A model generated the notes under the pieces. It did not search any database and was not told where the DNA came from. It saw only the letters and a list, made by a program, of their open reading frames with translations. Both the position numbers and the translations under genes were made by a program. Of a DNA stretch of 64,000 bases, positions 1 through 64,000 are shown piece by piece. The DNA comes from Flavobacterium buctense. GTDB taxonomy: Bacteria; Bacteroidota; Bacteroidia; Flavobacteriales; Flavobacteriaceae. How positions within the stretch are numbered: position 1 is the stretch's first letter; each line of letters starts with the position of its first letter. The stretch spans positions 1 through 64,000 of the forward strand of contig NZ_JACTAB010000008.1 of the NCBI RefSeq assembly GCF_014486695.1, written 5' to 3'.

Positions 1-1204
1 CGCCTGCGTTTAAAACTATGGTTTGGTTTGCTCCGCCATTGATGTTATAAGTTACAGTCGCATTTGGTGTGCCTGTAAAAGTAAAAGTTACACTACTTCC
101 TGAACATGATGTGGTTGGATTTACTGATAAGATTGCTGTTGGCAATGGCAATATTGTGATGGTAACCGTTGATGTATCAGGAGCACACAAAGCGGAAGAA
201 GCAGTATAAGTAAAAACATATGGACTTCCTGCAAGAGTCATTGTAGTAACATCTAAAGTGCCTTGTGAACCGTTTGTTGTAGTTATTGGACCACTCCAAA
301 CTCCAGCTCCATCTGGAGAGCCGCCCAATAAATCAAATAAATTAAACGGAATTGTTGTTGCTATCTCATTAACACATATACTTCTACTTCCATTATTACC
401 GGCATCATTTGGTTCATAAATATTTACTAATACCTCGAGCCTATCGCTGCTTTCACATGGCGGATCAACTGTTGTGGCGTAATAAAACTGTCCGTTAACC
501 AATGGTGTACTATCGTCTAAAGGGATTCCAAAAGCAGAAGTCAAATACCAATTGTTATTACCCGAAGCAACCAAATCGGCAACTGTTGGCGGGCTACCTG
601 GAATATTACAAAACTCCTGCACAATACTTCCAGTAGGCGGAGGAACTAATCCAACATTAACAAAAACAGATAGTCTTGAAGTCTGACAACCTGTATCTGG
701 GTTAGTTTGACTTATATAGTAAATAGTATTGTCATTTAGAATAGTGGAACTCGAAATAGCCGTCCCTCCTGTGGGTGATGTATACCATTGCAAATTATTC
801 CCATTTATCACGAATTGCGGATTAGATGGCGTTGCCTGACTTAAACTCGTCACACAAACCCCTTGAAAATTTGCTCCGGTTGGCGCAGAATATATAGTAA
901 CAGTAACACTTTGTCTTACACCACAATTCCCAGTATTGTCATCTGCAAAATAATCCTCACCATTAACTAACACTGTTGAATTTGTAAGCTGTGTATTGGA
1001 AGATGCTGTAGCGTACCATTTAATACCACCACCATTATCCGTGGCCTGTAAACTAGCTATTGTAGGTGATTGTGTATCGCAAAAAGATTGCGAAACGTTT
1101 GTTATAGTTGGACATTGAGAATATACAAAACCATTCTGTCCAAATAGTGTCAGTATCAAAACACAATAAAAAAAGTAATTTTTGGAGAGAGTAGTTATTC
1201 TCAT
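1..1204 (-). CDS. Large Ig-repeat surface protein, N-terminal part (runs off left edge)
   Basis: The frame is open from an ATG at 1202-1204 to the window edge (401 codons, no stop), so only the N-terminal part is present. Residues 1-30 form a signal peptide with a hydrophobic core (YFFYCVLILTLFG) ending near VYSQ. The rest is repeated Ig-like modules of about 85 residues, each with a WY pair, a glycine-rich turn and a YY or YF pair before the next module (GGGIKWYAT, NNLQWYTSPTGG, GNNNWYLTS). These resemble the Ig-like domains found with gliding-motility (CHU_C) C-termini in Bacteroidota. I infer a secreted or cell-surface adhesin-like protein exported by T9SS; the sorting domain itself would lie outside the window. 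The substrate or binding partner cannot be told from sequence. Confidence 0.8.
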   Translation of the reverse strand, partial: MRITTLSKNYFFYCVLILTLFGQNGFVYSQCPTITNVSQSFCDTQSPTIASLQATDNGGGIKWYATASSNTQLTNSTVLVNGEDYFADDNTGNCGVRQSVTVTIYSAPTGANFQGVCVTSLSQATPSNPQFVINGNNLQWYTSPTGGTAISSSTILNDNTIYYISQTNPDTGCQTSRLSVFVNVGLVPPPTGSIVQEFCNIPGSPPTVADLVASGNNNWYLTSAFGIPLDDSTPLVNGQFYYATTVDPPCESSDRLEVLVNIYEPNDAGNNGSRSICVNEIATTIPFNLFDLLGGSPDGAGVWSGPITTTNGSQGTLDVTTMTLAGSPYVFTYTASSALCAPDTSTVTITILPLPTAILSVNPTTSCSGSSVTFTFTGTPNATVTYNINGGANQTIVLNAG

Positions 1205-1588
1205 AAGCAGTTCTATTTAATACCATTTAAATCCTTACAACATCAGCCCTTTTCATAGCGTGACAATAAAACTTCAACAAAAAAAACAAACGATTCAGAT
1301 TTGAATTTGTACTATTAGTCAAAGTAAAATTACCACCACTATATTACTTATAAATTCTGCGGCAATTTTTGACTTATCAAAATGTTATAAACAAAATAAT
1401 CAACATTATTAACAACTTCTTAACATCGTATTATATACATATATAACTCATATAGTGATATTTACAATAATAAAAAGTAAAAAAAAGAAGTTGTTAAGAT
1501 TAATAACATTGTTATAAAAAATAAAAATTGTTAACAAGTTTGCGCCTAAACCCAAACCCATTAACAATAAAATATAAAACTAAAGTGG
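1205..1588. other. Intergenic region, AT-rich, with one 13-bp inverted repeat
   Basis: This 384-bp stretch has no credible gene. It is extremely AT-rich and rich in TTGTTAA/TTAACAA words. A perfect 13-bp inverted repeat, TTAACAACTTCTT at 1409-1421 and its complement at 1485-1497, is separated by 63 nt. It must hold the promoter of the minus-strand gene starting at 1204, but I found no clean TAnnTTTG box. Confidence 0.6.
1409..1497. repeat. 13-bp inverted repeat with 63-nt spacer
   Basis: TTAACAACTTCTT at 1409-1421 matches the reverse complement of 1485-1497 exactly. It lies about 200 nt upstream of the surface-protein gene starting at 1204. The long spacer argues against a terminator. It could be a split operator or a chance match in AT-rich sequence. 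Confidence 0.4.
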
Positions 1589-2533
1589 TTAAAAAATTGG
1601 TCGCTGTAGTTCTAGCATTACCGATTCAAATTCAGAAATGATTTCCGTTATAATATTTTCAACAGATTTAATTTCATGAATCAAACCGGCAATTTGACCT
1701 ATCTCTAATTCACCTTCCTCTAAATCTCCTTCAAACATACCTCGTTTGGCCCTGGCTCTACCTAAAAATATTTTCAATTCTTCTGGAGTTGGACATTTTG
1801 AATACAATTCTTGGAGATCGTTATAAAACTTATTTTTTATCAAACGAACCGGCGCTAATTCTTTTAAAGTCAATTGCGTATCACCTTCTTTTGTATGAAT
1901 TATAGTGTTTTTGAAATTGTCATGAGCAGAACTTTCAAATGAAGCAGCAAAACGAGAACCTATTTGCACTCCATCAGCACCCAAAACCATCGCAGCCAAC
2001 ATGCCTCTACCAGTTGCAATACCTCCGGCAGCAATCAAAGGAATAGCAATTTGCTCTTTGACCATCGGAATCAATGTTAATGTAGTAGTTTCTTCTCTTC
2101 CATTATGACCTCCGGCTTCGAAACCTTCGGCTACAACTGCATCAACTCCGGCTTCTTGTGCTTTTAATGCAAACTTTGAACTACTCACTACATGAACTAC
2201 AGTAATTCCATTCTCTTTTAGGTGACTTGTCCAAGTTTTTGGATTACCGGCAGATGTAAAAACAATTTTCACACCTTCTTCTATTATAATCTGAATAATT
2301 TCTTCAATATTGGGATACAACATTGGTACATTCACGCCAAAAGGTTTGTCTGTAGCTACTTTGCATTTTTGAATGTGTTCTCTTAATACATCAGGATACA
2401 TAGAACCGGCACCAATTAACCCCAATCCTCCGGCATTACTAACGGCACTTGCTAATTTATAACCGCTATTCCAAATCATACCTCCTTGCACAATTGGATA
2501 TTGAATGTTAAAAAGTTGGGTAATCTTATTCAT
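1589..2533 (-). CDS. NAD(P)H-dependent flavin oxidoreductase (nitronate monooxygenase / FabK family)
   Basis: A 314-residue TIM-barrel FMN enzyme. The N-terminus has the phosphate/flavin-binding QGGMIW (residues 16-21) and a glycine-rich AGGLGLIGAG (34-43). The signature EAGGHNG (139-145) carries His143, at the position of the catalytic histidine of class I nitronate monooxygenases. IPLIAAGGI and GADGVQIGSRF complete the FMN phosphate site. The family includes nitronate monooxygenases, which oxidise toxic alkyl nitronates, and the FabK enoyl-ACP reductases, which share the EAGGHxG motif; sequence alone does not separate them here. It is the last gene of an apparent mnmA-subtilase-oxidoreductase run, 21 nt downstream of the protease gene. 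Cytoplasmic. Confidence 0.85.
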   Translation of the reverse strand: MNKITQLFNIQYPIVQGGMIWNSGYKLASAVSNAGGLGLIGAGSMYPDVLREHIQKCKVATDKPFGVNVPMLYPNIEEIIQIIIEEGVKIVFTSAGNPKTWTSHLKENGITVVHVVSSSKFALKAQEAGVDAVVAEGFEAGGHNGREETTTLTLIPMVKEQIAIPLIAAGGIATGRGMLAAMVLGADGVQIGSRFAASFESSAHDNFKNTIIHTKEGDTQLTLKELAPVRLIKNKFYNDLQELYSKCPTPEELKIFLGRARAKRGMFEGDLEEGELEIGQIAGLIHEIKSVENIITEIISEFESVMLELQRPIF

Positions 2534-2554
2534 TTAAACTGAAATGCTTGAGAA

Positions 2555-4162
2555 TTAATTCTTGATAATCTTTCCGGATTGTTCCAAAGTGTTACTCCTA
2601 ATTTTATAGTAATACATACCGGAAGACAAATTTTCGATAGAAAATGGTTGATTAGAAGTGATTTTTTTCTCTGATACTATTTGGCCCAAATTATTAAATA
2701 AAGTCATTTTTGCCACTTCAAAACCATTTGGAAATGAAATTGAAACTACATCATTAACCGGATTCGGATATACTAAAAATTTGGAATTCCTATTATCACT
2801 AACGGAAAGAAGCGCCATGTTTAAAGCCAATTGAAGATCAGGAATACCATAACCATATTGGTCCGTTGGATTCAAAAATCTATCGGCTGATTGTTTTACA
2901 AAATCAACTACTTGCTGGTTAGAAGCCCATGGAACAGCTTGCCAAAAACTAGCAACAGCACCTGCCATAACCGGACAAGAAAAAGAAGTCCCGCTTGCTG
3001 TTACGATATTTCCGGCTGTATTAGACAAAGTGGTACTTTGCCCTTTAGCCATCACATCGGGTTTTATTCTTCCGTCAAAACTTGGCCCTATGGAACTAAA
3101 ATTAGCATAAACTTCATCGAATTGAACGGCTCCAACTGCCAAAACATTAGTAGCTTCAGCAGGAACACCTATAAAAGGACTTGCTGAATTCCCTGAATTT
3201 CCGGCACTAGCCAATACAATCATCCCTTTGCTGAAAGCAATATTTGCTCCTTGTGAGGCAAAAGCTTTATCACCTGTCATATCGGAATAAGCATAACTGT
3301 AATTTGGATTGTCATAACCAAAATAACCCAATGAAGTCGAAATTACATCTGCTCCAACCCTGTCCGCTTCTTCCGCTGCTTGAACCCAGTAACTTTCTTC
3401 TACCGGATTTTCACTCGAAATATCTTCGGTGATGTATAAATAATATTGTGCATCCGGAGCTGTTCCAACCAACTGTCCATCTACATAGCCCGACATACAT
3501 GACAACACCAACGTTCCGTGATTGTGAGTTGAAAAAACATCATTATTGCCACCTACATAATTATATCCACCCAAATACAAACCGTTATTAAACATTCTAT
3601 TAAATGGGATAATGGTATTTACGGCTGAAAAACCTGAATCCATAACCGCGATTATTTTACCTGAACCCGTAAAGTCTTGTTGGTGCAACAAATGTGCATT
3701 AAGCATCGAAACTTGGTTCAAAGAATTGCCGTAAGTAAAAATTTCCTGCGTATCCAATTGCTTATTTACCGGACTTATCGTTGCCGTTTGAGGCATTTTA
3801 GCATTTAAAGAATGATCAGCATAACGAATGTGATTGACAAAAGTTAAGTTAGCTAAAGCTTCAATATCTGTTAAGCTACCGCGAATGTGTAGACAATTCA
3901 TCCATTTGGATTGGGCTTTAACTTCAATTCCTTCGGCTGCTGTAATTTGGTCAATATAGGATTGCTCAATCGGAGCATCGCTTACAGTTAAAGCTATACC
4001 TTGTGCTGCTCTTCTGTCTAATGCTCTTTGAGTTAGCATGGACAATGGATTATTTAGAAATATTTGTGCATTTGGTTTGTCATTAAAATAAACCCAAGCA
4101 TCTTCTTGAGTGTATCCAAACAAACCGGACAGTAAAACGGTAATAATTAATAGATTTTTCAT
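2555..4162 (-). CDS. Secreted subtilisin-like serine protease (S8) with T9SS sorting domain
   Basis: A 535-residue exported protease. A signal peptide (1-18) is followed by an N-terminal prodomain-like region to about residue 165. The S8 catalytic triad is visible: Asp175 in MDSGFS, His215 in HNHGTLV and Ser393 in SGTSFSCP, with the oxyanion Asn322 in SAGNSGNS. The last 70 residues begin YPNPVND and end in IIKN, a type A T9SS C-terminal sorting domain, so the mature enzyme should be secreted or held on the cell surface. Substrate is unknown; family members degrade proteins or process surface proteins. It starts 26 nt after the mnmA stop and may be co-transcribed with it. Confidence 0.93.
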   Translation of the reverse strand: MKNLLIITVLLSGLFGYTQEDAWVYFNDKPNAQIFLNNPLSMLTQRALDRRAAQGIALTVSDAPIEQSYIDQITAAEGIEVKAQSKWMNCLHIRGSLTDIEALANLTFVNHIRYADHSLNAKMPQTATISPVNKQLDTQEIFTYGNSLNQVSMLNAHLLHQQDFTGSGKIIAVMDSGFSAVNTIIPFNRMFNNGLYLGGYNYVGGNNDVFSTHNHGTLVLSCMSGYVDGQLVGTAPDAQYYLYITEDISSENPVEESYWVQAAEEADRVGADVISTSLGYFGYDNPNYSYAYSDMTGDKAFASQGANIAFSKGMIVLASAGNSGNSASPFIGVPAEATNVLAVGAVQFDEVYANFSSIGPSFDGRIKPDVMAKGQSTTLSNTAGNIVTASGTSFSCPVMAGAVASFWQAVPWASNQQVVDFVKQSADRFLNPTDQYGYGIPDLQLALNMALLSVSDNRNSKFLVYPNPVNDVVSISFPNGFEVAKMTLFNNLGQIVSEKKITSNQPFSIENLSSGMYYYKIRSNTLEQSGKIIKN

Positions 4163-4188
4163 CGTCTTAACTTTTGCAAAACGCTAAT

Positions 4189-5376
4189 TTATGAAATTAC
4201 TCCTGAACCAACTAATTCATCTCCAATATTCCAGGCAACAAACTGACCTTCAGTTATTGCCGATTGCGGCTCGGCGAAAGAAACATACAAACCACTTTCA
4301 AATTGATACAATGTCGCTTTTTGCAAGGCTTGACGGTAACGGATTCTAGCCATAACTTCCATGGTTTCTCCATTTTTTAAAGCCAAATCTTCTCGTATCC
4401 AATGAATTTCAGAAGGCTGAACGCGTAAAGTTTTTTTAAACAACCCGGGATGAATAGCTCCTTGCCCGGTGTAAATGGCATTGGTTTTAACATCGGTCGC
4501 GATGATAAAAAGCGCTTCTTTGGTGCCGCCAACATTAAGTCCTTTTCTCTGTCCGATAGTAAAATAATGAGCACCTTGGTGTTTGCCTACCACTTTTCCG
4601 TTTTCTGATGTATAGGACATACCTTGGGCTTCAAACGATAGTTGTTCTTCTAATGAATTGAAAGACGGGATTTCTTGATTATAGACTTTATCATTGGCAT
4701 CAATTTCATAAATCAAGCCTTCTTTGGGTTGTAATTGTTGTTGTAAAAATTCGGGCAAACGTACTTTTCCGATAAAACACAAACCTTGTGAATCTTTCTT
4801 TTCGGCTGTAACTAAATCTAATTGCATAGCAATTTCACGAACTTCAGGTTTGGTTAACTCTCCAATCGGAAATAAAGATTTTGCTAATTGTTCTTGAGAC
4901 AACTGACAAAGAAAATAAGATTGGTCTTTGTTGCCGTCTATTCCGGCTAATAATTGAAAAATTTCTTTTCCGTCTTTTTCGATTGTGCCTTTACGACAAT
5001 AATGACCGGTGGCCACATAATCGGCTCCCAGACTTAAAGCGATTTTCATAAAAACATCAAACTTGATTTCACGATTGCACAAGACATCAGGATTTGGCGT
5101 TCTCCCTTGTTTGTATTCGTTAAACATGTAGTCCACGATTTTTTCTTTGTATTGCTCGCTTAAATCAACGGTTTGGAAAGGAATTCCCAATTTTTCAGCC
5201 ACAAGTAGTGCATCGTTACTGTCTTCAAGCCATGGACATTCGTTGGAAATGGTTACTGAATCATCATGCCAATTCTTCATAAAAAGCCCAATGACTTCAT
5301 AGCCTTGTTCTTTTAACAAGTAAGCAGCAACACTGGAATCAACACCTCCGGAAAGCCCGACAACAACTCTTTTCAT
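4189..5376 (-). CDS. mnmA: tRNA-specific 2-thiouridylase MnmA
   Basis: A 395-residue enzyme that thiolates uridine 34 of Lys, Glu and Gln tRNAs to form the s2U of mnm5s2U. The PP-loop SGGVDSS (residues 9-15) binds ATP. The two catalytic cysteines are present: Cys100 in [12 protein letters not shown] and Cys200 in [16 protein letters not shown] and the C-terminal beta-barrel region ([11 protein letters not shown]) also match the family, and the length is typical. A -7 box lies 25 nt upstream of the start. Cytoplasmic; sulfur would come from a cysteine desulfurase relay not encoded here. Confidence 0.96.
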
Positions 5377-5401
5377 TATAGTTTGGCAAAAAAATTTGAT
5401 G

Positions 5402-5409
5402 CAAAGTTA
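5402..5409 (-). promoter_or_regulatory. Putative -7 box upstream of mnmA
   Basis: The minus strand reads TAACTTTG, matching the Bacteroidota -7 consensus TAnnTTTG, about 25 nt upstream of the mnmA ATG. I see no TTG at the usual -33 spacing, so confidence is moderate. Confidence 0.4.
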
Positions 5410-5498
5410 ACTCAAAATCCGAAAAAAATTACCTTCAGACATCAGTTAAAACAATGAGGTGGTAATCAAAATTTATCTCATCTGTAGAAGTCAAAGAT

Positions 5499-6206
5499 TT
5501 ATTCTGTAGGTTGCTTAGGCATTTTGGGTCTTTTGAAGTTCTTATTTTCGTAGTTCATATTAACTTCTTTTAACTTCCCTTTTTCAATAACTTTCCAAAT
5601 CCCTACTTTCTTTCCTTTTTTATAAGAACCCTGTCCGGATAATTTATTGGTTGCATCTCTGTAAGTGGCTAAACCTTCTAACTGATCGTTTTTATAATTG
5701 CTTTCTTCAATTACAACACTATTTTCAGCATAACTCTTATACAATCCCTCTTTGACTCCGTTTACATAAGTTGTTTCTTCAGCAATTTGTCCGCTTTTGT
5801 AGTATACTTTTCTAACGCCATTTAATTTACCATTTACATAGTATTCTAAAGTCATTATTTGTGGAGAATCAAAATGATAATATTTCCATTCTCCTTCAAA
5901 CTGTTTGTTGACCACTTTCCCTTCACTTACTTTGCTTCCTCTTTGATTATAAAAAATGGTGTAACACGAATTGTCATTAGCATTGAAATCTCTAGTAGCA
6001 ATAACGGTTCCGGCTCTGGTATCGTCAAAAAATTTAAATAGCCCAACTTCTTTTCCATGGTCGAAAACCCCTTCATATCTTGGCCGTTTTGACTCTTCAT
6101 AAAAGCCTTTCCATAGTCCATGCTTCTTGCCACTCTCATCTAATTTATTAAAGTCTTGCGCGAAAAGAACAACCGTTTGGAATAAAAAAAGAAAAATGTA
6201 TTTCAT
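5499..6206 (-). CDS. Exported MORN-repeat (YwqK-like) protein
   Basis: A 235-residue protein with a signal peptide (MKYIFLFLFQTVVLFAQ) followed by about eight copies of a 20-25 residue MORN-variant motif (GxWxxYYxxGxxxxExxYxxG), for example GLWKGFYEESKRPRYEG, GVRKVYYKSGQIAEE and GLYKSYAENS. It resembles proteins labelled YwqK family antitoxin in databases, but there is no toxin gene beside it and the signal peptide points to the periplasm or outer membrane. The function is unknown; MORN-variant repeats usually form extended beta-hairpin surfaces. It is a single gene, with mnmA downstream. Confidence 0.85.
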   Translation of the reverse strand: MKYIFLFLFQTVVLFAQDFNKLDESGKKHGLWKGFYEESKRPRYEGVFDHGKEVGLFKFFDDTRAGTVIATRDFNANDNSCYTIFYNQRGSKVSEGKVVNKQFEGEWKYYHFDSPQIMTLEYYVNGKLNGVRKVYYKSGQIAEETTYVNGVKEGLYKSYAENSVVIEESNYKNDQLEGLATYRDATNKLSGQGSYKKGKKVGIWKVIEKGKLKEVNMNYENKNFKRPKMPKQPTE

Positions 6207-6240
6207 AAGTTTGTTGTTAATTGGTATAAAATCTAAGCTA

Positions 6241-6248
6241 CAAATTTA
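6241..6248 (-). promoter_or_regulatory. Putative -7 box for the MORN-repeat gene
   Basis: The minus strand reads TAAATTTG (consensus TAnnTTTG), 34 nt upstream of the start at 6206. No clear -33 TTG is present. Confidence 0.4.
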
Positions 6249-6472
6249 AAGTTATTATGTAAACGCGTAATACATATTTTTATTATAGTCTAGATTGTTA
6301 AAATAATCTAAAAATCAACAATCAATTTTGTTTAACTTTTGTTAAATAAATAGCTATTACTAAACTAGTGAAAAACACTTATTAATTCGTTAATACACTG
6401 TTTTATTGTTATTTATACAACTTAAACAAAACTGTTAAAGTATTTATAAATGATTGTTTTGTTTATTCTTTA

Positions 6473-6505
6473 TTGATTTTTGTTAAACAATGTTTCATAA
6501 TTTAG
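6473..6505 (+). promoter_or_regulatory. Putative promoter of the fasciclin lipoprotein gene
   Basis: A TTG at 6473-6475 is followed after 22 nt by TAATTTAG at 6498-6505, one mismatch from TAnnTTTG. The box overlaps an upstream in-frame ATG at 6490 and so argues for translation starting at 6532. Confidence 0.35.
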
Positions 6506-6531
6506 CCGAAACATTAAACAAAAAAAATAAA

Positions 6532-7476
6532 ATGAAAAATCTAACTAAATTATTCGGAATCACCTTGTTTTCTTTATTAGCTATGTCTTGTAGCGATGAT
6601 GACAACAATTCAAATCAACCTCAAACTATTGCAGAGATTGCCTCTGCGAATCCTAACCTAAGTATATTGGTCCAAGCGCTAAGCAGAGCCGGTTTGGTTT
6701 CTACTTTTGATAGCCCAGGAGATTTCACAGTATTTGCTCCAACCAACGACAAATTTCAAGCATTCTTTACAGCCAATGGTTTTGCTGATGTAAATGCAGT
6801 ACCTCTACCATTATTGACAGAAGTTCTAAAAAACCATGTTGTTTCAGGTTCATTTTACAGTAACGAATTGACCACAGGTTATGTAAAAACTTTAGCCAAA
6901 GGTGGAGCTTCAAGTACTAATACTTTAAGTATGTTCATCGAAGTTGGTTCAACAGTGAAATTAAATGGTGGTGCTACTAATAGTGGCGCAACTGTTGTAA
7001 CTGCTGACATCGAAGCATCAAACGGAGTAATTCATGTTGTTGACAATGTGATTGGTTTGCCAACTGTTGTTAATCATGCAATAGCTAATCCTAACTTTAC
7101 TACTTTAGTTGGTTTAGTTAGTGGTGCTGGTTTGGTACCAACATTAAGTGGTACAGCCGGTTCGCCATTCACTGTATTCGCTCCATCCAATACCGCATTT
7201 ACTACTTTTGAATCACAAAATCCAGGAGTATTGGCAAGCTTAACGTCAGCGCAAGTTACTTCCGTATTAACATATCATGTTGTAGGAGGTGCAAATGTGC
7301 TATCAACTGGAATTCCAACAACCCCTATCACAACATTGGAAACGGGAACATTCACCATTTCAGGAACTACAATTACTGATGAAGCAAACAGACAAACCGG
7401 TATTGTGGCTGTAGATGTTCAAGGTTCAAATGGAGTAATTCATGTTATCAACAACGTATTATTACCAACGTTATAA
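6532..7476 (+). CDS. Surface lipoprotein with two fasciclin (FAS1) domains
   Basis: A 314-residue lipoprotein. The signal sequence ends in LLAMSC with the lipid-accepting Cys20. The next residues, SDDDNNSN, match the acidic lipoprotein export signal that sends Bacteroidota lipoproteins to the outer face of the outer membrane. Two FAS1 domains follow (about 38-180 and 181-314), each with the FTVFAPTN/FTVFAPSN motif and the closing SNGVIHV motif. FAS1 domains mediate adhesion; the ligand is unknown. I chose the ATG at 6532 rather than 6490 because it gives a compact lipoprotein signal, follows an A-rich stretch, and the earlier ATG lies inside the likely promoter. A strong terminator follows. 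Confidence 0.9.
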   Translation: MKNLTKLFGITLFSLLAMSCSDDDNNSNQPQTIAEIASANPNLSILVQALSRAGLVSTFDSPGDFTVFAPTNDKFQAFFTANGFADVNAVPLPLLTEVLKNHVVSGSFYSNELTTGYVKTLAKGGASSTNTLSMFIEVGSTVKLNGGATNSGATVVTADIEASNGVIHVVDNVIGLPTVVNHAIANPNFTTLVGLVSGAGLVPTLSGTAGSPFTVFAPSNTAFTTFESQNPGVLASLTSAQVTSVLTYHVVGGANVLSTGIPTTPITTLETGTFTISGTTITDEANRQTGIVAVDVQGSNGVIHVINNVLLPTL

Positions 7477-7490
7477 TTTACAATTTGCTA

Positions 7491-7528
7491 TGAAAAAGAG
7501 AAGCGCAGTTCACACTGCGCTTTTTTTA
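7491..7528. terminator. Bidirectional rho-independent terminator between fasciclin gene and proC
   Basis: A perfect 9-bp stem, AAGCGCAGT (7501-7509) and ACTGCGCTT (7514-7522), has a 4-nt loop, a T-run on the right and an A-run on the left. It can stop transcription of both converging genes. Confidence 0.9.
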
Positions 7529-8326
7529 TGTCCCTAATTCTAATGCCCTATCGTTTGCTGCTTTTACAGCATCGACTATAGTCTTTTCTAGGGCTTCTTT
7601 TTCAAAAACCCGCAATGCGCTTTCAGTTGTTCCTCCTTTTGAAGCCACTTTGGCTATCCACTCTTGATTGGATAAAGAATAGCTGTTTTGAATGGCTACT
7701 GAACCCATAAAAGTTTGGTTGACCAACAATTCTGCTTCAGATTCGTTAAAGCCTAAATCTACTGCAGCTTGTATCATCGACTGCATAAAATAGAAAACAT
7801 ACGCCGGTCCGCTTCCTGATATTGCTGTCGCTGCATCTATAAGCTTTTCATTTTCTACATAAACTGATTTTCCCGTGGTATTGATAAGGTTTTGGATGAT
7901 AAACAATTCTTTTCTATCCACATTCGAAGAAGCCGTAAAAACGGTCATTCCCATTCCGATTTGCGTTGGAATATTGGGCATCGAACGGACAATTTTGGAA
8001 CAAGACAATTGCTTTTCTATAGTAGCCAAAGTAATTCCGGCCATGACCGAAAAAATGATTTGAGTATTGGTTAAAAAGGACTTTACAGCATGGGCCAAAA
8101 TGTTAAAATCCTGAGGTTTTACTGCCAGAATCACGATATCGAAATCGCTTATTTCATTTCCCGCTTTTGCTGAGAAATTACTTTTCGGAATTCCATTATC
8201 ACTTATTGCATGATGATCATTTCTTACCAAAACAAAAATGTCTTCCGGTTTGATAAATCTCGAACTTATAAAACTATTGGCATAGGTTTTTCCCATATTG
8301 CCGTAACCGATAATTAGTACCTTCAT
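7526..8326 (-). CDS. proC: Pyrroline-5-carboxylate reductase
   Basis: A 266-residue enzyme catalysing the last step of proline synthesis, NAD(P)H-dependent reduction of pyrroline-5-carboxylate. The N-terminal Rossmann motif is IGYGNMG (residues 6-12). VMAGIT and RSMPNIP form the substrate region, and the C-terminal dimerisation domain has the P5CR signature SGSGPAYVFYF, followed by SKGGTTESAL. Length is typical. It is a single gene between the yidC terminator upstream and a convergent terminator downstream. I found no clean promoter box in the 71-nt gap. Cytoplasmic. Confidence 0.95.
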   Translation of the reverse strand: MKVLIIGYGNMGKTYANSFISSRFIKPEDIFVLVRNDHHAISDNGIPKSNFSAKAGNEISDFDIVILAVKPQDFNILAHAVKSFLTNTQIIFSVMAGITLATIEKQLSCSKIVRSMPNIPTQIGMGMTVFTASSNVDRKELFIIQNLINTTGKSVYVENEKLIDAATAISGSGPAYVFYFMQSMIQAAVDLGFNESEAELLVNQTFMGSVAIQNSYSLSNQEWIAKVASKGGTTESALRVFEKEALEKTIVDAVKAANDRALELGT

Positions 8327-8339
8327 AGCTAAAAAATAA

Positions 8340-8377
8340 AAAACTCTGTTTAAAGGTATATTTTTAAACAGAGTTTT
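8340..8377 (-). terminator. Terminator of the pyrG-yidC unit
   Basis: A perfect 15-bp stem (8340-8354 with 8363-8377) surrounds an 8-nt loop. In minus-strand sense it is followed by a long U-rich tract (8327-8340). It lies 21 nt after the yidC stop and directly upstream of proC. Confidence 0.88.
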
Positions 8378-8397
8378 GAAAATTTATGATTCGGAAA

Positions 8398-10293
8398 TTA
8401 TTTCTTTTTGTTTTGAAGCTTTTTCTGCTCTTCCGCTTGTTCCATCATTTCACGCATTTTTCTTTGGAACTTGCCTTCTGTTTTTGGTTTGGCTTTGTTT
8501 TCCTGAATTTGAGCATGGATTTTATCGCTGTTGATAAAGTATTTTTTAATCACCAACATAATTCCGATGGTAATCAAGTTAGATATAAAGTTATACAAAC
8601 TCAAACCTGAACCGTAATTATTAAAGAACAACAACATCATTACCGGTGATAAATAAATCATGATTTTCATAATTTTACCCATGTCCGGCATTCCGTCTTG
8701 TGGTGGTTGTGCCATCATTTGATCACCCGAAGTCATTTTCATGTAGAAGAAAATAGCAATAGACGCCAAGATTGGAAACAAACTGATGTGATCACCGTAA
8801 ACCGGAATGTAAAAAGGCAATTTAACTATTTCGTCAAATGAAGATAAATCATCTGCCCAAAGAAATCCTTTTTGTCTCAACTCAATCGCCGATGGGAAGA
8901 ATTGGAACGAAGCATACATAAACGGAATTTGAATCAGCGCCGGAATACAACCAGCCATTGGATTTACACCCGCTTTATTGTACAACTTCATCGTTTCCTG
9001 TTGCTTTTTCATTGGATCTTTTTTAAATTTTTCTCCAATTTCCATGATTTCAGGACGCAATACTTTCATCTTAGCTTGTGATAAGAATGATTTGAAAGTA
9101 ATAGGCGACATCGCTATTTTGATTAAAATGGTAAACACGATAATCGCAATTCCTAATCCCATAAACGTACTCAAGAATCCGAATAGCGGTACAAATATAA
9201 ATTTGTTAATCCAACCAAAAATACCCCAACCTAAAGGAATAATTTCGTCTAAGTTTCTATCATAATCATTCAATATTGTGTAATCAGACGGACCGTAATA
9301 CCAATTCATTTTATAATCCAATTCGCCGTTAGCATAGGCTAAAGCCGAATTGGTTTTAAATTCTTTTGTAAAAGTGGTATCAATATTTTCATCATTTACT
9401 AAATCGTTCGATTTCAATTTAGCATTGGAAAAAGGAGTTTTTGTCAACAAAATAGAGGAGAAAAAGTGCTGCTTATAGGCAATATAAGTAACCTTTTCAG
9501 GTGCTTCTTCTTGGTCTTTTCCTTGGCTTACATAATCGTCTTTTCCGTCTTCATATTCAAATACGATTTCCGCATAACGGTTTTCATAAGCTATACTTTT
9601 CTCGTTTCTATAGGCTTTCATGTCCCATTGAAAATCGACCGGTTTTGAAGTGTTCAAAGCGGTATTCAAGCCTTGTGAACGAATGTCAAAATCAAGCATG
9701 TACTCTTTTGGTTTCAATACGTATTTGTATTCCAAAAAGGCATTGGCACTTGATTTCAATTTCATCGAAAGCACTTGATTTCCGTCGACACTTGTCAATG
9801 TTGGCTCAAAGAACAAATCTTTGGTATTCAACACTCGGTTGTCTTTGGTCATTAACTGCAAGTTGAAATTAGCGTTGTTATTTTTGATTAACGTTACCAA
9901 CTCCTTAGAATTTTTATCAAATTTTTTGTAGTTTTTAAGCGTCGCTTCAGCAATGTAACCTCCTTTGTTGGCGATTTTCAGAACCATTAAGTCATTTTCG
10001 ATGGTAGTAAAATTTTCTTTTGCTGAAGGCAATGTTGCTGAGTAAGCAAAGCTCCCTAAAGTGCCTTGAAGTTTTTGAATTTTAACCGAATCGGCAACCG
10101 AAGTATCTGCTATTGTTTGAGGAACTTCTTTAGTTGTTTCTGCTTTAGCTTTATTTTCTGCCGCTTTTTCTGTTTTGGCTTTGGCCTGATCTTTTACTTC
10201 CTCTTGTCTGTTGTTGTACATCATCCAAAGGATAATAACAAAGATTAAAGCAAAACCGATAATCGAATTAAAATCAAATTTCTTTTGTTCCAT
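8398..10293 (-). CDS. yidC: Membrane protein insertase YidC
   Basis: A 631-residue inner-membrane insertase that works alone or with SecYEG. An N-terminal membrane anchor (about residues 12-25, IGFALIFVIILWMMY) precedes a large periplasmic domain (about 60-365). The conserved OxaA core follows: a membrane segment around FGFLSTFMGLGIAIIVF, a cytoplasmic hairpin with MSPITFKSF, and further membrane segments around NPMAGCIPALIQIPFMYASF and the C-terminal region. The C-terminus is Lys-rich (QKKLQNKKK), as often seen for ribosome contact. It starts 49 nt after the pyrG stop and is probably co-transcribed with it; a strong terminator follows. Confidence 0.97.
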   Translation of the reverse strand: MEQKKFDFNSIIGFALIFVIILWMMYNNRQEEVKDQAKAKTEKAAENKAKAETTKEVPQTIADTSVADSVKIQKLQGTLGSFAYSATLPSAKENFTTIENDLMVLKIANKGGYIAEATLKNYKKFDKNSKELVTLIKNNNANFNLQLMTKDNRVLNTKDLFFEPTLTSVDGNQVLSMKLKSSANAFLEYKYVLKPKEYMLDFDIRSQGLNTALNTSKPVDFQWDMKAYRNEKSIAYENRYAEIVFEYEDGKDDYVSQGKDQEEAPEKVTYIAYKQHFFSSILLTKTPFSNAKLKSNDLVNDENIDTTFTKEFKTNSALAYANGELDYKMNWYYGPSDYTILNDYDRNLDEIIPLGWGIFGWINKFIFVPLFGFLSTFMGLGIAIIVFTILIKIAMSPITFKSFLSQAKMKVLRPEIMEIGEKFKKDPMKKQQETMKLYNKAGVNPMAGCIPALIQIPFMYASFQFFPSAIELRQKGFLWADDLSSFDEIVKLPFYIPVYGDHISLFPILASIAIFFYMKMTSGDQMMAQPPQDGMPDMGKIMKIMIYLSPVMMLLFFNNYGSGLSLYNFISNLITIGIMLVIKKYFINSDKIHAQIQENKAKPKTEGKFQRKMREMMEQAEEQKKLQNKKK

Positions 10294-10342
10294 TTTTTAA
10301 TTATTTGTCATAAGAAGCAACAAGGGATTATTTGTTACAACT

Positions 10343-11965
<1,623 letters not shown>

Positions 11966-11999
11966 TTATGTTGTTGTGTTGTTGCTGTAAAAAACGAGG

Positions 12000-12007
12000 C
12001 AAAAATA
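12000..12007 (-). promoter_or_regulatory. Putative -7 box upstream of pyrG
   Basis: The minus strand reads TATTTTTG, matching TAnnTTTG, 40 nt before the pyrG ATG. A -33 TTG at normal spacing is not evident. Confidence 0.4.
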
Positions 12008-12020
12008 AGAATTTAAAATG

Positions 12021-12107
12021 GATTATTGGATTGTTAGATTACTAGATTGTTAGAAAAAAAAAGGTTCAAAAATCCAACAATCTAAAAATCTAATAATCTA
12101 ATAATCT
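12021..12107. repeat. ATTGTTAGATT / AATCTAATAATC repeat hairpin
   Basis: The stretch holds direct copies of a GATTGTTAGATT-like word on the left and complementary AATCTAACA/TAATCTAA words on the right. TAGATTGTTAG at 12043-12053 pairs with CCAACAATCTA at 12074-12084 (one G-T pair), around an A-rich loop. The right arm overlaps the 3' end of the DUF3820 gene. It probably ends transcription of that gene before the pyrG promoter. Confidence 0.6.
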
Positions 12108-12334
12108 TTCTTCGGATATTGCTTTTTGATATTGCGTACTAATTCCTCCAAACCGTTTAATTTTAGTTCATAAACGAGTTGGAGTTGTTCGCCGAGTTGT
12201 CCTTTAGGGAAACCTTTTTGAGAATACCAAACCACATAATATTCAGGCAAATCTATCAGATAATAGCCTTCATATTTACCGAACGGCATTTTGGTGTGTG
12301 CGAGTTTGATGAGGAGTTGTTGTTGGTCGTTCAA
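12098..12334 (-). CDS. DUF3820 family protein
   Basis: A small (78-residue) cytoplasmic protein. The family core HTKMPFGKYEGYYLIDLPEY is followed by a KGFPKGQLGEQL segment and ELKLNGLEELV, all typical of DUF3820, whose biochemical role is unknown. The start is not an ATG: TTG at 12334 begins 2 nt after the OsmC stop and gives the usual short N-terminus. A TTG at 12346, overlapping osmC by 10 nt, is the alternative (82 residues). It is the third gene of the LysM/PBP1-OsmC-DUF3820 group. Confidence 0.8.
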   Translation of the reverse strand: MNDQQQLLIKLAHTKMPFGKYEGYYLIDLPEYYVVWYSQKGFPKGQLGEQLQLVYELKLNGLEELVRNIKKQYPKKDY

Positions 12335-12336
12335 AA

Positions 12337-12741
12337 TTACTTCCAATTAAAAACAATTTCTCTTTTGATATCGGGATGCAAGCTGAAATGCACCGGACAA
12401 GTTAAAGCGGTTCTTTCCAAAATGATTTTGGTTTTCTCATCGGCTTCTGCCTTCATTTCGAAAGTCACATGAATTTCGGAAATTCGTCTTGGATCGGCTG
12501 CCATAACCTTGGTTACTACTGCAGTTGAGCCTGAAAAATCCACCCCCATTTCGCGCGCTTTGATTCCCATAACAGTAAACATACAACTTGCTAAACCATT
12601 GGCCACGGTATCCGTTGGTGAAAAGGCTTCTCCTTTGCCGTTATTGTCCAAAGGTGCATCGGAAATGATTTCGCTTCCGGATTGTAAGTGAATGGAAGAC
12701 GTTCTTAAATCTCCTAAATAAGTAACTTTGGATGTAGGCAT
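12337..12741 (-). CDS. OsmC family peroxidase-like protein
   Basis: A 134-residue OsmC/Ohr-fold protein. The two redox cysteines of the family are present: Cys53 in ASCMFTVMG and Cys115 in LTCPVHFS. Family members reduce organic or fatty-acid hydroperoxides using dithiol reductants. Its ATG overlaps the stop of the upstream LysM/PBP1 gene in the arrangement TAATG, so translation is probably coupled. Cytoplasmic. The link to an envelope protein is unexplained. Confidence 0.88.
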   Translation of the reverse strand: MPTSKVTYLGDLRTSSIHLQSGSEIISDAPLDNNGKGEAFSPTDTVANGLASCMFTVMGIKAREMGVDFSGSTAVVTKVMAADPRRISEIHVTFEMKAEADEKTKIILERTALTCPVHFSLHPDIKREIVFNWK

Positions 12742-14780
12742 TATAAAGCTTCTTTGATGGTTAAATCGGTGTCGTAATACAAAATGTAAATGCCATTATT
12801 AGAATAACCGTAAGTTGAATTTTGAGTGTAATCAAATTTGTTTTCTATTTGCTCAGAAGCATCGGTTTGAATGGTTTCTTCGAAAGTTTTTTCTTGGGAT
12901 AAGCGAAGTAAAACGTCAAAAGTCAAATCAAAACCTCTTATGGCGTATTGATTTGGAATAATTTTATTAAGCTTTTTGTATTTAGCATCAAATTGATTGG
13001 CTTCTATCGTTTCATTTGGCCTTGACAATGATGGATACAGTAATTTTAATTTGGTTAAACGGGTCATAGATATCTCTTCGAAATCTAAAGTTTCATTAGG
13101 TTCCATGATAACCAATTGCAACTGATATTCTTTTTGGGCTGCTAACATAGCATTGGTGGTGGCCAAAATCATTCCGGTACTTTCGGAAGCTAATAAAACA
13201 TAATTCATTTTGTCCTTTTGCAAATGAACTCTCAAACTGTCACTTATAAAAGAACCTTTGGCAGTCATCCCGACAATTTTTGTCTCACTTTGCATTTCCT
13301 GAATATACTGTTTTACACTTCCTTTTTTGTTATCAACTACTGCAATAACATTGCCTCCTTTGGCTTTCATAAATTCAAAAATCGATCCACGCATTTGCTC
13401 TAGAGACGGCATGGATTGATACATATTTGCAAACTTTTTTCCAACTTCCTTAGAAAGCGGAGAAATAATTGGTGTTTTGGTTGGCTCTACCAATTCAGCC
13501 AATTTCTCAACATTAGACTGATAAAACGGTCCGATAATGGCGTCCATACTGCCCAAATTATTTTGTTGAACCAAGGTCGCTACGTTAGAAGTATTCTTGG
13601 TTTCTTGAGAATCTAAAATTTTAATATCGACATTCATTCCTAATACTCTTGCGGAATCAATAGCCATTAAAGCACCGGAATAGAAGTCTAAAGTCAAATT
13701 CAGAAACTTATCTTTTTTCAAGCGAGCTTGCGTAGAATTTACTGTATCGCTTTCAATTTTTGTGATATTAAAAGGCAAAAGTAATGCGAGTTGTTTCCTC
13801 GCATTAGTGTTTAAATTCTTCATTAAATTGCCTTGTTCTTTTTTGGGGACATTTACTTTTTCCCCCATAGGTACACGTAAAATCATTCCGAGTTTTATAC
13901 CCTTTTTTAATTCGGGATTCAACTGAATTAATTCGGTTTCTGTGATTCCGAAATCGGCGGCTATGCTTTGAATGGTTTCTTTAGGTTTAACCACATATTC
14001 CTGCAAATATTTTTTACCGGAACTCGGATTAACGACTGCAGGTTTATCCTTAATTGGTTCAGCCGATGTTATAGGCTTTGAAGTTACTGCAGGTGCATTT
14101 CCGGAAACTACTAATTTTAAACCCACCGGAAAATCAGATACAATGGCCGGATTTAGTCTTTCCAACTCTTGAATGGTCATTCCGTATTTTTTAGAAATAC
14201 CGTATTTGGTTTCCTTTGGCTCGATGATGTGATAAGCAGCATTTGCTTTGGGTGATTCTACTTTTGGTTCGCTTTTCACTACTGCTTTTGGTGTCTCTTT
14301 TGGAGCCGGAACCGGTTTTTCTAAAGGTGGTTTCTCGTAAGTTTCTCGACTTACTACACCAGATGGAATTTTAATAGTTTGACCTATTTTCAAACCTTCT
14401 TTCAAAAAATCAGCGTTGGCTTCTTTTATAGCTTCAACCGAAACCCCATATTGTCTTGAAAGACTAAACAAAGTTTCTTTTGGTTGTACCAAATGAGTAA
14501 TTGGATTTGGATTGGCTTTAGGCTGAGTTTGCTTTGGATGAATTACTGTTGGTTCTGCCGATGAAGGCGGAATCAACAAAACGCTGTTCAATTCGATACC
14601 GTTTTGAGAATCGGGATTTAGTTTGTAAATATCGAAAGGAGTAACTTTATATTTTTGAGCGATTAACGTGATAGTTTCTCCTTTGGCAACGGTGTGCTTG
14701 ACATATTTGTCTTGTCTTGCCATCAAAGAAAAGACGGTTCCAAAGACAAAAAGCAGTGAGAAAATAATTCGGTTTTTCAT
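12741..14780 (-). CDS. LysM-repeat protein with periplasmic-binding (PBP1-like) domain
   Basis: A 679-residue exported protein. The signal peptide (1-21, ending SLMAR) precedes four LysM domains (about 26-71, 94-139, 183-226 and 260-304) joined by Pro/Lys-rich linkers; LysM binds peptidoglycan. From about residue 330 to the end is a type 1 periplasmic-binding fold, with a typical strand (LALLLPFNI) and MDAIIGPFYQSNVEKL. Such proteins are common in Flavobacteriaceae and their ligand is unknown. I infer a wall-anchored sensor or scaffold rather than a transporter subunit, because no ABC transporter genes are nearby. Several TTAAC words lie in the 95-nt gap upstream of its start. First gene of a coupled group. 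Confidence 0.88.
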   Translation of the reverse strand: MKNRIIFSLLFVFGTVFSLMARQDKYVKHTVAKGETITLIAQKYKVTPFDIYKLNPDSQNGIELNSVLLIPPSSAEPTVIHPKQTQPKANPNPITHLVQPKETLFSLSRQYGVSVEAIKEANADFLKEGLKIGQTIKIPSGVVSRETYEKPPLEKPVPAPKETPKAVVKSEPKVESPKANAAYHIIEPKETKYGISKKYGMTIQELERLNPAIVSDFPVGLKLVVSGNAPAVTSKPITSAEPIKDKPAVVNPSSGKKYLQEYVVKPKETIQSIAADFGITETELIQLNPELKKGIKLGMILRVPMGEKVNVPKKEQGNLMKNLNTNARKQLALLLPFNITKIESDTVNSTQARLKKDKFLNLTLDFYSGALMAIDSARVLGMNVDIKILDSQETKNTSNVATLVQQNNLGSMDAIIGPFYQSNVEKLAELVEPTKTPIISPLSKEVGKKFANMYQSMPSLEQMRGSIFEFMKAKGGNVIAVVDNKKGSVKQYIQEMQSETKIVGMTAKGSFISDSLRVHLQKDKMNYVLLASESTGMILATTNAMLAAQKEYQLQLVIMEPNETLDFEEISMTRLTKLKLLYPSLSRPNETIEANQFDAKYKKLNKIIPNQYAIRGFDLTFDVLLRLSQEKTFEETIQTDASEQIENKFDYTQNSTYGYSNNGIYILYYDTDLTIKEAL

Positions 14781-14875
14781 AAATTGGTCATTTATTTAAC
14801 GTTAAAGTTAACAAAACTTTTGACTTGCAATGTTTATTGCGCTATTTTTCATTAACTTTTTTATGTTAACAAAAA

Positions 14876-16405
14876 CTATTCCCATTCTATTGTTGCCGGT
14901 GGTTTTGAACTTATATCATACACCACTCTGTTCACTCCTTTTACTTTATTGATGATTTCATTCGAAATTTTCATTAGAAATTCATAAGGTAAATGAACCC
15001 AATCTGCTGTCATTCCGTCGGTTGATTCTACTGCTCTAAGGGCTACTACTTTTTCATAAGTACGTTCATCTCCCATTACCCCTACACTATTGACAGGCAG
15101 CAAAATAGCTCCGGCTTGCCAAACTTTATCATACAAACCGTGTTCTTTCAATCCATTGATAAAAACAGCATCTACTTCTTGTAAAATTCTAACTTTTTCA
15201 GGTGTTATTGCTCCTAAAATTCTGATAGACAATCCTGGTCCAGGGAAAGGATGTCTTCCCAATAACTCATCATCAATTCCAAGTGTTTTTCCAACGCGAC
15301 GCACTTCATCTTTAAAAAGCATGCGTAAAGGTTCAACAATTTGGAGTTTCATAAAATCGGGTAAACCGCCAACATTGTGATGCGATTTTATAGTAGCTGA
15401 AGGTCCTTTTACCGAAACCGACTCAATCACATCAGGATAAATGGTGCCTTGCGCCAACCATTTCACCTCTTCAATACGATGGGCTTCATCATCAAAAACT
15501 TCTATAAAAACACGACCAATGGCTTTTCGTTTGGCTTCCGGATCTTCGATGCCCTCTAAGGCTGAAAGAAAACGTTCCGAAGCATCAACGCCTTTAACAT
15601 TTAATCCCATATCCTTATATTGGTGTAATACATTTTCAAATTCATTTTTGCGCAACAACCCATTGTTTACGAAAATACAGTATAGGTTTTTACCAATAGC
15701 TTTGTGCAATAAAACAGCCGCTACTGTAGAATCTACTCCGCCCGAAAGTCCCAAAACTACTTTATCATTGCCTACTTTCTCTTGCAACTCTTTTACACAA
15801 TCTTCTACGAAAGCATTTGGTGTAAAATTTTGAGGCACTTCGGCTATTTTTACTAAGAAGTTTTCTAAAATTTGCTTTCCGTCAGTTGAATGGTATACTT
15901 CAGGATGGAATTGAATGGCAAAAGTTTTTTCTCCTTCTATGCGATAAGCAGCATTGGCTACGTCTTTAGTACTGGCTAACAATACCCCATTGGTTGGCAT
16001 TTGCTTAATAGTATCGCTATGACTCATCCAAACCTGACTGTTTAAAGCTACTTCCTCAAAAAAGGCTTCATCGTCTTTAATGAAAGACAAATTGGCCCTG
16101 CCGTATTCACGGATATTACTTGGCGCCACCTCACCACCGTTGAAATGGGCTAAATATTGGGCACCGTAACAAACAGCCAATAATGGCATTTTGCCGCGAA
16201 TTTGGGATAAATCAGGATGAGGAGCATCTTCGGCTCTCACGGAATAAGGGCTACCCGAAAGGATAACTGCTTTATAGGACGATAAATCATTTGGAAAATG
16301 ATTGAAAGGAAATATTTCGCAGAATATGTTTAATTCGCGAACGCGGCGTGCAATAAGTTGTGTGTATTGCGAACCGAAATCTAAAATAAGTACGTTGTGT
16401 TGCAT
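14876..16405 (-). CDS. guaA: GMP synthase (glutamine-hydrolysing)
   Basis: A 509-residue enzyme converting XMP to GMP. The N-terminal class I amidotransferase domain starts [13 protein letters not shown] and has the nucleophile Cys in [14 protein letters not shown] and the His-Glu pair in [11 protein letters not shown]. The ATP-pyrophosphatase domain has the PP-loop [14 protein letters not shown], and the C-terminal dimerisation domain ends in PPATIEWE. The ATG at 16405 fits the conserved N-terminus; an upstream TTG at 16411 would add two residues and lies inside the likely -7 box. That box is only 3 nt before the ATG, so the mRNA may be leaderless. Confidence 0.97.
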
Positions 16406-16408
16406 GCG

Positions 16409-16416
16409 CAAAAGTA
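16409..16416 (-). promoter_or_regulatory. Putative -7 box directly before guaA
   Basis: The minus strand reads TACTTTTG, a full match to TAnnTTTG, then CGC and the guaA ATG. Transcription would start at or next to the start codon. No TTG is found at the standard -33 spacing. Confidence 0.5.
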
Positions 16417-16496
16417 CTACTCTCGATTGAAAATAAAAAACGGCAAAAGAAGATTCTTTAAATGAATGTTCTTTTACCGTAAATTATTTGTTCAAA

Positions 16497-17834
16497 TTAC
16501 TCTTTTACAATCTTTTTCGTTTTCTCTCCATTTGCTGAATTTACCTTCAGGAAATAGATCCCGTTGGAATAATTTGAGATATCAACGTTAACTTGAGCTT
16601 CGTTAGTTGTCTTAGCAATCAAAACTCTTCCTTGCACATCATACAATTCGATTGAATTTAAAATGCTGTTGGCATTTACAGTGATGCTGTTTTGGGCTGG
16701 ATTAGGATAATAATCAAACGCCAACTGTGTAAAACTTTCTACATTCAAAACGGTGTTATCCCCTTGCAAGTATAATGAAACCGGAATATATCCTTGTGCT
16801 CCGACAAAAACAGCATCGGGCACTGAAATCACAAAAGAGTGTGGTCCGGCGCTTAAATTCCCCAAGGAAATTTCACGAATTGGTATAACAGAACCCGGAC
16901 ACCAATTACTGAAAGACTGCCATTGTGCCGGAGTTCTTGGAACGGAACCATATATTCCATTAGGTTGGGTGTTGAAAACTCTGTAGGGTTCACAAGTCAA
17001 TTCACCTGGTTTGTATGACAAAATCTGATTATTGTTTAAATAAATATAATGCCATCTTCGGTTGTATTCTTCTCCACCTGAATTGGCTCCGTGATTGGAA
17101 GTGATTAAGTGAAATTTGGCGTTGTTGATTGGAGAATCAAGGTTAAAATTAATGGTTCTAACTGTTGTTCCTATAGCATCGGATGCACCAACGGCATAAT
17201 TATTCAAATCCTTTTTAAAGTTTAATGGCAGAACAAAAGTATCGTTAGGAATTGTCAGATCTTCATTAGTTACAAACTCTAATGTGCCAAAAAACACATC
17301 ATTTCTTCCGGCACAACCCGCTACTTGAGTGTTAGCTGCATAAGGCACTCCAAAAACTTCTAATTCAATCCAAAAATCATAGATAGAATTTAAGTAACTA
17401 TCTTTTAAAATCTTAGCCGCATTGTTGACTGAAAAATTATAAGGAACAGAACTTGGCTCGATATTTTTATTCATAAATGGTGTGATAAATCGGGCTAATT
17501 CAATTCTGCTTGTTGTATTAGGATTGTAGGTCAATGCGCCTTTTGGCACTAAAGCCAAATTCACATTTCCGATTCTGTCATAATTATCACAAGCCGCAGT
17601 AATCAACACATTCAATTGAAGTGTACTTCCGATTTGATCTAATATATCAGTAGTCAGTTTTTTGGTAAACAAATCGTTTCTTAATCGCACAACATCCGGT
17701 TCAGTAGGTGCATTTACCAAAGAAGCATATCCGTCATAGAACAAAACGTTGTCATAAATCGGAATTGAAGTTTGTGCTTTTAATGTCGACATTACTCCAA
17801 AAAGAGACAGTAATAAGAAGTAAAATTTTTTCAT
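16497..17834 (-). CDS. Secreted PNGase F-like peptide:N-glycosidase with T9SS sorting domain
   Basis: A 445-residue exported protein with a signal peptide (1-20). The two-lobed beta-sandwich body shows landmarks that I recall from PNGase F (peptide-N4-(N-acetylglucosaminyl)asparagine amidase): ACDNYDRIGNV (81-91) aligns with the CDEWDRYANV region holding catalytic Asp60, with Asp86 here. ARFITPF (114-120) aligns with GRFITPY. HGANSGGEEYNRRWH (248-262) aligns with the loop holding Glu206, and NWCPGSVIPIR (310-320) with the C-terminal lobe. From about 375 is a type A T9SS sorting domain (YYPNPAQN to KKIVKE). I infer that it removes N-glycans from glycoproteins outside the cell; activity is unproven. 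Single gene between guaA and eno. Confidence 0.78.
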   Translation of the reverse strand: MKKFYFLLLSLFGVMSTLKAQTSIPIYDNVLFYDGYASLVNAPTEPDVVRLRNDLFTKKLTTDILDQIGSTLQLNVLITAACDNYDRIGNVNLALVPKGALTYNPNTTSRIELARFITPFMNKNIEPSSVPYNFSVNNAAKILKDSYLNSIYDFWIELEVFGVPYAANTQVAGCAGRNDVFFGTLEFVTNEDLTIPNDTFVLPLNFKKDLNNYAVGASDAIGTTVRTINFNLDSPINNAKFHLITSNHGANSGGEEYNRRWHYIYLNNNQILSYKPGELTCEPYRVFNTQPNGIYGSVPRTPAQWQSFSNWCPGSVIPIREISLGNLSAGPHSFVISVPDAVFVGAQGYIPVSLYLQGDNTVLNVESFTQLAFDYYPNPAQNSITVNANSILNSIELYDVQGRVLIAKTTNEAQVNVDISNYSNGIYFLKVNSANGEKTKKIVKE

Positions 17835-17960
17835 AGTTATCTGGGTTTATTCCACTTCGTCTCCTAAAATAGGATTCACTTGGAATATTGTTTCGATTGC
17901 TAAAATAAGAAAAAAACAGGCTCCAAAAGAACATATTTATTTGAATATCAATAGAAATTA

Positions 17961-18000
17961 AAAATAAAAAAACCTGACAGATTTCAGAAACCTGTCAGGC
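17961..18000 (-). terminator. Terminator of eno
   Basis: The stem CCTGACAG (17973-17980) pairs with CTGTCAGG (17992-17999) around an 11-nt loop. In minus-strand sense it is followed by a run of U. It lies 23 nt after the eno stop. Confidence 0.9.
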
Positions 18001-18022
18001 ATAACTATAATAAAGTACTTAA

Positions 18023-19336
<1,314 letters not shown>

Positions 19337-19358
19337 TTATTAAATTATAGAATTATCA

Positions 19359-19366
19359 CAAATATA
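19359..19366 (-). promoter_or_regulatory. Putative -7 box upstream of eno
   Basis: The minus strand reads TATATTTG, a full match to TAnnTTTG, 43 nt before the eno ATG. A TTG lies 24 nt further upstream, slightly longer than usual spacing. Confidence 0.5.
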
Positions 19367-19434
19367 TTCCATCTTTTTTTATGAATTTGACAATTGACCC
19401 GAATGTTATTAACGCAAACGTTTTAGTATTATCG

Positions 19435-19522
19435 AATTTTTCGGAGCGAATGGTTTGGGTTTATTTGTTGTCCGTTTTCCCGCTGTCCGAGTTACAAGGT
19501 AACTTCTCCCATCGGGGCTAAA
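19435..19522 (-). repeat. Dispersed intergenic repeat, copy A
   Basis: An 88-bp element read on the minus strand. It starts TTTAGCCCCGATGGGAG, has the central block CGGACAGCGGGAA and ends with AACCATTCGCTCC. It begins 9 nt after the carA stop. It aligns along its full length with copies B (20763), C (45768) and D (46753). Confidence 0.82.
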
Positions 19523-19531
19523 GGAAAAACC

Positions 19532-20653
19532 CTAAACCGTTTGTAAACTTTTGGCTTTGGTGATGTTGGCGATAAATTCATCGAACAGATACGAAGAGTC
19601 ATGTGGACCAGGACTCGCTTCGGGATGGTATTGCACTGAAAAACAGTTTTTGGATTTCATGCGCATTCCGGCAACAGTATTGTCATTGATATGGTAATGC
19701 GTGATTTCCAAATCAGGATGCTTTTCCAGTTCTTCTCTGTTAACGGCAAAACCGTGGTTTTGCGAAGTGATTTCTCCTTTTCCGGTCAAGACATTCATAA
19801 CAGGATGGTTGATTCCTCTGTGACCGTTGAACATTTTATAAGTGGAGACTCCATTTGCCAATCCTATAATTTGATGCCCTAAACAAATCCCGAAAACCGG
19901 TTTGTCTGACGCGATCATTTCTTTAGCTACTTCGATTACACCTTCTAACGGTTCCGGATCGCCCGGTCCGTTTGATAAGAAGTAACCATCAGCATTGAAA
20001 GATTTTAACTCTTCAAAAGTGGCATTGTATGGGAATACTTTGATGTAGCAATCTCTTTTCGCTAAGTTTCTCAAGATGTTTCTTTTGATCCCTAAGTCTA
20101 AAGCTGCGATTTTATAAGTAGCGTTTTCCTCTCCGAAAAAATATGGTTCTGTTACGGATACAGTTGACGCCAATTCCAATCCTTTCATATCAGGAACGTT
20201 GGCTAATAATTGTTTTAATTCTTCTACCGGCGTTCCGTCTGTACAGATTACGGCGTTTTGCGCACCATTGTCACGAATGTAACTTACTAAAGCTCTGGTA
20301 TCCACATCGGAAATGCATATTAGGTTTTCTTTTTCGAAGTAATCGTAAAGATTGCTTTCCGAATCTGGGCGCGAATGGGTAAAACTGAAGTTTTTACAAA
20401 CCAAACCTGAGATCATAATTTTATCGGCTTCCACTTCGTTAGCATTTACACCATAGTTTCCGATGTGCGGATTGGTCGCTACCATGATTTGTCCGAAATA
20501 AGACGGATCAGTGAAGATTTCTTGGTAACCGGTCATGCCGGTGTTGAAACAAACTTCGCCAAAGGTTTTACCGGAGATTCCGATTGATTTTCCGTAAAAG
20601 ATGGTGCCGTCTGCTAGTAGTAAGAGAGCTTGTGGTCTTGTTGTATACTTCAT
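19532..20653 (-). CDS. carA: Carbamoyl-phosphate synthase small subunit
   Basis: A 373-residue glutaminase subunit that supplies ammonia to the large subunit for carbamoyl phosphate, used for pyrimidines and arginine. The N-terminal domain contains TGMTGYQEIFTDPSYFGQI. The C-terminal class I amidotransferase domain has the nucleophile Cys in VFGICLGHQIIGLA, SQNHGFAV, and the His-Glu pair in SVQYHPEASPGP. carB is not adjacent, which is common in this group. The gene is bracketed by two outward-facing copies of the dispersed repeat. Confidence 0.96.
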   Translation of the reverse strand: MKYTTRPQALLLLADGTIFYGKSIGISGKTFGEVCFNTGMTGYQEIFTDPSYFGQIMVATNPHIGNYGVNANEVEADKIMISGLVCKNFSFTHSRPDSESNLYDYFEKENLICISDVDTRALVSYIRDNGAQNAVICTDGTPVEELKQLLANVPDMKGLELASTVSVTEPYFFGEENATYKIAALDLGIKRNILRNLAKRDCYIKVFPYNATFEELKSFNADGYFLSNGPGDPEPLEGVIEVAKEMIASDKPVFGICLGHQIIGLANGVSTYKMFNGHRGINHPVMNVLTGKGEITSQNHGFAVNREELEKHPDLEITHYHINDNTVAGMRMKSKNCFSVQYHPEASPGPHDSSYLFDEFIANITKAKSLQTV

Positions 20654-20691
20654 GTTGTAAGTTGTGTGTTGTAGGTTGTATGTTTCGATGA

Positions 20692-20699
20692 CAAAATTA
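20692..20699 (-). promoter_or_regulatory. Putative -7 box upstream of carA
   Basis: The minus strand reads TAATTTTG (TAnnTTTG), 38 nt before the carA ATG. The leader between them holds several TTGTA words. No -33 TTG is evident. Confidence 0.4.
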
Positions 20700-20762
20700 A
20701 TTTATTGTACTGTGATAATAAAATGGAATTGTAAAAGTTTATAAACATTCCTTTAGATTCTT

Positions 20763-20851
20763 TTTAGCCCTGATTGCAGCGGCTACCATGTAGCGCGGAA
20801 AGCAGGAATATGGATGGCTGATAAATCCCGAACCTTTCGCTCCTGACTTTT
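20763..20851 (+). repeat. Dispersed intergenic repeat, copy B
   Basis: An 89-bp element read on the plus strand. It starts TTTAGCCCTGATTGCAG, has the central block GCGGAAAGCAGGAATA, then CTGATAAATCCCGAACC and TTCGCTCCTGACTTTT. It lies between the carA promoter and the terminator of the ribosomal operon, antisense to both. Confidence 0.85.
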
Positions 20852-20877
20852 ACACTTCCTCTTTGTTCCCTTAAAGC

Positions 20878-20911
20878 CAAAAAAAAAGGATAAACAAAAC
20901 GTTTATCCTTT
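20878..20911 (-). terminator. Terminator of the ribosomal protein super-operon
   Basis: A perfect 11-bp stem, AAAGGATAAAC (20885-20895) and GTTTATCCTTT (20901-20911), has a 5-nt loop and, in minus-strand sense, a run of U. It lies 21 nt after the rplQ stop. Confidence 0.93.
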
Positions 20912-20932
20912 ATATTTAAGAATGGGCAACCA

Positions 20933-21586
20933 TTAGGCTTGCTCGTCTTTAGATTCTTCATCAGCCGGAGTTTCCGGAGTTTCGTCGGCAGGAGTTTCTT
21001 CTACTTCTGCTACTGCAGGAGTTTCTTCAACAACTTCCGGAGTTTCAACTTCAGCAACTGGAGTTTCAACTACCGCTTCTTCTACTGCCGGAGCAGCTTC
21101 TTCAACGATTGGAGCAACTTCTTCTACAACTGGTGCAGGAGCAGCAGGAGTGGCAACAGGTGCAGTGGTTTTCTTAGCACGACGTGTTCTACCTTTTTTC
21201 TCTTCTTTTTTACCTCCGTTGTATAGTTCGTTAAAGTCTACTAACTCGATCATGGCCATATCAGCGTTATCTCCAAGACGGTTACCCATTTTGATGATAC
21301 GAGTATATCCACCCGGACGATCTCCAACTTTCGCAGCTACGTCTCTGAATAATTCAGTTACGGCGTATTTGTTGCGTAAGTAAGCGAAAACGATACGTCT
21401 GTTGTGCGTAGTATCTTCTTTTGATTTTGTTACCAATGGCTCAACAAATTGTTTAAGCGCTTTAGCTTTAGCAACAGTAGTATTAATACGTTTGTGCTCG
21501 ATAAGAGAACAAGCCATATTAGCCAACATAGATTTTCTATGTCCGGTCTGTCTGCTTAAGTGATTTACTTTTTTTCCGTGTCTCAT
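20933..21586 (-). CDS. rplQ: 50S ribosomal protein L17 with long acidic C-terminal tail
   Basis: bL17, 217 residues. The conserved core (1-115) opens [20 protein letters not shown]. The usual bacterial length is about 115-130 residues. Here the core is followed by a basic patch ([12 protein letters not shown], about 126-138) and then about 80 residues made almost only of Ala, Pro, Val, Thr and Glu, ending ESKDEQA. The tail is low-complexity and should be disordered; extended L17 proteins are seen in other flavobacteria. Last gene of the operon, 61 nt after rpoA, with a hairpin in that gap. Confidence 0.96.
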
Positions 21587-21602
21587 GACGTGTTTTTTTA
21601 AC

Positions 21603-21643
21603 CTTCATCTTGCTCAATCCACCTTGGAGAGCAAAATATGAAG
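21603..21643 (-). promoter_or_regulatory. Candidate structured RNA leader of rplQ
   Basis: The 61-nt rpoA-rplQ gap folds, by eye, into one long hairpin. CTTCAT (21603-21608) pairs with ATGAAG (21638-21643), GCTC (21612-21615) with GAGC (21629-21632), and TCCA (21618-21621) with TGGA (21625-21628), closing a 3-nt loop. The internal loops are asymmetric. There is no U-tract of a terminator directly after it, so an autoregulatory binding site is plausible. Confidence 0.55.
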
Positions 21644-21647
21644 TAAT

Positions 21648-22640
21648 TTATTCTTTATCTAATTTGTATTTACCTAAATCCATTCCGAACGTTAAATTCT
21701 TATTGGCAACCAATTCGTCTAACTCGGTTAGCGATTTTTTACCAAAATTACGGAACTTCATCAAGTCGTTTTTGTTGAAAGATACAAGATCTCCAAGGGT
21801 GTCAACTTCGGCTGCTTTCAAACAGTTCAATGCTCTTACTGATAAGTCCATATCAACCAATTTGGTTTTCAATAACTGTCTCATGTGTAATGATTCTTCG
21901 TCGTAAGACTCTGTTTGAGCAATTTCATCAGCTTCAAGAGTAATTCTCTCATCGGAGAATAACATAAAGTGGTGAATTAAAACTTTGGCAGCTTCTGTTA
22001 AGGCATCTTTTGGATTGATTGAACCATCAGTTTTGATTTCGAAAACTAATTTTTCATAATCTGTTTTTTGCTCCACACGGAAGTTTTCAATGGCGTATTT
22101 TACATTTTTTACCGGAGTAAAAATAGAGTCTGTAAAAATAGTACCAATGGCTGCATTTTGTTTTTTGTTCTCCTCAGCAGGAACATAACCACGACCTTTC
22201 TCGATCGTTAATTCCATGTTTAGGTTAACTTTGCTATCCAAGTTACAAATTACCAATTCCGGGTTTAACACCTGGAAACCGGAGATGAATTTTTGAAAAT
22301 CACCTGCTGTAATTTGGTCTTTTCCTGAGATTGAGATAGAAACCGTTTCATTATCTACATCTTCGATCTGACGTTTGAAACGTACTTGTTTAAGATTAAG
22401 GATAATTTCGGTAACATCTTCAACAACTCCTGAAATGGTAGAAAACTCATGCTCAACTCCTTCGATACGAACCGAAGTAATGGCATAACCTTCTAACGCA
22501 GAAAGTAAAACTCTTCTAAGTGCATTACCAACGGTCAATCCGTATCCCGGTTCTAAAGGTCTGAATTCAAACTTACCTTCAAAATCGGTTGAATCGATCA
22601 TGATAACTTTATCGGGCTTCTGAAAATTAAATATTGCCAT
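21648..22640 (-). CDS. rpoA: DNA-directed RNA polymerase subunit alpha
   Basis: A 330-residue alpha subunit. The N-terminal assembly domain has [20 protein letters not shown] and [13 protein letters not shown]. After a short linker, the C-terminal domain has the helix-hairpin-helix region around [20 protein letters not shown] and [14 protein letters not shown]. Length is typical. It lies 23 nt after rpsD in the alpha-operon order rpsM-rpsK-rpsD-rpoA-rplQ. Confidence 0.98.
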
Positions 22641-22663
22641 ATAATTTAGACTATTGTCAATTA

Positions 22664-23269
22664 TTATTTGTTGTACAACTCTACGATTAATTGTTCTTTA
22701 ATGTTTTCTGGGATTTGAAGTCTTTGAGGAACAGAAACAAAAGTTCCTTCTTTAGTATCATTATTCCAAGTAATCCACTCATATACATGAGAAGAGTTGG
22801 CTAATGAACGCTCGATAGCTTCAACAGATTTAGATTTTTCACGAACAGCAACTTTGTCACCTGGTTTCAAGTGGTAAGAAGGGATATTTACCAATTCTCC
22901 GTTTACAGTGATGTGACGGTGAGAAACGATTTGTCTTGCCGCTCTTCTTGAAGGTGCAATTCCCATTCTGAATACAACGTTATCTAAACGAGCTTCGCAT
23001 AATTGTAAAAGGATTTCACCTGTTACACCTTTAGAAGCTGCTGCTTTTTCGAAAAGGTTTCTGAATTGTTTTTCTAAAATACCGTAAGAGTATTTAGCTT
23101 TTTGCTTTTCCATTAACTGGACAGCGTACTCAGATTTTTTACCTCTTTTTTTAGCCATCCCGTGTTGTCCAGGAGGATAATTTCTTTTTTCGAAGGATTT
23201 GTCTTCTCCGAAAATTGCTTCGCCAAATTTACGAGCAATTCTAGTTTGTGGACCAGTATATCTTGCCAT
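22664..23269 (-). CDS. rpsD: 30S ribosomal protein S4
   Basis: uS4, 201 residues, a primary 16S rRNA-binding protein. It has the N-terminal [20 protein letters not shown] and the S4 RNA-binding domain [14 protein letters not shown]...[17 protein letters not shown]. The N-terminal zinc-binding cysteines of some S4 proteins are absent. S4 is the autorepressor of the alpha operon in other bacteria, and here its gene follows the longest gap in the operon (115 nt), which can form a strong two-part helix. Confidence 0.97.
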
Positions 23270-23282
23270 TTTAAATTGTTTT

Positions 23283-23337
23283 AAGATTGAGATTATGAAT
23301 TCAGGTCACATCCTTCGATAATCTATTCGCCAATCTT
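23283..23337 (-). promoter_or_regulatory. Candidate structured RNA leader of rpsD
   Basis: The rpsK-rpsD gap contains two perfectly complementary, nested 7-bp helices. AAGATTG (23283-23289) pairs with CAATCTT (23331-23337), and directly inside it AGATTAT (23290-23296) pairs with ATAATCT (23318-23324). A 6-nt bulge (23325-23330) lies on one strand and the apical loop is 21 nt. It ends 13 nt before the S4 start codon. This is the place expected for an S4-binding regulatory leader; from memory, S4 leader motifs have been described in Bacteroidia. Confidence 0.65.
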
Positions 23338-23384
23338 GATTATACTTATTACTTGTTTAATTGATTGAAATAAATTCAATAAAA

Positions 23385-23768
23385 TTATACTCTACGTCTT
23401 TTAGGAGGACGACATCCGTTGTGAGGCATTGGCGTAACGTCGATAATTTCGGTTACTTCAATTCCTGAGTTATGAATAGATCTGATAGCAGACTCACGTC
23501 CGTTACCCGGTCCTTTTACATAAACTTTTACTTTTTTAAGACCAGCTTCTAAAGCCACCTTTCCACAATCTTCTGCGGCCATTTGAGCTGCGTATGGAGT
23601 GTTCTTTTTAGAACCTCTGAAGCCCATTTTACCGGCTGAAGACCAAGAGATAACTTCACCTTTTTTGTTTGTTAACGAAATGATGATGTTATTAAAGGTA
23701 GCATTAATATGAGCTTCACCCGTTGATTCAACGATAACTTTACGTTTTTTTGCAGTTGCTTTAGCCAT
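23385..23768 (-). CDS. rpsK: 30S ribosomal protein S11
   Basis: uS11, 127 residues, part of the platform of the small subunit near the mRNA exit. Family motifs include [40 protein letters not shown] and the C-terminal [18 protein letters not shown]. It begins 8 nt after rpsM. Confidence 0.98.
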
Positions 23769-23776
23769 ATTACTTA

Positions 23777-24151
23777 TTATTTAGTTGCTTTTTTCTTGTT
23801 AGCAACAGTTTTTCTTTTACCTTTTCTTGTTCTAGAGTTGTTCTTAGTTCTTTGTCCTCTTAAAGGAAGACCAGATCTGTGACGGATACCTCTATAACAT
23901 CCAATATCCATTAAACGTTTAATGTGCAATGAAACTTCTGAACGAAGCTCACCTTCAATTTTGTAATATGATACCGCATCACGGATTCCTCCGATTTCGT
24001 CATCATTCCAATCTTGAACTTTTTTATCTTGGCTCACTTGAGCTTTTTCTAAAATCTCAATAGCTCTACTTCTACCTACTCCGAAGATATAGGTTAAAGC
24101 GATAACTCCTCTTTTGTTTTTTGGGATGTCTACCCCTGCTATTCTTGCCAT
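23777..24151 (-). CDS. rpsM: 30S ribosomal protein S13
   Basis: uS13, 124 residues, in the head of the small subunit at the bridges to the large subunit. It starts [19 protein letters not shown], has the helix-hairpin-helix IFGVGRSRA, and the conserved [20 protein letters not shown] before a basic C-terminus. It begins 2 nt after rpmJ. Confidence 0.98.
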
Positions 24152-24153
24152 AA

Positions 24154-24270
24154 CTATCCTTGTCTTTGTTTAAATCTAGGATTCTTTTTGTTGATTACGT
24201 ATAATCTGCCTTTTCTTCGTACAATCTTGCACTCGGCACTTCTTTTTTTAACTGATGCTCTTACTTTCAT
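24154..24270 (-). CDS. rpmJ: 50S ribosomal protein L36
   Basis: bL36, 38 residues, translated here directly from the minus strand: it starts [15 protein letters not shown] and ends [11 protein letters not shown]. Zinc-type L36 has Cys11, Cys14, Cys27 and His32. Here only Cys14 remains, position 11 is Ser and there is no other Cys or His, so it should not bind zinc. It lies between infA (10 nt) and rpsM (2 nt), its usual place. Confidence 0.97.
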
Positions 24271-24280
24271 TGTAATACTT

Positions 24281-24496
24281 TTAATATCTATAAGTAATTC
24301 TTGCTTTTGACAAATCGTAAGGGCTCATTTCCAGTTTCACTTTGTCACCAGGTAACAATTTGATGTAATGCATACGCATTTTACCAGAAATATGAGCAAT
24401 TACAACGTGTCCGTTTTCTAATTCTACACGGAACATTGCATTTGACAATGCTTCGATTATTGATCCGTCTTGTTCTATTGCTGATTGTTTTGCCAT
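24281..24496 (-). CDS. infA: Translation initiation factor IF-1
   Basis: A 71-residue OB-fold factor that binds the A site of the small subunit during initiation. It matches the family throughout: [20 protein letters not shown], then [20 protein letters not shown], then [19 protein letters not shown] and ARITYRY. It begins 5 nt after secY, as in many spc operons. Confidence 0.98.
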
Positions 24497-24501
24497 AAAA
24501 A

Positions 24502-25845
24502 TTAAGCTACTGCTTTTCTATTTTTACCAGTCTTCATCAATCCGTCATAGTGTTTATTCAATAAATAAGAATTTATTTGTTGAATAGTATCGATAGCAAC
24601 ACCAACCATAATGATTAATGAAGTACCACCATAGAACATAGCCCATGATTGTTGTACATCAAGACTAACAACAATCGCCGGGAACACAGCAATTAATGCT
24701 AAAAATAACGAACCTGGGAATGTTATAAGAGACATGATTCTATCTAAGAAATCTGCAGTTTCAATACCAGGTTTAATACCAGGAATAAAACCACCACTTC
24801 TTTTTAAATCATCGGCCATTTTGTTTGTTGGAACTGTAATTGCAGTATAGAAGAAAGTGAAAATCAAAATCAACAATGCAAAAACTAAGTTGTACCAAAA
24901 TCCGAACATATTACTAAACGTACCAGCAATAGATTGTGACGTTTCAGAATTTGAAAGTCCAGCTACAGCTGCCGGTATAAACATAATAGCCTGTGCAAAG
25001 ATGATTGGCATAACTCCAGCAGAATTCAATTTTAGTGGAATCCACTGTCTGTTTCCTCCTAATGAATCTTGTTCGAAATCACCGGCTGTTGTACGACGAG
25101 CATATTGTACCGGAATCTTTCTAACGGCCATTACCAATAGAACACAAGCAATGATTACCAATAACCAAACGATGATTTCAAGTACTAATAACATTGGACC
25201 TCCATTATTGTTGGTCACTTTAGAAGTAAATTCTTGAAATAGAGCTTGTGGTAATCTGGCAAGGATTCCTACCATAATTAATAGGGAAATACCATTACCA
25301 ATACCTTTATCTGTAATTTTTTCACCTAACCACATGGCAAATATTGTACCTGTAGTCAGAATTAATACTGAAGAGAACAAAAATTGGAAAGAATCAAATC
25401 CTAAAAGGAAAGCACTTGGAGGCAAGGTAGTATAAAGGTTATAAATATAGCCCGGACCTTGTACCAATGTGATTAAGATGGTTAACCATCTTGTAATTTG
25501 ATTCAATCTTTTTCTGCCACTTTCGCCATCTTTTTGCAATTTCTGCAAATAAGGAATAGCGATTCCCATTAATTGAACAACAATTGAAGCTGAGATGTAA
25601 GGCATAATACCTAATGCAAAAACAGATGCTTTAGAGAAAGCTCCACCGGTAAACATGTCTAGTATTGATCCAATACCTTGGTCTGTTTGACCAGCTAAGT
25701 TTTCTAATTGTGTTGCATCAATTCCCGGAAGAGTAACATGCGCTCCAAATCTATAAACCAATAACAGACCAAGAGTCATCAAGATTCTGTTTTTCAGTTC
25801 TTCTATTTTCCAAACATTATTTAATGATTCAAAAAATTTCTTCAT
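24502..25845 (-). CDS. secY: Preprotein translocase subunit SecY
   Basis: A 447-residue channel subunit of the SecYEG translocon, with about ten membrane segments. The N-terminal region has [22 protein letters not shown], the plug region follows ([20 protein letters not shown]), and the conserved cytoplasmic loop carries the basic [10 protein letters not shown]-terminal YAMF-type residues ([16 protein letters not shown]) also fit. It begins 11 nt after rplO at the end of the spc gene set. Confidence 0.98.
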
Positions 25846-25856
25846 TGTTCTAATAA

Positions 25857-26309
25857 TTATAAGGTTACAGCTTCACCACCGGCAGCTTCAATAGCCGCTT
25901 TAGCAGTTGCAGTAAATTTGTGAGCAGTTACTTTTAATTTTGCTTTTAATTCTCCTCTTCCTAAAATCTTAACCAATTCGTTTTTAGTAGCCAAACGAGT
26001 TTCTACATATACTGTAAAATCTACAGTATCTGTAACTGTTCCGTTGTCTACTAATAACTGAAGCGCATCAAGATTAATCCCTTGATATTCTTTACGGTTG
26101 ATGTTTGTGAAACCAAACTTAGGCACACGTCTTTGAAGTGGCATTTGTCCACCTTCAAAACCAATCTTTTTAGAATAACCAGAACGAGACTTTGCTCCTT
26201 TGTGACCACGTGCAGCGGTACCACCTTTACCAGAACCTTCTCCTCTACCTAATCTTTTATTTTGATTGTGTGTAGAACCTTCAGCAGGTTGTAAGTTACT
26301 TAAATTCAT
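25857..26309 (-). CDS. rplO: 50S ribosomal protein L15
   Basis: uL15, 150 residues. It starts MNLSNLQPAEGSTHNQNKRL and has the glycine-rich GRGEGSGKGGTAARGHKGAK and FEGGQMPLQRRVPKFGF. I chose the ATG at 26309; an adjacent upstream GTG would add one residue. It begins 12 nt after rpmD. Confidence 0.97.
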   Translation of the reverse strand: MNLSNLQPAEGSTHNQNKRLGRGEGSGKGGTAARGHKGAKSRSGYSKKIGFEGGQMPLQRRVPKFGFTNINRKEYQGINLDALQLLVDNGTVTDTVDFTVYVETRLATKNELVKILGRGELKAKLKVTAHKFTATAKAAIEAAGGEAVTL

Positions 26310-26321
26310 CACTATGATTTG

Positions 26322-26504
26322 TTATTTAACTTCCTCTACGGAAACTAAGTGTTTAACTTTATTTATCATTCCAAGGATAGCTGGATTTGAATCATGCTCC
26401 ACAACCTGTCCCATTTTACGAAGACCTAAAGCCTCTAATCCTCTCTTTTGTGTAAGAGGACAATTGATTTTGCTTCTAACTTGTTTTACTAATAATTTAG
26501 CCAT
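26322..26504 (-). CDS. rpmD: 50S ribosomal protein L30
   Basis: uL30, 60 residues, the short bacterial form. It has [20 protein letters not shown] and [20 protein letters not shown], the usual L30 core. It sits between rpsE and rplO with 12-nt gaps on both sides. Confidence 0.97.
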
Positions 26505-26516
26505 AATTTCCTTGAA

Positions 26517-27038
26517 TTAACCTTTAAAAACTTTTTCTAAAGAAATACCTCTTTGTTTTGCAACAGTAACGGCACTTCTCATTTGTAATAAAGCATCAAA
26601 AGTTGCTTTTACCACGTTGTGAGGGTTTGATGAACCTTGTGATTTTGACAATACATCATGGATACCAACCGACTCAAGAACTGAACGAACAGCTCCACCA
26701 GCGATTACTCCGGTACCGTGAGATGCAGGCATCAAAAATACTGCTGCTCCACCAAATTTTCCTTTTTGTTCGTGAGGTACTGATTGACCACTTAAAGGAA
26801 TTCTAACTAAGTTTTTCTTTGCATCTTCTACTGCTTTAGCAATAGCTTCAGAAACGTCTTTAGATTTTCCTAAACCATGTCCAACAACACCGTTTTCATC
26901 ACCTACTACTACAATTGCAGAGAACCCGAAAGCTCTACCACCCTTTGTAACTTTGGTAACACGATTTACACTTACCAGACGATCTTTTAATTCAAGACCG
27001 CTAGGTTTTACTAATTCTACATTTTTGTATTTAGACAT
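26517..27038 (-). CDS. rpsE: 30S ribosomal protein S5
   Basis: uS5, 173 residues, involved in decoding fidelity and mRNA unwinding. The N-terminal double-stranded RNA-binding domain is seen in [19 protein letters not shown] and [14 protein letters not shown]. The C-terminal domain has [20 protein letters not shown], then [20 protein letters not shown]. It begins 6 nt after rplR. Confidence 0.98.
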
Positions 27039-27044
27039 AATATA

Positions 27045-27398
27045 TTAGAATTTAAGTCCAGCCGCTCTTGCGCCTTCTGCTAATGATTTAATACGACCGT
27101 GGTACAAATAACCTCCTCTATCGAAAGTTACTTCAGTAATCCCGGCTTTTAACGCTTTTTCTGCTGCAAGTTTTCCAACTGCTGCGGCAACTTCAACGTT
27201 TGTACCTTTAATATCTACTCCTTTATCTTTTGATGAAGCAGCCAATAAAGTAACTCCATTCACATCATCGATTAGTTGTGCGTAGATTTCTTTATTACTT
27301 CTGAATACAGATAATCTTGGTCTAGCAGTAGTACCGCTAACAATCTTTCTGATTCTGAATTTAATTCTTTGTCTTCTTTCAGTTTTTGTTAATGACAT
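27045..27398 (-). CDS. rplR: 50S ribosomal protein L18
   Basis: uL18, 117 residues, a 5S rRNA-binding protein. [20 protein letters not shown] and the C-terminal [20 protein letters not shown] are the family signatures. It begins 11 nt after rplF. Confidence 0.98.
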
Positions 27399-27409
27399 AA
27401 TGCTAATTT

Positions 27410-27952
27410 TTACGCTGATTTACCTGCTTTTCTTCTTAATACTTCACCAACAAACTTAACACCTTTTCCTTTGTAAGGTTCTGGTTTACGGAAACCTCTG
27501 ATTTTGGCAGCGATTTGTCCGATTAATTGTTTGTCGAAAGATGTTAACTTCACGATTGGGTTTTTTCCTTTCTCAGAAATCGTTTCTAATTTTACTTCTG
27601 GAGCAACTTCTAAAACGATATTGTGAGAAAAACCTAAGGCTAAGTCTAATTTTTGTCCTTGATTTGAAGCTCTATAACCAACTCCAACCAATTCTAATTC
27701 TTTGGTAAAACCTTCAGATACACCCACAATCATGTTATTGATTAATGATCTGTATAATCCGTGTTTTGCTCTATGATCTTTACTATCAGATGGTCTTTCT
27801 ACTAGTAGTTGACCTTCTTCAACTTTTACTGTTACGTCTGCGTAATCTTGTGTAAGTTGACCTAATTTTCCTTTAACTGTAATTACTGTTTCACTAACTT
27901 CAACAGTTACACCAGCAGGAATCGAAATTGGATTTTTACCTATTCTTGACAT
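27410..27952 (-). CDS. rplF: 50S ribosomal protein L6
   Basis: uL6, 180 residues, near the factor-binding site of the large subunit. It starts [19 protein letters not shown] and has two related alpha/beta domains; the C-terminal one carries the signature around [17 protein letters not shown]. It begins 16 nt after rpsH. Confidence 0.98.
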
Positions 27953-27968
27953 TGTTTAACTGTTTTAA

Positions 27969-28367
27969 TTAGTATACGTAACAAATTACTTCTCCACCAA
28001 CATTTAATTGCTTAGCTTGTTTCCCGGTCATTAAACCTTTTGAAGTGGAAACAATAGCAATTCCTAATCCGTTAAGGATTCTAGGTAACTTTGATGCACC
28101 GGCATATTTACGTAAACCTGGTTTACTAATTCTTTGGATATCTTTGATTACAGACTCTTTAGTATCTTTATCATACTTCAAAGCGATTTTGATAGTACCT
28201 TGTACAGTACTGTCTTCAAATTTGTAACTTAAGATATATCCTTGATCGAATAAAATCTTTGTGATTTCTTTTTTCAAGTTCGAAGCCGGGATTTCAACCA
28301 CTTTGTGGTTTGCCATCACTGCATTTCTAACTCTCGTAAGATAATCTGCAATTGGATCTGTATACAT
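27969..28367 (-). CDS. rpsH: 30S ribosomal protein S8
   Basis: uS8, 132 residues, a primary binder of the central 16S domain. It starts [20 protein letters not shown] and ends in the signature [20 protein letters not shown] chose the ATG at 28367, which matches the family; a GTG at 28403 would add 12 residues that overlap the leader hairpin. In other bacteria S8 autoregulates the spc operon. Here its gene follows a 104-nt gap with an internal promoter and a hairpin. Confidence 0.97.
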
Positions 28368-28387
28368 ATGTATAAATTTGCGGTTAT

Positions 28388-28417
28388 GGTTTTCAAGAGG
28401 CACTCGCCTAATGAACC
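28388..28417 (-). promoter_or_regulatory. Candidate structured RNA leader of rpsH
   Basis: In the 104-nt rpsN-rpsH gap, AGGC (28398-28401) pairs with GCCT (28406-28409), TTCA (28392-28395) with TGAA (28412-28415) and GG (28388-28389) with CC (28416-28417), with a 2-nt internal loop and a 2-nt bulge. It sits about 20 nt before the S8 start codon and inside the transcript made from the internal promoter. A second 6-bp hairpin (28421-28426 with 28440-28445) lies just upstream. Confidence 0.5.
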
Positions 28418-28447
28418 TTTAACCAATTAAAATTATTTTTTGGTTTG

Positions 28448-28478
28448 CAAAAGTAATAACTTATTGCGAGATTACCAA
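28448..28478 (-). promoter_or_regulatory. Internal promoter upstream of rpsH
   Basis: The minus strand has TTG (28478-28476), 20 nt, then TACTTTTG (28455-28448), a full match to the Bacteroidota promoter TTG-N19-23-TAnnTTTG. The -33 part lies in the 3' end of rpsN. It would give S8 and all downstream genes (rplF to rplQ) their own transcription start. Confidence 0.65.
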
Positions 28479-28741
28479 GAAGCTTTTTTAACTCCCGGGA
28501 TTAATCCGTTATTAGCCATTTCACGGAATGTTACACGTGAAATACCAAATTGACGCATATATCCTCTTGGTCTACCTGTTAATTTGCAACGATTGTGCAT
28601 ACGAACCGGTGAAGCATTTTTTGGTAATTTTTGTAAGCCTTCGTAATCTTTAGCTTCTAATAAAGCTTTTCTTTTCTCAGCGTACTTTGCTACCGTTTTT
28701 TCTCTTTTCACCTCACGGGCTTTCATTGATTCTTTAGCCAT
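28472..28741 (-). CDS. rpsN: 30S ribosomal protein S14
   Basis: uS14, 89 residues, the long zinc-free form: the CxxC...CxxC zinc ribbon of the short form is absent. The C-terminal signature [19 protein letters not shown] is present. It begins 3 nt after rplE, and the 104-nt gap after it holds the internal promoter whose -33 element overlaps its last codons. Confidence 0.98.
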
Positions 28742-28744
28742 GTC

Positions 28745-29296
28745 TTAATTCTTTTTAAAAGGTAAACCTAATTCAGCCAATAATGACTTTGCTTCTTTAT
28801 CTGTGTTGGCAGAAGTTACGAATGTAATATCCAAACCTGATATTTTATTTACTTTATCAATATCAATTTCAGGGAAAATGATTTGTTCAGTAACACCAAG
28901 GTTGTAATTACCTCTTCCGTCAAAACCAGTAGCTTTGATCCCGCTAAAATCTCTTACACGTGGTAAAGATGATGTGATAAGTCTATCTAAAAACTCATAC
29001 ATTCTTTCTCCTCTAAGAGTTACTTTGGCACCAATTGGCATACCTTTTCTCAATTTGAAAGACGCAACGTCTTTCTTAGAGATTGTAGATACTGCTTTTT
29101 GTCCAGTTACTTTTGTCAATTCGTCAACTGCATAGTCAACTAATTTTTTATCAGAAACTGCTGCTCCAACGCCACGGCTTAAAACGATTTTTTCCAATTT
29201 AGGAACTTGCATTACGTTTTTATAACCGAATTCTTCTTTAAGGGCAGCAATTACTCTGTCCTTATATTCTTGCTTAAGTCTAGGTGTATATGCCAT
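28745..29296 (-). CDS. rplE: 50S ribosomal protein L5
   Basis: uL5, 183 residues, a 5S rRNA-binding protein of the central protuberance. It has [20 protein letters not shown], then [20 protein letters not shown], and the C-terminal [20 protein letters not shown]. It begins 2 nt after rplX. Confidence 0.98.
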
Positions 29297-29298
29297 AA

Positions 29299-29613
29299 CT
29301 ATAATACTTGATTAGATTTTTTTGAAAATCTCACTTTCTTATCTCCTTCTGTCTTGATTCCAACTTTAGTTGCTTTTTTAGATTTTGGATCTAACAAAGA
29401 CAAGTTTGAAATATGAATAGGAGCTTCTTTCTTAACAATTCCTCCTTGAGGGTTTTTAGCACTTGGTTTTGTATGTTTCGAAACCATATTTACTCCTTCA
29501 ACGATTGCTTTGTTTTTCTCACGGTCAACACGTAAAACTTTACCTTCAGAACCTTTGTGGTCACCGGCGATAACAGTTACTGTGTCTCCTGATTTTATTT
29601 TTAGCTTTATCAT
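29299..29613 (-). CDS. rplX: 50S ribosomal protein L24
   Basis: uL24, 104 residues, an assembly initiator at the exit tunnel. The N-terminal KOW motif is [19 protein letters not shown], followed by [14 protein letters not shown]. It begins 12 nt after rplN. Confidence 0.98.
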
Positions 29614-29625
29614 TTTACTAACGAA

Positions 29626-29994
29626 TTAAAGCACTTCTGGTGCTAATGATACAATTTTCATGAATTGTTTTTCACGAAGTTCTCTCGCAACCGGACCAAA
29701 AACACGTGTTCCTCTCATCTCACCTGCTGCATTCAAAAGAACACAAGCATTGTCATCAAAACGGATATAAGAACCATCGGCTCTTCTCACTTCTTTTTTG
29801 GTACGTACAACAACTGCAGTAGATACAGCACCTTTCTTAACGTTTCCGTTTGGTGTTGCGTCTTTTATTGACACTACAATTTTATCTCCAACAGAGGCAT
29901 AACGACGTTTCGTTCCTCCTAAAACACGGATAGTCAAAACTTCTTTTGCTCCTGTGTTATCTGCTACTTTTAATCTCGATTCTTGTTGTACCAT
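29626..29994 (-). CDS. rplN: 50S ribosomal protein L14
   Basis: uL14, 122 residues, at the subunit interface. [20 protein letters not shown] and the signature around [20 protein letters not shown] identify it. It begins 2 nt after rpsQ. Confidence 0.98.
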
Positions 29995-29996
29995 AA

Positions 29997-30257
29997 TTAC
30001 TTAGCTCTTTCAATGATTTCAACTAGTCTCCAACATTTAGTTTTAGATAAAGGTCTTGTTTCCATGATCTTTACTGTATCACCAATGTTACAGTCATTTG
30101 TTTCGTCGTGTGCATGAAACTTTTTAGTTTTTAACACGAACTTACCGTATAACGGGTGTTTTACTCTGGTTACTTGTGCCACAACAATAGATTTGTCCAT
30201 TTTGTTTGACGTAACAACACCAATTCTTTCTTTTCTTAAATTTCTTTTATCTTCCAT
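29997..30257 (-). CDS. rpsQ: 30S ribosomal protein S17
   Basis: uS17, 86 residues, an early-assembly 16S binder with an OB fold. It starts [20 protein letters not shown], and has [19 protein letters not shown] and [19 protein letters not shown]. The ATG at 30257 matches the family N-terminus; an ATG four codons earlier (30269) is possible. It begins 16 nt after rpmC. Confidence 0.97.
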
Positions 30258-30273
30258 TTTAGCTAGCATACAA

Positions 30274-30465
30274 TTATTGTAACTCTCTTTTAGTTAGCTC
30301 TGTTGCTACTCTAGCAACCGCTCTTCTAGCACTTCTAATTTGAAGTGGATTGGCAATTGGAGAAATAGCGTGTGCTGATTTTAGGTCGGAATACGCTTTT
30401 CTTAATTGACTAAGTTTTTCTTGCAACTCAGCTGCGGATAGATTTATAATTTCTGATTGTTTCAT
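30274..30465 (-). CDS. rpmC: 50S ribosomal protein L29
   Basis: uL29, 63 residues, a helical hairpin at the tunnel exit that helps dock SRP and trigger factor. It starts [20 protein letters not shown] and ends with [17 protein letters not shown] chose the ATG at 30465, 13 nt after the rplP stop; an upstream TTG would overlap rplP. Confidence 0.97.
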
Positions 30466-30478
30466 AATTAATTTTAGA

Positions 30479-30904
30479 TTATGCTTCGAAATCTCTAGCA
30501 ACGACAAACTTAGTTTTTACAGGAAGTTTTTGAGCGGCAAGACGCAAAGCCTCTTTAGCAACAGAAAGTGGAACTCCACCAACTTCAAACATAATTTTTC
30601 CTGGTTTTACAACGGCAGCCCAATATTCGACTGCACCTTTACCTTTACCCATACGTACCTCAAGAGGTTTTTTAGTGATAGGTTTGTCTGGGAAAATATT
30701 AATCCATAATTGACCTTCTCTCTTCATGTAACGAGTTGCAGCAATACGCGCAGCTTCGATTTGACGTGAAGTTAAGAACATTCCATTTTCATGTACTGAT
30801 TTAATTCCAAACATTCCACTTGAAAGTTCGTGTCCTCTTTGAGAAACGCCTTTCATTCTACCCTTCTGTACCTTACGGTATTTTGTTCTTTTAGGCTGTA
30901 ACAT
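30479..30904 (-). CDS. rplP: 50S ribosomal protein L16
   Basis: uL16, 141 residues, close to the A-site tRNA and the peptidyl transferase centre. It starts [19 protein letters not shown]. The signatures ERLGKGKG-like [12 protein letters not shown] and [20 protein letters not shown] are present. It begins 20 nt after rpsC. Confidence 0.98.
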
Positions 30905-30924
30905 TTTTCTTTAGTTTAAAATAT

Positions 30925-31683
30925 TTACTTTCTTTTACGGTCTCCACCAGGTTTTCTGTCTTTGTTGAAAGGTTTTCTGTCTCCTTTCGAAGAATCGCCA
31001 CCTTTTCCGCCAGAAGCCTGTTTTTTATCCATTCCAACAAGTGGAGATAAATCACGCTTTCCGTAAACCTCACCTTTCATGATCCATACTTTGATACCCA
31101 TTCTACCATAAGTAGTATGTGCTTCAGCCAAAGCATAATCAATATCGGCTCTGAAAGTTGATAGAGGAATTCTACCTTCTTTGAATTGTTCAGAACGTGC
31201 CATTTCAGCACCGTTCAAACGACCAGAAATCAAAACTTTAATACCTTCTGCATTCATACGCATTGCTGCTGCGATAGCCATTTTAATAGCTCTTCTGTAT
31301 GAAATACGGCTTTCGATTTGACGTGCAATACTAGTTCCAACTAAATATGCATCTAACTCAGGTCTTTTAATTTCAAAGATGTTGATTTGAACCTCTTTGT
31401 CAGTAACTTTCTTAAGTTCTTCTTTCAACTTGTCTACCTCTTGACCACCTTTTCCGATAATGATACCAGGTCTAGCAGTTGTGATAGTAACGGTTACAAG
31501 TTTCAAAGTTCTCTCGATGATTACTTTTGATACACTAGCTTTTGATAAACGAGCATGGATATACTTTCTGATTTTATAATCTTCAGCAATTTTGTCACCG
31601 TAATCATTTCCACCATACCAGTTTGAATCCCATCCTCTGATGATACCAAGTCTGTTTCCTATTGGATTTGTCTTTTGTCCCAT
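30925..31683 (-). CDS. rpsC: 30S ribosomal protein S3
   Basis: uS3, 252 residues, part of the mRNA entry tunnel. The N-terminal KH-type domain includes the GxxG loop in [13 protein letters not shown]. The C-terminal domain has [19 protein letters not shown] and GVKVWI-like [12 protein letters not shown]. The last 30 residues are a Lys/Arg/Gly/Asp-rich tail longer than in the E. coli protein (233 residues). It begins 5 nt after rplV. Confidence 0.98.
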
Positions 31684-31688
31684 CTTAA

Positions 31689-32099
31689 TTAATTTGCTTG
31701 TGTGTTATCATTAGCTCCTAACACGATTGTCACGTGGTTTGAACGTTTTCTAATTCTGTGTGCTCTTCCTTGTGGCGCCGGACGAAGTCTTTTCAACATC
31801 ATTCCACCGTCAACACGGATTTCTTTTATGAATAAGCCTGCTTCTGAAACGTTTCCGTCAGCATTTTTCTGCTCCCAATTGTTGATAGCCGATAATACTA
31901 ATTTCTCTAATTTTCTTGAAGCTTCTTTTGAGCTAAATCTTAAAATATTTAAAGCTCTTTCCACTTTCTGACCTCTTACCAAGTCTGCTACTAAGCGCAT
32001 TTTTCTAGGTGAAGTAGGGCAGTTATTCAATTTCGCGAAAGCAATAGACTTATTAGCCTCTTTTCTCGCATCTGCTGTTTCTCTTTTACGAACTCCCAT
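31689..32099 (-). CDS. rplV: 50S ribosomal protein L22
   Basis: uL22, 136 residues; its beta-hairpin lines the exit tunnel. It has [20 protein letters not shown], then the hairpin region ending [20 protein letters not shown]. The N-terminus carries about 20 extra basic residues ([18 protein letters not shown]) before the core. It begins 6 nt after rpsS. Confidence 0.97.
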
Positions 32100-32105
32100 T
32101 GCTTC

Positions 32106-32384
32106 TTATTTTTTACCTTTATTTTTTGCTCCAGCGTGACCTCTAAAAGATCTGGTTGGTGAAAACTCTCCTAATTTGTGTCCTACCATGTTCTCAGTTA
32201 CATAAACCGGAACGAATTGGCGACCATTGTGAACTGCGATAGTTTGTCCAACGAAATCCGGAGTAATCATAGATGCTCTAGACCAAGTCTTAACCACACC
32301 TTTATTTCCACCAGCTATATTTTCCTGAACTTTTTTATCTAATTTATAGTGTACAAAAGGTCCTTTTTTTAATGAACGTGCCAT
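32106..32384 (-). CDS. rpsS: 30S ribosomal protein S19
   Basis: uS19, 92 residues, in the small-subunit head. It starts [19 protein letters not shown] and has the signature [19 protein letters not shown]. It begins 6 nt after rplB. Confidence 0.98.
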
Positions 32385-32390
32385 GTCTTA

Positions 32391-33215
32391 TTATTTCTTT
32401 CTGCGTTCTACAATATACTTGTTACTCGGGTTAACTTTAGAACGAGTTCTATAACCTTTAGCAGGAAGACCTTTTCTAGAACGTGGGTGACCTCCAGAAG
32501 AACGTCCTTCACCACCACCCATTGGGTGATCGACAGGGTTCATAGCTACCGGTCTTGTTCTTGGTCTTCTACCTAACCATCTTGATCTACCTGCTTTACC
32601 AGATACGATTAATTGGTGGTCAGAGTTAGATACTGCTCCAATAGTAGCTGAACAAGTCAACAAGATTAATCTTGTTTCTCCTGACGGCATTTTAATTGTT
32701 GCATATTTACCATCTCTTGCCATTAACTGAGCAAAAGTTCCTGCGCTTCTAGCAATAGTAGCACCTTGACCCGGACGTAATTCAATACAAGAAATTACAG
32801 TTCCCAAAGGAATTTTGCTCAAAGGCAAAGTATTTCCGATTTCAGGAGCTGCACCTTCACCAGATACAACAGTTTGTCCTACTTGTAGACCATTTTGAGC
32901 AACGATATACGTTTTCTCTCCATCAACATACCACAATAATGCGATAAAAGCAGTTCTGTTTGGATCATACTCGATTGATTTCACTGTAGCAGGAATTCCC
33001 ACTTTAGTTCTTTTGAAATCAATGATACGATACCTTTGTTTGTGACCACCGCCTGTATAACGCATGGTCATTTTTCCTTGACTATTTCTACCACCTGAGT
33101 TTTTTATCGGTGCGATCAATGAACGCTCCGGCTTATCAGTCGTGATGGCGTCAAAACCATTCACAACTCTAAAACGCTGACCAGGGGTAATAGGTTTTAA
33201 TTTTCTAACTGACAT
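32391..33215 (-). CDS. rplB: 50S ribosomal protein L2
   Basis: uL2, 274 residues, needed for subunit joining and peptidyl transferase activity. The N-terminal region has [19 protein letters not shown] and [15 protein letters not shown]; the C-terminal loop [20 protein letters not shown] carries the conserved histidine. It begins 6 nt after rplW. Confidence 0.98.
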
Positions 33216-33221
33216 TTTCTA

Positions 33222-33512
33222 TTAGATATTATTATAAAAATCTATTGTTTCTCCTTCTTTTACTTGTACGACAGCTTTCTTGTAGCTGTTCGTTTTTCCG
33301 CTAATCAAACCACTTTTTGTATATTTAGTAGTTCTATCAGCTCTATAGTTCATCGTGTTAACAGAAACAACAGAAATTCCGTAAGCAGCTTCTACAGCTT
33401 TCTTAATTTGAACTTTGTTTGCTTTTTTATCAACAACAAAACCAAAACGGTTGAAAACCTCACCTTCTTTGGTGATTTTTTCAGTTATGATAGGTTTAAT
33501 TATAATACTCAT
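33222..33512 (-). CDS. rplW: 50S ribosomal protein L23
   Basis: uL23, 96 residues, at the tunnel exit and docking site for trigger factor. It starts MSIIIKPIITEKITKEGEVF and has the core YGISVVSVNTMNYRADRTT. It begins 6 nt after rplD. Confidence 0.97.
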   Translation of the reverse strand: MSIIIKPIITEKITKEGEVFNRFGFVVDKKANKVQIKKAVEAAYGISVVSVNTMNYRADRTTKYTKSGLISGKTNSYKKAVVQVKEGETIDFYNNI

Positions 33513-33518
33513 GGTCTA

Positions 33519-34148
33519 TTATTTGCTTAAATTTTCTTCAATTCCTTCTAAAGATCCTTCTAAAAGAACTAAATTATTCGCATTTAAAATCTCGTAAGTA
33601 CTTAATTCTGAGTTAGTTACTACGCTAGATGCCTTTAAATTGCGTGACGACAAATATACATTTTTATTTGAATCACCCAACACAAACAAAGATTTTTTGT
33701 TTTCTAACCCTAAAGCTTTCAAAACATTAATGAAATTTTTAGTGTTTGGTGTTTCAAAATTAAAGTCTTCCACAACTAATAAATTTGATTCTTTAACTTT
33801 CAAAGAGAAGGCCGATTTTCTAGCCAATCTTTTTACAGTTTTGTTCAATTTGAAAGAGTAGCTTCTTGGTCTTGGACCGAATACTGTTCCTCCACCTTTG
33901 AACAATGGACTCTTTTTAGATCCTGCACGAGCAGTACCTGTTCCTTTTTGTTTTTTAATCTTACGAGTACTTCCCGCTACTTCAGCTCTTTCTTTAGCTT
34001 TGTGCGTTCCTTGTCTTTGATTTGCTAAGTATTGCTTAACATCAAGATATACTGCGTGATTATTTGGCTCAATGCCGAATACTGAATCAGAAAGTTGTAC
34101 TTTTCTTCCAGTATCTTTTCCGTTGATATCTATAACTTTTACTTCCAT
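33519..34148 (-). CDS. rplD: 50S ribosomal protein L4
   Basis: uL4, 209 residues. The extended loop [20 protein letters not shown] reaches the exit tunnel, and the C-terminal part includes the globular Rossmann-like domain ([17 protein letters not shown]). I chose the ATG at 34148, which overlaps the rplC stop by one base (TAATG), so translation is probably coupled. In other bacteria L4 represses the S10 operon. Confidence 0.97.
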
Positions 34149-34765
34149 TACTTCTGAATGATTACGTAAGAGTTTTTGCATCCAGGAATAGCTCCTTTAA
34201 CAACAAGTAGGTTCTTTTCAGCTACTACTTTTAAAACTCTAAGATTTTGTACTTTTACATTATCACCTCCCATTCTTCCTGCCATACGCATTCCTTTGAA
34301 TACACGTGATGGATAAGAAGATGCTCCTACAGAACCTGGCGCTCTCAAACGGTTGTGTTGTCCGTGAGTAGCTTGTCCAACACCACCAAAACCGTGACGT
34401 TTTACAACCCCTTGGAAACCTTTTCCTTTTGATACACCTTGTACATCAACAAATTCTCCTTCGCTGAATACTTCCACGGTGATGTTATCACCTAATTTGT
34501 AATTTTCTTCAAACCCTTGGAATTCAACGACTTTCTTTTTTGCAGAAGTACCCGCTTTTTTAAAGTGACCTAAGTCAGCTTTAGTAGCGTGTTTTTCTGA
34601 TTTGTCATCGAAACCAAGTTGAAGAGCTGTATACCCGTCAACCTCATTGGTTCTGACTTGGGTAACGACACAAGGTCCAGCCTCGATTACTGTACAAGGA
34701 ATGTTCTTCCCGTTTTCATCGAAAATGCTAGTCATGCCGATTTTTCTTCCAATTAACCCAGACAT
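34148..34765 (-). CDS. rplC: 50S ribosomal protein L3
   Basis: uL3, 205 residues, an early assembly protein whose long loop reaches the peptidyl transferase centre. It starts [36 protein letters not shown] and [19 protein letters not shown] are the family signatures. It follows rpsJ after an unusual 97-nt gap that contains a 10-bp hairpin. Confidence 0.98.
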
Positions 34766-34812
34766 ATTAAACTTATTTAATTATTACTTGTTTACTTTTT
34801 GATAAAGAAATA

Positions 34813-34842
34813 AGTATCAGGAATAAAATTACTCCTGATACT
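34813..34842 (-). promoter_or_regulatory. Hairpin between rpsJ and rplC
   Basis: A perfect 10-bp stem, AGTATCAGGA (34813-34822) and TCCTGATACT (34833-34842), closes a 10-nt loop, 20 nt after the rpsJ stop and 47 nt before the rplC ATG. In minus-strand sense the following sequence is only weakly U-rich. It may be a partial terminator, an RNA-processing site or a protein-binding leader. Confidence 0.6.
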
Positions 34843-34862
34843 CATTTCAGAAATTGGTGTAC

Positions 34863-35168
34863 TTATACTTTGATTTCTACTTCAACTCCACTTGGCAATT
34901 CAAGTTTCATCAAAGCATCAATAGTTTTCGAAGAAGAACTATAGATATCTAGCAATCTTTTGTATGAACTTACTTCAAACTGCTCTCTCGCTTTTTTATT
35001 AACGTGTGGAGAACGCAATACAGTAAATATCTTTTTGTGTGTAGGTAACGGAATAGGACCTGTTACAACAGCACCTGTGCTTTTCACAGTTTTTACGATT
35101 TTCTCAGCTGATTTATCAACCAACATGTGATCGTAAGATTTCAATTTTATTCTAATTTTTTGACTCAT
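34863..35168 (-). CDS. rpsJ: 30S ribosomal protein S10
   Basis: uS10, 101 residues. It has [20 protein letters not shown] and the signature around [20 protein letters not shown]. In E. coli it heads its own operon with an L4-regulated leader; here it lies only 11 nt after fusA, so it is part of a joint str-S10 unit, and the gap with a hairpin comes after it. Confidence 0.98.
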
Positions 35169-35179
35169 CTTGATAAGAA

Positions 35180-37336
35180 TTAAGCGTTACCTTTTGCTTT
35201 TTTGATTACTTCTTCAGAAATGTTTGAAGGAGTTTGCTCGTAGTGAGAGAATTCCATTGTAGAAGTTGCTCTACCTGAAGACAATGTTCTTAAAGTAGTT
35301 ACATAACCGAACATTTCAGATAATGGCACGTTAGCTTTGATTGTTTTGGCTCCATTTCTGTCACCCATATCATTCACTTGACCTCTACGACGGTTGATAT
35401 CACCAACGATATCTCCCATGTTTTCTTCTGGAGTAATAACTTCCATCTTCATGATTGGCTCAAGGATTACAGCTCCGGCAGCTTTTGCTACTTCTTTGTA
35501 TCCCATTTTAGCAGCCAATTCGAAAGAAAGTGCATCAGAATCTACCGGGTGGAAAGATCCATCCAATAAAGTCACTTTTAAACTATCTACTTGGTAACCC
35601 GCTAATGGACCCGTTTTCATAGCTTCTCTGAAACCTTTCTCTACAGAAGGAATATATTCTTTAGGAACGTTTCCACCTTTTACTTCGTTAACGAATTGTA
35701 ATCCAACTGGCACTTTTCCGTCAACTTCATCAGCAGGCTCTAATCTAAATACGATATCACCGAATTTACCACGACCTCCCGATTGTTTTTTATAGGTTTC
35801 TCTGTGTTGAGCAGATTTTGTAAAAGCTTCTTTGTATTCTACTTGAGGTTCACCTTGGTTCACTTCAACTTTGAATTCACGTTTCATACGATCTACAAGG
35901 ATGTCTAAGTGTAACTCACCCATACCTGAAATAATCGTTTGACCTGAAGCCTCATCTGTTCTTACCGTAAACGTTGGATCTTCTTCAGCTAATTTTGCCA
36001 AAGCCATACCCATTTTATCAACGTCGGCTTTAGTTTTTGGCTCGATAGCGATACCAATTACCGGCGCCGGGAATTTCATTGACTCAAGAATGATTGGGTG
36101 TTTTTCGTCACACATTGTATCCCCGGTCTTGATATCTTTAAATCCAACTGCTGCTCCAATATCACCTGCTTCAATATAATCGATTGGGTTTTGCTTGTTA
36201 GCGTGCATTTGGTAGATACGAGAAATTCTTTCTTTGTTTCCTGAACGAGTGTTCAAGATGTATGAACCAGCATCTAAACGACCTGAATAAGCACGGAAGA
36301 AAGCCAAACGACCAACATAAGGGTCAGTAGCAATTTTAAATGCCAAAGCTGCGAACGGCTCTTTTACATCAGGACGACGTAAGATTTTAGTTTGATCTTC
36401 TTCTAATAAATCAGCATCATCAGGGTGAATTCCTTCAATACCTTCTTTATCTAAAGGAGATGGTAAATATTTACATACTGCATCCAACATGAATTGAACT
36501 CCTTTGTTTTTGAAAGAAGAACCGGCAATCATAGGAATGATCGCCATGTCAATTGTAGCAGCTCTTAAAGCAGTGTTGATTTCGTCTTCAGTAATAGAAT
36601 CCGGATCTTCCATGTATTTATCAAGCAAGTTTTCATCATAATCAGCTACTGCTTCGATAAGGATATCTCTGTATTCTTTAACTTCAGCAATCATATCTGC
36701 AGGAATGTCAACGATATCAAAAGTTGCCCCTTGAGTTGCATCGTGCCAAACAATCGCTTGGTTTTTTACTAAGTCAACTACTCCTTTGAAGTCGTTTTCT
36801 TCACCAATTGGCAAAGTAATCGCAACAGCGTTAGATTTTAACATGTCTCTAACTTGTTGACAAACGCTTAAGAAGTTTGAACCTTGACGGTCCATTTTGT
36901 TTACGAATCCCATACGTGGAACTCTATATTGATCCGCTAATCTCCAGTTAGTTTCTGATTGAGGTTCAACACCATCAACAGCAGAAAATAAGAAAACTAA
37001 TCCATCCAACACACGCAATGAACGGTTTACCTCTACGGTAAAGTCAACGTGTCCAGGAGTATCAATAATATTAAAGTGGTAATCTTGAGAAGTAGGTAAT
37101 GGTTTACCTTGTTCTGTTGGAAAACTCCACTCACAAGTAGTAGCAGCCGAAGTAATGGTAATCCCTCTTTCCTGCTCTTGTGCCATCCAGTCCATTGTTG
37201 CCGCACCATCGTGCACTTCGCCAATTTTGTGTGATTTTCCGGTATAGAATAATATACGCTCTGTTGTGGTTGTCTTACCAGCATCAATGTGAGCCGCAAT
37301 TCCGATGTTTCTTGTAAATTTTAAATCTCTAGCCAT
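35180..37336 (-). CDS. fusA: Elongation factor G
   Basis: A 718-residue translational GTPase that drives translocation and, with RRF, ribosome recycling. The G domain has AHIDAGKT (15-22), the switch I RGIT, DTPGH (92-96) and NKMD (146-149). Domains II to V follow, with MGELHLDI and the C-terminal region typical of EF-G. tuf, which usually follows fusA in the str operon, is absent and rpsJ comes directly after. Confidence 0.98.
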
Positions 37337-37346
37337 TTCTTAAATA

Positions 37347-37823
37347 TTAAAATCTAAAGTGAGAGAATGCTTTGTTTGCTTCTGCCATTTTGTGAGTGTC
37401 CATTCTCTTCTTAACAGCAGCACCTTCTTCTTTAGCCGCAGCTAAAATTTCAGAAGCTAATTTACCAGCCATCGATTTTTCGTTTCTTCTTCTGGCATAA
37501 AGTATCATCCACTTCATAGCCATAGAAATTTTTCTGTCCGGTCTGATTTGCATTGGGATTTGGAATGTTGCTCCACCAACTCTACGGCTACGTACTTCTA
37601 CGTGAGGCATAACATTGGTTAAGGCATCTTTCCAAACTTCTAATGAGGCTTTCTCATCATTGTTCTTTTTTGCTTCTACGATATCCATGGCATCATAGAA
37701 TACTTTGAAAGCTGTTGATTTCTTACCATCCCACATCAAGTTGTTCACGAAACGTGTTACTAACTGATCATTAAATTTAGGATCCGGTAAAAGTGGTCTT
37801 TTCTTTGCCGCTCTTTTTCTCAT
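37347..37823 (-). CDS. rpsG: 30S ribosomal protein S7
   Basis: uS7, 158 residues, initiator of head assembly and near the E site. It has [20 protein letters not shown] and the [19 protein letters not shown] region. It begins 24 nt after rpsL. Confidence 0.98.
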
Positions 37824-37847
37824 GTCTTTTCTTTAAAAGTTTTAAAA

Positions 37848-38231
37848 TTACTTTTTAGCTTCTTTTGGGCGTTTAGCACCGTACTTAGATCTTCTTTGTG
37901 TTCTTCCTGCTACACCTGAGGTATCAAGTGCACCACGCACAATGTGGTATCTAACTCCTGGTAAATCTTTTACCCTTCCGCCTCGCACTAATACTATCGA
38001 GTGCTCTTGTAGATTATGTCCTTCACCTGGGATGTAAGCATTCACTTCATTTCCATTAGTCAAACGTACACGCGCAACTTTACGCATGGCTGAGTTTGGT
38101 TTTTTTGGAGTAGTAGTGTAAACACGCGTACAAACACCTCTTCTTTGAGGACAAGAATCTAAAGCAACCGATTTACTCTTCTTAGTGATTTGAGTTCTTC
38201 CTGTTCTTACTAATTGTTGAATTGTTGGCAT
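37848..38231 (-). CDS. rpsL: 30S ribosomal protein S12
   Basis: uS12, 127 residues, at the decoding centre. It starts [20 protein letters not shown] and has [17 protein letters not shown] and [17 protein letters not shown]. The lysines at positions 43/44 and 88, where substitutions give streptomycin resistance, are the wild-type residues. First gene of the super-operon, 54 nt downstream of a strong promoter. Confidence 0.98.
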
Positions 38232-38284
38232 AATTAAATACTAAAATTTCTTTATTTATTAAAATCCCGCTTTTTTAGGGGTTG

Positions 38285-38314
38285 CAAATGTAGTAATTAT
38301 TTTTAATGAAACAA
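38285..38314 (-). promoter_or_regulatory. Main promoter of the str-S10-spc-alpha super-operon
   Basis: The minus strand has TTG (38314-38312), 19 nt, then TACATTTG (38292-38285), a full match to the Bacteroidota consensus TTG-N19-23-TAnnTTTG. It lies about 54 nt upstream of the rpsL ATG, with no other candidate in the gap. Confidence 0.78.
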
Positions 38315-38505
38315 ATCGTAATTAATTAATTTTTTCATCAATTAAATATTTGTCTTTTAATGAGATAAAGAATAGCCATTATAAAGCAAGTGTCTTTTAA
38401 AATCGAAGCCCTGAGAATGGCTATTTCAAAGAAATTGTTTTTAGCTTGGGGAATCAACAATAAAAACAGTTTTTTTGCGTTATTTTTATCCAAACTTTCA
38501 AGTCT

Positions 38506-40173
38506 TTGAAAAAGATTTTCTTCTTTTTTTTCCTAATCACCGTTAGCTGGAATACTTCGGCACAAAATTTCTATTTAAAAATCGTCGGACAAAACGATAC
38601 AGAAAATAAAACAATTGATAGTATCGGCTATGCCAAAAAACACGAAAACGTAAAATCGATTATAACCGAGAACAATTCACTCTACGAAAAACTCACAAAA
38701 AAAGGCTACACGGAAAGTCGGTTTTCAGAAACTATCAAGCTTAACGATTCCACTTTTTGCTACAAATATGACCTTGGAAAAAGAATAAATTATGCATGCA
38801 TATATATAGGTATAAAAAATCTAGAAAACATTCCCGCTTTTTACTCACTGAAAAACGATACGCTTACTATTCCCTATGAAGAAACCGAAAGCTTTTTAAA
38901 CAATACTTTAAAAAAATTAGAAGGCAATGGATTTTCTATGGCAAAAGTCAAACTGAACAATATTCAAAACAAAGGAAATACCATCACCGCTGATTTATTG
39001 ATAATCAAAGAAACATTGCGACAACTTAATGATATAGTAATTAACGGCTATGATAAATTCCCTGAAAGCCATAAAAAAAACATTAGCCGACTTTACCGAA
39101 ACAAAGTTTTCAATCAAAAGAACCTTGATAAGATTTACAATGATTTCGAAAAATTTCGCTTTATAAAACAAAGCAAGTATCCGGAAATCTTATTCACTAA
39201 AGATTCAACTAAGGTTTATATCTATTTAGAAAAGGCCAAACCTAACTCTTTTGACGGCTATATCGGATTTACCAATGACGAAGAAAGCAAATTGATTTTG
39301 AGCGGCTATATAGATTTAACCTTGCAGAACATCTTAAACTCAGGAGAAAAATTTTCACTGTATTGGAAAAGCGATGGCCAAGATCAAAAAACATTCAATC
39401 TTAGTTTAGAATTGCCCTATATTTTCAAAAGCCCTATCGGACTCAAAACCGAGCTCAATATTTTCAAGCAAGACAGTACTTTTCAAAACACAAGAACCAA
39501 TGTAGAGCTCGGCTATTATTTCAACTACAATACCCGTTTGTATTTGGGCTACCAATCAACAGAATCGAGTGATATCCAAAATGTGAACACTGCCAATTTG
39601 AGTGATTTCGATAATGCTTATCTCACAACCGCATTAGAATTTGTTGAATTCAAAAATGATGATTTTCTTTTTCCGGAAAAAACCAACTTTAGCCTGAAAT
39701 TAGGAACCGGTAAAAGAAACTCAAAACTGATTTCAGACAACCAACTTTTCGGAAGTCTAAACATAAAGCACAATTTCTACCTGAATCCCAAAAACATTAT
39801 CAATATCAAATCTCAAAATTTTTATCTGCAAAGCAAAAATTACATCATCAACGAACTGTCAAGGTTTGGCGGCATCAATTCCATTCGAGGTTTCAATGAA
39901 AACAGTTTACAAGGCAATACTTTCAGCTCTTTACTGACTGAATACCGCTTTGTGCTTGCTCCAACAATTTATATCCATTCTATCATTGATTATGCTCATT
40001 TACAAGACAAAACAACAAATACTAAGGAAAATCTTCTTGGCCTTGGTTTTGGTTTTGGACTTCTTTCAAAAAACGGATTATTCAACATCGTTTATGCTAA
40101 TGGAAGCACAAATAATCAAGCCATAAAATTATCAAATTCAATCGTCCATATAAGCTTTAAAGCTAGTTTCTAG
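38506..40173 (+). CDS. Omp85/BamA-like outer-membrane protein
   Basis: A 555-residue exported protein with a signal peptide (1-19, ending NTSAQ). A periplasmic region to about 255 includes a POTRA-like segment (around 185-250, QLNDIVINGYDKFPE), and the rest looks like a beta-barrel with alternating hydrophobic strands. GGINSIRGFNENSL (around 461) matches the conserved RGF/RGY motif of Omp85-family barrels. This suggests protein insertion or secretion, but the true BamA is larger (five POTRA domains), so this is a short paralogue of unknown substrate. The only possible start is TTG at 38506: the frame has no ATG between there and the upstream stop at 38461. Confidence 0.72.
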   Translation: MKKIFFFFFLITVSWNTSAQNFYLKIVGQNDTENKTIDSIGYAKKHENVKSIITENNSLYEKLTKKGYTESRFSETIKLNDSTFCYKYDLGKRINYACIYIGIKNLENIPAFYSLKNDTLTIPYEETESFLNNTLKKLEGNGFSMAKVKLNNIQNKGNTITADLLIIKETLRQLNDIVINGYDKFPESHKKNISRLYRNKVFNQKNLDKIYNDFEKFRFIKQSKYPEILFTKDSTKVYIYLEKAKPNSFDGYIGFTNDEESKLILSGYIDLTLQNILNSGEKFSLYWKSDGQDQKTFNLSLELPYIFKSPIGLKTELNIFKQDSTFQNTRTNVELGYYFNYNTRLYLGYQSTESSDIQNVNTANLSDFDNAYLTTALEFVEFKNDDFLFPEKTNFSLKLGTGKRNSKLISDNQLFGSLNIKHNFYLNPKNIINIKSQNFYLQSKNYIINELSRFGGINSIRGFNENSLQGNTFSSLLTEYRFVLAPTIYIHSIIDYAHLQDKTTNTKENLLGLGFGFGLLSKNGLFNIVYANGSTNNQAIKLSNSIVHISFKASF

Positions 40174-40176
40174 AGG

Positions 40177-40208
40177 GTTAAAAATTTAACTATAAAAGTT
40201 TAACTTTT
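40177..40208 (+). promoter_or_regulatory. Tandem palindromes upstream of susC-like gene
   Basis: Two adjacent palindromes, GTTAAA-AA-TTTAAC (40177-40190) and AAAAGTT-T-AACTTTT (40194-40208), share the half-site TTTAAC, 63 nt before the start of the SusC gene and just after the Omp85 gene. They could be an operator for a regulator of the Sus pair or a weak terminator; AT-rich chance matches cannot be excluded. Confidence 0.4.
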
Positions 40209-40270
40209 AATTAGGATTTTTAAGATTTTTTTAAGACTTTTGATTATACTAATTATAACCAAATTAAATA

Positions 40271-43200
40271 ATGAAAACAAAGTTAAATGGATTCTTAACG
40301 CTTTTCATAGCGTTATTAGTGCAAATCTCTTTTGCACAAGACAGGGTTGTTTCCGGAGTTGTTTCAGACAATAACGGCTTACCTATTCCTGGAGTAAATG
40401 TTCTAGTAAAAGGAACTAATCTAGGTACTCAAACAGATTTTGATGGAAAGTTTTCCATCAAAGCTAGTGCAACACAAACTTTAATCTTTAACTATGTTGG
40501 GATGAAAACACAAGAAATTGTAGCTTCATCAACAACTCTTAATGTTAAGATGAAAGACGATGCTGTTGAATTAGAAGGTGTGGTGGTAACTGCATTAGGT
40601 ATCAAAAGAGAGAAAAAATCTCTTGGTTACTCAACACAAGAAGTAAAAGGTTCTGATGTGTCAGATACCCCAATCACTAACTTTGCCGATGCGTTATCCG
40701 GTGAGGTTGCAGGTTTGGATGTTCAATCTTCAGGAACTTTGGGTGGATCTTCAAACATTATTATTAGAGGTTACAACTCTATCTCGGGCTCAAACCAAGC
40801 TTTAGTTGTAATTGATGGTACTCCGGTTTTGAATGATACTAACAATTCTGCCGATCAAAGAACTGGTAGAGGTGGATATGACTATGGTAATGCTGCCATG
40901 GATATTAATCCGGATGACATTGAAAGTATAAACGTTCTAAAAGGAGCCGCTGCAACAGCCTTATATGGATCGAGAGCTTCAAATGGCGCTTTAATTATTA
41001 CTACTAAAAAAGGTAAAAAAGGCGAAGGAATTGGAGTAAGTTTTACCAGCTCAATAACAGCCGGAACTGTGGATAGTTCTACATTACCTAAATACCAAAA
41101 TAAATATGGTGCCGGATACGGTCCGTATTATGATGACCCTAGTGGATATTTCAGCTATTTTGATATCAATGGCGATTCTAATAATGACTTAGTAGTTCCA
41201 TTTACAGAAGATGCTTCTTACGGTGCAGCTTTTGACCCTAACCTTTTGGTTTATCAATGGACTTCTATTTTCCCGCAATTGCCTGGATATCTTCAAGCTA
41301 CTCCATGGGTTGCCGGTAGAAATAATCCTAATTCCATTTTCGAAACAGCTTTAACTAAAACTAATTCGATTTCATTTGGAAAAAGTACCGATCAAGGAAG
41401 TTTCCGCATGGGCTTCACTAACAAAATTCAAGAAGGTGTTATGCCAAATAGTGAAATCAAAAGAAACACTATTACTTTTGCAGGATCTCAAAATTTAACC
41501 GATAAGCTTACTGCTTCTGTTGATTTCTCTTATACCAACAACAAAGGTAAAGGAAGAAACGGTACTGGTTATGATGGAAACAATCCTATGCAAGCTTTCA
41601 GACAATGGTGGCAAACCAATGTTGATTTAGGACAGCAAAGAGATGCCTTCTTCAGCACAGGAGAAAACATTACTTGGAATGTGAATTCAGTAGATGATTT
41701 AACTCCTATTTATACTGATAACGTTTATTGGACTTTATACAGAAACTTCCAATCAGACAGTAGAGACAGATATACCGGTAACTTTAAATTAGATCAAAAA
41801 GTAAACAGTTGGTTAAGCTTAATGGGAAGATTTGCTTTTGACTCCTTCAGCGAAATCAGAGAAGAAAGAACTGATGTTGGTTCGGCTAATGTATCTCGTT
41901 ATAATGTAGTAAACAGAAAAGCCTCTGAGTTAAATTACGACTTAATGGCCAATATGAATTATGACATCAATAAAGACTTAAACATCAATGGTTTAGTTGG
42001 ATTCAACTTGAGAGTAAACAAATTAAACTCACTCGAAGCTGAAACCAACGGAGGTCTTGTAACACCAGGTTTATTCACTCTATCTAACTCGGTTAATGCT
42101 TTGACTGCAGATGACTATGCTAAAATAGATTACACTAAAAAAGTAGATGGTGTATTTGCAAAGGTTGGTTTAGGATACAAAGGAACTTACTACGTTGATG
42201 TAACAGGAAGAAGAGACCGTTCTTCATCATTACCGGTGAAAAACAATACTTACTTCTACCCATCAGTTTCAACAAGTATTATTTTCTCGAATTTACTTAA
42301 ACAAGATTGGTTAACTTTTGGAAAATTCAGAGCAAATTACGCGGTTGTGGGTAATGATACTGACCCTTATCAAGTGTTCAATACTTATGGTGTTGGTGCT
42401 TCATTTAATGGTTCAGCAACTGCCTCTAACCCTGCTTTCTTTAACAATCCAAATTTAAAATCTGAGGAAAGTAGAGATGTTGAATTAGGTCTTGAATTAC
42501 AATTCTTCAAAAACAGATTAGGATTGGATTTATCTTATTACAACAGAAAAACTGTTGACTTGATCACTCCTATTGCAGTATCATCAGGTACTGGTGCGAC
42601 TAACTTATGGTTAAACGGAGCTGATATGGAAAACAAAGGGATTGAATTAGTTTTAAATGGAAAACCAATCAAAACAGATGACTTCTCTTGGGACATTAAA
42701 TTCAACTTTGCCCAAAACAGAAGTGAAGTAACTCGCTTAGCTGAAGGTGTTGAATTCATTCAATTAGCCGGCGTACAAGGTGGAGTTACTTTAGGTGCTG
42801 CATTAGGCGAACCATTCGGAGTTATCAGAGGTAGAGATTTTGTCTACAGCGATAACGGCGAAAGAATAGTAGGAACAAATGGATATTATTTAAGAACATC
42901 AGGCAGTAACGAAATAATTGGTGACATCAATCCGGATTGGACTGGTGGTGTTAAAAACACATTCAAATACAAAAACATCAGCTTAGGATTCTTGATTGAT
43001 ATTCAAAAAGGTGGTGATGTATTCTCCTTAGATACTTATTACGGTTACGCTACCGGACTTTACGATTTTACTGCAGGCACAAACGCCTCAGGAAACCCTG
43101 TTCGTGACGCTGTAGCAGATGGTGGTGGAGTTATTTTACCGGGTGTTCAACAAGACGGAACACCAAACACTGTTGTGGCAGATGCTACAACCTATGCTAA

Positions 43201-43489
43201 CCCATGGGGATATGTAAGAACGCCACAAGCTGCTCACGTTTACGATGCTTCTTTTGTTAAATTAAGAGAATTAAGTTTAACTTATAACTTCTCTAACAAA
43301 ATTGCTAAAAGTTTGTTCATGCAAAACATGTCATTCTCTGTAATCGGAAGAAATTTATGGATCATTCACAAAAACGTTCCATATGCTGATCCTGAAGCTG
43401 GTCTTAGTGCCGGTAACATACAAGGTAACCAATCAGGTAGTTACCCTGCTATTAAAGAGTTAGGTGTAAGCCTTAAATTAGAATTCTAA
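40271..43489 (+). CDS. SusC/RagA family TonB-linked outer-membrane transporter
   Basis: A 1072-residue TonB-dependent receptor. Signal peptide (1-22, ending ISFAQ), then a carboxypeptidase-D regulatory-like domain (about 25-100, VSGVVSDNNGLPIPGVNVLV), the TonB box region, the plug (about 115-230, with the SusC signature around YGSRASNGALIITTKKGKKG) and a large barrel ending in the aromatic residue LKLEF. It forms a lidded pore with the SusD lipoprotein encoded 11 nt downstream and imports large nutrients with TonB energy. No glycoside hydrolase, protease or regulator gene is adjacent, so the substrate is unknown; it could be peptides or glycans. Confidence 0.96.
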   Translation: MKTKLNGFLTLFIALLVQISFAQDRVVSGVVSDNNGLPIPGVNVLVKGTNLGTQTDFDGKFSIKASATQTLIFNYVGMKTQEIVASSTTLNVKMKDDAVELEGVVVTALGIKREKKSLGYSTQEVKGSDVSDTPITNFADALSGEVAGLDVQSSGTLGGSSNIIIRGYNSISGSNQALVVIDGTPVLNDTNNSADQRTGRGGYDYGNAAMDINPDDIESINVLKGAAATALYGSRASNGALIITTKKGKKGEGIGVSFTSSITAGTVDSSTLPKYQNKYGAGYGPYYDDPSGYFSYFDINGDSNNDLVVPFTEDASYGAAFDPNLLVYQWTSIFPQLPGYLQATPWVAGRNNPNSIFETALTKTNSISFGKSTDQGSFRMGFTNKIQEGVMPNSEIKRNTITFAGSQNLTDKLTASVDFSYTNNKGKGRNGTGYDGNNPMQAFRQWWQTNVDLGQQRDAFFSTGENITWNVNSVDDLTPIYTDNVYWTLYRNFQSDSRDRYTGNFKLDQKVNSWLSLMGRFAFDSFSEIREERTDVGSANVSRYNVVNRKASELNYDLMANMNYDINKDLNINGLVGFNLRVNKLNSLEAETNGGLVTPGLFTLSNSVNALTADDYAKIDYTKKVDGVFAKVGLGYKGTYYVDVTGRRDRSSSLPVKNNTYFYPSVSTSIIFSNLLKQDWLTFGKFRANYAVVGNDTDPYQVFNTYGVGASFNGSATASNPAFFNNPNLKSEESRDVELGLELQFFKNRLGLDLSYYNRKTVDLITPIAVSSGTGATNLWLNGADMENKGIELVLNGKPIKTDDFSWDIKFNFAQNRSEVTRLAEGVEFIQLAGVQGGVTLGAALGEPFGVIRGRDFVYSDNGERIVGTNGYYLRTSGSNEIIGDINPDWTGGVKNTFKYKNISLGFLIDIQKGGDVFSLDTYYGYATGLYDFTAGTNASGNPVRDAVADGGGVILPGVQQDGTPNTVVADATTYANPWGYVRTPQAAHVYDASFVKLRELSLTYNFSNKIAKSLFMQNMSFSVIGRNLWIIHKNVPYADPEAGLSAGNIQGNQSGSYPAIKELGVSLKLEF

Positions 43490-43500
43490 AAAAAAAAGAT

Positions 43501-44940
43501 ATGAAAAAATATTTGTTTTTATTTACATCTGTTCTACTGATAAGTTGTGCCGATGATGATAAATATGAGGATATCAACAGAGATCCTAACAATCCAACAG
43601 AAGTATCAGCCGACGCTTTATTTACTTCTGCCACAAAAAGTTTGTTCGATCAAATGGAAAGCACCAATGTGAATACTAATGTATTCCGTTTATTCGCTCA
43701 ATATTGGACAGAAACCACTTATGTTGACGAAAGTAATTATGATCTTGTAACGAGAAACATCGCTGCCAATCATTGGACTGAAATGTATACCAATGTATTG
43801 TATGACTTAAAAGATGCTAAATCGTTAGTTGAAAGTGACAACAAAAAAGCAATGATTGAAGTATTGGAAGTCTACACTTGGCAACAATTAGTGGATACCT
43901 ATGGTGATATTCCATACTCAGCAGCTTTACTTGGAGCTGAAGACCCAACTCCTGCTTATGATGATGACGCAGTTATCTACGCTGATTTGTTAGTTAGAAT
44001 TGATGCTGCCATTAATATGTTTGATGCCAGTGGAGATGCCGGATTCACTTCTGCAGATGTTGTTTATGGCGGTAATGTAGCCCAATGGGAAAAGTTTGCC
44101 AATGCCTTAAAATTGAAAATTGCTATGAGAATGGCTGATGTAAACAACACTGCAGCTCAACAAGCGGCTCAACAAGCTGTAACTGCAGGTGTATTTACTT
44201 CAAATTCTGATAATGCAATCATTCAATACGAAGGCTCTACTCCTAACACTAATCCATTGTGGGTTGACCTAGTGCAAAGTGGTAGAAGTGATTTCGTGGC
44301 TGCAAACACAGTGGTTGATTACATGAATACGCTATCTGACCCTAGAAGACCTATATTCTTTGATGACAATGTTTCAGGATATATTGGAGGTCCTTACGGA
44401 GAAAATAATTCTTTCTCACAATACTCTCACATTGGTGATGTTATGCACGACCCAACTTTCAGAGGTGTGTTATTGGATTTCGCTGAAGTAGAATTCTTGT
44501 TAGCAGAAGCTGCTGAAAGAGGATACTCTGTTGGTGGAACTGCTGAATCTCACTATAACACTGCAATCAATGCCTCAATGGCAGATTGGGGTGTATCAGG
44601 TGTAGATGCAGCAAGTTATCTAGCTAACCCTAGCGTTGCTTACGCAACTGCTTCAGGAACTTGGAGACAAAAAATAGGTCTTCAATTCTGGTTAGCCATG
44701 TACAATAGAGGATTTGAAGGATGGTGTGTTTACAGAAAATATGATGCTCCTGTTATGAATACAGCAGCCATTTCATTATTACCTGTACCAAAAAGATACA
44801 CTTATCCTTTAAGAGAGCAAACGCTTAACGGTACAAACTTTGCCGCTGCCGCTGCTGCCATTGGAGGAGACGAATTAGAAACTCCAATTTTCTGGGATGT
44901 CAATAACGGAGGTGGCGCAGGAAGAATCGGAAGAAGATAA
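43501..44940 (+). CDS. SusD/RagB family nutrient-binding lipoprotein
   Basis: A 479-residue surface lipoprotein that acts as the lid of the SusC channel. The signal ends in LLISC with Cys16 as lipid site, followed by the acidic ADDDKYED, consistent with the Bacteroidota surface-export signal. The body is the SusD-like fold of the short type (SusD-like family 2), with TPR-like helices; EVEFLLAEAAERGYS and KIGLQFWLAMYNRGFEGWC fit it. Closely linked to the SusC gene; a strong terminator follows at 44966-44995. Confidence 0.95.
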   Translation: MKKYLFLFTSVLLISCADDDKYEDINRDPNNPTEVSADALFTSATKSLFDQMESTNVNTNVFRLFAQYWTETTYVDESNYDLVTRNIAANHWTEMYTNVLYDLKDAKSLVESDNKKAMIEVLEVYTWQQLVDTYGDIPYSAALLGAEDPTPAYDDDAVIYADLLVRIDAAINMFDASGDAGFTSADVVYGGNVAQWEKFANALKLKIAMRMADVNNTAAQQAAQQAVTAGVFTSNSDNAIIQYEGSTPNTNPLWVDLVQSGRSDFVAANTVVDYMNTLSDPRRPIFFDDNVSGYIGGPYGENNSFSQYSHIGDVMHDPTFRGVLLDFAEVEFLLAEAAERGYSVGGTAESHYNTAINASMADWGVSGVDAASYLANPSVAYATASGTWRQKIGLQFWLAMYNRGFEGWCVYRKYDAPVMNTAAISLLPVPKRYTYPLREQTLNGTNFAAAAAAIGGDELETPIFWDVNNGGGAGRIGRR

Positions 44941-44965
44941 TTCCAAACCAAGTCAAAACGAATTT

Positions 44966-44995
44966 AAACCACCAGTTTTCACTGGTGGTTTTTTT
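44966..44995 (+). terminator. Terminator of the SusC/SusD unit
   Basis: A perfect 11-bp stem, AAACCACCAGT (44966-44976) and ACTGGTGGTTT (44981-44991), has a TTTC loop and a run of T. Its tail directly abuts the -7 box of rlmB. Confidence 0.93.
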
Positions 44996-44996
44996 A

Positions 44997-45004
44997 TATC
45001 TTTG
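44997..45004 (+). promoter_or_regulatory. Putative -7 box directly before rlmB
   Basis: TATCTTTG matches TAnnTTTG; only CGCC separates it from the rlmB ATG, so the mRNA would be leaderless or nearly so. The upstream spacer is the SusD terminator hairpin. No -33 TTG at normal spacing. Confidence 0.5.
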
Positions 45005-45008
45005 CGCC

Positions 45009-45743
45009 ATGGAAAAAGAAAACCAAATCTTCGGCATCAGAGCCATTATAGAAGCCGTCAATGCCGGAAAAGAAATCGACAAAGTATTTATACAAAGCGA
45101 TGCCCAAAGCGAATTAATGCAAGAATTGATGAAAGCCATGAAAAAGCACAGCATCAATTTCTCCTACGTTCCCGTTGAAAAATTAAACCGATTAACACCC
45201 AACAACCACCAAGGAGCCGTTGCCACCATCGCTCCTATTACCTTCGTGAAATTGGAAACTTTAGTAGACACCGTTGTTGAAAGTGGCAAAATGCCTTTAT
45301 TTTTAATTCTGGACCAATTAAGCGATGCCCGTAACTTCGGTGCCATCATCAGAACAGCCGAATGTACCGGTGTTGACGGAATTATCGTCCAAAAAACAGG
45401 TTCAGCTCCCGTTAATGGCGATACCGTAAAAACCTCTGCCGGAGCCGTTTTCAACGTACCGATTTGTAAAGTAGACCACATCAAAGACGCCATATTTTAC
45501 TTGCAAGGCAGCGGCATCAAAACCGTAGCGGCCACTGAAAAAACCGAAGATAGTATTTACAGCATCGACCTAAACCAACCCATAGCCATCATCATGGGAA
45601 GCGAAGACCGAGGCATCAACCCGTCAGTGTTAAAAATCGTCGACGAGAAAGCCAAGTTACCGATGTTCGGTACTATCGGTTCATTGAACGTTTCCGTAGC
45701 TTGTGGAGCGTTTTTATATGAAACCGTTCGCCAACGTCAATAA
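45009..45743 (+). CDS. rlmB: 23S rRNA (guanosine-2'-O-)-methyltransferase RlmB
   Basis: A 244-residue SpoU-family methyltransferase, predicted to methylate G2251 of 23S rRNA. An N-terminal substrate-binding domain (IFGIRAIIEAVNAGKEIDKV) precedes the knotted SPOUT domain: LDQLSDARNFGAIIRTAECT, GAVFNVPI, IMGSEDRGI and the C-terminal LNVSVACGAFLYE. I chose the ATG at 45009, which matches the family N-terminus; an in-frame ATG at 44985 lies inside the terminator. TrmH-type family assignment beyond RlmB is possible. Cytoplasmic. Confidence 0.92.
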   Translation: MEKENQIFGIRAIIEAVNAGKEIDKVFIQSDAQSELMQELMKAMKKHSINFSYVPVEKLNRLTPNNHQGAVATIAPITFVKLETLVDTVVESGKMPLFLILDQLSDARNFGAIIRTAECTGVDGIIVQKTGSAPVNGDTVKTSAGAVFNVPICKVDHIKDAIFYLQGSGIKTVAATEKTEDSIYSIDLNQPIAIIMGSEDRGINPSVLKIVDEKAKLPMFGTIGSLNVSVACGAFLYETVRQRQ

Positions 45744-45767
45744 ATAATTTGTCAGAATGAGCTTGTT

Positions 45768-45879
45768 GAAATCAGGAGCGACCCGAGCGAAGCGAATTGG
45801 CGAAGCAATGGCTCGGGATTTATCAGTTAACCTTATTCCCGCTTTTCGTTAAACTTCGTGCCACTACAATCGGGACTAA
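45768..45879 (-). repeat. Dispersed intergenic repeat, copy C (with internal hairpin insertion)
   Basis: Read on the minus strand, it starts TTAGTCCCGATTGTAGTGGC, has AAAAGCGGGAATA, CTGATAAATCCCGAGCC and TCGCTCCTGATTT. It is about 24 nt longer than the other copies because of an insertion that lets CCCGAGC pair with GCTCGGG. It begins 8 nt after the rhomboid gene stop. Confidence 0.82.
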
Positions 45880-45887
45880 TTAGCCAT

Positions 45888-46652
45888 CTATTCGACCGAT
45901 TTGTTATCGGCTTTCGCTTCTTTAAAGTGATAAATATAATGAACTCCGGTGGCCGGAATTTCTTCCTCAATTTCTTCAGGTTTTGGGGTATTGACAAAAT
46001 TCCCGTTTTCATCAAAATGCTTCATAAACATATCGCTTTCGGGATTGAATTCGGGTTTCTCCCATTCGTATTGAATGTCTTTTTTATAATCCGGCGTTTT
46101 ATAAATAACCGCGAAAGCAAAACCGGTGATTAGTCCGGCCAAATGTCCTTCCCAAGAAATGGTCTTGTCCACATCCGGAAAAACATACCAAACCATTCCG
46201 CCGTAAAACATCACAACCGTTAAAGACAAAGCCATTAATCGGTAGTATTGTGTCATCATGCCTTTGAAGAAAATAAAGGAAACCAACACATAAATCAATC
46301 CGCTCGCACCAATGTGAAAAGAGCTTCTCCCAATAACCCAAGTTATGATTCCGGAAAGCAAAATCCCATAACACAAAACCTTCAGCGAAATATCGCGATA
46401 AAAATAAATGAGCGCTGTAGTTAACACAAACAACGGAATCGAATTATTGGCAATGTGATTCAAATCGCCATGCAAAAACGGACTAAAAAGCACACCTTGC
46501 AAACCCGAAAATGTTCTCGGTAAAATCCCATGCGAAGTCAAATCAACATTGAAACTGTTCTCAAAAAAGAAAATTGCCCAAATTAAAATCAGCAGAAAGC
46601 TCGGAATAATCCAAACCGATGGTGTAAACTTAAAATGGTGGTAATCGTTCAT
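45888..46652 (-). CDS. Rhomboid family intramembrane serine protease
   Basis: A 254-residue membrane protease with six predicted membrane segments. The catalytic dyad is Ser117 in HIGASGLIY and His170 in WEGHLAG. HGDLNHIANN (61-70) is the conserved HxxxN oxyanion region near the second membrane segment. A soluble tail of about 70 residues, rich in acidic residues, follows the last segment (about 187-254) and faces one side of the membrane. It cleaves membrane proteins within the bilayer; the substrate is unknown. It stands alone and is bracketed by outward-facing repeat copies C and D. Confidence 0.92.
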   Translation of the reverse strand: MNDYHHFKFTPSVWIIPSFLLILIWAIFFFENSFNVDLTSHGILPRTFSGLQGVLFSPFLHGDLNHIANNSIPLFVLTTALIYFYRDISLKVLCYGILLSGIITWVIGRSSFHIGASGLIYVLVSFIFFKGMMTQYYRLMALSLTVVMFYGGMVWYVFPDVDKTISWEGHLAGLITGFAFAVIYKTPDYKKDIQYEWEKPEFNPESDMFMKHFDENGNFVNTPKPEEIEEEIPATGVHYIYHFKEAKADNKSVE

Positions 46653-46752
46653 GGTTTTATTTTAACTATTGACTCTTGTCAAAAACACAGCCAAATTAAA
46701 AGTAATGCTAATTTGTCAGTTAGGAAAATTTAAAAGAAGCCTTTAGTTTGAA

Positions 46753-46840
46753 TTTAGCCCCGATTGAAGTGACACGAAGTATAACGGAAAGCGGGAACAC
46801 GGTTTAAAAAATGCCTGAACGATTGGCTCCAAAAACTTTT
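46753..46840 (+). repeat. Dispersed intergenic repeat, copy D
   Basis: An 88-bp plus-strand copy. It starts TTTAGCCCCGATTGAAGTG, has ACGGAAAGCGGGAACA and ends GGCTCC and ACTTTT. It reaches to within 18 nt of the rarA start, and its 3' part supplies the TTG of the putative rarA promoter. Confidence 0.85.
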
Positions 46841-46854
46841 AAATCGTATTTTTA
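46823..46854 (+). promoter_or_regulatory. Putative promoter of rarA, partly inside repeat copy D
   Basis: TTG (46823-46825), 21 nt, then TATTTTTA (46847-46854), one mismatch from TAnnTTTG. CCAC then leads into the ATG at 46859, so the mRNA may be leaderless. Confidence 0.4.
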
Positions 46855-46858
46855 CCAC

Positions 46859-48136
46859 ATGGAAGCACCACTTGCCGAACGCATCAGACCGCAACGTTTA
46901 GAAGATTACATTAGCCAATTGCATTTGGTTGGCGACAATGGTTCGTTGACCCAACAAATTGCGCGTGGTGTGATTCCATCGATGATTTTTTGGGGTTCGC
47001 CGGGAACTGGGAAAACAACTTTGGCCCAAATCATAGCCAAGCAAAGCAATCGCCCGTTTTATGAATTGAGCGCCATCAACAGTGGTGTAAAAGACATCCG
47101 CGACGTGATAGAGAAGGCCAAAACCAGCGGCGGCTTATTCACGGCCAAAAACCCGATTTTGTTTATCGATGAGATTCACCGTTTCAGCAAATCGCAACAA
47201 GATTCTTTATTGGCTGCAGTGGAAAAAGGTTGGGTCACATTAATCGGAGCCACAACTGAAAATCCGAGTTTTGAAGTCATTCCCGCTTTGTTGTCACGTT
47301 GTCAGGTGTATGTTTTAAATCCGTTTTCAAAAGAAGATTTGTTGGCTTTATTGCAGCGCGCGATAAAAGAAGATAAAATCATTTCGGCCAAAAAAATAAA
47401 ATTAAAGGAAACCGAAGCCTTGTTGCGACTTTCGGGTGGCGATGGAAGGAAACTATTAAATATTTTTGAACTCGTGGTAAACGCCAGCCCTGAAGGTCAA
47501 ATTACGATTACCAACGACAAAGTTTTAGAATTGGTACAGCAAAACACAGTACTGTACGACAAAACCGGCGAGCAACATTATGATATTGTTTCGGCTTTTA
47601 TCAAATCGATTCGCGGCAGTGATCCGAATGGTGCGGTATATTGGTTAGCCCGAATGATTGAAGGTGGCGAAGATGTAAAATTCATCGCCCGACGCATGTT
47701 GATTCTGTCAAGCGAAGATATTGGCAATGCGAATCCTACGGCTTTTATCATGGCAAATAATACGTTCCAAGCGGTTTCAACCATCGGTTACCCTGAAAGT
47801 AGGATTTTATTAAGTCAGTGTGCCATTTATTTGGCCACATCTCCTAAAAGCAATGCGAGTTATATGGCTATTGGCGAAGCCCAAGCTTTGGTCAAACAAA
47901 CCGGTGATTTATCAGTGCCGATTCATTTGCGCAATGCACCAACAAAACTGATGAAAGAATTGGGCTATGGCGAAGAATACCAATATTCGCATAATTACGC
48001 CAATAATTTTTCGGAACAAGAATACTTACCGGATGAAATCAGGAATACGGATTTATACAAACCCGGAAATAATGCGCGTGAAAATGAAATGCGTACTTTC
48101 TTGAAGAATCGTTGGAAGGATAAATATGGGTATTAG
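46859..48136 (+). CDS. rarA: Replication-associated recombination protein A (RarA/MgsA)
   Basis: A 425-residue clamp-loader-like AAA+ ATPase acting at stalled replication forks. It starts [20 protein letters not shown], has Walker [10 protein letters not shown] (about 45-53), Walker [10 protein letters not shown], sensor 1 [11 protein letters not shown] and the C-terminal RarA domain ([29 protein letters not shown]). I chose the ATG at 46859. An ATG at 46811 in frame would add 16 residues that are encoded by repeat copy D and the promoter and do not look like family sequence. Cytoplasmic. Confidence 0.95.
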
Positions 48137-48177
48137 TGGATAGTTTTCAGTCGCAGTCGCAAGTTTTCAGTTTAAAA

Positions 48178-48945
48178 CTAAAACTTCACTTCTACGCTTT
48201 CTGAAACCAATTTATCGTTTTGATAATATTCAAAAAACCAACCGTTGTCTTTGGCAAAGAAAACCCCATTTTGTTCTCCTTTTATAGCGATATAATAGTT
48301 TTTTACAGAAGTATTGTAAATTTTATAAACCACTTTAGGTAATGTGTTAACCAATTGAAATCCGTTGGCAATAGGTTGCGCATACAATGGTCCTGAAACC
48401 AAAACTTGGGTTGGTTCAGTAGCCGGAATAGCCGTTTCTGAGGCTATTTTTACTTCTGAGGCTAATTTAACTTCAGCCGTTTCTTCGATTTTTCCTAAGT
48501 TTTTTAGTGAAGGTTGGCTTCCGTTGTAGTGATAATTTAAAGTTTCAAAAGACTTTGCCGCATCTCTCAAAGCCAAATTATAAGCGGAAGAATATAGTTT
48601 TTCACGACTGGAACCAACTTCGGTTTGGTAAACCACATTGCCTTTGCAATCTTTTAATAAAACCCTCAGTTTGGTTACCATTAAGCCACTTTCATTGACT
48701 AAATCGGCGGTTAAAAAATCACAGCGATTGCCAACATTTCCATGGGCAAAATCTTCATCGTTGAAGTAGGCTTTGAAACCATATTTTTGCAGCAGTAATT
48801 TCACGGAAGTGTTCAATCCATACTTGTCTTCTGTCTTAAAAAAGTCGAATTTCTTTGGAACAATTACGTATTGATAATCGTTAATACTTTGCGAAAAAGA
48901 GGTTAATGATAGCAAGAAGATCAAAGACAATACTATTTTTTTCAT
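48178..48945 (-). CDS. Exported protein of unknown function
   Basis: A 255-residue protein with a signal peptide (1-18, ending LTSFSQ). The region 20-140 looks like a compact domain (NDYQYVIVPKKFDFFKTEDK, then LLQKYGFKAYF), with a helical stretch around SAYNLALRDAAKSFETLNYH. It is followed by a low-complexity linker (EVKLASEVKIASETAIPATE) and a C-terminal beta-rich region. I do not recognise a named family; similar proteins are common in Flavobacteriaceae. It lies 1 nt after yjjG and ends a radC-yjjG-unknown operon. Likely periplasmic or outer-membrane. Confidence 0.78.
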   Translation of the reverse strand: MKKIVLSLIFLLSLTSFSQSINDYQYVIVPKKFDFFKTEDKYGLNTSVKLLLQKYGFKAYFNDEDFAHGNVGNRCDFLTADLVNESGLMVTKLRVLLKDCKGNVVYQTEVGSSREKLYSSAYNLALRDAAKSFETLNYHYNGSQPSLKNLGKIEETAEVKLASEVKIASETAIPATEPTQVLVSGPLYAQPIANGFQLVNTLPKVVYKIYNTSVKNYYIAIKGEQNGVFFAKDNGWFFEYYQNDKLVSESVEVKF

Positions 48946-48946
48946 T

Positions 48947-49630
48947 TTACAATATATTTTTTAATTCTACCAGACGATTGATGGTTAGTACATCGGGAAT
49001 GTTATGATGGCCTTTTTCATCAAATAAAATAGCCTGCATTCCGAAATCAATAGCACCTCTGACATCTGCATCGATACAATCGCCAATCATGATAGCGTTT
49101 TCCTTATCGGTTTTAGCCAAAGATAGGGCAAATTCAAATATATTTCGGTGTGGTTTTTTGACGCCGGCCATTTCTGAATTGGTTATCGTTTTAAAATAGT
49201 TGCCTAACCCTGAATTGTGGATTTTTTTAGATTGAACCTCAGCGAAACCATTGGTAATAATATGCAAATTATATTTTGGAGATAAATACTCCAACACTTC
49301 AATAGCACCGTCAAACAGCTGATTATTATCCGGTAAAAAGGCAATATAATCATGGGCTATTTTGTCAATTGCTTCGTCGGAAATGCTGTAGTTCATTTTG
49401 TCAAATGATTGTTTTAACCGTTGGTAACGCAATTCTTCATGGGTGATTTTATCAACTTGGTACAACTTCCAGCATGCCTGGTTTATGGGTGCGTAGATTT
49501 CGATAAATTCTTCGGTATTAATCATCGGATGATGCACTTTGAAAATTTTGTCAAAAGCTAAAACTGAGTTTCGGTCAAAATCCCAAAGTGTGTGATCTAG
49601 GTCAAAAAAAATATCGGTGATGTTTTTCAT
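48947..49630 (-). CDS. YjjG family noncanonical pyrimidine nucleotidase (HAD)
   Basis: A 227-residue HAD-superfamily phosphatase. Motif I is FFDLDHTLWD (8-17), with the nucleophile and acid Asp in DLDHT. A helical cap follows, then motif II IITNG, motif III Lys in GVKKPHRNIF and motif IV IGDCIDADV. It fits YjjG-type pyrimidine nucleotidases that remove phosphates from non-canonical nucleotides (for example 5-fluoro dUMP in E. coli). Its start is 1 nt after the radC stop. Cytoplasmic. Confidence 0.88.
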   Translation of the reverse strand: MKNITDIFFDLDHTLWDFDRNSVLAFDKIFKVHHPMINTEEFIEIYAPINQACWKLYQVDKITHEELRYQRLKQSFDKMNYSISDEAIDKIAHDYIAFLPDNNQLFDGAIEVLEYLSPKYNLHIITNGFAEVQSKKIHNSGLGNYFKTITNSEMAGVKKPHRNIFEFALSLAKTDKENAIMIGDCIDADVRGAIDFGMQAILFDEKGHHNIPDVLTINRLVELKNIL

Positions 49631-49631
49631 T

Positions 49632-50321
49632 TTAAAAAATGCCTTCGTCCTGAAAGCTCAAATAGCCGGTTTCTGTGATGATAATATGGTCGAGCACTTT
49701 GACATCCAATTGCTCTCCGGCAAATTTAAGTTTTTTAGTGATATCACGGTCGGCATCACTGGCCAATAGTTTACCCGAAGGATGATTATGGGACAAAATA
49801 ATCGCAGTTGCGTTGTGTTCTAAAGCCAATTTGAAAATTAAACGAACATCGACCACGGTTCCGGTAATTCCGCCTTTGGACAATTGCGATTTGTAAATGA
49901 CTTTGTTAGAATTATTTAAGTATAAAACCCAAAATTCTTCGTGTAACAATTCCCCGATTATGGGTTGCATGATTTCAAAAACCGCTTTGCTGGAAGTGAT
50001 TTTCTGTAACTCAACGGTTTCTTCTAACCTTCGTCTCCGACCTAATTCTAAGGCAGCGGCAATGGAAACAGCCTTTGCCTCGCCTATTCCTTTGAATTCC
50101 ATTAACTGTTTCAGAGATAATTTTCCCAAAGCATTCAAATTGTTATTCACACTTGACAAGATTCTTTTGCTCAAAGATACCGCGCTTTCCTTCCGGCTAC
50201 CGGAACCAATTAAAATGGCTACCAATTCGGCATCACTTAAAACTGCTTTGCCTTTTAGCATAAGTTTTTCGCGAGGCTTATCGTCTTCAGCCCAATTCTT
50301 TATGGAGAAATTTTGTTCCAA
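49632..50321 (-). CDS. radC: DNA repair protein RadC (JAB/MPN domain)
   Basis: A 229-residue RadC-family protein. The N-terminal helix-hairpin-helix region (LSLKQLMEFKGIGEAKAVSI) precedes an MPN/JAB metal-binding domain with HxH...D: SHNHPSGKLLASDAD. A GxVVDVRLIFKLALEHNA segment and the C-terminal VKVLDHIIITETGYLSFQDE also match. The name is historical; a repair role is not firmly established and the domain suggests a nuclease or deubiquitinase-like fold. It starts with TTG at 50321, and I find no in-frame ATG upstream. First gene of a three-gene operon. Confidence 0.92.
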   Translation of the reverse strand: MEQNFSIKNWAEDDKPREKLMLKGKAVLSDAELVAILIGSGSRKESAVSLSKRILSSVNNNLNALGKLSLKQLMEFKGIGEAKAVSIAAALELGRRRRLEETVELQKITSSKAVFEIMQPIIGELLHEEFWVLYLNNSNKVIYKSQLSKGGITGTVVDVRLIFKLALEHNATAIILSHNHPSGKLLASDADRDITKKLKFAGEQLDVKVLDHIIITETGYLSFQDEGIF

Positions 50322-50372
50322 TACAAATACTAAATGGAAAGATTTATCGTTACTTATTGAAACCCTAAAATT

Positions 50373-50987
50373 ATGAAAACTTTTTATTTTTCGCTAATTT
50401 TACTTACATTTTTGACTTGTGGTCAAAAAAACAATGATAGCAACAGTGGTGTCGCAGAAGCAAAGCCCAATTCATTTGAGGAGAAATTAGCGGCAGCGGC
50501 CATTTCAATTGTTGACCCGACTATCGTTTACACACCAAATTATGTGTCTATAAAATACCCTAACGGCGATGTTCCTGCCAAAACGGGTGTTTGTACTGAT
50601 GTTGTGATTAGAGCTTATCGAAAATTGGGAATTGATTTGCAAAAAGAAGTGCATGAAGATATGAAAGCTAACTTTTCTATATACCCAACCAAATGGGGCT
50701 TAAAGAAAACCGACACCAACATTGACCATAGAAGAGTGCCGAACCTGGAAACTTTCTTTAGTCGAAAAGGCCAAAAATTATCCGTTAGCCAAAATCCTGA
50801 CGATTATAAAACCGGTGAAATGGTCACTTGGATGATTAGTGGAAAACTACCACACATTGGCATCATAACTAATAAAAAATCTCCGGACGGAAATCCGATG
50901 ATTGTGCATAATGTTGGTGGCGGACAAGTTCTAGAAGATTGCTTGTTTAGCTATGAGATTGTTGGGCATTATAAATATGAAAAGTAA
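50373..50987 (+). CDS. DUF1287 family lipoprotein (NlpC/P60-like fold)
   Basis: A 204-residue exported protein. The signal ends in LTFLTCG with a lipoprotein cysteine (Cys16). The DUF1287 domain (about 40-204) has a conserved GVCTDVVIRAYR, with a likely catalytic Cys, and GKLPHIGIITN with a His, as in NlpC/P60-like cysteine peptidase folds. Related YijF-type proteins are of unknown function. Divergent from radC (51-nt gap) and convergent with mpl, with only 8 nt between the stops. Confidence 0.85.
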   Translation: MKTFYFSLILLTFLTCGQKNNDSNSGVAEAKPNSFEEKLAAAAISIVDPTIVYTPNYVSIKYPNGDVPAKTGVCTDVVIRAYRKLGIDLQKEVHEDMKANFSIYPTKWGLKKTDTNIDHRRVPNLETFFSRKGQKLSVSQNPDDYKTGEMVTWMISGKLPHIGIITNKKSPDGNPMIVHNVGGGQVLEDCLFSYEIVGHYKYEK

Positions 50988-50995
50988 ATTTAGGA

Positions 50996-52351
50996 TTAAT
51001 TAATCAACCCTTTTACCTCATCAAAATTCAATCCGCCATAATTACCTGAACTCATTAACAGCAAAGCTGAATTATTTAAATCATAGGAAAACAAAAAGTT
51101 CTTGAATTCTGCCGGATTGGTATAAATAATCAAATCATCGCGTTTGAACGATTGCGCAATTTGGTCGTAAGTGACTTCTTCCAATTGTTTGATTTTAACA
51201 GCATCGGGTGAATAGAAAACTACAGCAATATCGGCTGCGTCTAATGCGCCTTCATATTCTTTTAGGAACTCGGCGTTTAAACTGCTGTAAGTGTGCAATT
51301 CCAAACACGCCACTAATTTTCTATCCGGATATTGTGCTTTAACCGCTTTAGTTGTTGCCGCTACTTTACTTGGCGAATGGGCAAAATCTTTGTAAGCTAC
51401 TTTGCCTTTGCCTTCGGCTATTTTTTCCAAACGTTTTGACGCACCTTTGAAACTCGCAATAGCTTCATAGAAATCGGCTTCGTCAACGCCCATATTTTGG
51501 CAAATCCATTTGGCGCCGGCCAAATTATTGAGATTGTGTGCTCCAAAAACTTCGATTGGCATTGGCCCTTCGGGTGTATCGAGTAAAGTAGTTCCGTCTT
51601 TAACAGAATAACTTGGGGTTTTATAAGGCAATCTTCGGATGGTGTTGGTGCTTTCTTCGGCTACTTTTTTAACGGTTTCATCTTCTTCATTATAGACTAA
51701 AATTCCGCCTTTGGTAATTTGGTTGACAAAAATGGCAAACTGTTCTACGTAATTTTCAAACGTAGGAAATACATTAATATGATCCCATGCAATTCCGGAA
51801 AGCAAGGCTATATTGGGTTGGTATAAATGAAATTTTGGTCTTCTGTCGATAGGTGACGACAAATATTCATCGCCTTCTAACACTATAAAATCGTTATCGT
51901 GAGTTAGATGAACCATGGTATCAAAACCTTCTAATTGAGCGCCAACCATATAATCGACTTCGATATTGTGAAAATGCATTACGTGTAAAATCATCGATGT
52001 GATGGTCGTTTTCCCATGAGAACCACCAATGACTACTCGGGTTTTGTTTTTAGATTGCTCGTACAAAAACTCGGGATAGGAATAAATTTTAAGACCCAGT
52101 TCTTGTGCTTTCAACAATTCCGGATTATCAGCTTTGGCGTGCATTCCGAGAATAATCGCTTCGATATCTGCGGTGATTTTTTCAGGAAACCAACCCATTT
52201 CAATGGGCAACAATCCTTTTTTCTCTAATCTGGATTTGGAAGGTTCAAAAATGGCATCATCACTTCCGGTAACTTGGTATCCTTTATGGTGTAAGGCCAG
52301 GGCTAAATTGTGCATGGCTGCACCGCCAATGGCTATAAAATGTGTTCGCAT
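50996..52351 (-). CDS. mpl: UDP-N-acetylmuramate:peptide ligase Mpl-like Mur ligase
   Basis: A 451-residue Mur ligase. Three domains: the UDP-binding N-terminal domain (HFIAIGGAAMHNLALALHHK), the ATPase domain with P-loop GGSHGKTTI (about 109-117) and the C-terminal ligase domain (AYKDFAHSPSKVAATTKAVK). The length and HINVFPTFENY pattern fit Mpl, which reattaches recovered murein tripeptide to UDP-MurNAc for peptidoglycan recycling; MurC is the alternative but is usually near other mur genes. It begins 2 nt after the TPR gene, so they are probably one unit. Cytoplasmic. Confidence 0.88.
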   Translation of the reverse strand: MRTHFIAIGGAAMHNLALALHHKGYQVTGSDDAIFEPSKSRLEKKGLLPIEMGWFPEKITADIEAIILGMHAKADNPELLKAQELGLKIYSYPEFLYEQSKNKTRVVIGGSHGKTTITSMILHVMHFHNIEVDYMVGAQLEGFDTMVHLTHDNDFIVLEGDEYLSSPIDRRPKFHLYQPNIALLSGIAWDHINVFPTFENYVEQFAIFVNQITKGGILVYNEEDETVKKVAEESTNTIRRLPYKTPSYSVKDGTTLLDTPEGPMPIEVFGAHNLNNLAGAKWICQNMGVDEADFYEAIASFKGASKRLEKIAEGKGKVAYKDFAHSPSKVAATTKAVKAQYPDRKLVACLELHTYSSLNAEFLKEYEGALDAADIAVVFYSPDAVKIKQLEEVTYDQIAQSFKRDDLIIYTNPAEFKNFLFSYDLNNSALLLMSSGNYGGLNFDEVKGLIN

Positions 52352-52353
52352 TG

Positions 52354-53055
52354 TTAAGATTTATTTTTTTCTTGATAAGTTTCTAAAACTAACTTGGCTT
52401 TTTCAGGCTGATTCATTTTGTTCTTGTACAAATTCGCTAATTTTTGGTAAGAGGTTTTAGAGCCGCCAATAGCTATGGCTTGTTTATAATTTTTTTCAGC
52501 TTCTTTGTAACGCTCGAAATATTCGTCTATGCGACCTTTTGCCAAATAGCCGTCAACCGGTGAAATTTTGGATAATTCATTGGCATATTTTTGAGCTTTC
52601 TTTTCACTTCCACCGACAATTCCGGGCAATTCTAAATACAATTCTATCAACGCCCATCGTGCTTCAATGTGATTCGGGTTGAGTTGAATGGCTTTTTCAA
52701 AAGAAGCTTTAATTTCATCAATCATTCCTAACGCTTTGAATTTATTAGACTCTTTAGCTTTCATTCCAAGGCAACCTCCATATTTATAGTGGTAATTGGC
52801 TTCATTAGGTTTGAGTTTTCTCAATTTATCATAATAAGACATGGCTTTTGTCCAAGCTTTATTAGCGCCTTCAATATCTCCTAAATACTCGAGAGTTTTT
52901 AAATCACTAGGCTTGTCTTTTAAGACATTCTCTAAAATTGGTTTTGCTAAAGCATATTTACCTTGCAAAAATAACTTCTCTGCTTTTTCAAAATCGGATT
53001 GAGAAAAAATCATTAGTGGAAATAAAAAGATGATTTTGTAAATCAATTTCGTCAA
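52354..53055 (-). CDS. Exported TPR-repeat protein
   Basis: A 233-residue protein. A signal peptide (MTKLIYKIIFLFPLMIFSQ) is followed by about six TPR units (for example SDFEKAEKLFLQGKYALAKP and TLEYLGDIEGANKAW), a protein-protein interaction scaffold. The partner is unknown. I put the start at TTG 53055. A more upstream TTG at 53082 overlaps the likely -7 box (53080-53087) and is less likely. It lies 2 nt before mpl, so a role in envelope or peptidoglycan processes is possible but unproven. Confidence 0.8.
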   Translation of the reverse strand: MTKLIYKIIFLFPLMIFSQSDFEKAEKLFLQGKYALAKPILENVLKDKPSDLKTLEYLGDIEGANKAWTKAMSYYDKLRKLKPNEANYHYKYGGCLGMKAKESNKFKALGMIDEIKASFEKAIQLNPNHIEARWALIELYLELPGIVGGSEKKAQKYANELSKISPVDGYLAKGRIDEYFERYKEAEKNYKQAIAIGGSKTSYQKLANLYKNKMNQPEKAKLVLETYQEKNKS

Positions 53056-53079
53056 ATTAATTATGGTTTTATTGAATAA

Positions 53080-53087
53080 CAAATATA
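53080..53087 (-). promoter_or_regulatory. Putative -7 box for the TPR gene
   Basis: The minus strand reads TATATTTG (TAnnTTTG), with an upstream TTG start codon inside it, so translation is more likely to start at the TTG at 53055. No -33 TTG is found at the usual distance. Confidence 0.45.
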
Positions 53088-53381
53088 GGTATTTTTAATA
53101 TTGGTCTGATTTGAATTAACACTTTTGAAGAAAGTATAGCTTATTAAAAACCATTGCTTACCAACAATCGACAATCTGTTAGGCAAAACTATCCACTAAC
53201 AGCAAAAATCAACGATAAAAAGCAACTGAAATACTATATAAAATACTGTTTTTAAACCACTTACAATCCGTTTTCCTTGTTATTTCCCCATAAAAAAGAA
53301 CTCGAAAATGGTCAAAAACTGTAGTTTGTCGACTTTTAAGGTAGTATAACTAAAAAGATAACCATCTGAAAATGGGTACTT

Positions 53382-53389
53382 TAAATTTG
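53382..53389 (+). promoter_or_regulatory. Putative -7 box for the large surface protein gene
   Basis: TAAATTTG matches TAnnTTTG, 35 nt before the ATG at 53425. No -33 TTG at the usual spacing. Confidence 0.42.
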
Positions 53390-53424
53390 TTATAATATTA
53401 ACGGAGTTTAAAATTCATCGCCCT

Positions 53425-56400
53425 ATGAAAAAAAACTACATGCAAACAGAGAATAGATTTTCACTAGAATTATTTTTTTCAAAAAAATATATCCTACTTC
53501 TAGTTATGCTTTTACTTGTAGGAAGCCAATCTACATCAGCTCAAACCGCTGGTCCAAACAATCCAAGTTCAGGTACATTTATAGCAGGTGCCAATATTGA
53601 TTGGACAAATTCAGGAAACATTACTAATACTGCAGACGCTAATTATGCTTCAGCTACTTTAGGTGGTGCAGGAAATACCGATTATCTTTTAGGTAGTAAT
53701 TATGGGTTTTCCATACCAACAGGCGCCATCATCAATGGAATAGTAGTGAACATCCGAAGAAGTACTAGTGCCATTAATGGTGGCAGAATTACCAGAGACA
53801 ATGACGTTTACTTAGTAAAAGGAGGTGTAATTGTTGGTAACGATAAAGCAACTACAACGGCTTACACAACTTCATTAGCCGTGGCTACTTATGGTTCTGC
53901 AACTGACACATGGGGAACAACTTGGACTCCGGCTGAGATTAATGCGACCAATTTTGGAGCCGTACTTTCTATAAATGCAAACAATAGCTTGACTGCAACT
54001 GTAGATTATATAAGAATTACTGTTCATTACACTACGATTGGTTTTTCACCAGCTAGTGCCTGTACAAATTCTAATGCCTCGGTTGTGATTACAGGAAATT
54101 ATATTGCTGCCACTTCTGCCGTAAGTTTTAATGGAGTGAGTGCTACTTTTATACAAAACAACAATTCGCAAGTAACCGCTACTTTACCAATTGGAGCTAC
54201 AACGGGTACTATCGCATTAACAACACCTCAAGGAAGTGCAACAAGTGCTGCCAATTTTATTGTAAACCCATTACCAATTTTAACAGCTATCACTGGTAAT
54301 ACATCCGTATGTATTGGTTCGACTACAACTTTATCAAACACAACAGCCGGTGGAACTTGGTCTAGCGCTTCAACTTCAATTGCAACTATAAACGCTTCTA
54401 ATGGTGTGGTAAGTGGAATTGCAGCCGGAACTTCTTTAATTACCTATACTTATACCGATGGAAATGGTTGTACTAACAGCGTGAATACAACAGTAACTGT
54501 TAATGCTTTACCGGTTGTATCAACACCAAGTAGTGTTTGTTTAGGAAATACAACGCAATTATCTCCAAACACAGGCGGAACTTGGATTAGTAACGACTTG
54601 AGTAAAGCCACAATTGATAATACAGGATTAGTAAATAGTGTTGCAGTCGGTAATGTAACTTTTACCTTCACTAATAATACAACTACTTGTAGCAGTACAA
54701 CCACGACTCTTTCAGTATTGGCTTTGCCAACTGTAACTTCACATCCGCTTGCTACTCAAACGGTTTGTTCAGGAAGTGCTGTTAGTTTAAGTGTTGGAGC
54801 TTCAGGTGCAGGTTTGACTTTTCAATGGTATAATGGGATTAATCCGTTGTCAAATGGCGGTTCAATTTCAGGAGCTACAACGGCAACTTTGACCATAAAC
54901 CCAATTAACTTGGGACAAGCAAGTACAGATTACTATTGTGTAGTAAGTGGAACTTGTACACCAAGCGTTTCTTCAAATAATGCGGAAATAATCGTTATCG
55001 AAAACGTAATAATAAGTACTCAACCAACAACTTCACAAACACTTTGTACTGGTGACACTGCAACATTTTCTGTGGTTGCAACCGGAGCCGGCTTGACCTA
55101 CCAATGGTATAAAGGAGCAACAGCTTTAGTAGATAGTGCTATTATATTGGGAGCAACAACGGATACTTTAACTTTGAGTTCATTAGTGAGTGCTGATGCA
55201 GGAACAGATTATTATTGTCTGGTAAGCGGAACAAGTCCTTGTAGTGCTGTTTCATCTGCAAACGCTACTTTAAACATCAATCAAAGTGCTGCCATAGCTA
55301 CCCAACCTCAATTGTCTCAAAATATTTGTGAAAGTGGTTCCGTAAATCTTTCAGTAACGGCTACCGGCGGAAGTTTATTATACCAATGGTTCAAAGGATC
55401 AAATTCATTAAACAATGGTGGCACTATTTCAGGTGCCAATAGTGCTTCCTTGACCATCAATCCTATTTCATTAAGTGATGCAGGAACAGATTACTATTGT
55501 GTAGTGAGTAACGGATGTTCAACAGGAGACACTTCGAACAATGCTGAAATCATTGTTAGTCCAAAAGCATTTATTCCGGCACAAACGTTAACCGTTTGTA
55601 ATGGTGTTGCATTTACTTTAACTCCAATTGATGGTGTGCCAAATTCTGGGACAATTGTACCTGCAAATACAACTTATTCGTGGTCGGCACCGATTGTAAC
55701 CGGAGGAATGTTAGGCGGACAGGCATCCATTGGTCAGCAAGCTTCTATAAACGGAACTTTAAGCAATCCAACAAACGTTAATCAAACAGCCACTTACACT
55801 GTAACTCCCAAATCCGGGACATCACCAAACTGTGACGGTGCTTCATTTACTGTTACAATAACTGTTAAACCAAGTGCTTCAATCCAAGATATTTCAACAG
55901 CTATCTGTACCGATGGAACAGTTACTATTACTCCAACTCATGCAGGTCTTAACATTGTGCCTACGGGAACTACTTACTCTTGGGGAAATCCAATTGTAAC
56001 CGGTGGCATTACAGGGGCAACTTCCGAAAACGGATTAGCTTCATTTAGTCAAACTTTGAATAACCCAACTAATATAGCTCAAACTGCTACTTACACCATC
56101 ACTCCTGAGACAGCTACTTGCATAGGAACACCTTTCGAGGTAATAGTGACGGTTAATCCAAAACCAGAAAGCGCTGTAAATCAATCCAATCAAACTGCTT
56201 GTTCTGATGTTTTATTTTCGCCTATTATTGTTTCTAATACTAATAGTCAAGCAGTGACTTACAGTTGGACAAGAGACAATACTATCAATGTATTCGGACC
56301 AACAAATGGAACTTCCGGGACAATAACTGTGGGAAACACATTTTCATTGTCACAAATTTTAACTAATAACACCACTTCGGCACAAACAGTTGTTTATACC

Positions 56401-59400
56401 TTCACGCCAACTTCCACAAACGGATGCATAGGCGAGCCTATAACCTCAACCGTTATATTAAATGTCCCTTCTGTAGGCGGTACTGCTTCGATTTCCTTAC
56501 CTAATGTTACTCCTGTAGTAAGAACAACCACTGTTTGTCACTTTGGTTCGGGAATGGTTTATTTATCGGGTCATACCGGAAATATCGTGGGATGGCAATC
56601 CACTACTAATGGAGGAACTACGTGGACCACAATAGCCAATACCACTTCATCGCTAAGTTATAGTAATATTACTCAAACCACATTCTTCAGAGCAATCATT
56701 CAAAATGGTAATGCTTGTAATTTGGCTTATTCTTTCATTGCTTTAGTGGATGTAATTCCGAATATCAGACCTACTCCAGTAACAGCAACTCCTCAAACAA
56801 TTTGTGTCGGCGGTTCGTCAGTATTATATTCTGAAAGCGGATTCGCTACGAGTTCCTATATAGCTGAAGGTGGTACTTTTAGTAATGCCAATCCTGACAA
56901 TTGGTTGGTTGATGGTTGTGGAAATTGTTTAAATGCCGGAGGAAGTAATACTACTATTGGTCCATTTAGATTAAGTGCAACTAATGGCGGAACTTATTCA
57001 GGCATCAATTATACCTCGATTGGAAAGTTTGCCATTGCCAACGGAAATTTCAATTCGATAATGCAAACACCGATTTTCAATACTTATGGATTGACTACTG
57101 CCAATATCAGCTTTAATCATGCCTTTAATTTGCAAGCCGGAGCTTCAGTTTCTGTCGAATTATCATTAGACGGCGGAACAACCTATTCGATAGTTTTAGC
57201 ATCTTTCACAGGTCCAAGTACCAGAAGTCCGTACAATGCTTTTCCAAATCAAACAATAGATTTAAGCAATTATATAGGTCAACCAAATTTAAGAGTTCGA
57301 TTTGTTTACAATGGCACAACAAACAGTTCATGGGCTATTGATAATATTTTAATCCCTGAATCTCCTGCTAATTTAACTACACAATGGGTAGATTCTATTA
57401 CAGGCCAAGTGATAAGCACAACGGCAACGGCAACTGTGACACCAACAGTTACAACCACTTATGCTGTTACTTCCTATTTAAATGGTTGTACAAGTTATGG
57501 CCCTGAAGGAACAACTTATATTACTGTAAATGTAAACCCGAGACCTACTGCTAACATTGGCCCGTCTCAAACCATTTGTCTAGGCAATCCGGCAACTTTT
57601 AGTGTAGCTTTAACAGGTTCAGCACCATGGAGTATTACGTATAGCAATGGTTCAACAACTACTACTGTTAATAATATTACTACTAATCCATATGTTTTTA
57701 ATGTTAATGGACTAACTGCCAACAGAACTTTTACCATCACGGCTGTGAGTGACTCCAGATGTACAGCTACTCCTTCAGATATTTCAGGCTCGGCAGTAGT
57801 AACCGTTTTAAATGGCACACCTGGTTTATGGACCGGAGCAGTTAGTACAGATTGGTTTGATTGTAAAAATTGGGCTGGAGGAATGCCTTCGGCTACTATT
57901 AATGCTCAAATTCCGGCCGGTGCTGTTAGAATGCCGCTGATTGATCCTTCAACCTCCAGCTTTGCCGCTTTGTATAGTAATATTGCCAGAGCACAAGATG
58001 TTATCATAGCCAATGCAGCATCACTAACAATGGCTACCAACTCAGACTTATACGTGAGTAGAGATTGGAGAAACAGTGGAACGTTTACCCCGGGAATGGG
58101 AACCGTAACTTTCAACAGCGCAATAGCCAATCAAGTTCAAACCATCAATACCGGTATAAAAACAAATGAAACTTTTTATAATTTAACACTCAACAATTCA
58201 AATAGTGCCAGAGGAATTAATTTGGTTACTAATTTTGAATTGACTGTTGCCAATCATCTGTCATTACTAAGCGGTGATTTGCGTTTAACAGGTGAAGCGC
58301 AATTAATTCAAAATGGCGCTACTGCCAATCCTTCAAGCGGAATCGGAAAAATTTTAAAAGACCAACAAGGAACCCAAAGCAGTTACCATTACAATTATTG
58401 GTCATCACCTGTTACTACAAATGGTATTAACTATTCAATTGGCGGTGTTTTAAGAGATGGTTCTGATGTTGCGACAAATCCATTTAACCCAAGTGCATTA
58501 AACTTTGGAGCCGATGTTAATTTCGCTGATGGCGCCTTAACTTTTCCGGCCAATTTAAGTACCGGATGGATGTACAAATTTACAAGTGTAAGCACTGTAT
58601 ATGCAGGTTGGCAACATATTGGAAGTACAGGAACCGTAAATCCTGCGGAAGGTTTTACTATGAAAGGTGTAACCGGAACAGGTGTTGTAACTGCTGAACA
58701 AAATTATGTATTTGTAGGTAAACCAAACAACGGTACTATAGGTTTAAATATTAGTTTAAATCAGTCTTATCTAGTTGGAAACCCTTATCCATCAGCCTTA
58801 GATGCTGACGAATTTATCAAAGACAACATTAAAGATGGTGCAGGAAGAGCTGCGACAAATATTTTTAATGGCGCACTTTATTTTTGGGATCACTTTGGGG
58901 GACAAACTCATATTTTAGGACAGTATGTTGGTGGTTATGCCACATACACTTTGATGGGTGGTGTTGTTGCTTTATCGAATGATCCTTTGACTGCTAACAA
59001 TGGAAGCAATGGAACAAAAACGCCTAAAAGATACATTCCTGTAGCGCAAGGATTCTTTATTGGAACAGGTCCAACCACAGATTTAACTACTAACAATCCC
59101 GGTTTGAGTACACCTATTACCGGTGGAACTATTACTTTCAAAAATAGTCAACGAGTTTTTAAAGTGGAATCCGCAGTAGATTCACAGTTTTTCAGAACTC
59201 AAAATGACTCTGATGCTGTAGACACTGTTAATGATGAAAGACAAAAAATCAGACTCTTGTTTGAATCTCCTAATCAATTATACCGACAAATCTTAGTAGG
59301 TGTTGATGAAAATTCGACCAACTCTTTTGATATTGGATATGATGCTCCGATGATTGATTTGAATACCGATGATTTATATTGGAATATCAGCAATTCAAAA

Positions 59401-59919
59401 AATACTATTCAAGCCGTTCCTCATTTTAATTCAGATCAAATTATTCCTTTGGGAATTAGAACTTCTGTTGAAGGATTAACAACCATAAAAATTGCCGGTT
59501 TAGAAAATATTTCAGAATCAACTAATATTTACATTCACGATAATGAAACCGGATTAGATCATAATATCAGAAATAGTGAATTTGCTATTTCACTCCCGAT
59601 TGGAGAATATGATAACCGATTTTCATTGCGTTTCTCCGGGCAGACTTTAGGTGTAAATGACCCAATAAAAGTTAATCCTATTATTTATTTCACTAATGCC
59701 GATAGCAGTTTGAATATTAGAAACACTGATATAAATACTACTTTAAAATCGGTGACCTTATTTAATCTTTTAGGACAACAAATAGCAACCTATTCTATTG
59801 AAAACAGGAACCAACAAGATTTAAAAATACCTATATCTAATATTGCCAGCGGAACTTATATTGTTAAAATAACTTCTGATTTCGGAAGAACATTTAGTCA
59901 AAAAATCATTAAAAAATAA
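53425..59919 (+). CDS. Giant multidomain surface protein with T9SS sorting domain
   Basis: A 2164-residue exported protein. The signal peptide (about 1-40) is followed by a beta-rich domain. A TIG/IPT-like domain (about 204-286) and two BIG2-like domains (GTWSSASTSIATINASNGVV, 282-435) come next. Three Ig-like repeats (about 435-712) share a DYYCVVSG motif, then three PKD-like repeats (about 713-1017, TYSWSAPIVTGG and TYSWGNPIVTGG). A jelly-roll/MAM-like domain (about 1143-1312) precedes Ig-like and other modules. The C-terminus (about 2073-2164) is a type A T9SS sorting domain ending FSQKIIKK. I infer a cell-surface adhesin or matrix protein; the ligand is unknown. Confidence 0.88.
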   Translation: MKKNYMQTENRFSLELFFSKKYILLLVMLLLVGSQSTSAQTAGPNNPSSGTFIAGANIDWTNSGNITNTADANYASATLGGAGNTDYLLGSNYGFSIPTGAIINGIVVNIRRSTSAINGGRITRDNDVYLVKGGVIVGNDKATTTAYTTSLAVATYGSATDTWGTTWTPAEINATNFGAVLSINANNSLTATVDYIRITVHYTTIGFSPASACTNSNASVVITGNYIAATSAVSFNGVSATFIQNNNSQVTATLPIGATTGTIALTTPQGSATSAANFIVNPLPILTAITGNTSVCIGSTTTLSNTTAGGTWSSASTSIATINASNGVVSGIAAGTSLITYTYTDGNGCTNSVNTTVTVNALPVVSTPSSVCLGNTTQLSPNTGGTWISNDLSKATIDNTGLVNSVAVGNVTFTFTNNTTTCSSTTTTLSVLALPTVTSHPLATQTVCSGSAVSLSVGASGAGLTFQWYNGINPLSNGGSISGATTATLTINPINLGQASTDYYCVVSGTCTPSVSSNNAEIIVIENVIISTQPTTSQTLCTGDTATFSVVATGAGLTYQWYKGATALVDSAIILGATTDTLTLSSLVSADAGTDYYCLVSGTSPCSAVSSANATLNINQSAAIATQPQLSQNICESGSVNLSVTATGGSLLYQWFKGSNSLNNGGTISGANSASLTINPISLSDAGTDYYCVVSNGCSTGDTSNNAEIIVSPKAFIPAQTLTVCNGVAFTLTPIDGVPNSGTIVPANTTYSWSAPIVTGGMLGGQASIGQQASINGTLSNPTNVNQTATYTVTPKSGTSPNCDGASFTVTITVKPSASIQDISTAICTDGTVTITPTHAGLNIVPTGTTYSWGNPIVTGGITGATSENGLASFSQTLNNPTNIAQTATYTITPETATCIGTPFEVIVTVNPKPESAVNQSNQTACSDVLFSPIIVSNTNSQAVTYSWTRDNTINVFGPTNGTSGTITVGNTFSLSQILTNNTTSAQTVVYTFTPTSTNGCIGEPITSTVILNVPSVGGTASISLPNVTPVVRTTTVCHFGSGMVYLSGHTGNIVGWQSTTNGGTTWTTIANTTSSLSYSNITQTTFFRAIIQNGNACNLAYSFIALVDVIPNIRPTPVTATPQTICVGGSSVLYSESGFATSSYIAEGGTFSNANPDNWLVDGCGNCLNAGGSNTTIGPFRLSATNGGTYSGINYTSIGKFAIANGNFNSIMQTPIFNTYGLTTANISFNHAFNLQAGASVSVELSLDGGTTYSIVLASFTGPSTRSPYNAFPNQTIDLSNYIGQPNLRVRFVYNGTTNSSWAIDNILIPESPANLTTQWVDSITGQVISTTATATVTPTVTTTYAVTSYLNGCTSYGPEGTTYITVNVNPRPTANIGPSQTICLGNPATFSVALTGSAPWSITYSNGSTTTTVNNITTNPYVFNVNGLTANRTFTITAVSDSRCTATPSDISGSAVVTVLNGTPGLWTGAVSTDWFDCKNWAGGMPSATINAQIPAGAVRMPLIDPSTSSFAALYSNIARAQDVIIANAASLTMATNSDLYVSRDWRNSGTFTPGMGTVTFNSAIANQVQTINTGIKTNETFYNLTLNNSNSARGINLVTNFELTVANHLSLLSGDLRLTGEAQLIQNGATANPSSGIGKILKDQQGTQSSYHYNYWSSPVTTNGINYSIGGVLRDGSDVATNPFNPSALNFGADVNFADGALTFPANLSTGWMYKFTSVSTVYAGWQHIGSTGTVNPAEGFTMKGVTGTGVVTAEQNYVFVGKPNNGTIGLNISLNQSYLVGNPYPSALDADEFIKDNIKDGAGRAATNIFNGALYFWDHFGGQTHILGQYVGGYATYTLMGGVVALSNDPLTANNGSNGTKTPKRYIPVAQGFFIGTGPTTDLTTNNPGLSTPITGGTITFKNSQRVFKVESAVDSQFFRTQNDSDAVDTVNDERQKIRLLFESPNQLYRQILVGVDENSTNSFDIGYDAPMIDLNTDDLYWNISNSKNTIQAVPHFNSDQIIPLGIRTSVEGLTTIKIAGLENISESTNIYIHDNETGLDHNIRNSEFAISLPIGEYDNRFSLRFSGQTLGVNDPIKVNPIIYFTNADSSLNIRNTDINTTLKSVTLFNLLGQQIATYSIENRNQQDLKIPISNIASGTYIVKITSDFGRTFSQKIIKK

Positions 59920-59935
59920 TTTATAAACTAAAAAG

Positions 59936-59985
59936 TTTGCAAAAAAATAAAAGTGCCTTATAAAGTGTTTTTATTTTTTTGCAAA
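59936..59985 (+). terminator. 17-bp stem after the giant surface protein gene
   Basis: The perfect stem TTTGCAAAAAAATAAAA (59936-59952) pairs with its complement at 59969-59985 around a 16-nt loop, 16 nt after the stop codon. The 3' arm is itself U-rich, so it is probably a terminator despite the lack of a separate U-tract. Confidence 0.7.
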
Positions 59986-60132
59986 TTATCAGCAAAATAA
60001 CTCAAAATCAAATAATTATTTAAAAAATAACAGATTAATAGTATAAATACTTTCAATAAATTAAAATTGTTAAAAACATAAGGATTTACTAACATATTTG
60101 TTTAATAATAAGAAATTAATGCTCTAATTTCT

Positions 60133-60140
60133 TATATTTG
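60133..60140 (+). promoter_or_regulatory. Putative -7 box for the second giant surface protein
   Basis: TATATTTG is a full match to TAnnTTTG, 41 nt before the ATG at 60182. A -33 TTG at normal spacing is not evident. Confidence 0.48.
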
Positions 60141-60181
60141 ATTATAAAAATTAAATTGTTAAATGAAAAATGAACTAGTTT

Positions 60182-63100
60182 ATGAAAAACAATTACAAAA
60201 CCCTAAACAATGCTTGTTTGACAAGATACTTTGAAATAAAAAAAATACTTTTCTCACTTCTTATATTAATCGCTAGTCATACCGCTTTTTCACAAGTCAC
60301 AATTACTAAACCCAACTTATCCATAAGTGTTTGTTCAGGATATCCCTCAAGTTACAACTCTTTAGGAAACATTGTAATCACTGAAACTGCCAATGGAAAT
60401 TTTGCTACCGGAACTAATGTTGTTATCGATTTGGTTGCTCCAACAAACTTTGAATTCTTGGCCGGAACCGGAACCGTCACTTATGCTGCCGGCAATAATA
60501 TTACTGCTGCAGCTATATCTGTTACTGCCAACACCATATCCATAACTTACACTGTTGGAAATACCAACAAGGGAGATACTATGACAATAAGTGGTATCCA
60601 AGTAAGAGCCACAAATACCGCAAGTACAGGAAATATCACAAGAAACACCTCCAGAACGGGAGTTACTCATGGCACTATAAACGGATTAATAAACGGTACA
60701 ACAGTTACAAACACTTTGACATCTGTGACCGGAACCGCACCTTCAACAGCTTTAGCCGGAACCGACCAAAATCTGAGTGCCTGTTCGACTTCAACAACAC
60801 TATCTGGAAACACACCCGGCATTGGAACGGGAAGTTGGTCAGTAATATCGGGTACGGCATCAATAACAACTCCTAGCTCTCCAACTTCTACAGTAACCGG
60901 ACTAGTTCTAGGAACATCGGCTACATTAAGATGGACTATTTCAAATGGTTCTTGTGCTAGTTCATTTGATGATGTTATTATTACAACTTCTTTTGGTTCT
61001 AGTTGTTTGACTTATTGTACTGTTGGAGGAAACACTCCGGCAACCTCATATATTAGCAATGTTACCCTCAATACTATAAATCAGAACAACACTGCTTGGA
61101 ATGGTTATATCGACTATTATCCAAGTGTTTCTACTAATTTAATCCAATCCAATTCTTATACGATAAGTGTTACTATTTGGAATCAAACAACCTCACAAAA
61201 AAACATCTCTGCTTGGATTGATTGGAATTTAAACGGTGTTTTTGACGTTGCCACAGAAACAGTTCTATCAACCATATCAACAGTTGCTGCAGCACAAAGT
61301 GTTACTCTTTCTAATACTTTCACTGTTCCGGGAACCGCTGTGGTAGATTTGTCTAGACTAAGAGTCGAATTGGCTTTTAATGCAGAAGGCGCAGCAGCTC
61401 CATGTAACACAAACACTTTGACGGATGCTCAAGATTACAAAATTAATGTTCAAGACATTTTACCTTGTACAACACCTTCAGTTCAAGCTACTAATTTGAT
61501 TTTAACGCCAGGTGGAACCTCAATTTTAGGTACGTTTACCGCCGCTTCTCCGGCACCCAATAATTACTTAATCATTGTAAATACAACCGGCACAATTCCA
61601 ACTCCCGTAAATGGAACTTCATATACTATTGGAGGAACAGTCGGAGCAGGAAATACTGTTGTCGATATTGACAGCGATACTACGTTTACGGCAACAGGAT
61701 TAACTATTAGTACTCAATACTATTTCTTTATTTTCTCCTTTAACTCATCATGTATTGGCGGACCGTTATTTCTAAATACATCTCCGCTGAGCGGAAACAC
61801 TACTACATTATCTACAAATTATTGTATTCCTACCGGAAACTTAAACTGTACAACCAATGGAGACTATATTGCCAATGTAACTTTGAATACCTTGGTTAAC
61901 AATACAACTTGTTCTTCAGCTGGCTATACCAATTACCCTCCAACGGGGACGCAAACAACAACTGTTACTCGAGGAAACACCTATAATTTAAGTGTTGGTA
62001 CCGGAATTGGAAATAAAAAGCACGGATTGGCTGCATGGATTGATTTTAACCAAAACCAAGTTTTTGATGCGGCCGAATATTTCACTTTTGGAAATGGCGT
62101 AATTGCTAATTCAATCAATACTATTGCCGTTGCAATACCTGCTGGCGCTACATTAGGGACCACCAGAATGAGAATTAGATATGGCAGACAAACAAATGTT
62201 TCTTCAACATCAAGTTGTACCATGGCAGGAACTTTCGGTGAAACAGAGGATTATACTATTACCATAATTGACCCCATTGTATGTATTGCTCCGTTTACAC
62301 AACCTACGGCACTAATACTTAACTCTACCGGAACTACAATAAATGGTAGTTTCACCGCTCCAAGTCCGGCTCCTAATAATTATTTGGTTGTTATCAATAC
62401 TACCGGCACAACTCCAACTCCGGTAAATGGAACATCCTATACTGTCGGAGGAACTGTCGGTGTCGGAAATACGGTAATTGACAATGATTCCAATGTTACT
62501 TTTTTAGCCTCGGGATTAACAACTACTACAACCTATTACATCTTTGTTTTTGCTTATAATTCGGCTTGTACCGGTGGACCGACATACAATACAACAACTC
62601 CTTTAAATGGATCTATCTCCACCATAACCTCTAATTATTGTATTCCATCTGTAACTACCGGCAGAGAGGATGATAATTATTTAACTGAGGTAAGTTTTAT
62701 CGGAACATTAAACGATGTTTCTAACTATTCTACATTTTCATCCGCTCCTTTAGGCTATCAAGATTTTACCACTTTGACCAATTTATCTCGACAAGCCCAA
62801 GGTGAAGGTGTCAATGTGAGTATCCAAGCACTCTTTTCTTCATTTACAAAAGCATGGGTTGATTGGAACAAAGATGGAACTTTTGACAATACAACAGAAA
62901 TAGTATATAACTCAGGAACCATTTCAACAGGCTCAACCACCTTTGGTTTTATTATTCCTCCGGGTCAAGCTTTAGGAAATTACAGAATCCGTATCCGAGT
63001 AGACCTCAATGGAGGCGGAGGATCAACAACATTTACCCCATGTGGCAACCTTGTTAACGGAGGCGAAACTGAAGATTATTTATTTACTGTAGTAGCTAGT

Positions 63101-64000
63101 TGCAATGCTGCCATAAATACTATCACCGATGGAAAATCTTGCGGTCCGGGCACTGTTAATCTAGAAGCCACCAGTTCAATAGTGGTTCCAGCTGTAACTG
63201 AATTTAGATGGTATTCCACTCCAACCGGATCAACACTTGTTGCCACTACACCAACAGGAACTTGGACTACTCCATCAATATCCACCACAACAACTTACTA
63301 TGTTACAGCATACAATGGTTGTGAATCGCTAACAAGAACAGCAGTAACAGCAACTATTAGTCCTATACCAACGGTTACTTTTTTACCGGCTAATCCAACT
63401 TCTTGTGGTGAAGATGTTGGAGTTGAATTATCAGCTTCCGGTGATGTAGAAGAAGTCCATCTAATTGATGAAACATTTGACTCAGGATTAGGCACATTTA
63501 CCAACACAAACATTACTTCAAGTGTTCGAAATCTTGATACCCAATGGCAAAATAGAACCAGCACTTATATTCCCGTAGCCATTTCAGGAGTAAACACCTG
63601 GTATCCTGCAGTTTCCTCCGGCATAAACGGTAACGGATTTGCAATGGCTACTTCAGATTTTGCCAATGCTATCCCTTATGTACAAAATCAAATTGCTTCA
63701 GCAACTGTAAGCACGATAAACTTTACCAGTTTAACATTAAGTCTTAGACTATTTTACTCCAGATATTTTGTCGATGGAGCATTTTTAGCTGATGAATATG
63801 TAACTATTGATGTTTCTACAAACAATGGTGCGAGTTGGATAGAAATAAAACGCTTTACTGAAGATGTGGGCATCGGAACAAAATTTGAAACTTTAACATA
63901 TGATTTATCTTCTTATGTTGGAGTAAGTCAATTAAAAGTAAGAGTAAGATATTACAACAACAATTGGTGTGATGGTATTGCAGTAGATGACATTCAATTA
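60182..64000 (+). CDS. Giant surface protein with GEVED/FnIII-like repeats (runs off right edge)
   Basis: An open frame of 1273 codons to the window edge, so only the N-terminal part is seen. Signal peptide (about 1-38, ending HTAFSQ). A beta-rich N-terminal domain is followed by GEVED-type domains (each ending in a [15 protein letters not shown] or TEDYLFTV motif) alternating with an FnIII-like module that is almost duplicated: the stretch around [20 protein letters not shown] recurs as [20 protein letters not shown]. Then comes an Ig-like module and the start of a jelly-roll (MAM-like) domain. I infer a T9SS-secreted adhesin; the sorting domain lies outside the window. Confidence 0.85.

Follow-up and report, generated by a model that had tools for sequence, protein, structure and literature searches.

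Does the hairpin that precedes rpsD at this locus serve as an operator for ribosomal protein S4 and, if so, how could a structure that stops short of the start codon close the translational start of that gene? The window (i.e., the whole 64,000-nt stretch of DNA that was analysed) contains, on its minus strand, the series rpsK, leader, rpsD, rpoA and rplQ, whose four genes were recognised by NCBIfam models as those for S11, S4, RNA polymerase alpha and L17: rpsK occupies 23385-23768 (NF003698, TIGR03632), rpsD, the presumed regulated gene, 22664-23269 (NF003717, 280.7 bits; TIGR01017, 248.9 bits), and rpoA, directly downstream of rpsD, 21648-22640 (NF003516, 470.2 bits; TIGR02027). An earlier reading of the letters by themselves (hereafter, the sequence-only reading) had placed two nested, perfect 7-bp helices with a 6-nt bulge and a 21-nt apical loop at 23283-23337, in the gap between rpsK and rpsD and 13 nt before the S4 start codon. 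The description is exact for the minus strand: The gap measures 115 nt (23270-23384), and 13 nt (23282-23270) separate the hairpin from the rpsD ATG at 23269.

The complete hairpin (23283-23337, minus strand) consists of an outer helix, a 5' internal loop, an inner helix and a conserved apical element. In the outer helix, the 5' strand AAGATTG (23331-23337) pairs with the 3' strand CAATCTT (23283-23289), which covers positions -20 to -14 relative to the start of rpsD; in the inner helix, AGATTAT (23318-23324) pairs with ATAATCT (23290-23296), and in both helices all seven pairs are of the Watson-Crick type. The bulge at the junction of the two is the internal loop GCGAAT (23325-23330). What was taken for a 21-nt apical loop (23297-23317) is not open: The Rfam alignment places in it the pair G23316-C23297, AGG (23314-23312) opposite CCU (23305-23303), and the 3' bulge AAUU (23301-23298), and this is the most conserved part of the structure. 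C23317 is bulged, and AUGUGA (23311-23306) forms the terminal loop.

Taken by itself, the sequence is unremarkable. The folding energy of the transcribed strand is ordinary (z = -0.32, with 71 of 200 shuffles equal or better), and nested pairs of 7-bp helices are not rare: Of 3000 dinucleotide shuffles of the gap, 21 contain one, as do 10 of the 1112 115-nt tiles of the window. Since the DNA was tiled on each of its two strands, these ten correspond to about five places in 64 kb. Because the single sequence does no better than chance, the case for the hairpin rests on comparison with relatives.

The core of the hairpin (23291-23323, minus strand) matches the Rfam family RF03141, S4-Flavobacteria, over model positions 1-33 of 33, with 48.1 bits against a gathering score of 35.2, and this is the sole match of the leader in Rfam 15 at gathering score. 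The sequence-only reading had pointed to S4 leader motifs described in the Bacteroidia and had named an Rfam search as a check. The leader is indeed a described S4 motif, of the S4-Flavobacteria type and not of the S4-Bacteroidia type: A search with RF03139 was positive in the control Bacteroides ihuae and gave nothing in this genome. That reading had also made its proposal depend on conservation of the paired bases among relatives, and here it was borne out, both helices covarying. Position and core are those of the family: The leader lies directly 5' of rpsD, followed by rpoA and rplQ, and has C-G-A-AGG-A ... CCU-AAUUC within a covarying hairpin, with model pair 9-22 as the exception. It is a canonical member of an r-leader family that is already catalogued; the match itself is therefore ordinary, and what matters is the refinement.

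The S4-Flavobacteria motif was predicted from covariation by Eckert & Weinberg (2020), in whose description it lies 5' of rpsD, rpoA and rplQ, is assigned to S4 by precedent, and resembles neither rRNA nor the Bacteroidia motif (PMC7247131); the leaders from that work were incorporated into Rfam (PMC7779021). In the open-licence PMC literature, we found no experimental work (S4 binding, repression) on the S4-Flavobacteria leader. The leaders analysed here share with the RF03141 model the sequence core, the secondary structure and the position before rpsD-rpoA-rplQ, but the 33 nt of the model reach no further than the inner helix, whereas a conserved outer helix and a 5' loop bring the leader to 55 nt in the window and its relatives. 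The S4-Bacteroidia motif is likewise a hairpin before rpsD-rpoA-rplQ, and its published description gives the two motifs no meaningful similarity (PMC7247131). With the S4 operator of the E. coli alpha operon (RF00140, Alpha_RBS), the leader has in common the operon and S4 as presumed ligand; however, that operator is described as a pseudoknot at the start of rpsM (PMC10931766), whereas the leader here is a hairpin before rpsD, and Alpha_RBS is not among the Rfam matches of the leader at E up to 5. Nor, with the best match of each clan considered, did any other leader family match at E up to 5.

In the Firmicutes S4 leader, a GUAA element is reported to imitate 16S rRNA (PMC7247131); in contrast, the leader analysed here has no similarity to 16S beyond chance. 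When three core sequences were compared with the 16S rRNA of this genome, 244, 114 and 214 of 300 shuffles aligned equally well, by a local alignment that considers sequence and leaves mimicry of shape possible. This absence agrees with what is stated of the motif in its published description (PMC7247131), and it supplies no mimicry argument for recognition by S4.

RF03141 (counted at E up to 0.001) has one match in this genome, and it was found in 130 of 150 genomes of the genus (our own included, one match each), in 166 of 199 genomes of a family sample that spans 198 genera, and in 53 of 246 genomes of an order sample, 52 of which belong to the same family and one (G348) to another. None of the 14 control genomes in the genus, family or order searches had a match. 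Five of the genus misses were checked: In three, nothing in the assembly matches S4, and in the other two only a fragment of S4 is present, at a contig end. At all 182 loci that were read (from 181 genomes, our own included, which are part of all genomes with a match), rpsK lies on the same strand, the core is inside the rpsK-rpsD gap, and rpsD starts with ATG. Two family genomes (L321, L322) possess S4 and lack the leader, their gaps measuring 15 and 16 nt, and in L318, also of the family, the leader looks degenerate.

A second set of leaders comes from named contigs with rpsD loci related to a Crocinitomicaceae-type S4: Among the best 80 of at least 595 rpsD stretches, model R1 (see below) recognised 61 leaders, and 19 stretches, that of Crocinitomix catalasitica included, had none. 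The gene order is the same at 60 of the 61 leader loci, the remaining contig stopping too early. The motif also occurs in isolates of Fluviicola and Brumimicrobium (NCBI class Flavobacteriia), and ten class-level genomes outside the GTDB order match R1, all ten matching RF03141 as well and carrying the match before rpsD. An extension of the motif beyond the Flavobacteria was considered and dropped: In one of these genomes, of family f33, S4 has 99% identity to that of a record labelled Crocinitomicaceae (such labels being mixed and some plainly wrong), and NCBI places the Crocinitomicaceae in the Flavobacteriia. A second site in one genome (G472; 31.3 bits, below the cut-off) was taken as chance. 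One record, CP034120.1 (L244), titled as a Glaciecola amylolytica chromosome, has the same leader and encodes an S4 with 85% identity to the one in a genome of Crocinitomicaceae type; its title is probably wrong.

Alignment A1 comprises 94 of the 182 loci, picked by a redundancy filter, and R1, which includes the outer helix, was built from 94 sequences; the window's own sequence is in that training set, and R1 matches the window leader at G000:C49:23281-23339 with 60.9 bits. Several tests each point to a conserved outer helix. Without any alignment, the longest helix that the two flanks of one leader can form has a mean of 6.93 bp in a set of 170 distinct leaders, and the highest mean in 5000 random re-pairings of their flanks was 5.00 bp. 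In a MAFFT alignment of the 94 leaders, which is not fitted to structure, six outer pairs hold 115 double-changed cells against 57.0 after shuffling, a number that none of 500 shuffles reached. Of the outer-helix cells, 69.3% are paired, compared with at most 57.3% after sliding by 1 to 3 columns. Relatedness as a factor is not taken out by the shuffles; the sliding control retains it. In the 61 loci of the second set, which lie outside R1, the six outer pairs hold 83 double-changed cells against 32.1, again with 0 of 500 shuffles as high. Because the alignment of this set was fitted to R1, the alignment-free test was repeated there on 60 of the 61 loci (L265, whose core was not parsed, was left out), and the flanks of the same leader gave 5.33 bp against 4.52 bp for crossed flanks (0 of 5000 permutations): The signal is weaker, yet present. 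Two other measures do not discriminate, namely how many pairs show a double change at all (451 of 500 shuffles as high in the first set and 343 of 500 in the second) and, in the second set, the number of outer-helix pair types (166 of 500).

The sequence of the outer helix drifts while its pairing is kept. This helix, absent from the 33-nt RF03141 model, is conserved and covaries, and it appears to be new here. Counted from a 6-bp inner helix, the 5' internal loop has 4-7 nt in 161 of the 170 distinct leaders, and the 3' side opposite to it has 0-1 nt in 164 of them.

Within the core, double changes affect five of the seven inner-helix pairs in alignment A2 (94 rows) and six of the seven in A3 (60 distinct rows). 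The other four pairs, G-C and AGG/CCU, are invariant in both alignments, and since they do not vary, covariation speaks neither for nor against them. The pair that Rfam draws between model positions 9 and 22 is A.G in the window leader and non-Watson-Crick at 82 of the 83 loci of the genus (A.G 58, G.G 24, A-U 1), whereas at the 99 loci outside the genus it is A-U at 91, A.G at six and G.U at two; as judged from these sequences, this pair is not supported. Tandem G.A pairs or a K-turn were also rejected as readings: A and G at position 9 combine with U and G at position 22 in all four ways, and, compared with K-turn geometry, the bulge is on the wrong side. The terminal loop ranges from 4 to 15 nt in the 182 loci and from 3 to 7 nt in A3.

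Not every leader of the family is seen by the published model. We followed 20 of the 33 family genomes that have no RF03141 match; 19 had an rpsD locus, and 16 of these loci (L303-L317, L320) have the same architecture minus the bulged C. In 15 of the 16, an A-U pair replaces the canonical G-C, which L315 retains, and in L371 an A facing a U stands in place of the bulged C. At E up to 0.5, Rfam saw one of eight variant loci (L311, at 30.0 bits, below the cut-off). Long insertions or register shifts led us to leave L307 and L315 out of alignment A4, and L309, L310, L313, L317 and L320 also out of A5 and of the subtype model, R2, which was built from nine sequences. R2 matches 97 of the 199 family genomes, canonical ones included, and 22 match R2 only (nine of these being the genomes that built it), so that RF03141 or R2 is found in 188 of 199 genomes rather than 166; 21 of the 22 were read (G322 was left out), and in all of them the match lies before rpsD. 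The subtype missed by the RF03141 model at its cut-off is a new addition to the known family, and the natural variants of the leader (i.e., no bulged C, A-U for G-C, and the A-U that replaces the bulge in L371) would indicate which parts the ligand can dispense with.

We consider it probable that, in the alpha operon, the leader serves the rpsD(-rpoA) part as a cis-acting operator for S4, with a hairpin that is clamped upon S4 binding. The mRNA would fold into a stacked hairpin, the inner helix presenting an invariant, asymmetric internal loop (5' CGR; 3' KAAUUC, beside AGG/CCU), and it is this loop that free S4 would most likely recognise. If S4 were in excess over 16S rRNA, it would bind the loop and clamp the whole hairpin, including the outer helix, whose 3' strand at -14 to -20 borders the start region; the 30S subunit would then be kept off this unpaired, A-rich region, which is used without Shine-Dalgarno pairing, and S4 translation would drop. 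The free hairpin would just clear the start region, and would block it when S4 stabilises the structure or adds bulk. Translational autoregulation by S4, which the sequence-only reading had suggested, is a well-placed prediction on these grounds, repression presumably acting on translation rather than at another level and perhaps extending to rpoA. With its conserved outer helix, the leader need not reach the start codon in order to act: Closing that helix is a concrete means by which translation could be blocked at a start used without Shine-Dalgarno pairing.

What is reported of F. johnsoniae bears on this geometry: Like its phylum, it is without Shine-Dalgarno sequences, and within -20 to +20 less pairing goes with higher ribosome density, A-12 and A-13 being stimulatory, according to the account of that work (PMC6847099). 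Over 177 distinct leaders, the predicted pairing probability averages 0.78 at -20 to -14 (0.96 in the window leader) and 0.22 at -13 to -7, an arrangement of paired and open positions that suits a clamp. Two features of the same predictions temper this. The rpsD start codon is half paired (0.53), which is a point against the clamp, and among 12 genes of the window, pairing at -20 to -14 is also predicted to be high for rplF (0.84), rplQ (0.79) and rpsK (0.71), so that it is not diagnostic of a leader. An rpsD'-gfp reporter used in F. johnsoniae is described as covering -25 to +12 (PMC9976891) and, if the leader of that species is placed as in the loci of the genus, would be too short for it; in that case, the reporter keeps little beyond one outer-helix strand and says nothing on the leader.

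We infer S4 as the ligand of the motif from the published rule of precedent (PMC7247131). A true r-leader could instead respond to another product of the operon (S11, L17 or RpoA), or to S4 only within a complex, and this we regard as unlikely, though Eckert & Weinberg emphasise that leaders frequently respond to a protein other than the product of the first gene (PMC7247131) and our sequence test found no rRNA mimicry. Gene order cannot separate the candidate ligands, since it is identical wherever it is visible (182 of 182 loci, and 60 of 61 in the second set). The case against such a ligand is that the leader follows rpsK and precedes rpsD, that rplQ has a conserved element of its own in many genomes of the family, and that, in E. 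coli, S4 is described as the established repressor of this operon (PMC10931766).

An RNA-processing or stability hairpin, one that adjusts the amount of upstream mRNA relative to S4-RpoA mRNA with no protein ligand, is likewise improbable. Such a role would suit the intercistronic position, the drift of the outer helix and the few genomes that lack the leader. The promoter motif TAnnTTTG does not occur on the minus strand of the gap (23270-23384), which would also suit it and led us to reject a promoter there. However, the loop nucleotides AGGA..CCU.AAUU are kept in the Flavobacteriaceae, in the second set and in the second subtype, which suggests a bound ligand more than a stem by itself. Transcription attenuation in place of translational control, a mechanism known from other r-leaders (PMC7247131), is very unlikely, since there is no terminator-like site on the minus (coding) strand from 23260 to 23800 and what follows the hairpin is rich in A and not a run of U. 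The chance of a mere palindrome in an AT-rich spacer, for which the ordinary folding energy and the similar helix pairs in other tiles might speak, is close to nil, this reading being already refuted by the covariation and fixed placement in relatives.

The S4 leader is not the only candidate structure of this operon. In the gap between rpoA and rplQ, a candidate hairpin lies at 21605-21636 on the minus strand (the hairpin extending over about 21599-21642), with the conserved layout TCATATTTTGCTC-(variable stem)-GCAAGATGA. The pattern TTTTGCTCN{8,38}GCAAGATGA occurs in 76 of the 199 family genomes, and the reversed control pattern in three. At 29 of the 30 loci that were fetched (our own included; the exception is L438), it ends 12-19 nt before the rplQ ATG, with rpoA upstream, and in nine of 20 other genomes read the hairpin was found by eye; it is missing from three genomes of the genus (L394, L396, L397). 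Judged by eye, its apical stem covaries. Rfam leader models gave no match to it at E up to 5, and the L17 leader is described in the publication as one of Actino- and Proteobacteria (PMC7247131); the rplQ hairpin is a candidate for an L17 leader or a second S4 site.

A different conserved hairpin stands before rpsD in Sphingobacterium, Pedobacter and family f52 (L300, L301, L325-L330, L385-L393), with the form UUUUAAAG-CUAAGANUC-(stem)-UGAUA-CUUUAAAA. Model R3, built from eight sequences, matches nine of 247 class genomes, all of f52 and with one match each, and all nine matches fall between rpsK and rpsD. In the inner stem, four pairs show double changes, a number reached by 24 of 500 shuffles, and 12 cells are double-changed against 4.5 (0 of 500 shuffles). 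Rfam gave no match in L300 and L301 at E up to 2, or in L325, L327, L329 and L330 at E up to 0.5, and our literature search found nothing on this hairpin; it is possibly an unlisted S4 leader.

A joint reading, which we offer as plausible though short of probable, would give the Flavobacteriaceae alpha operon a pair of independent RNA operators, one being the 55-nt leader of rpsD and the other the uncatalogued rplQ hairpin. The S4 leader would itself be in two parts, a recognition loop that can lose its bulged C and exchange G-C for A-U, and an outer clamp helix that closes a start site without Shine-Dalgarno pairing. Since the Sphingobacteriaceae would use a third, unrelated hairpin before rpsD, S4 control would on this joint reading have been reinvented by lineage in the Bacteroidota.

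In family f53 (L348, L349, L350, L354), the rpsK-rpsD gap is long (101-139 nt) and holds a common element, GGAGCTG or GGAGTTG ... CAGCTTAAATAAT or CAACTTAAATAAT, before rpsD; Rfam leader models do not match within these gaps at E up to 0.5. Elsewhere in the window, at 46752-46802 on the plus strand, lies a match to the Flavo-1 RNA (RF01705) with 44.2 bits against a gathering score of 42.
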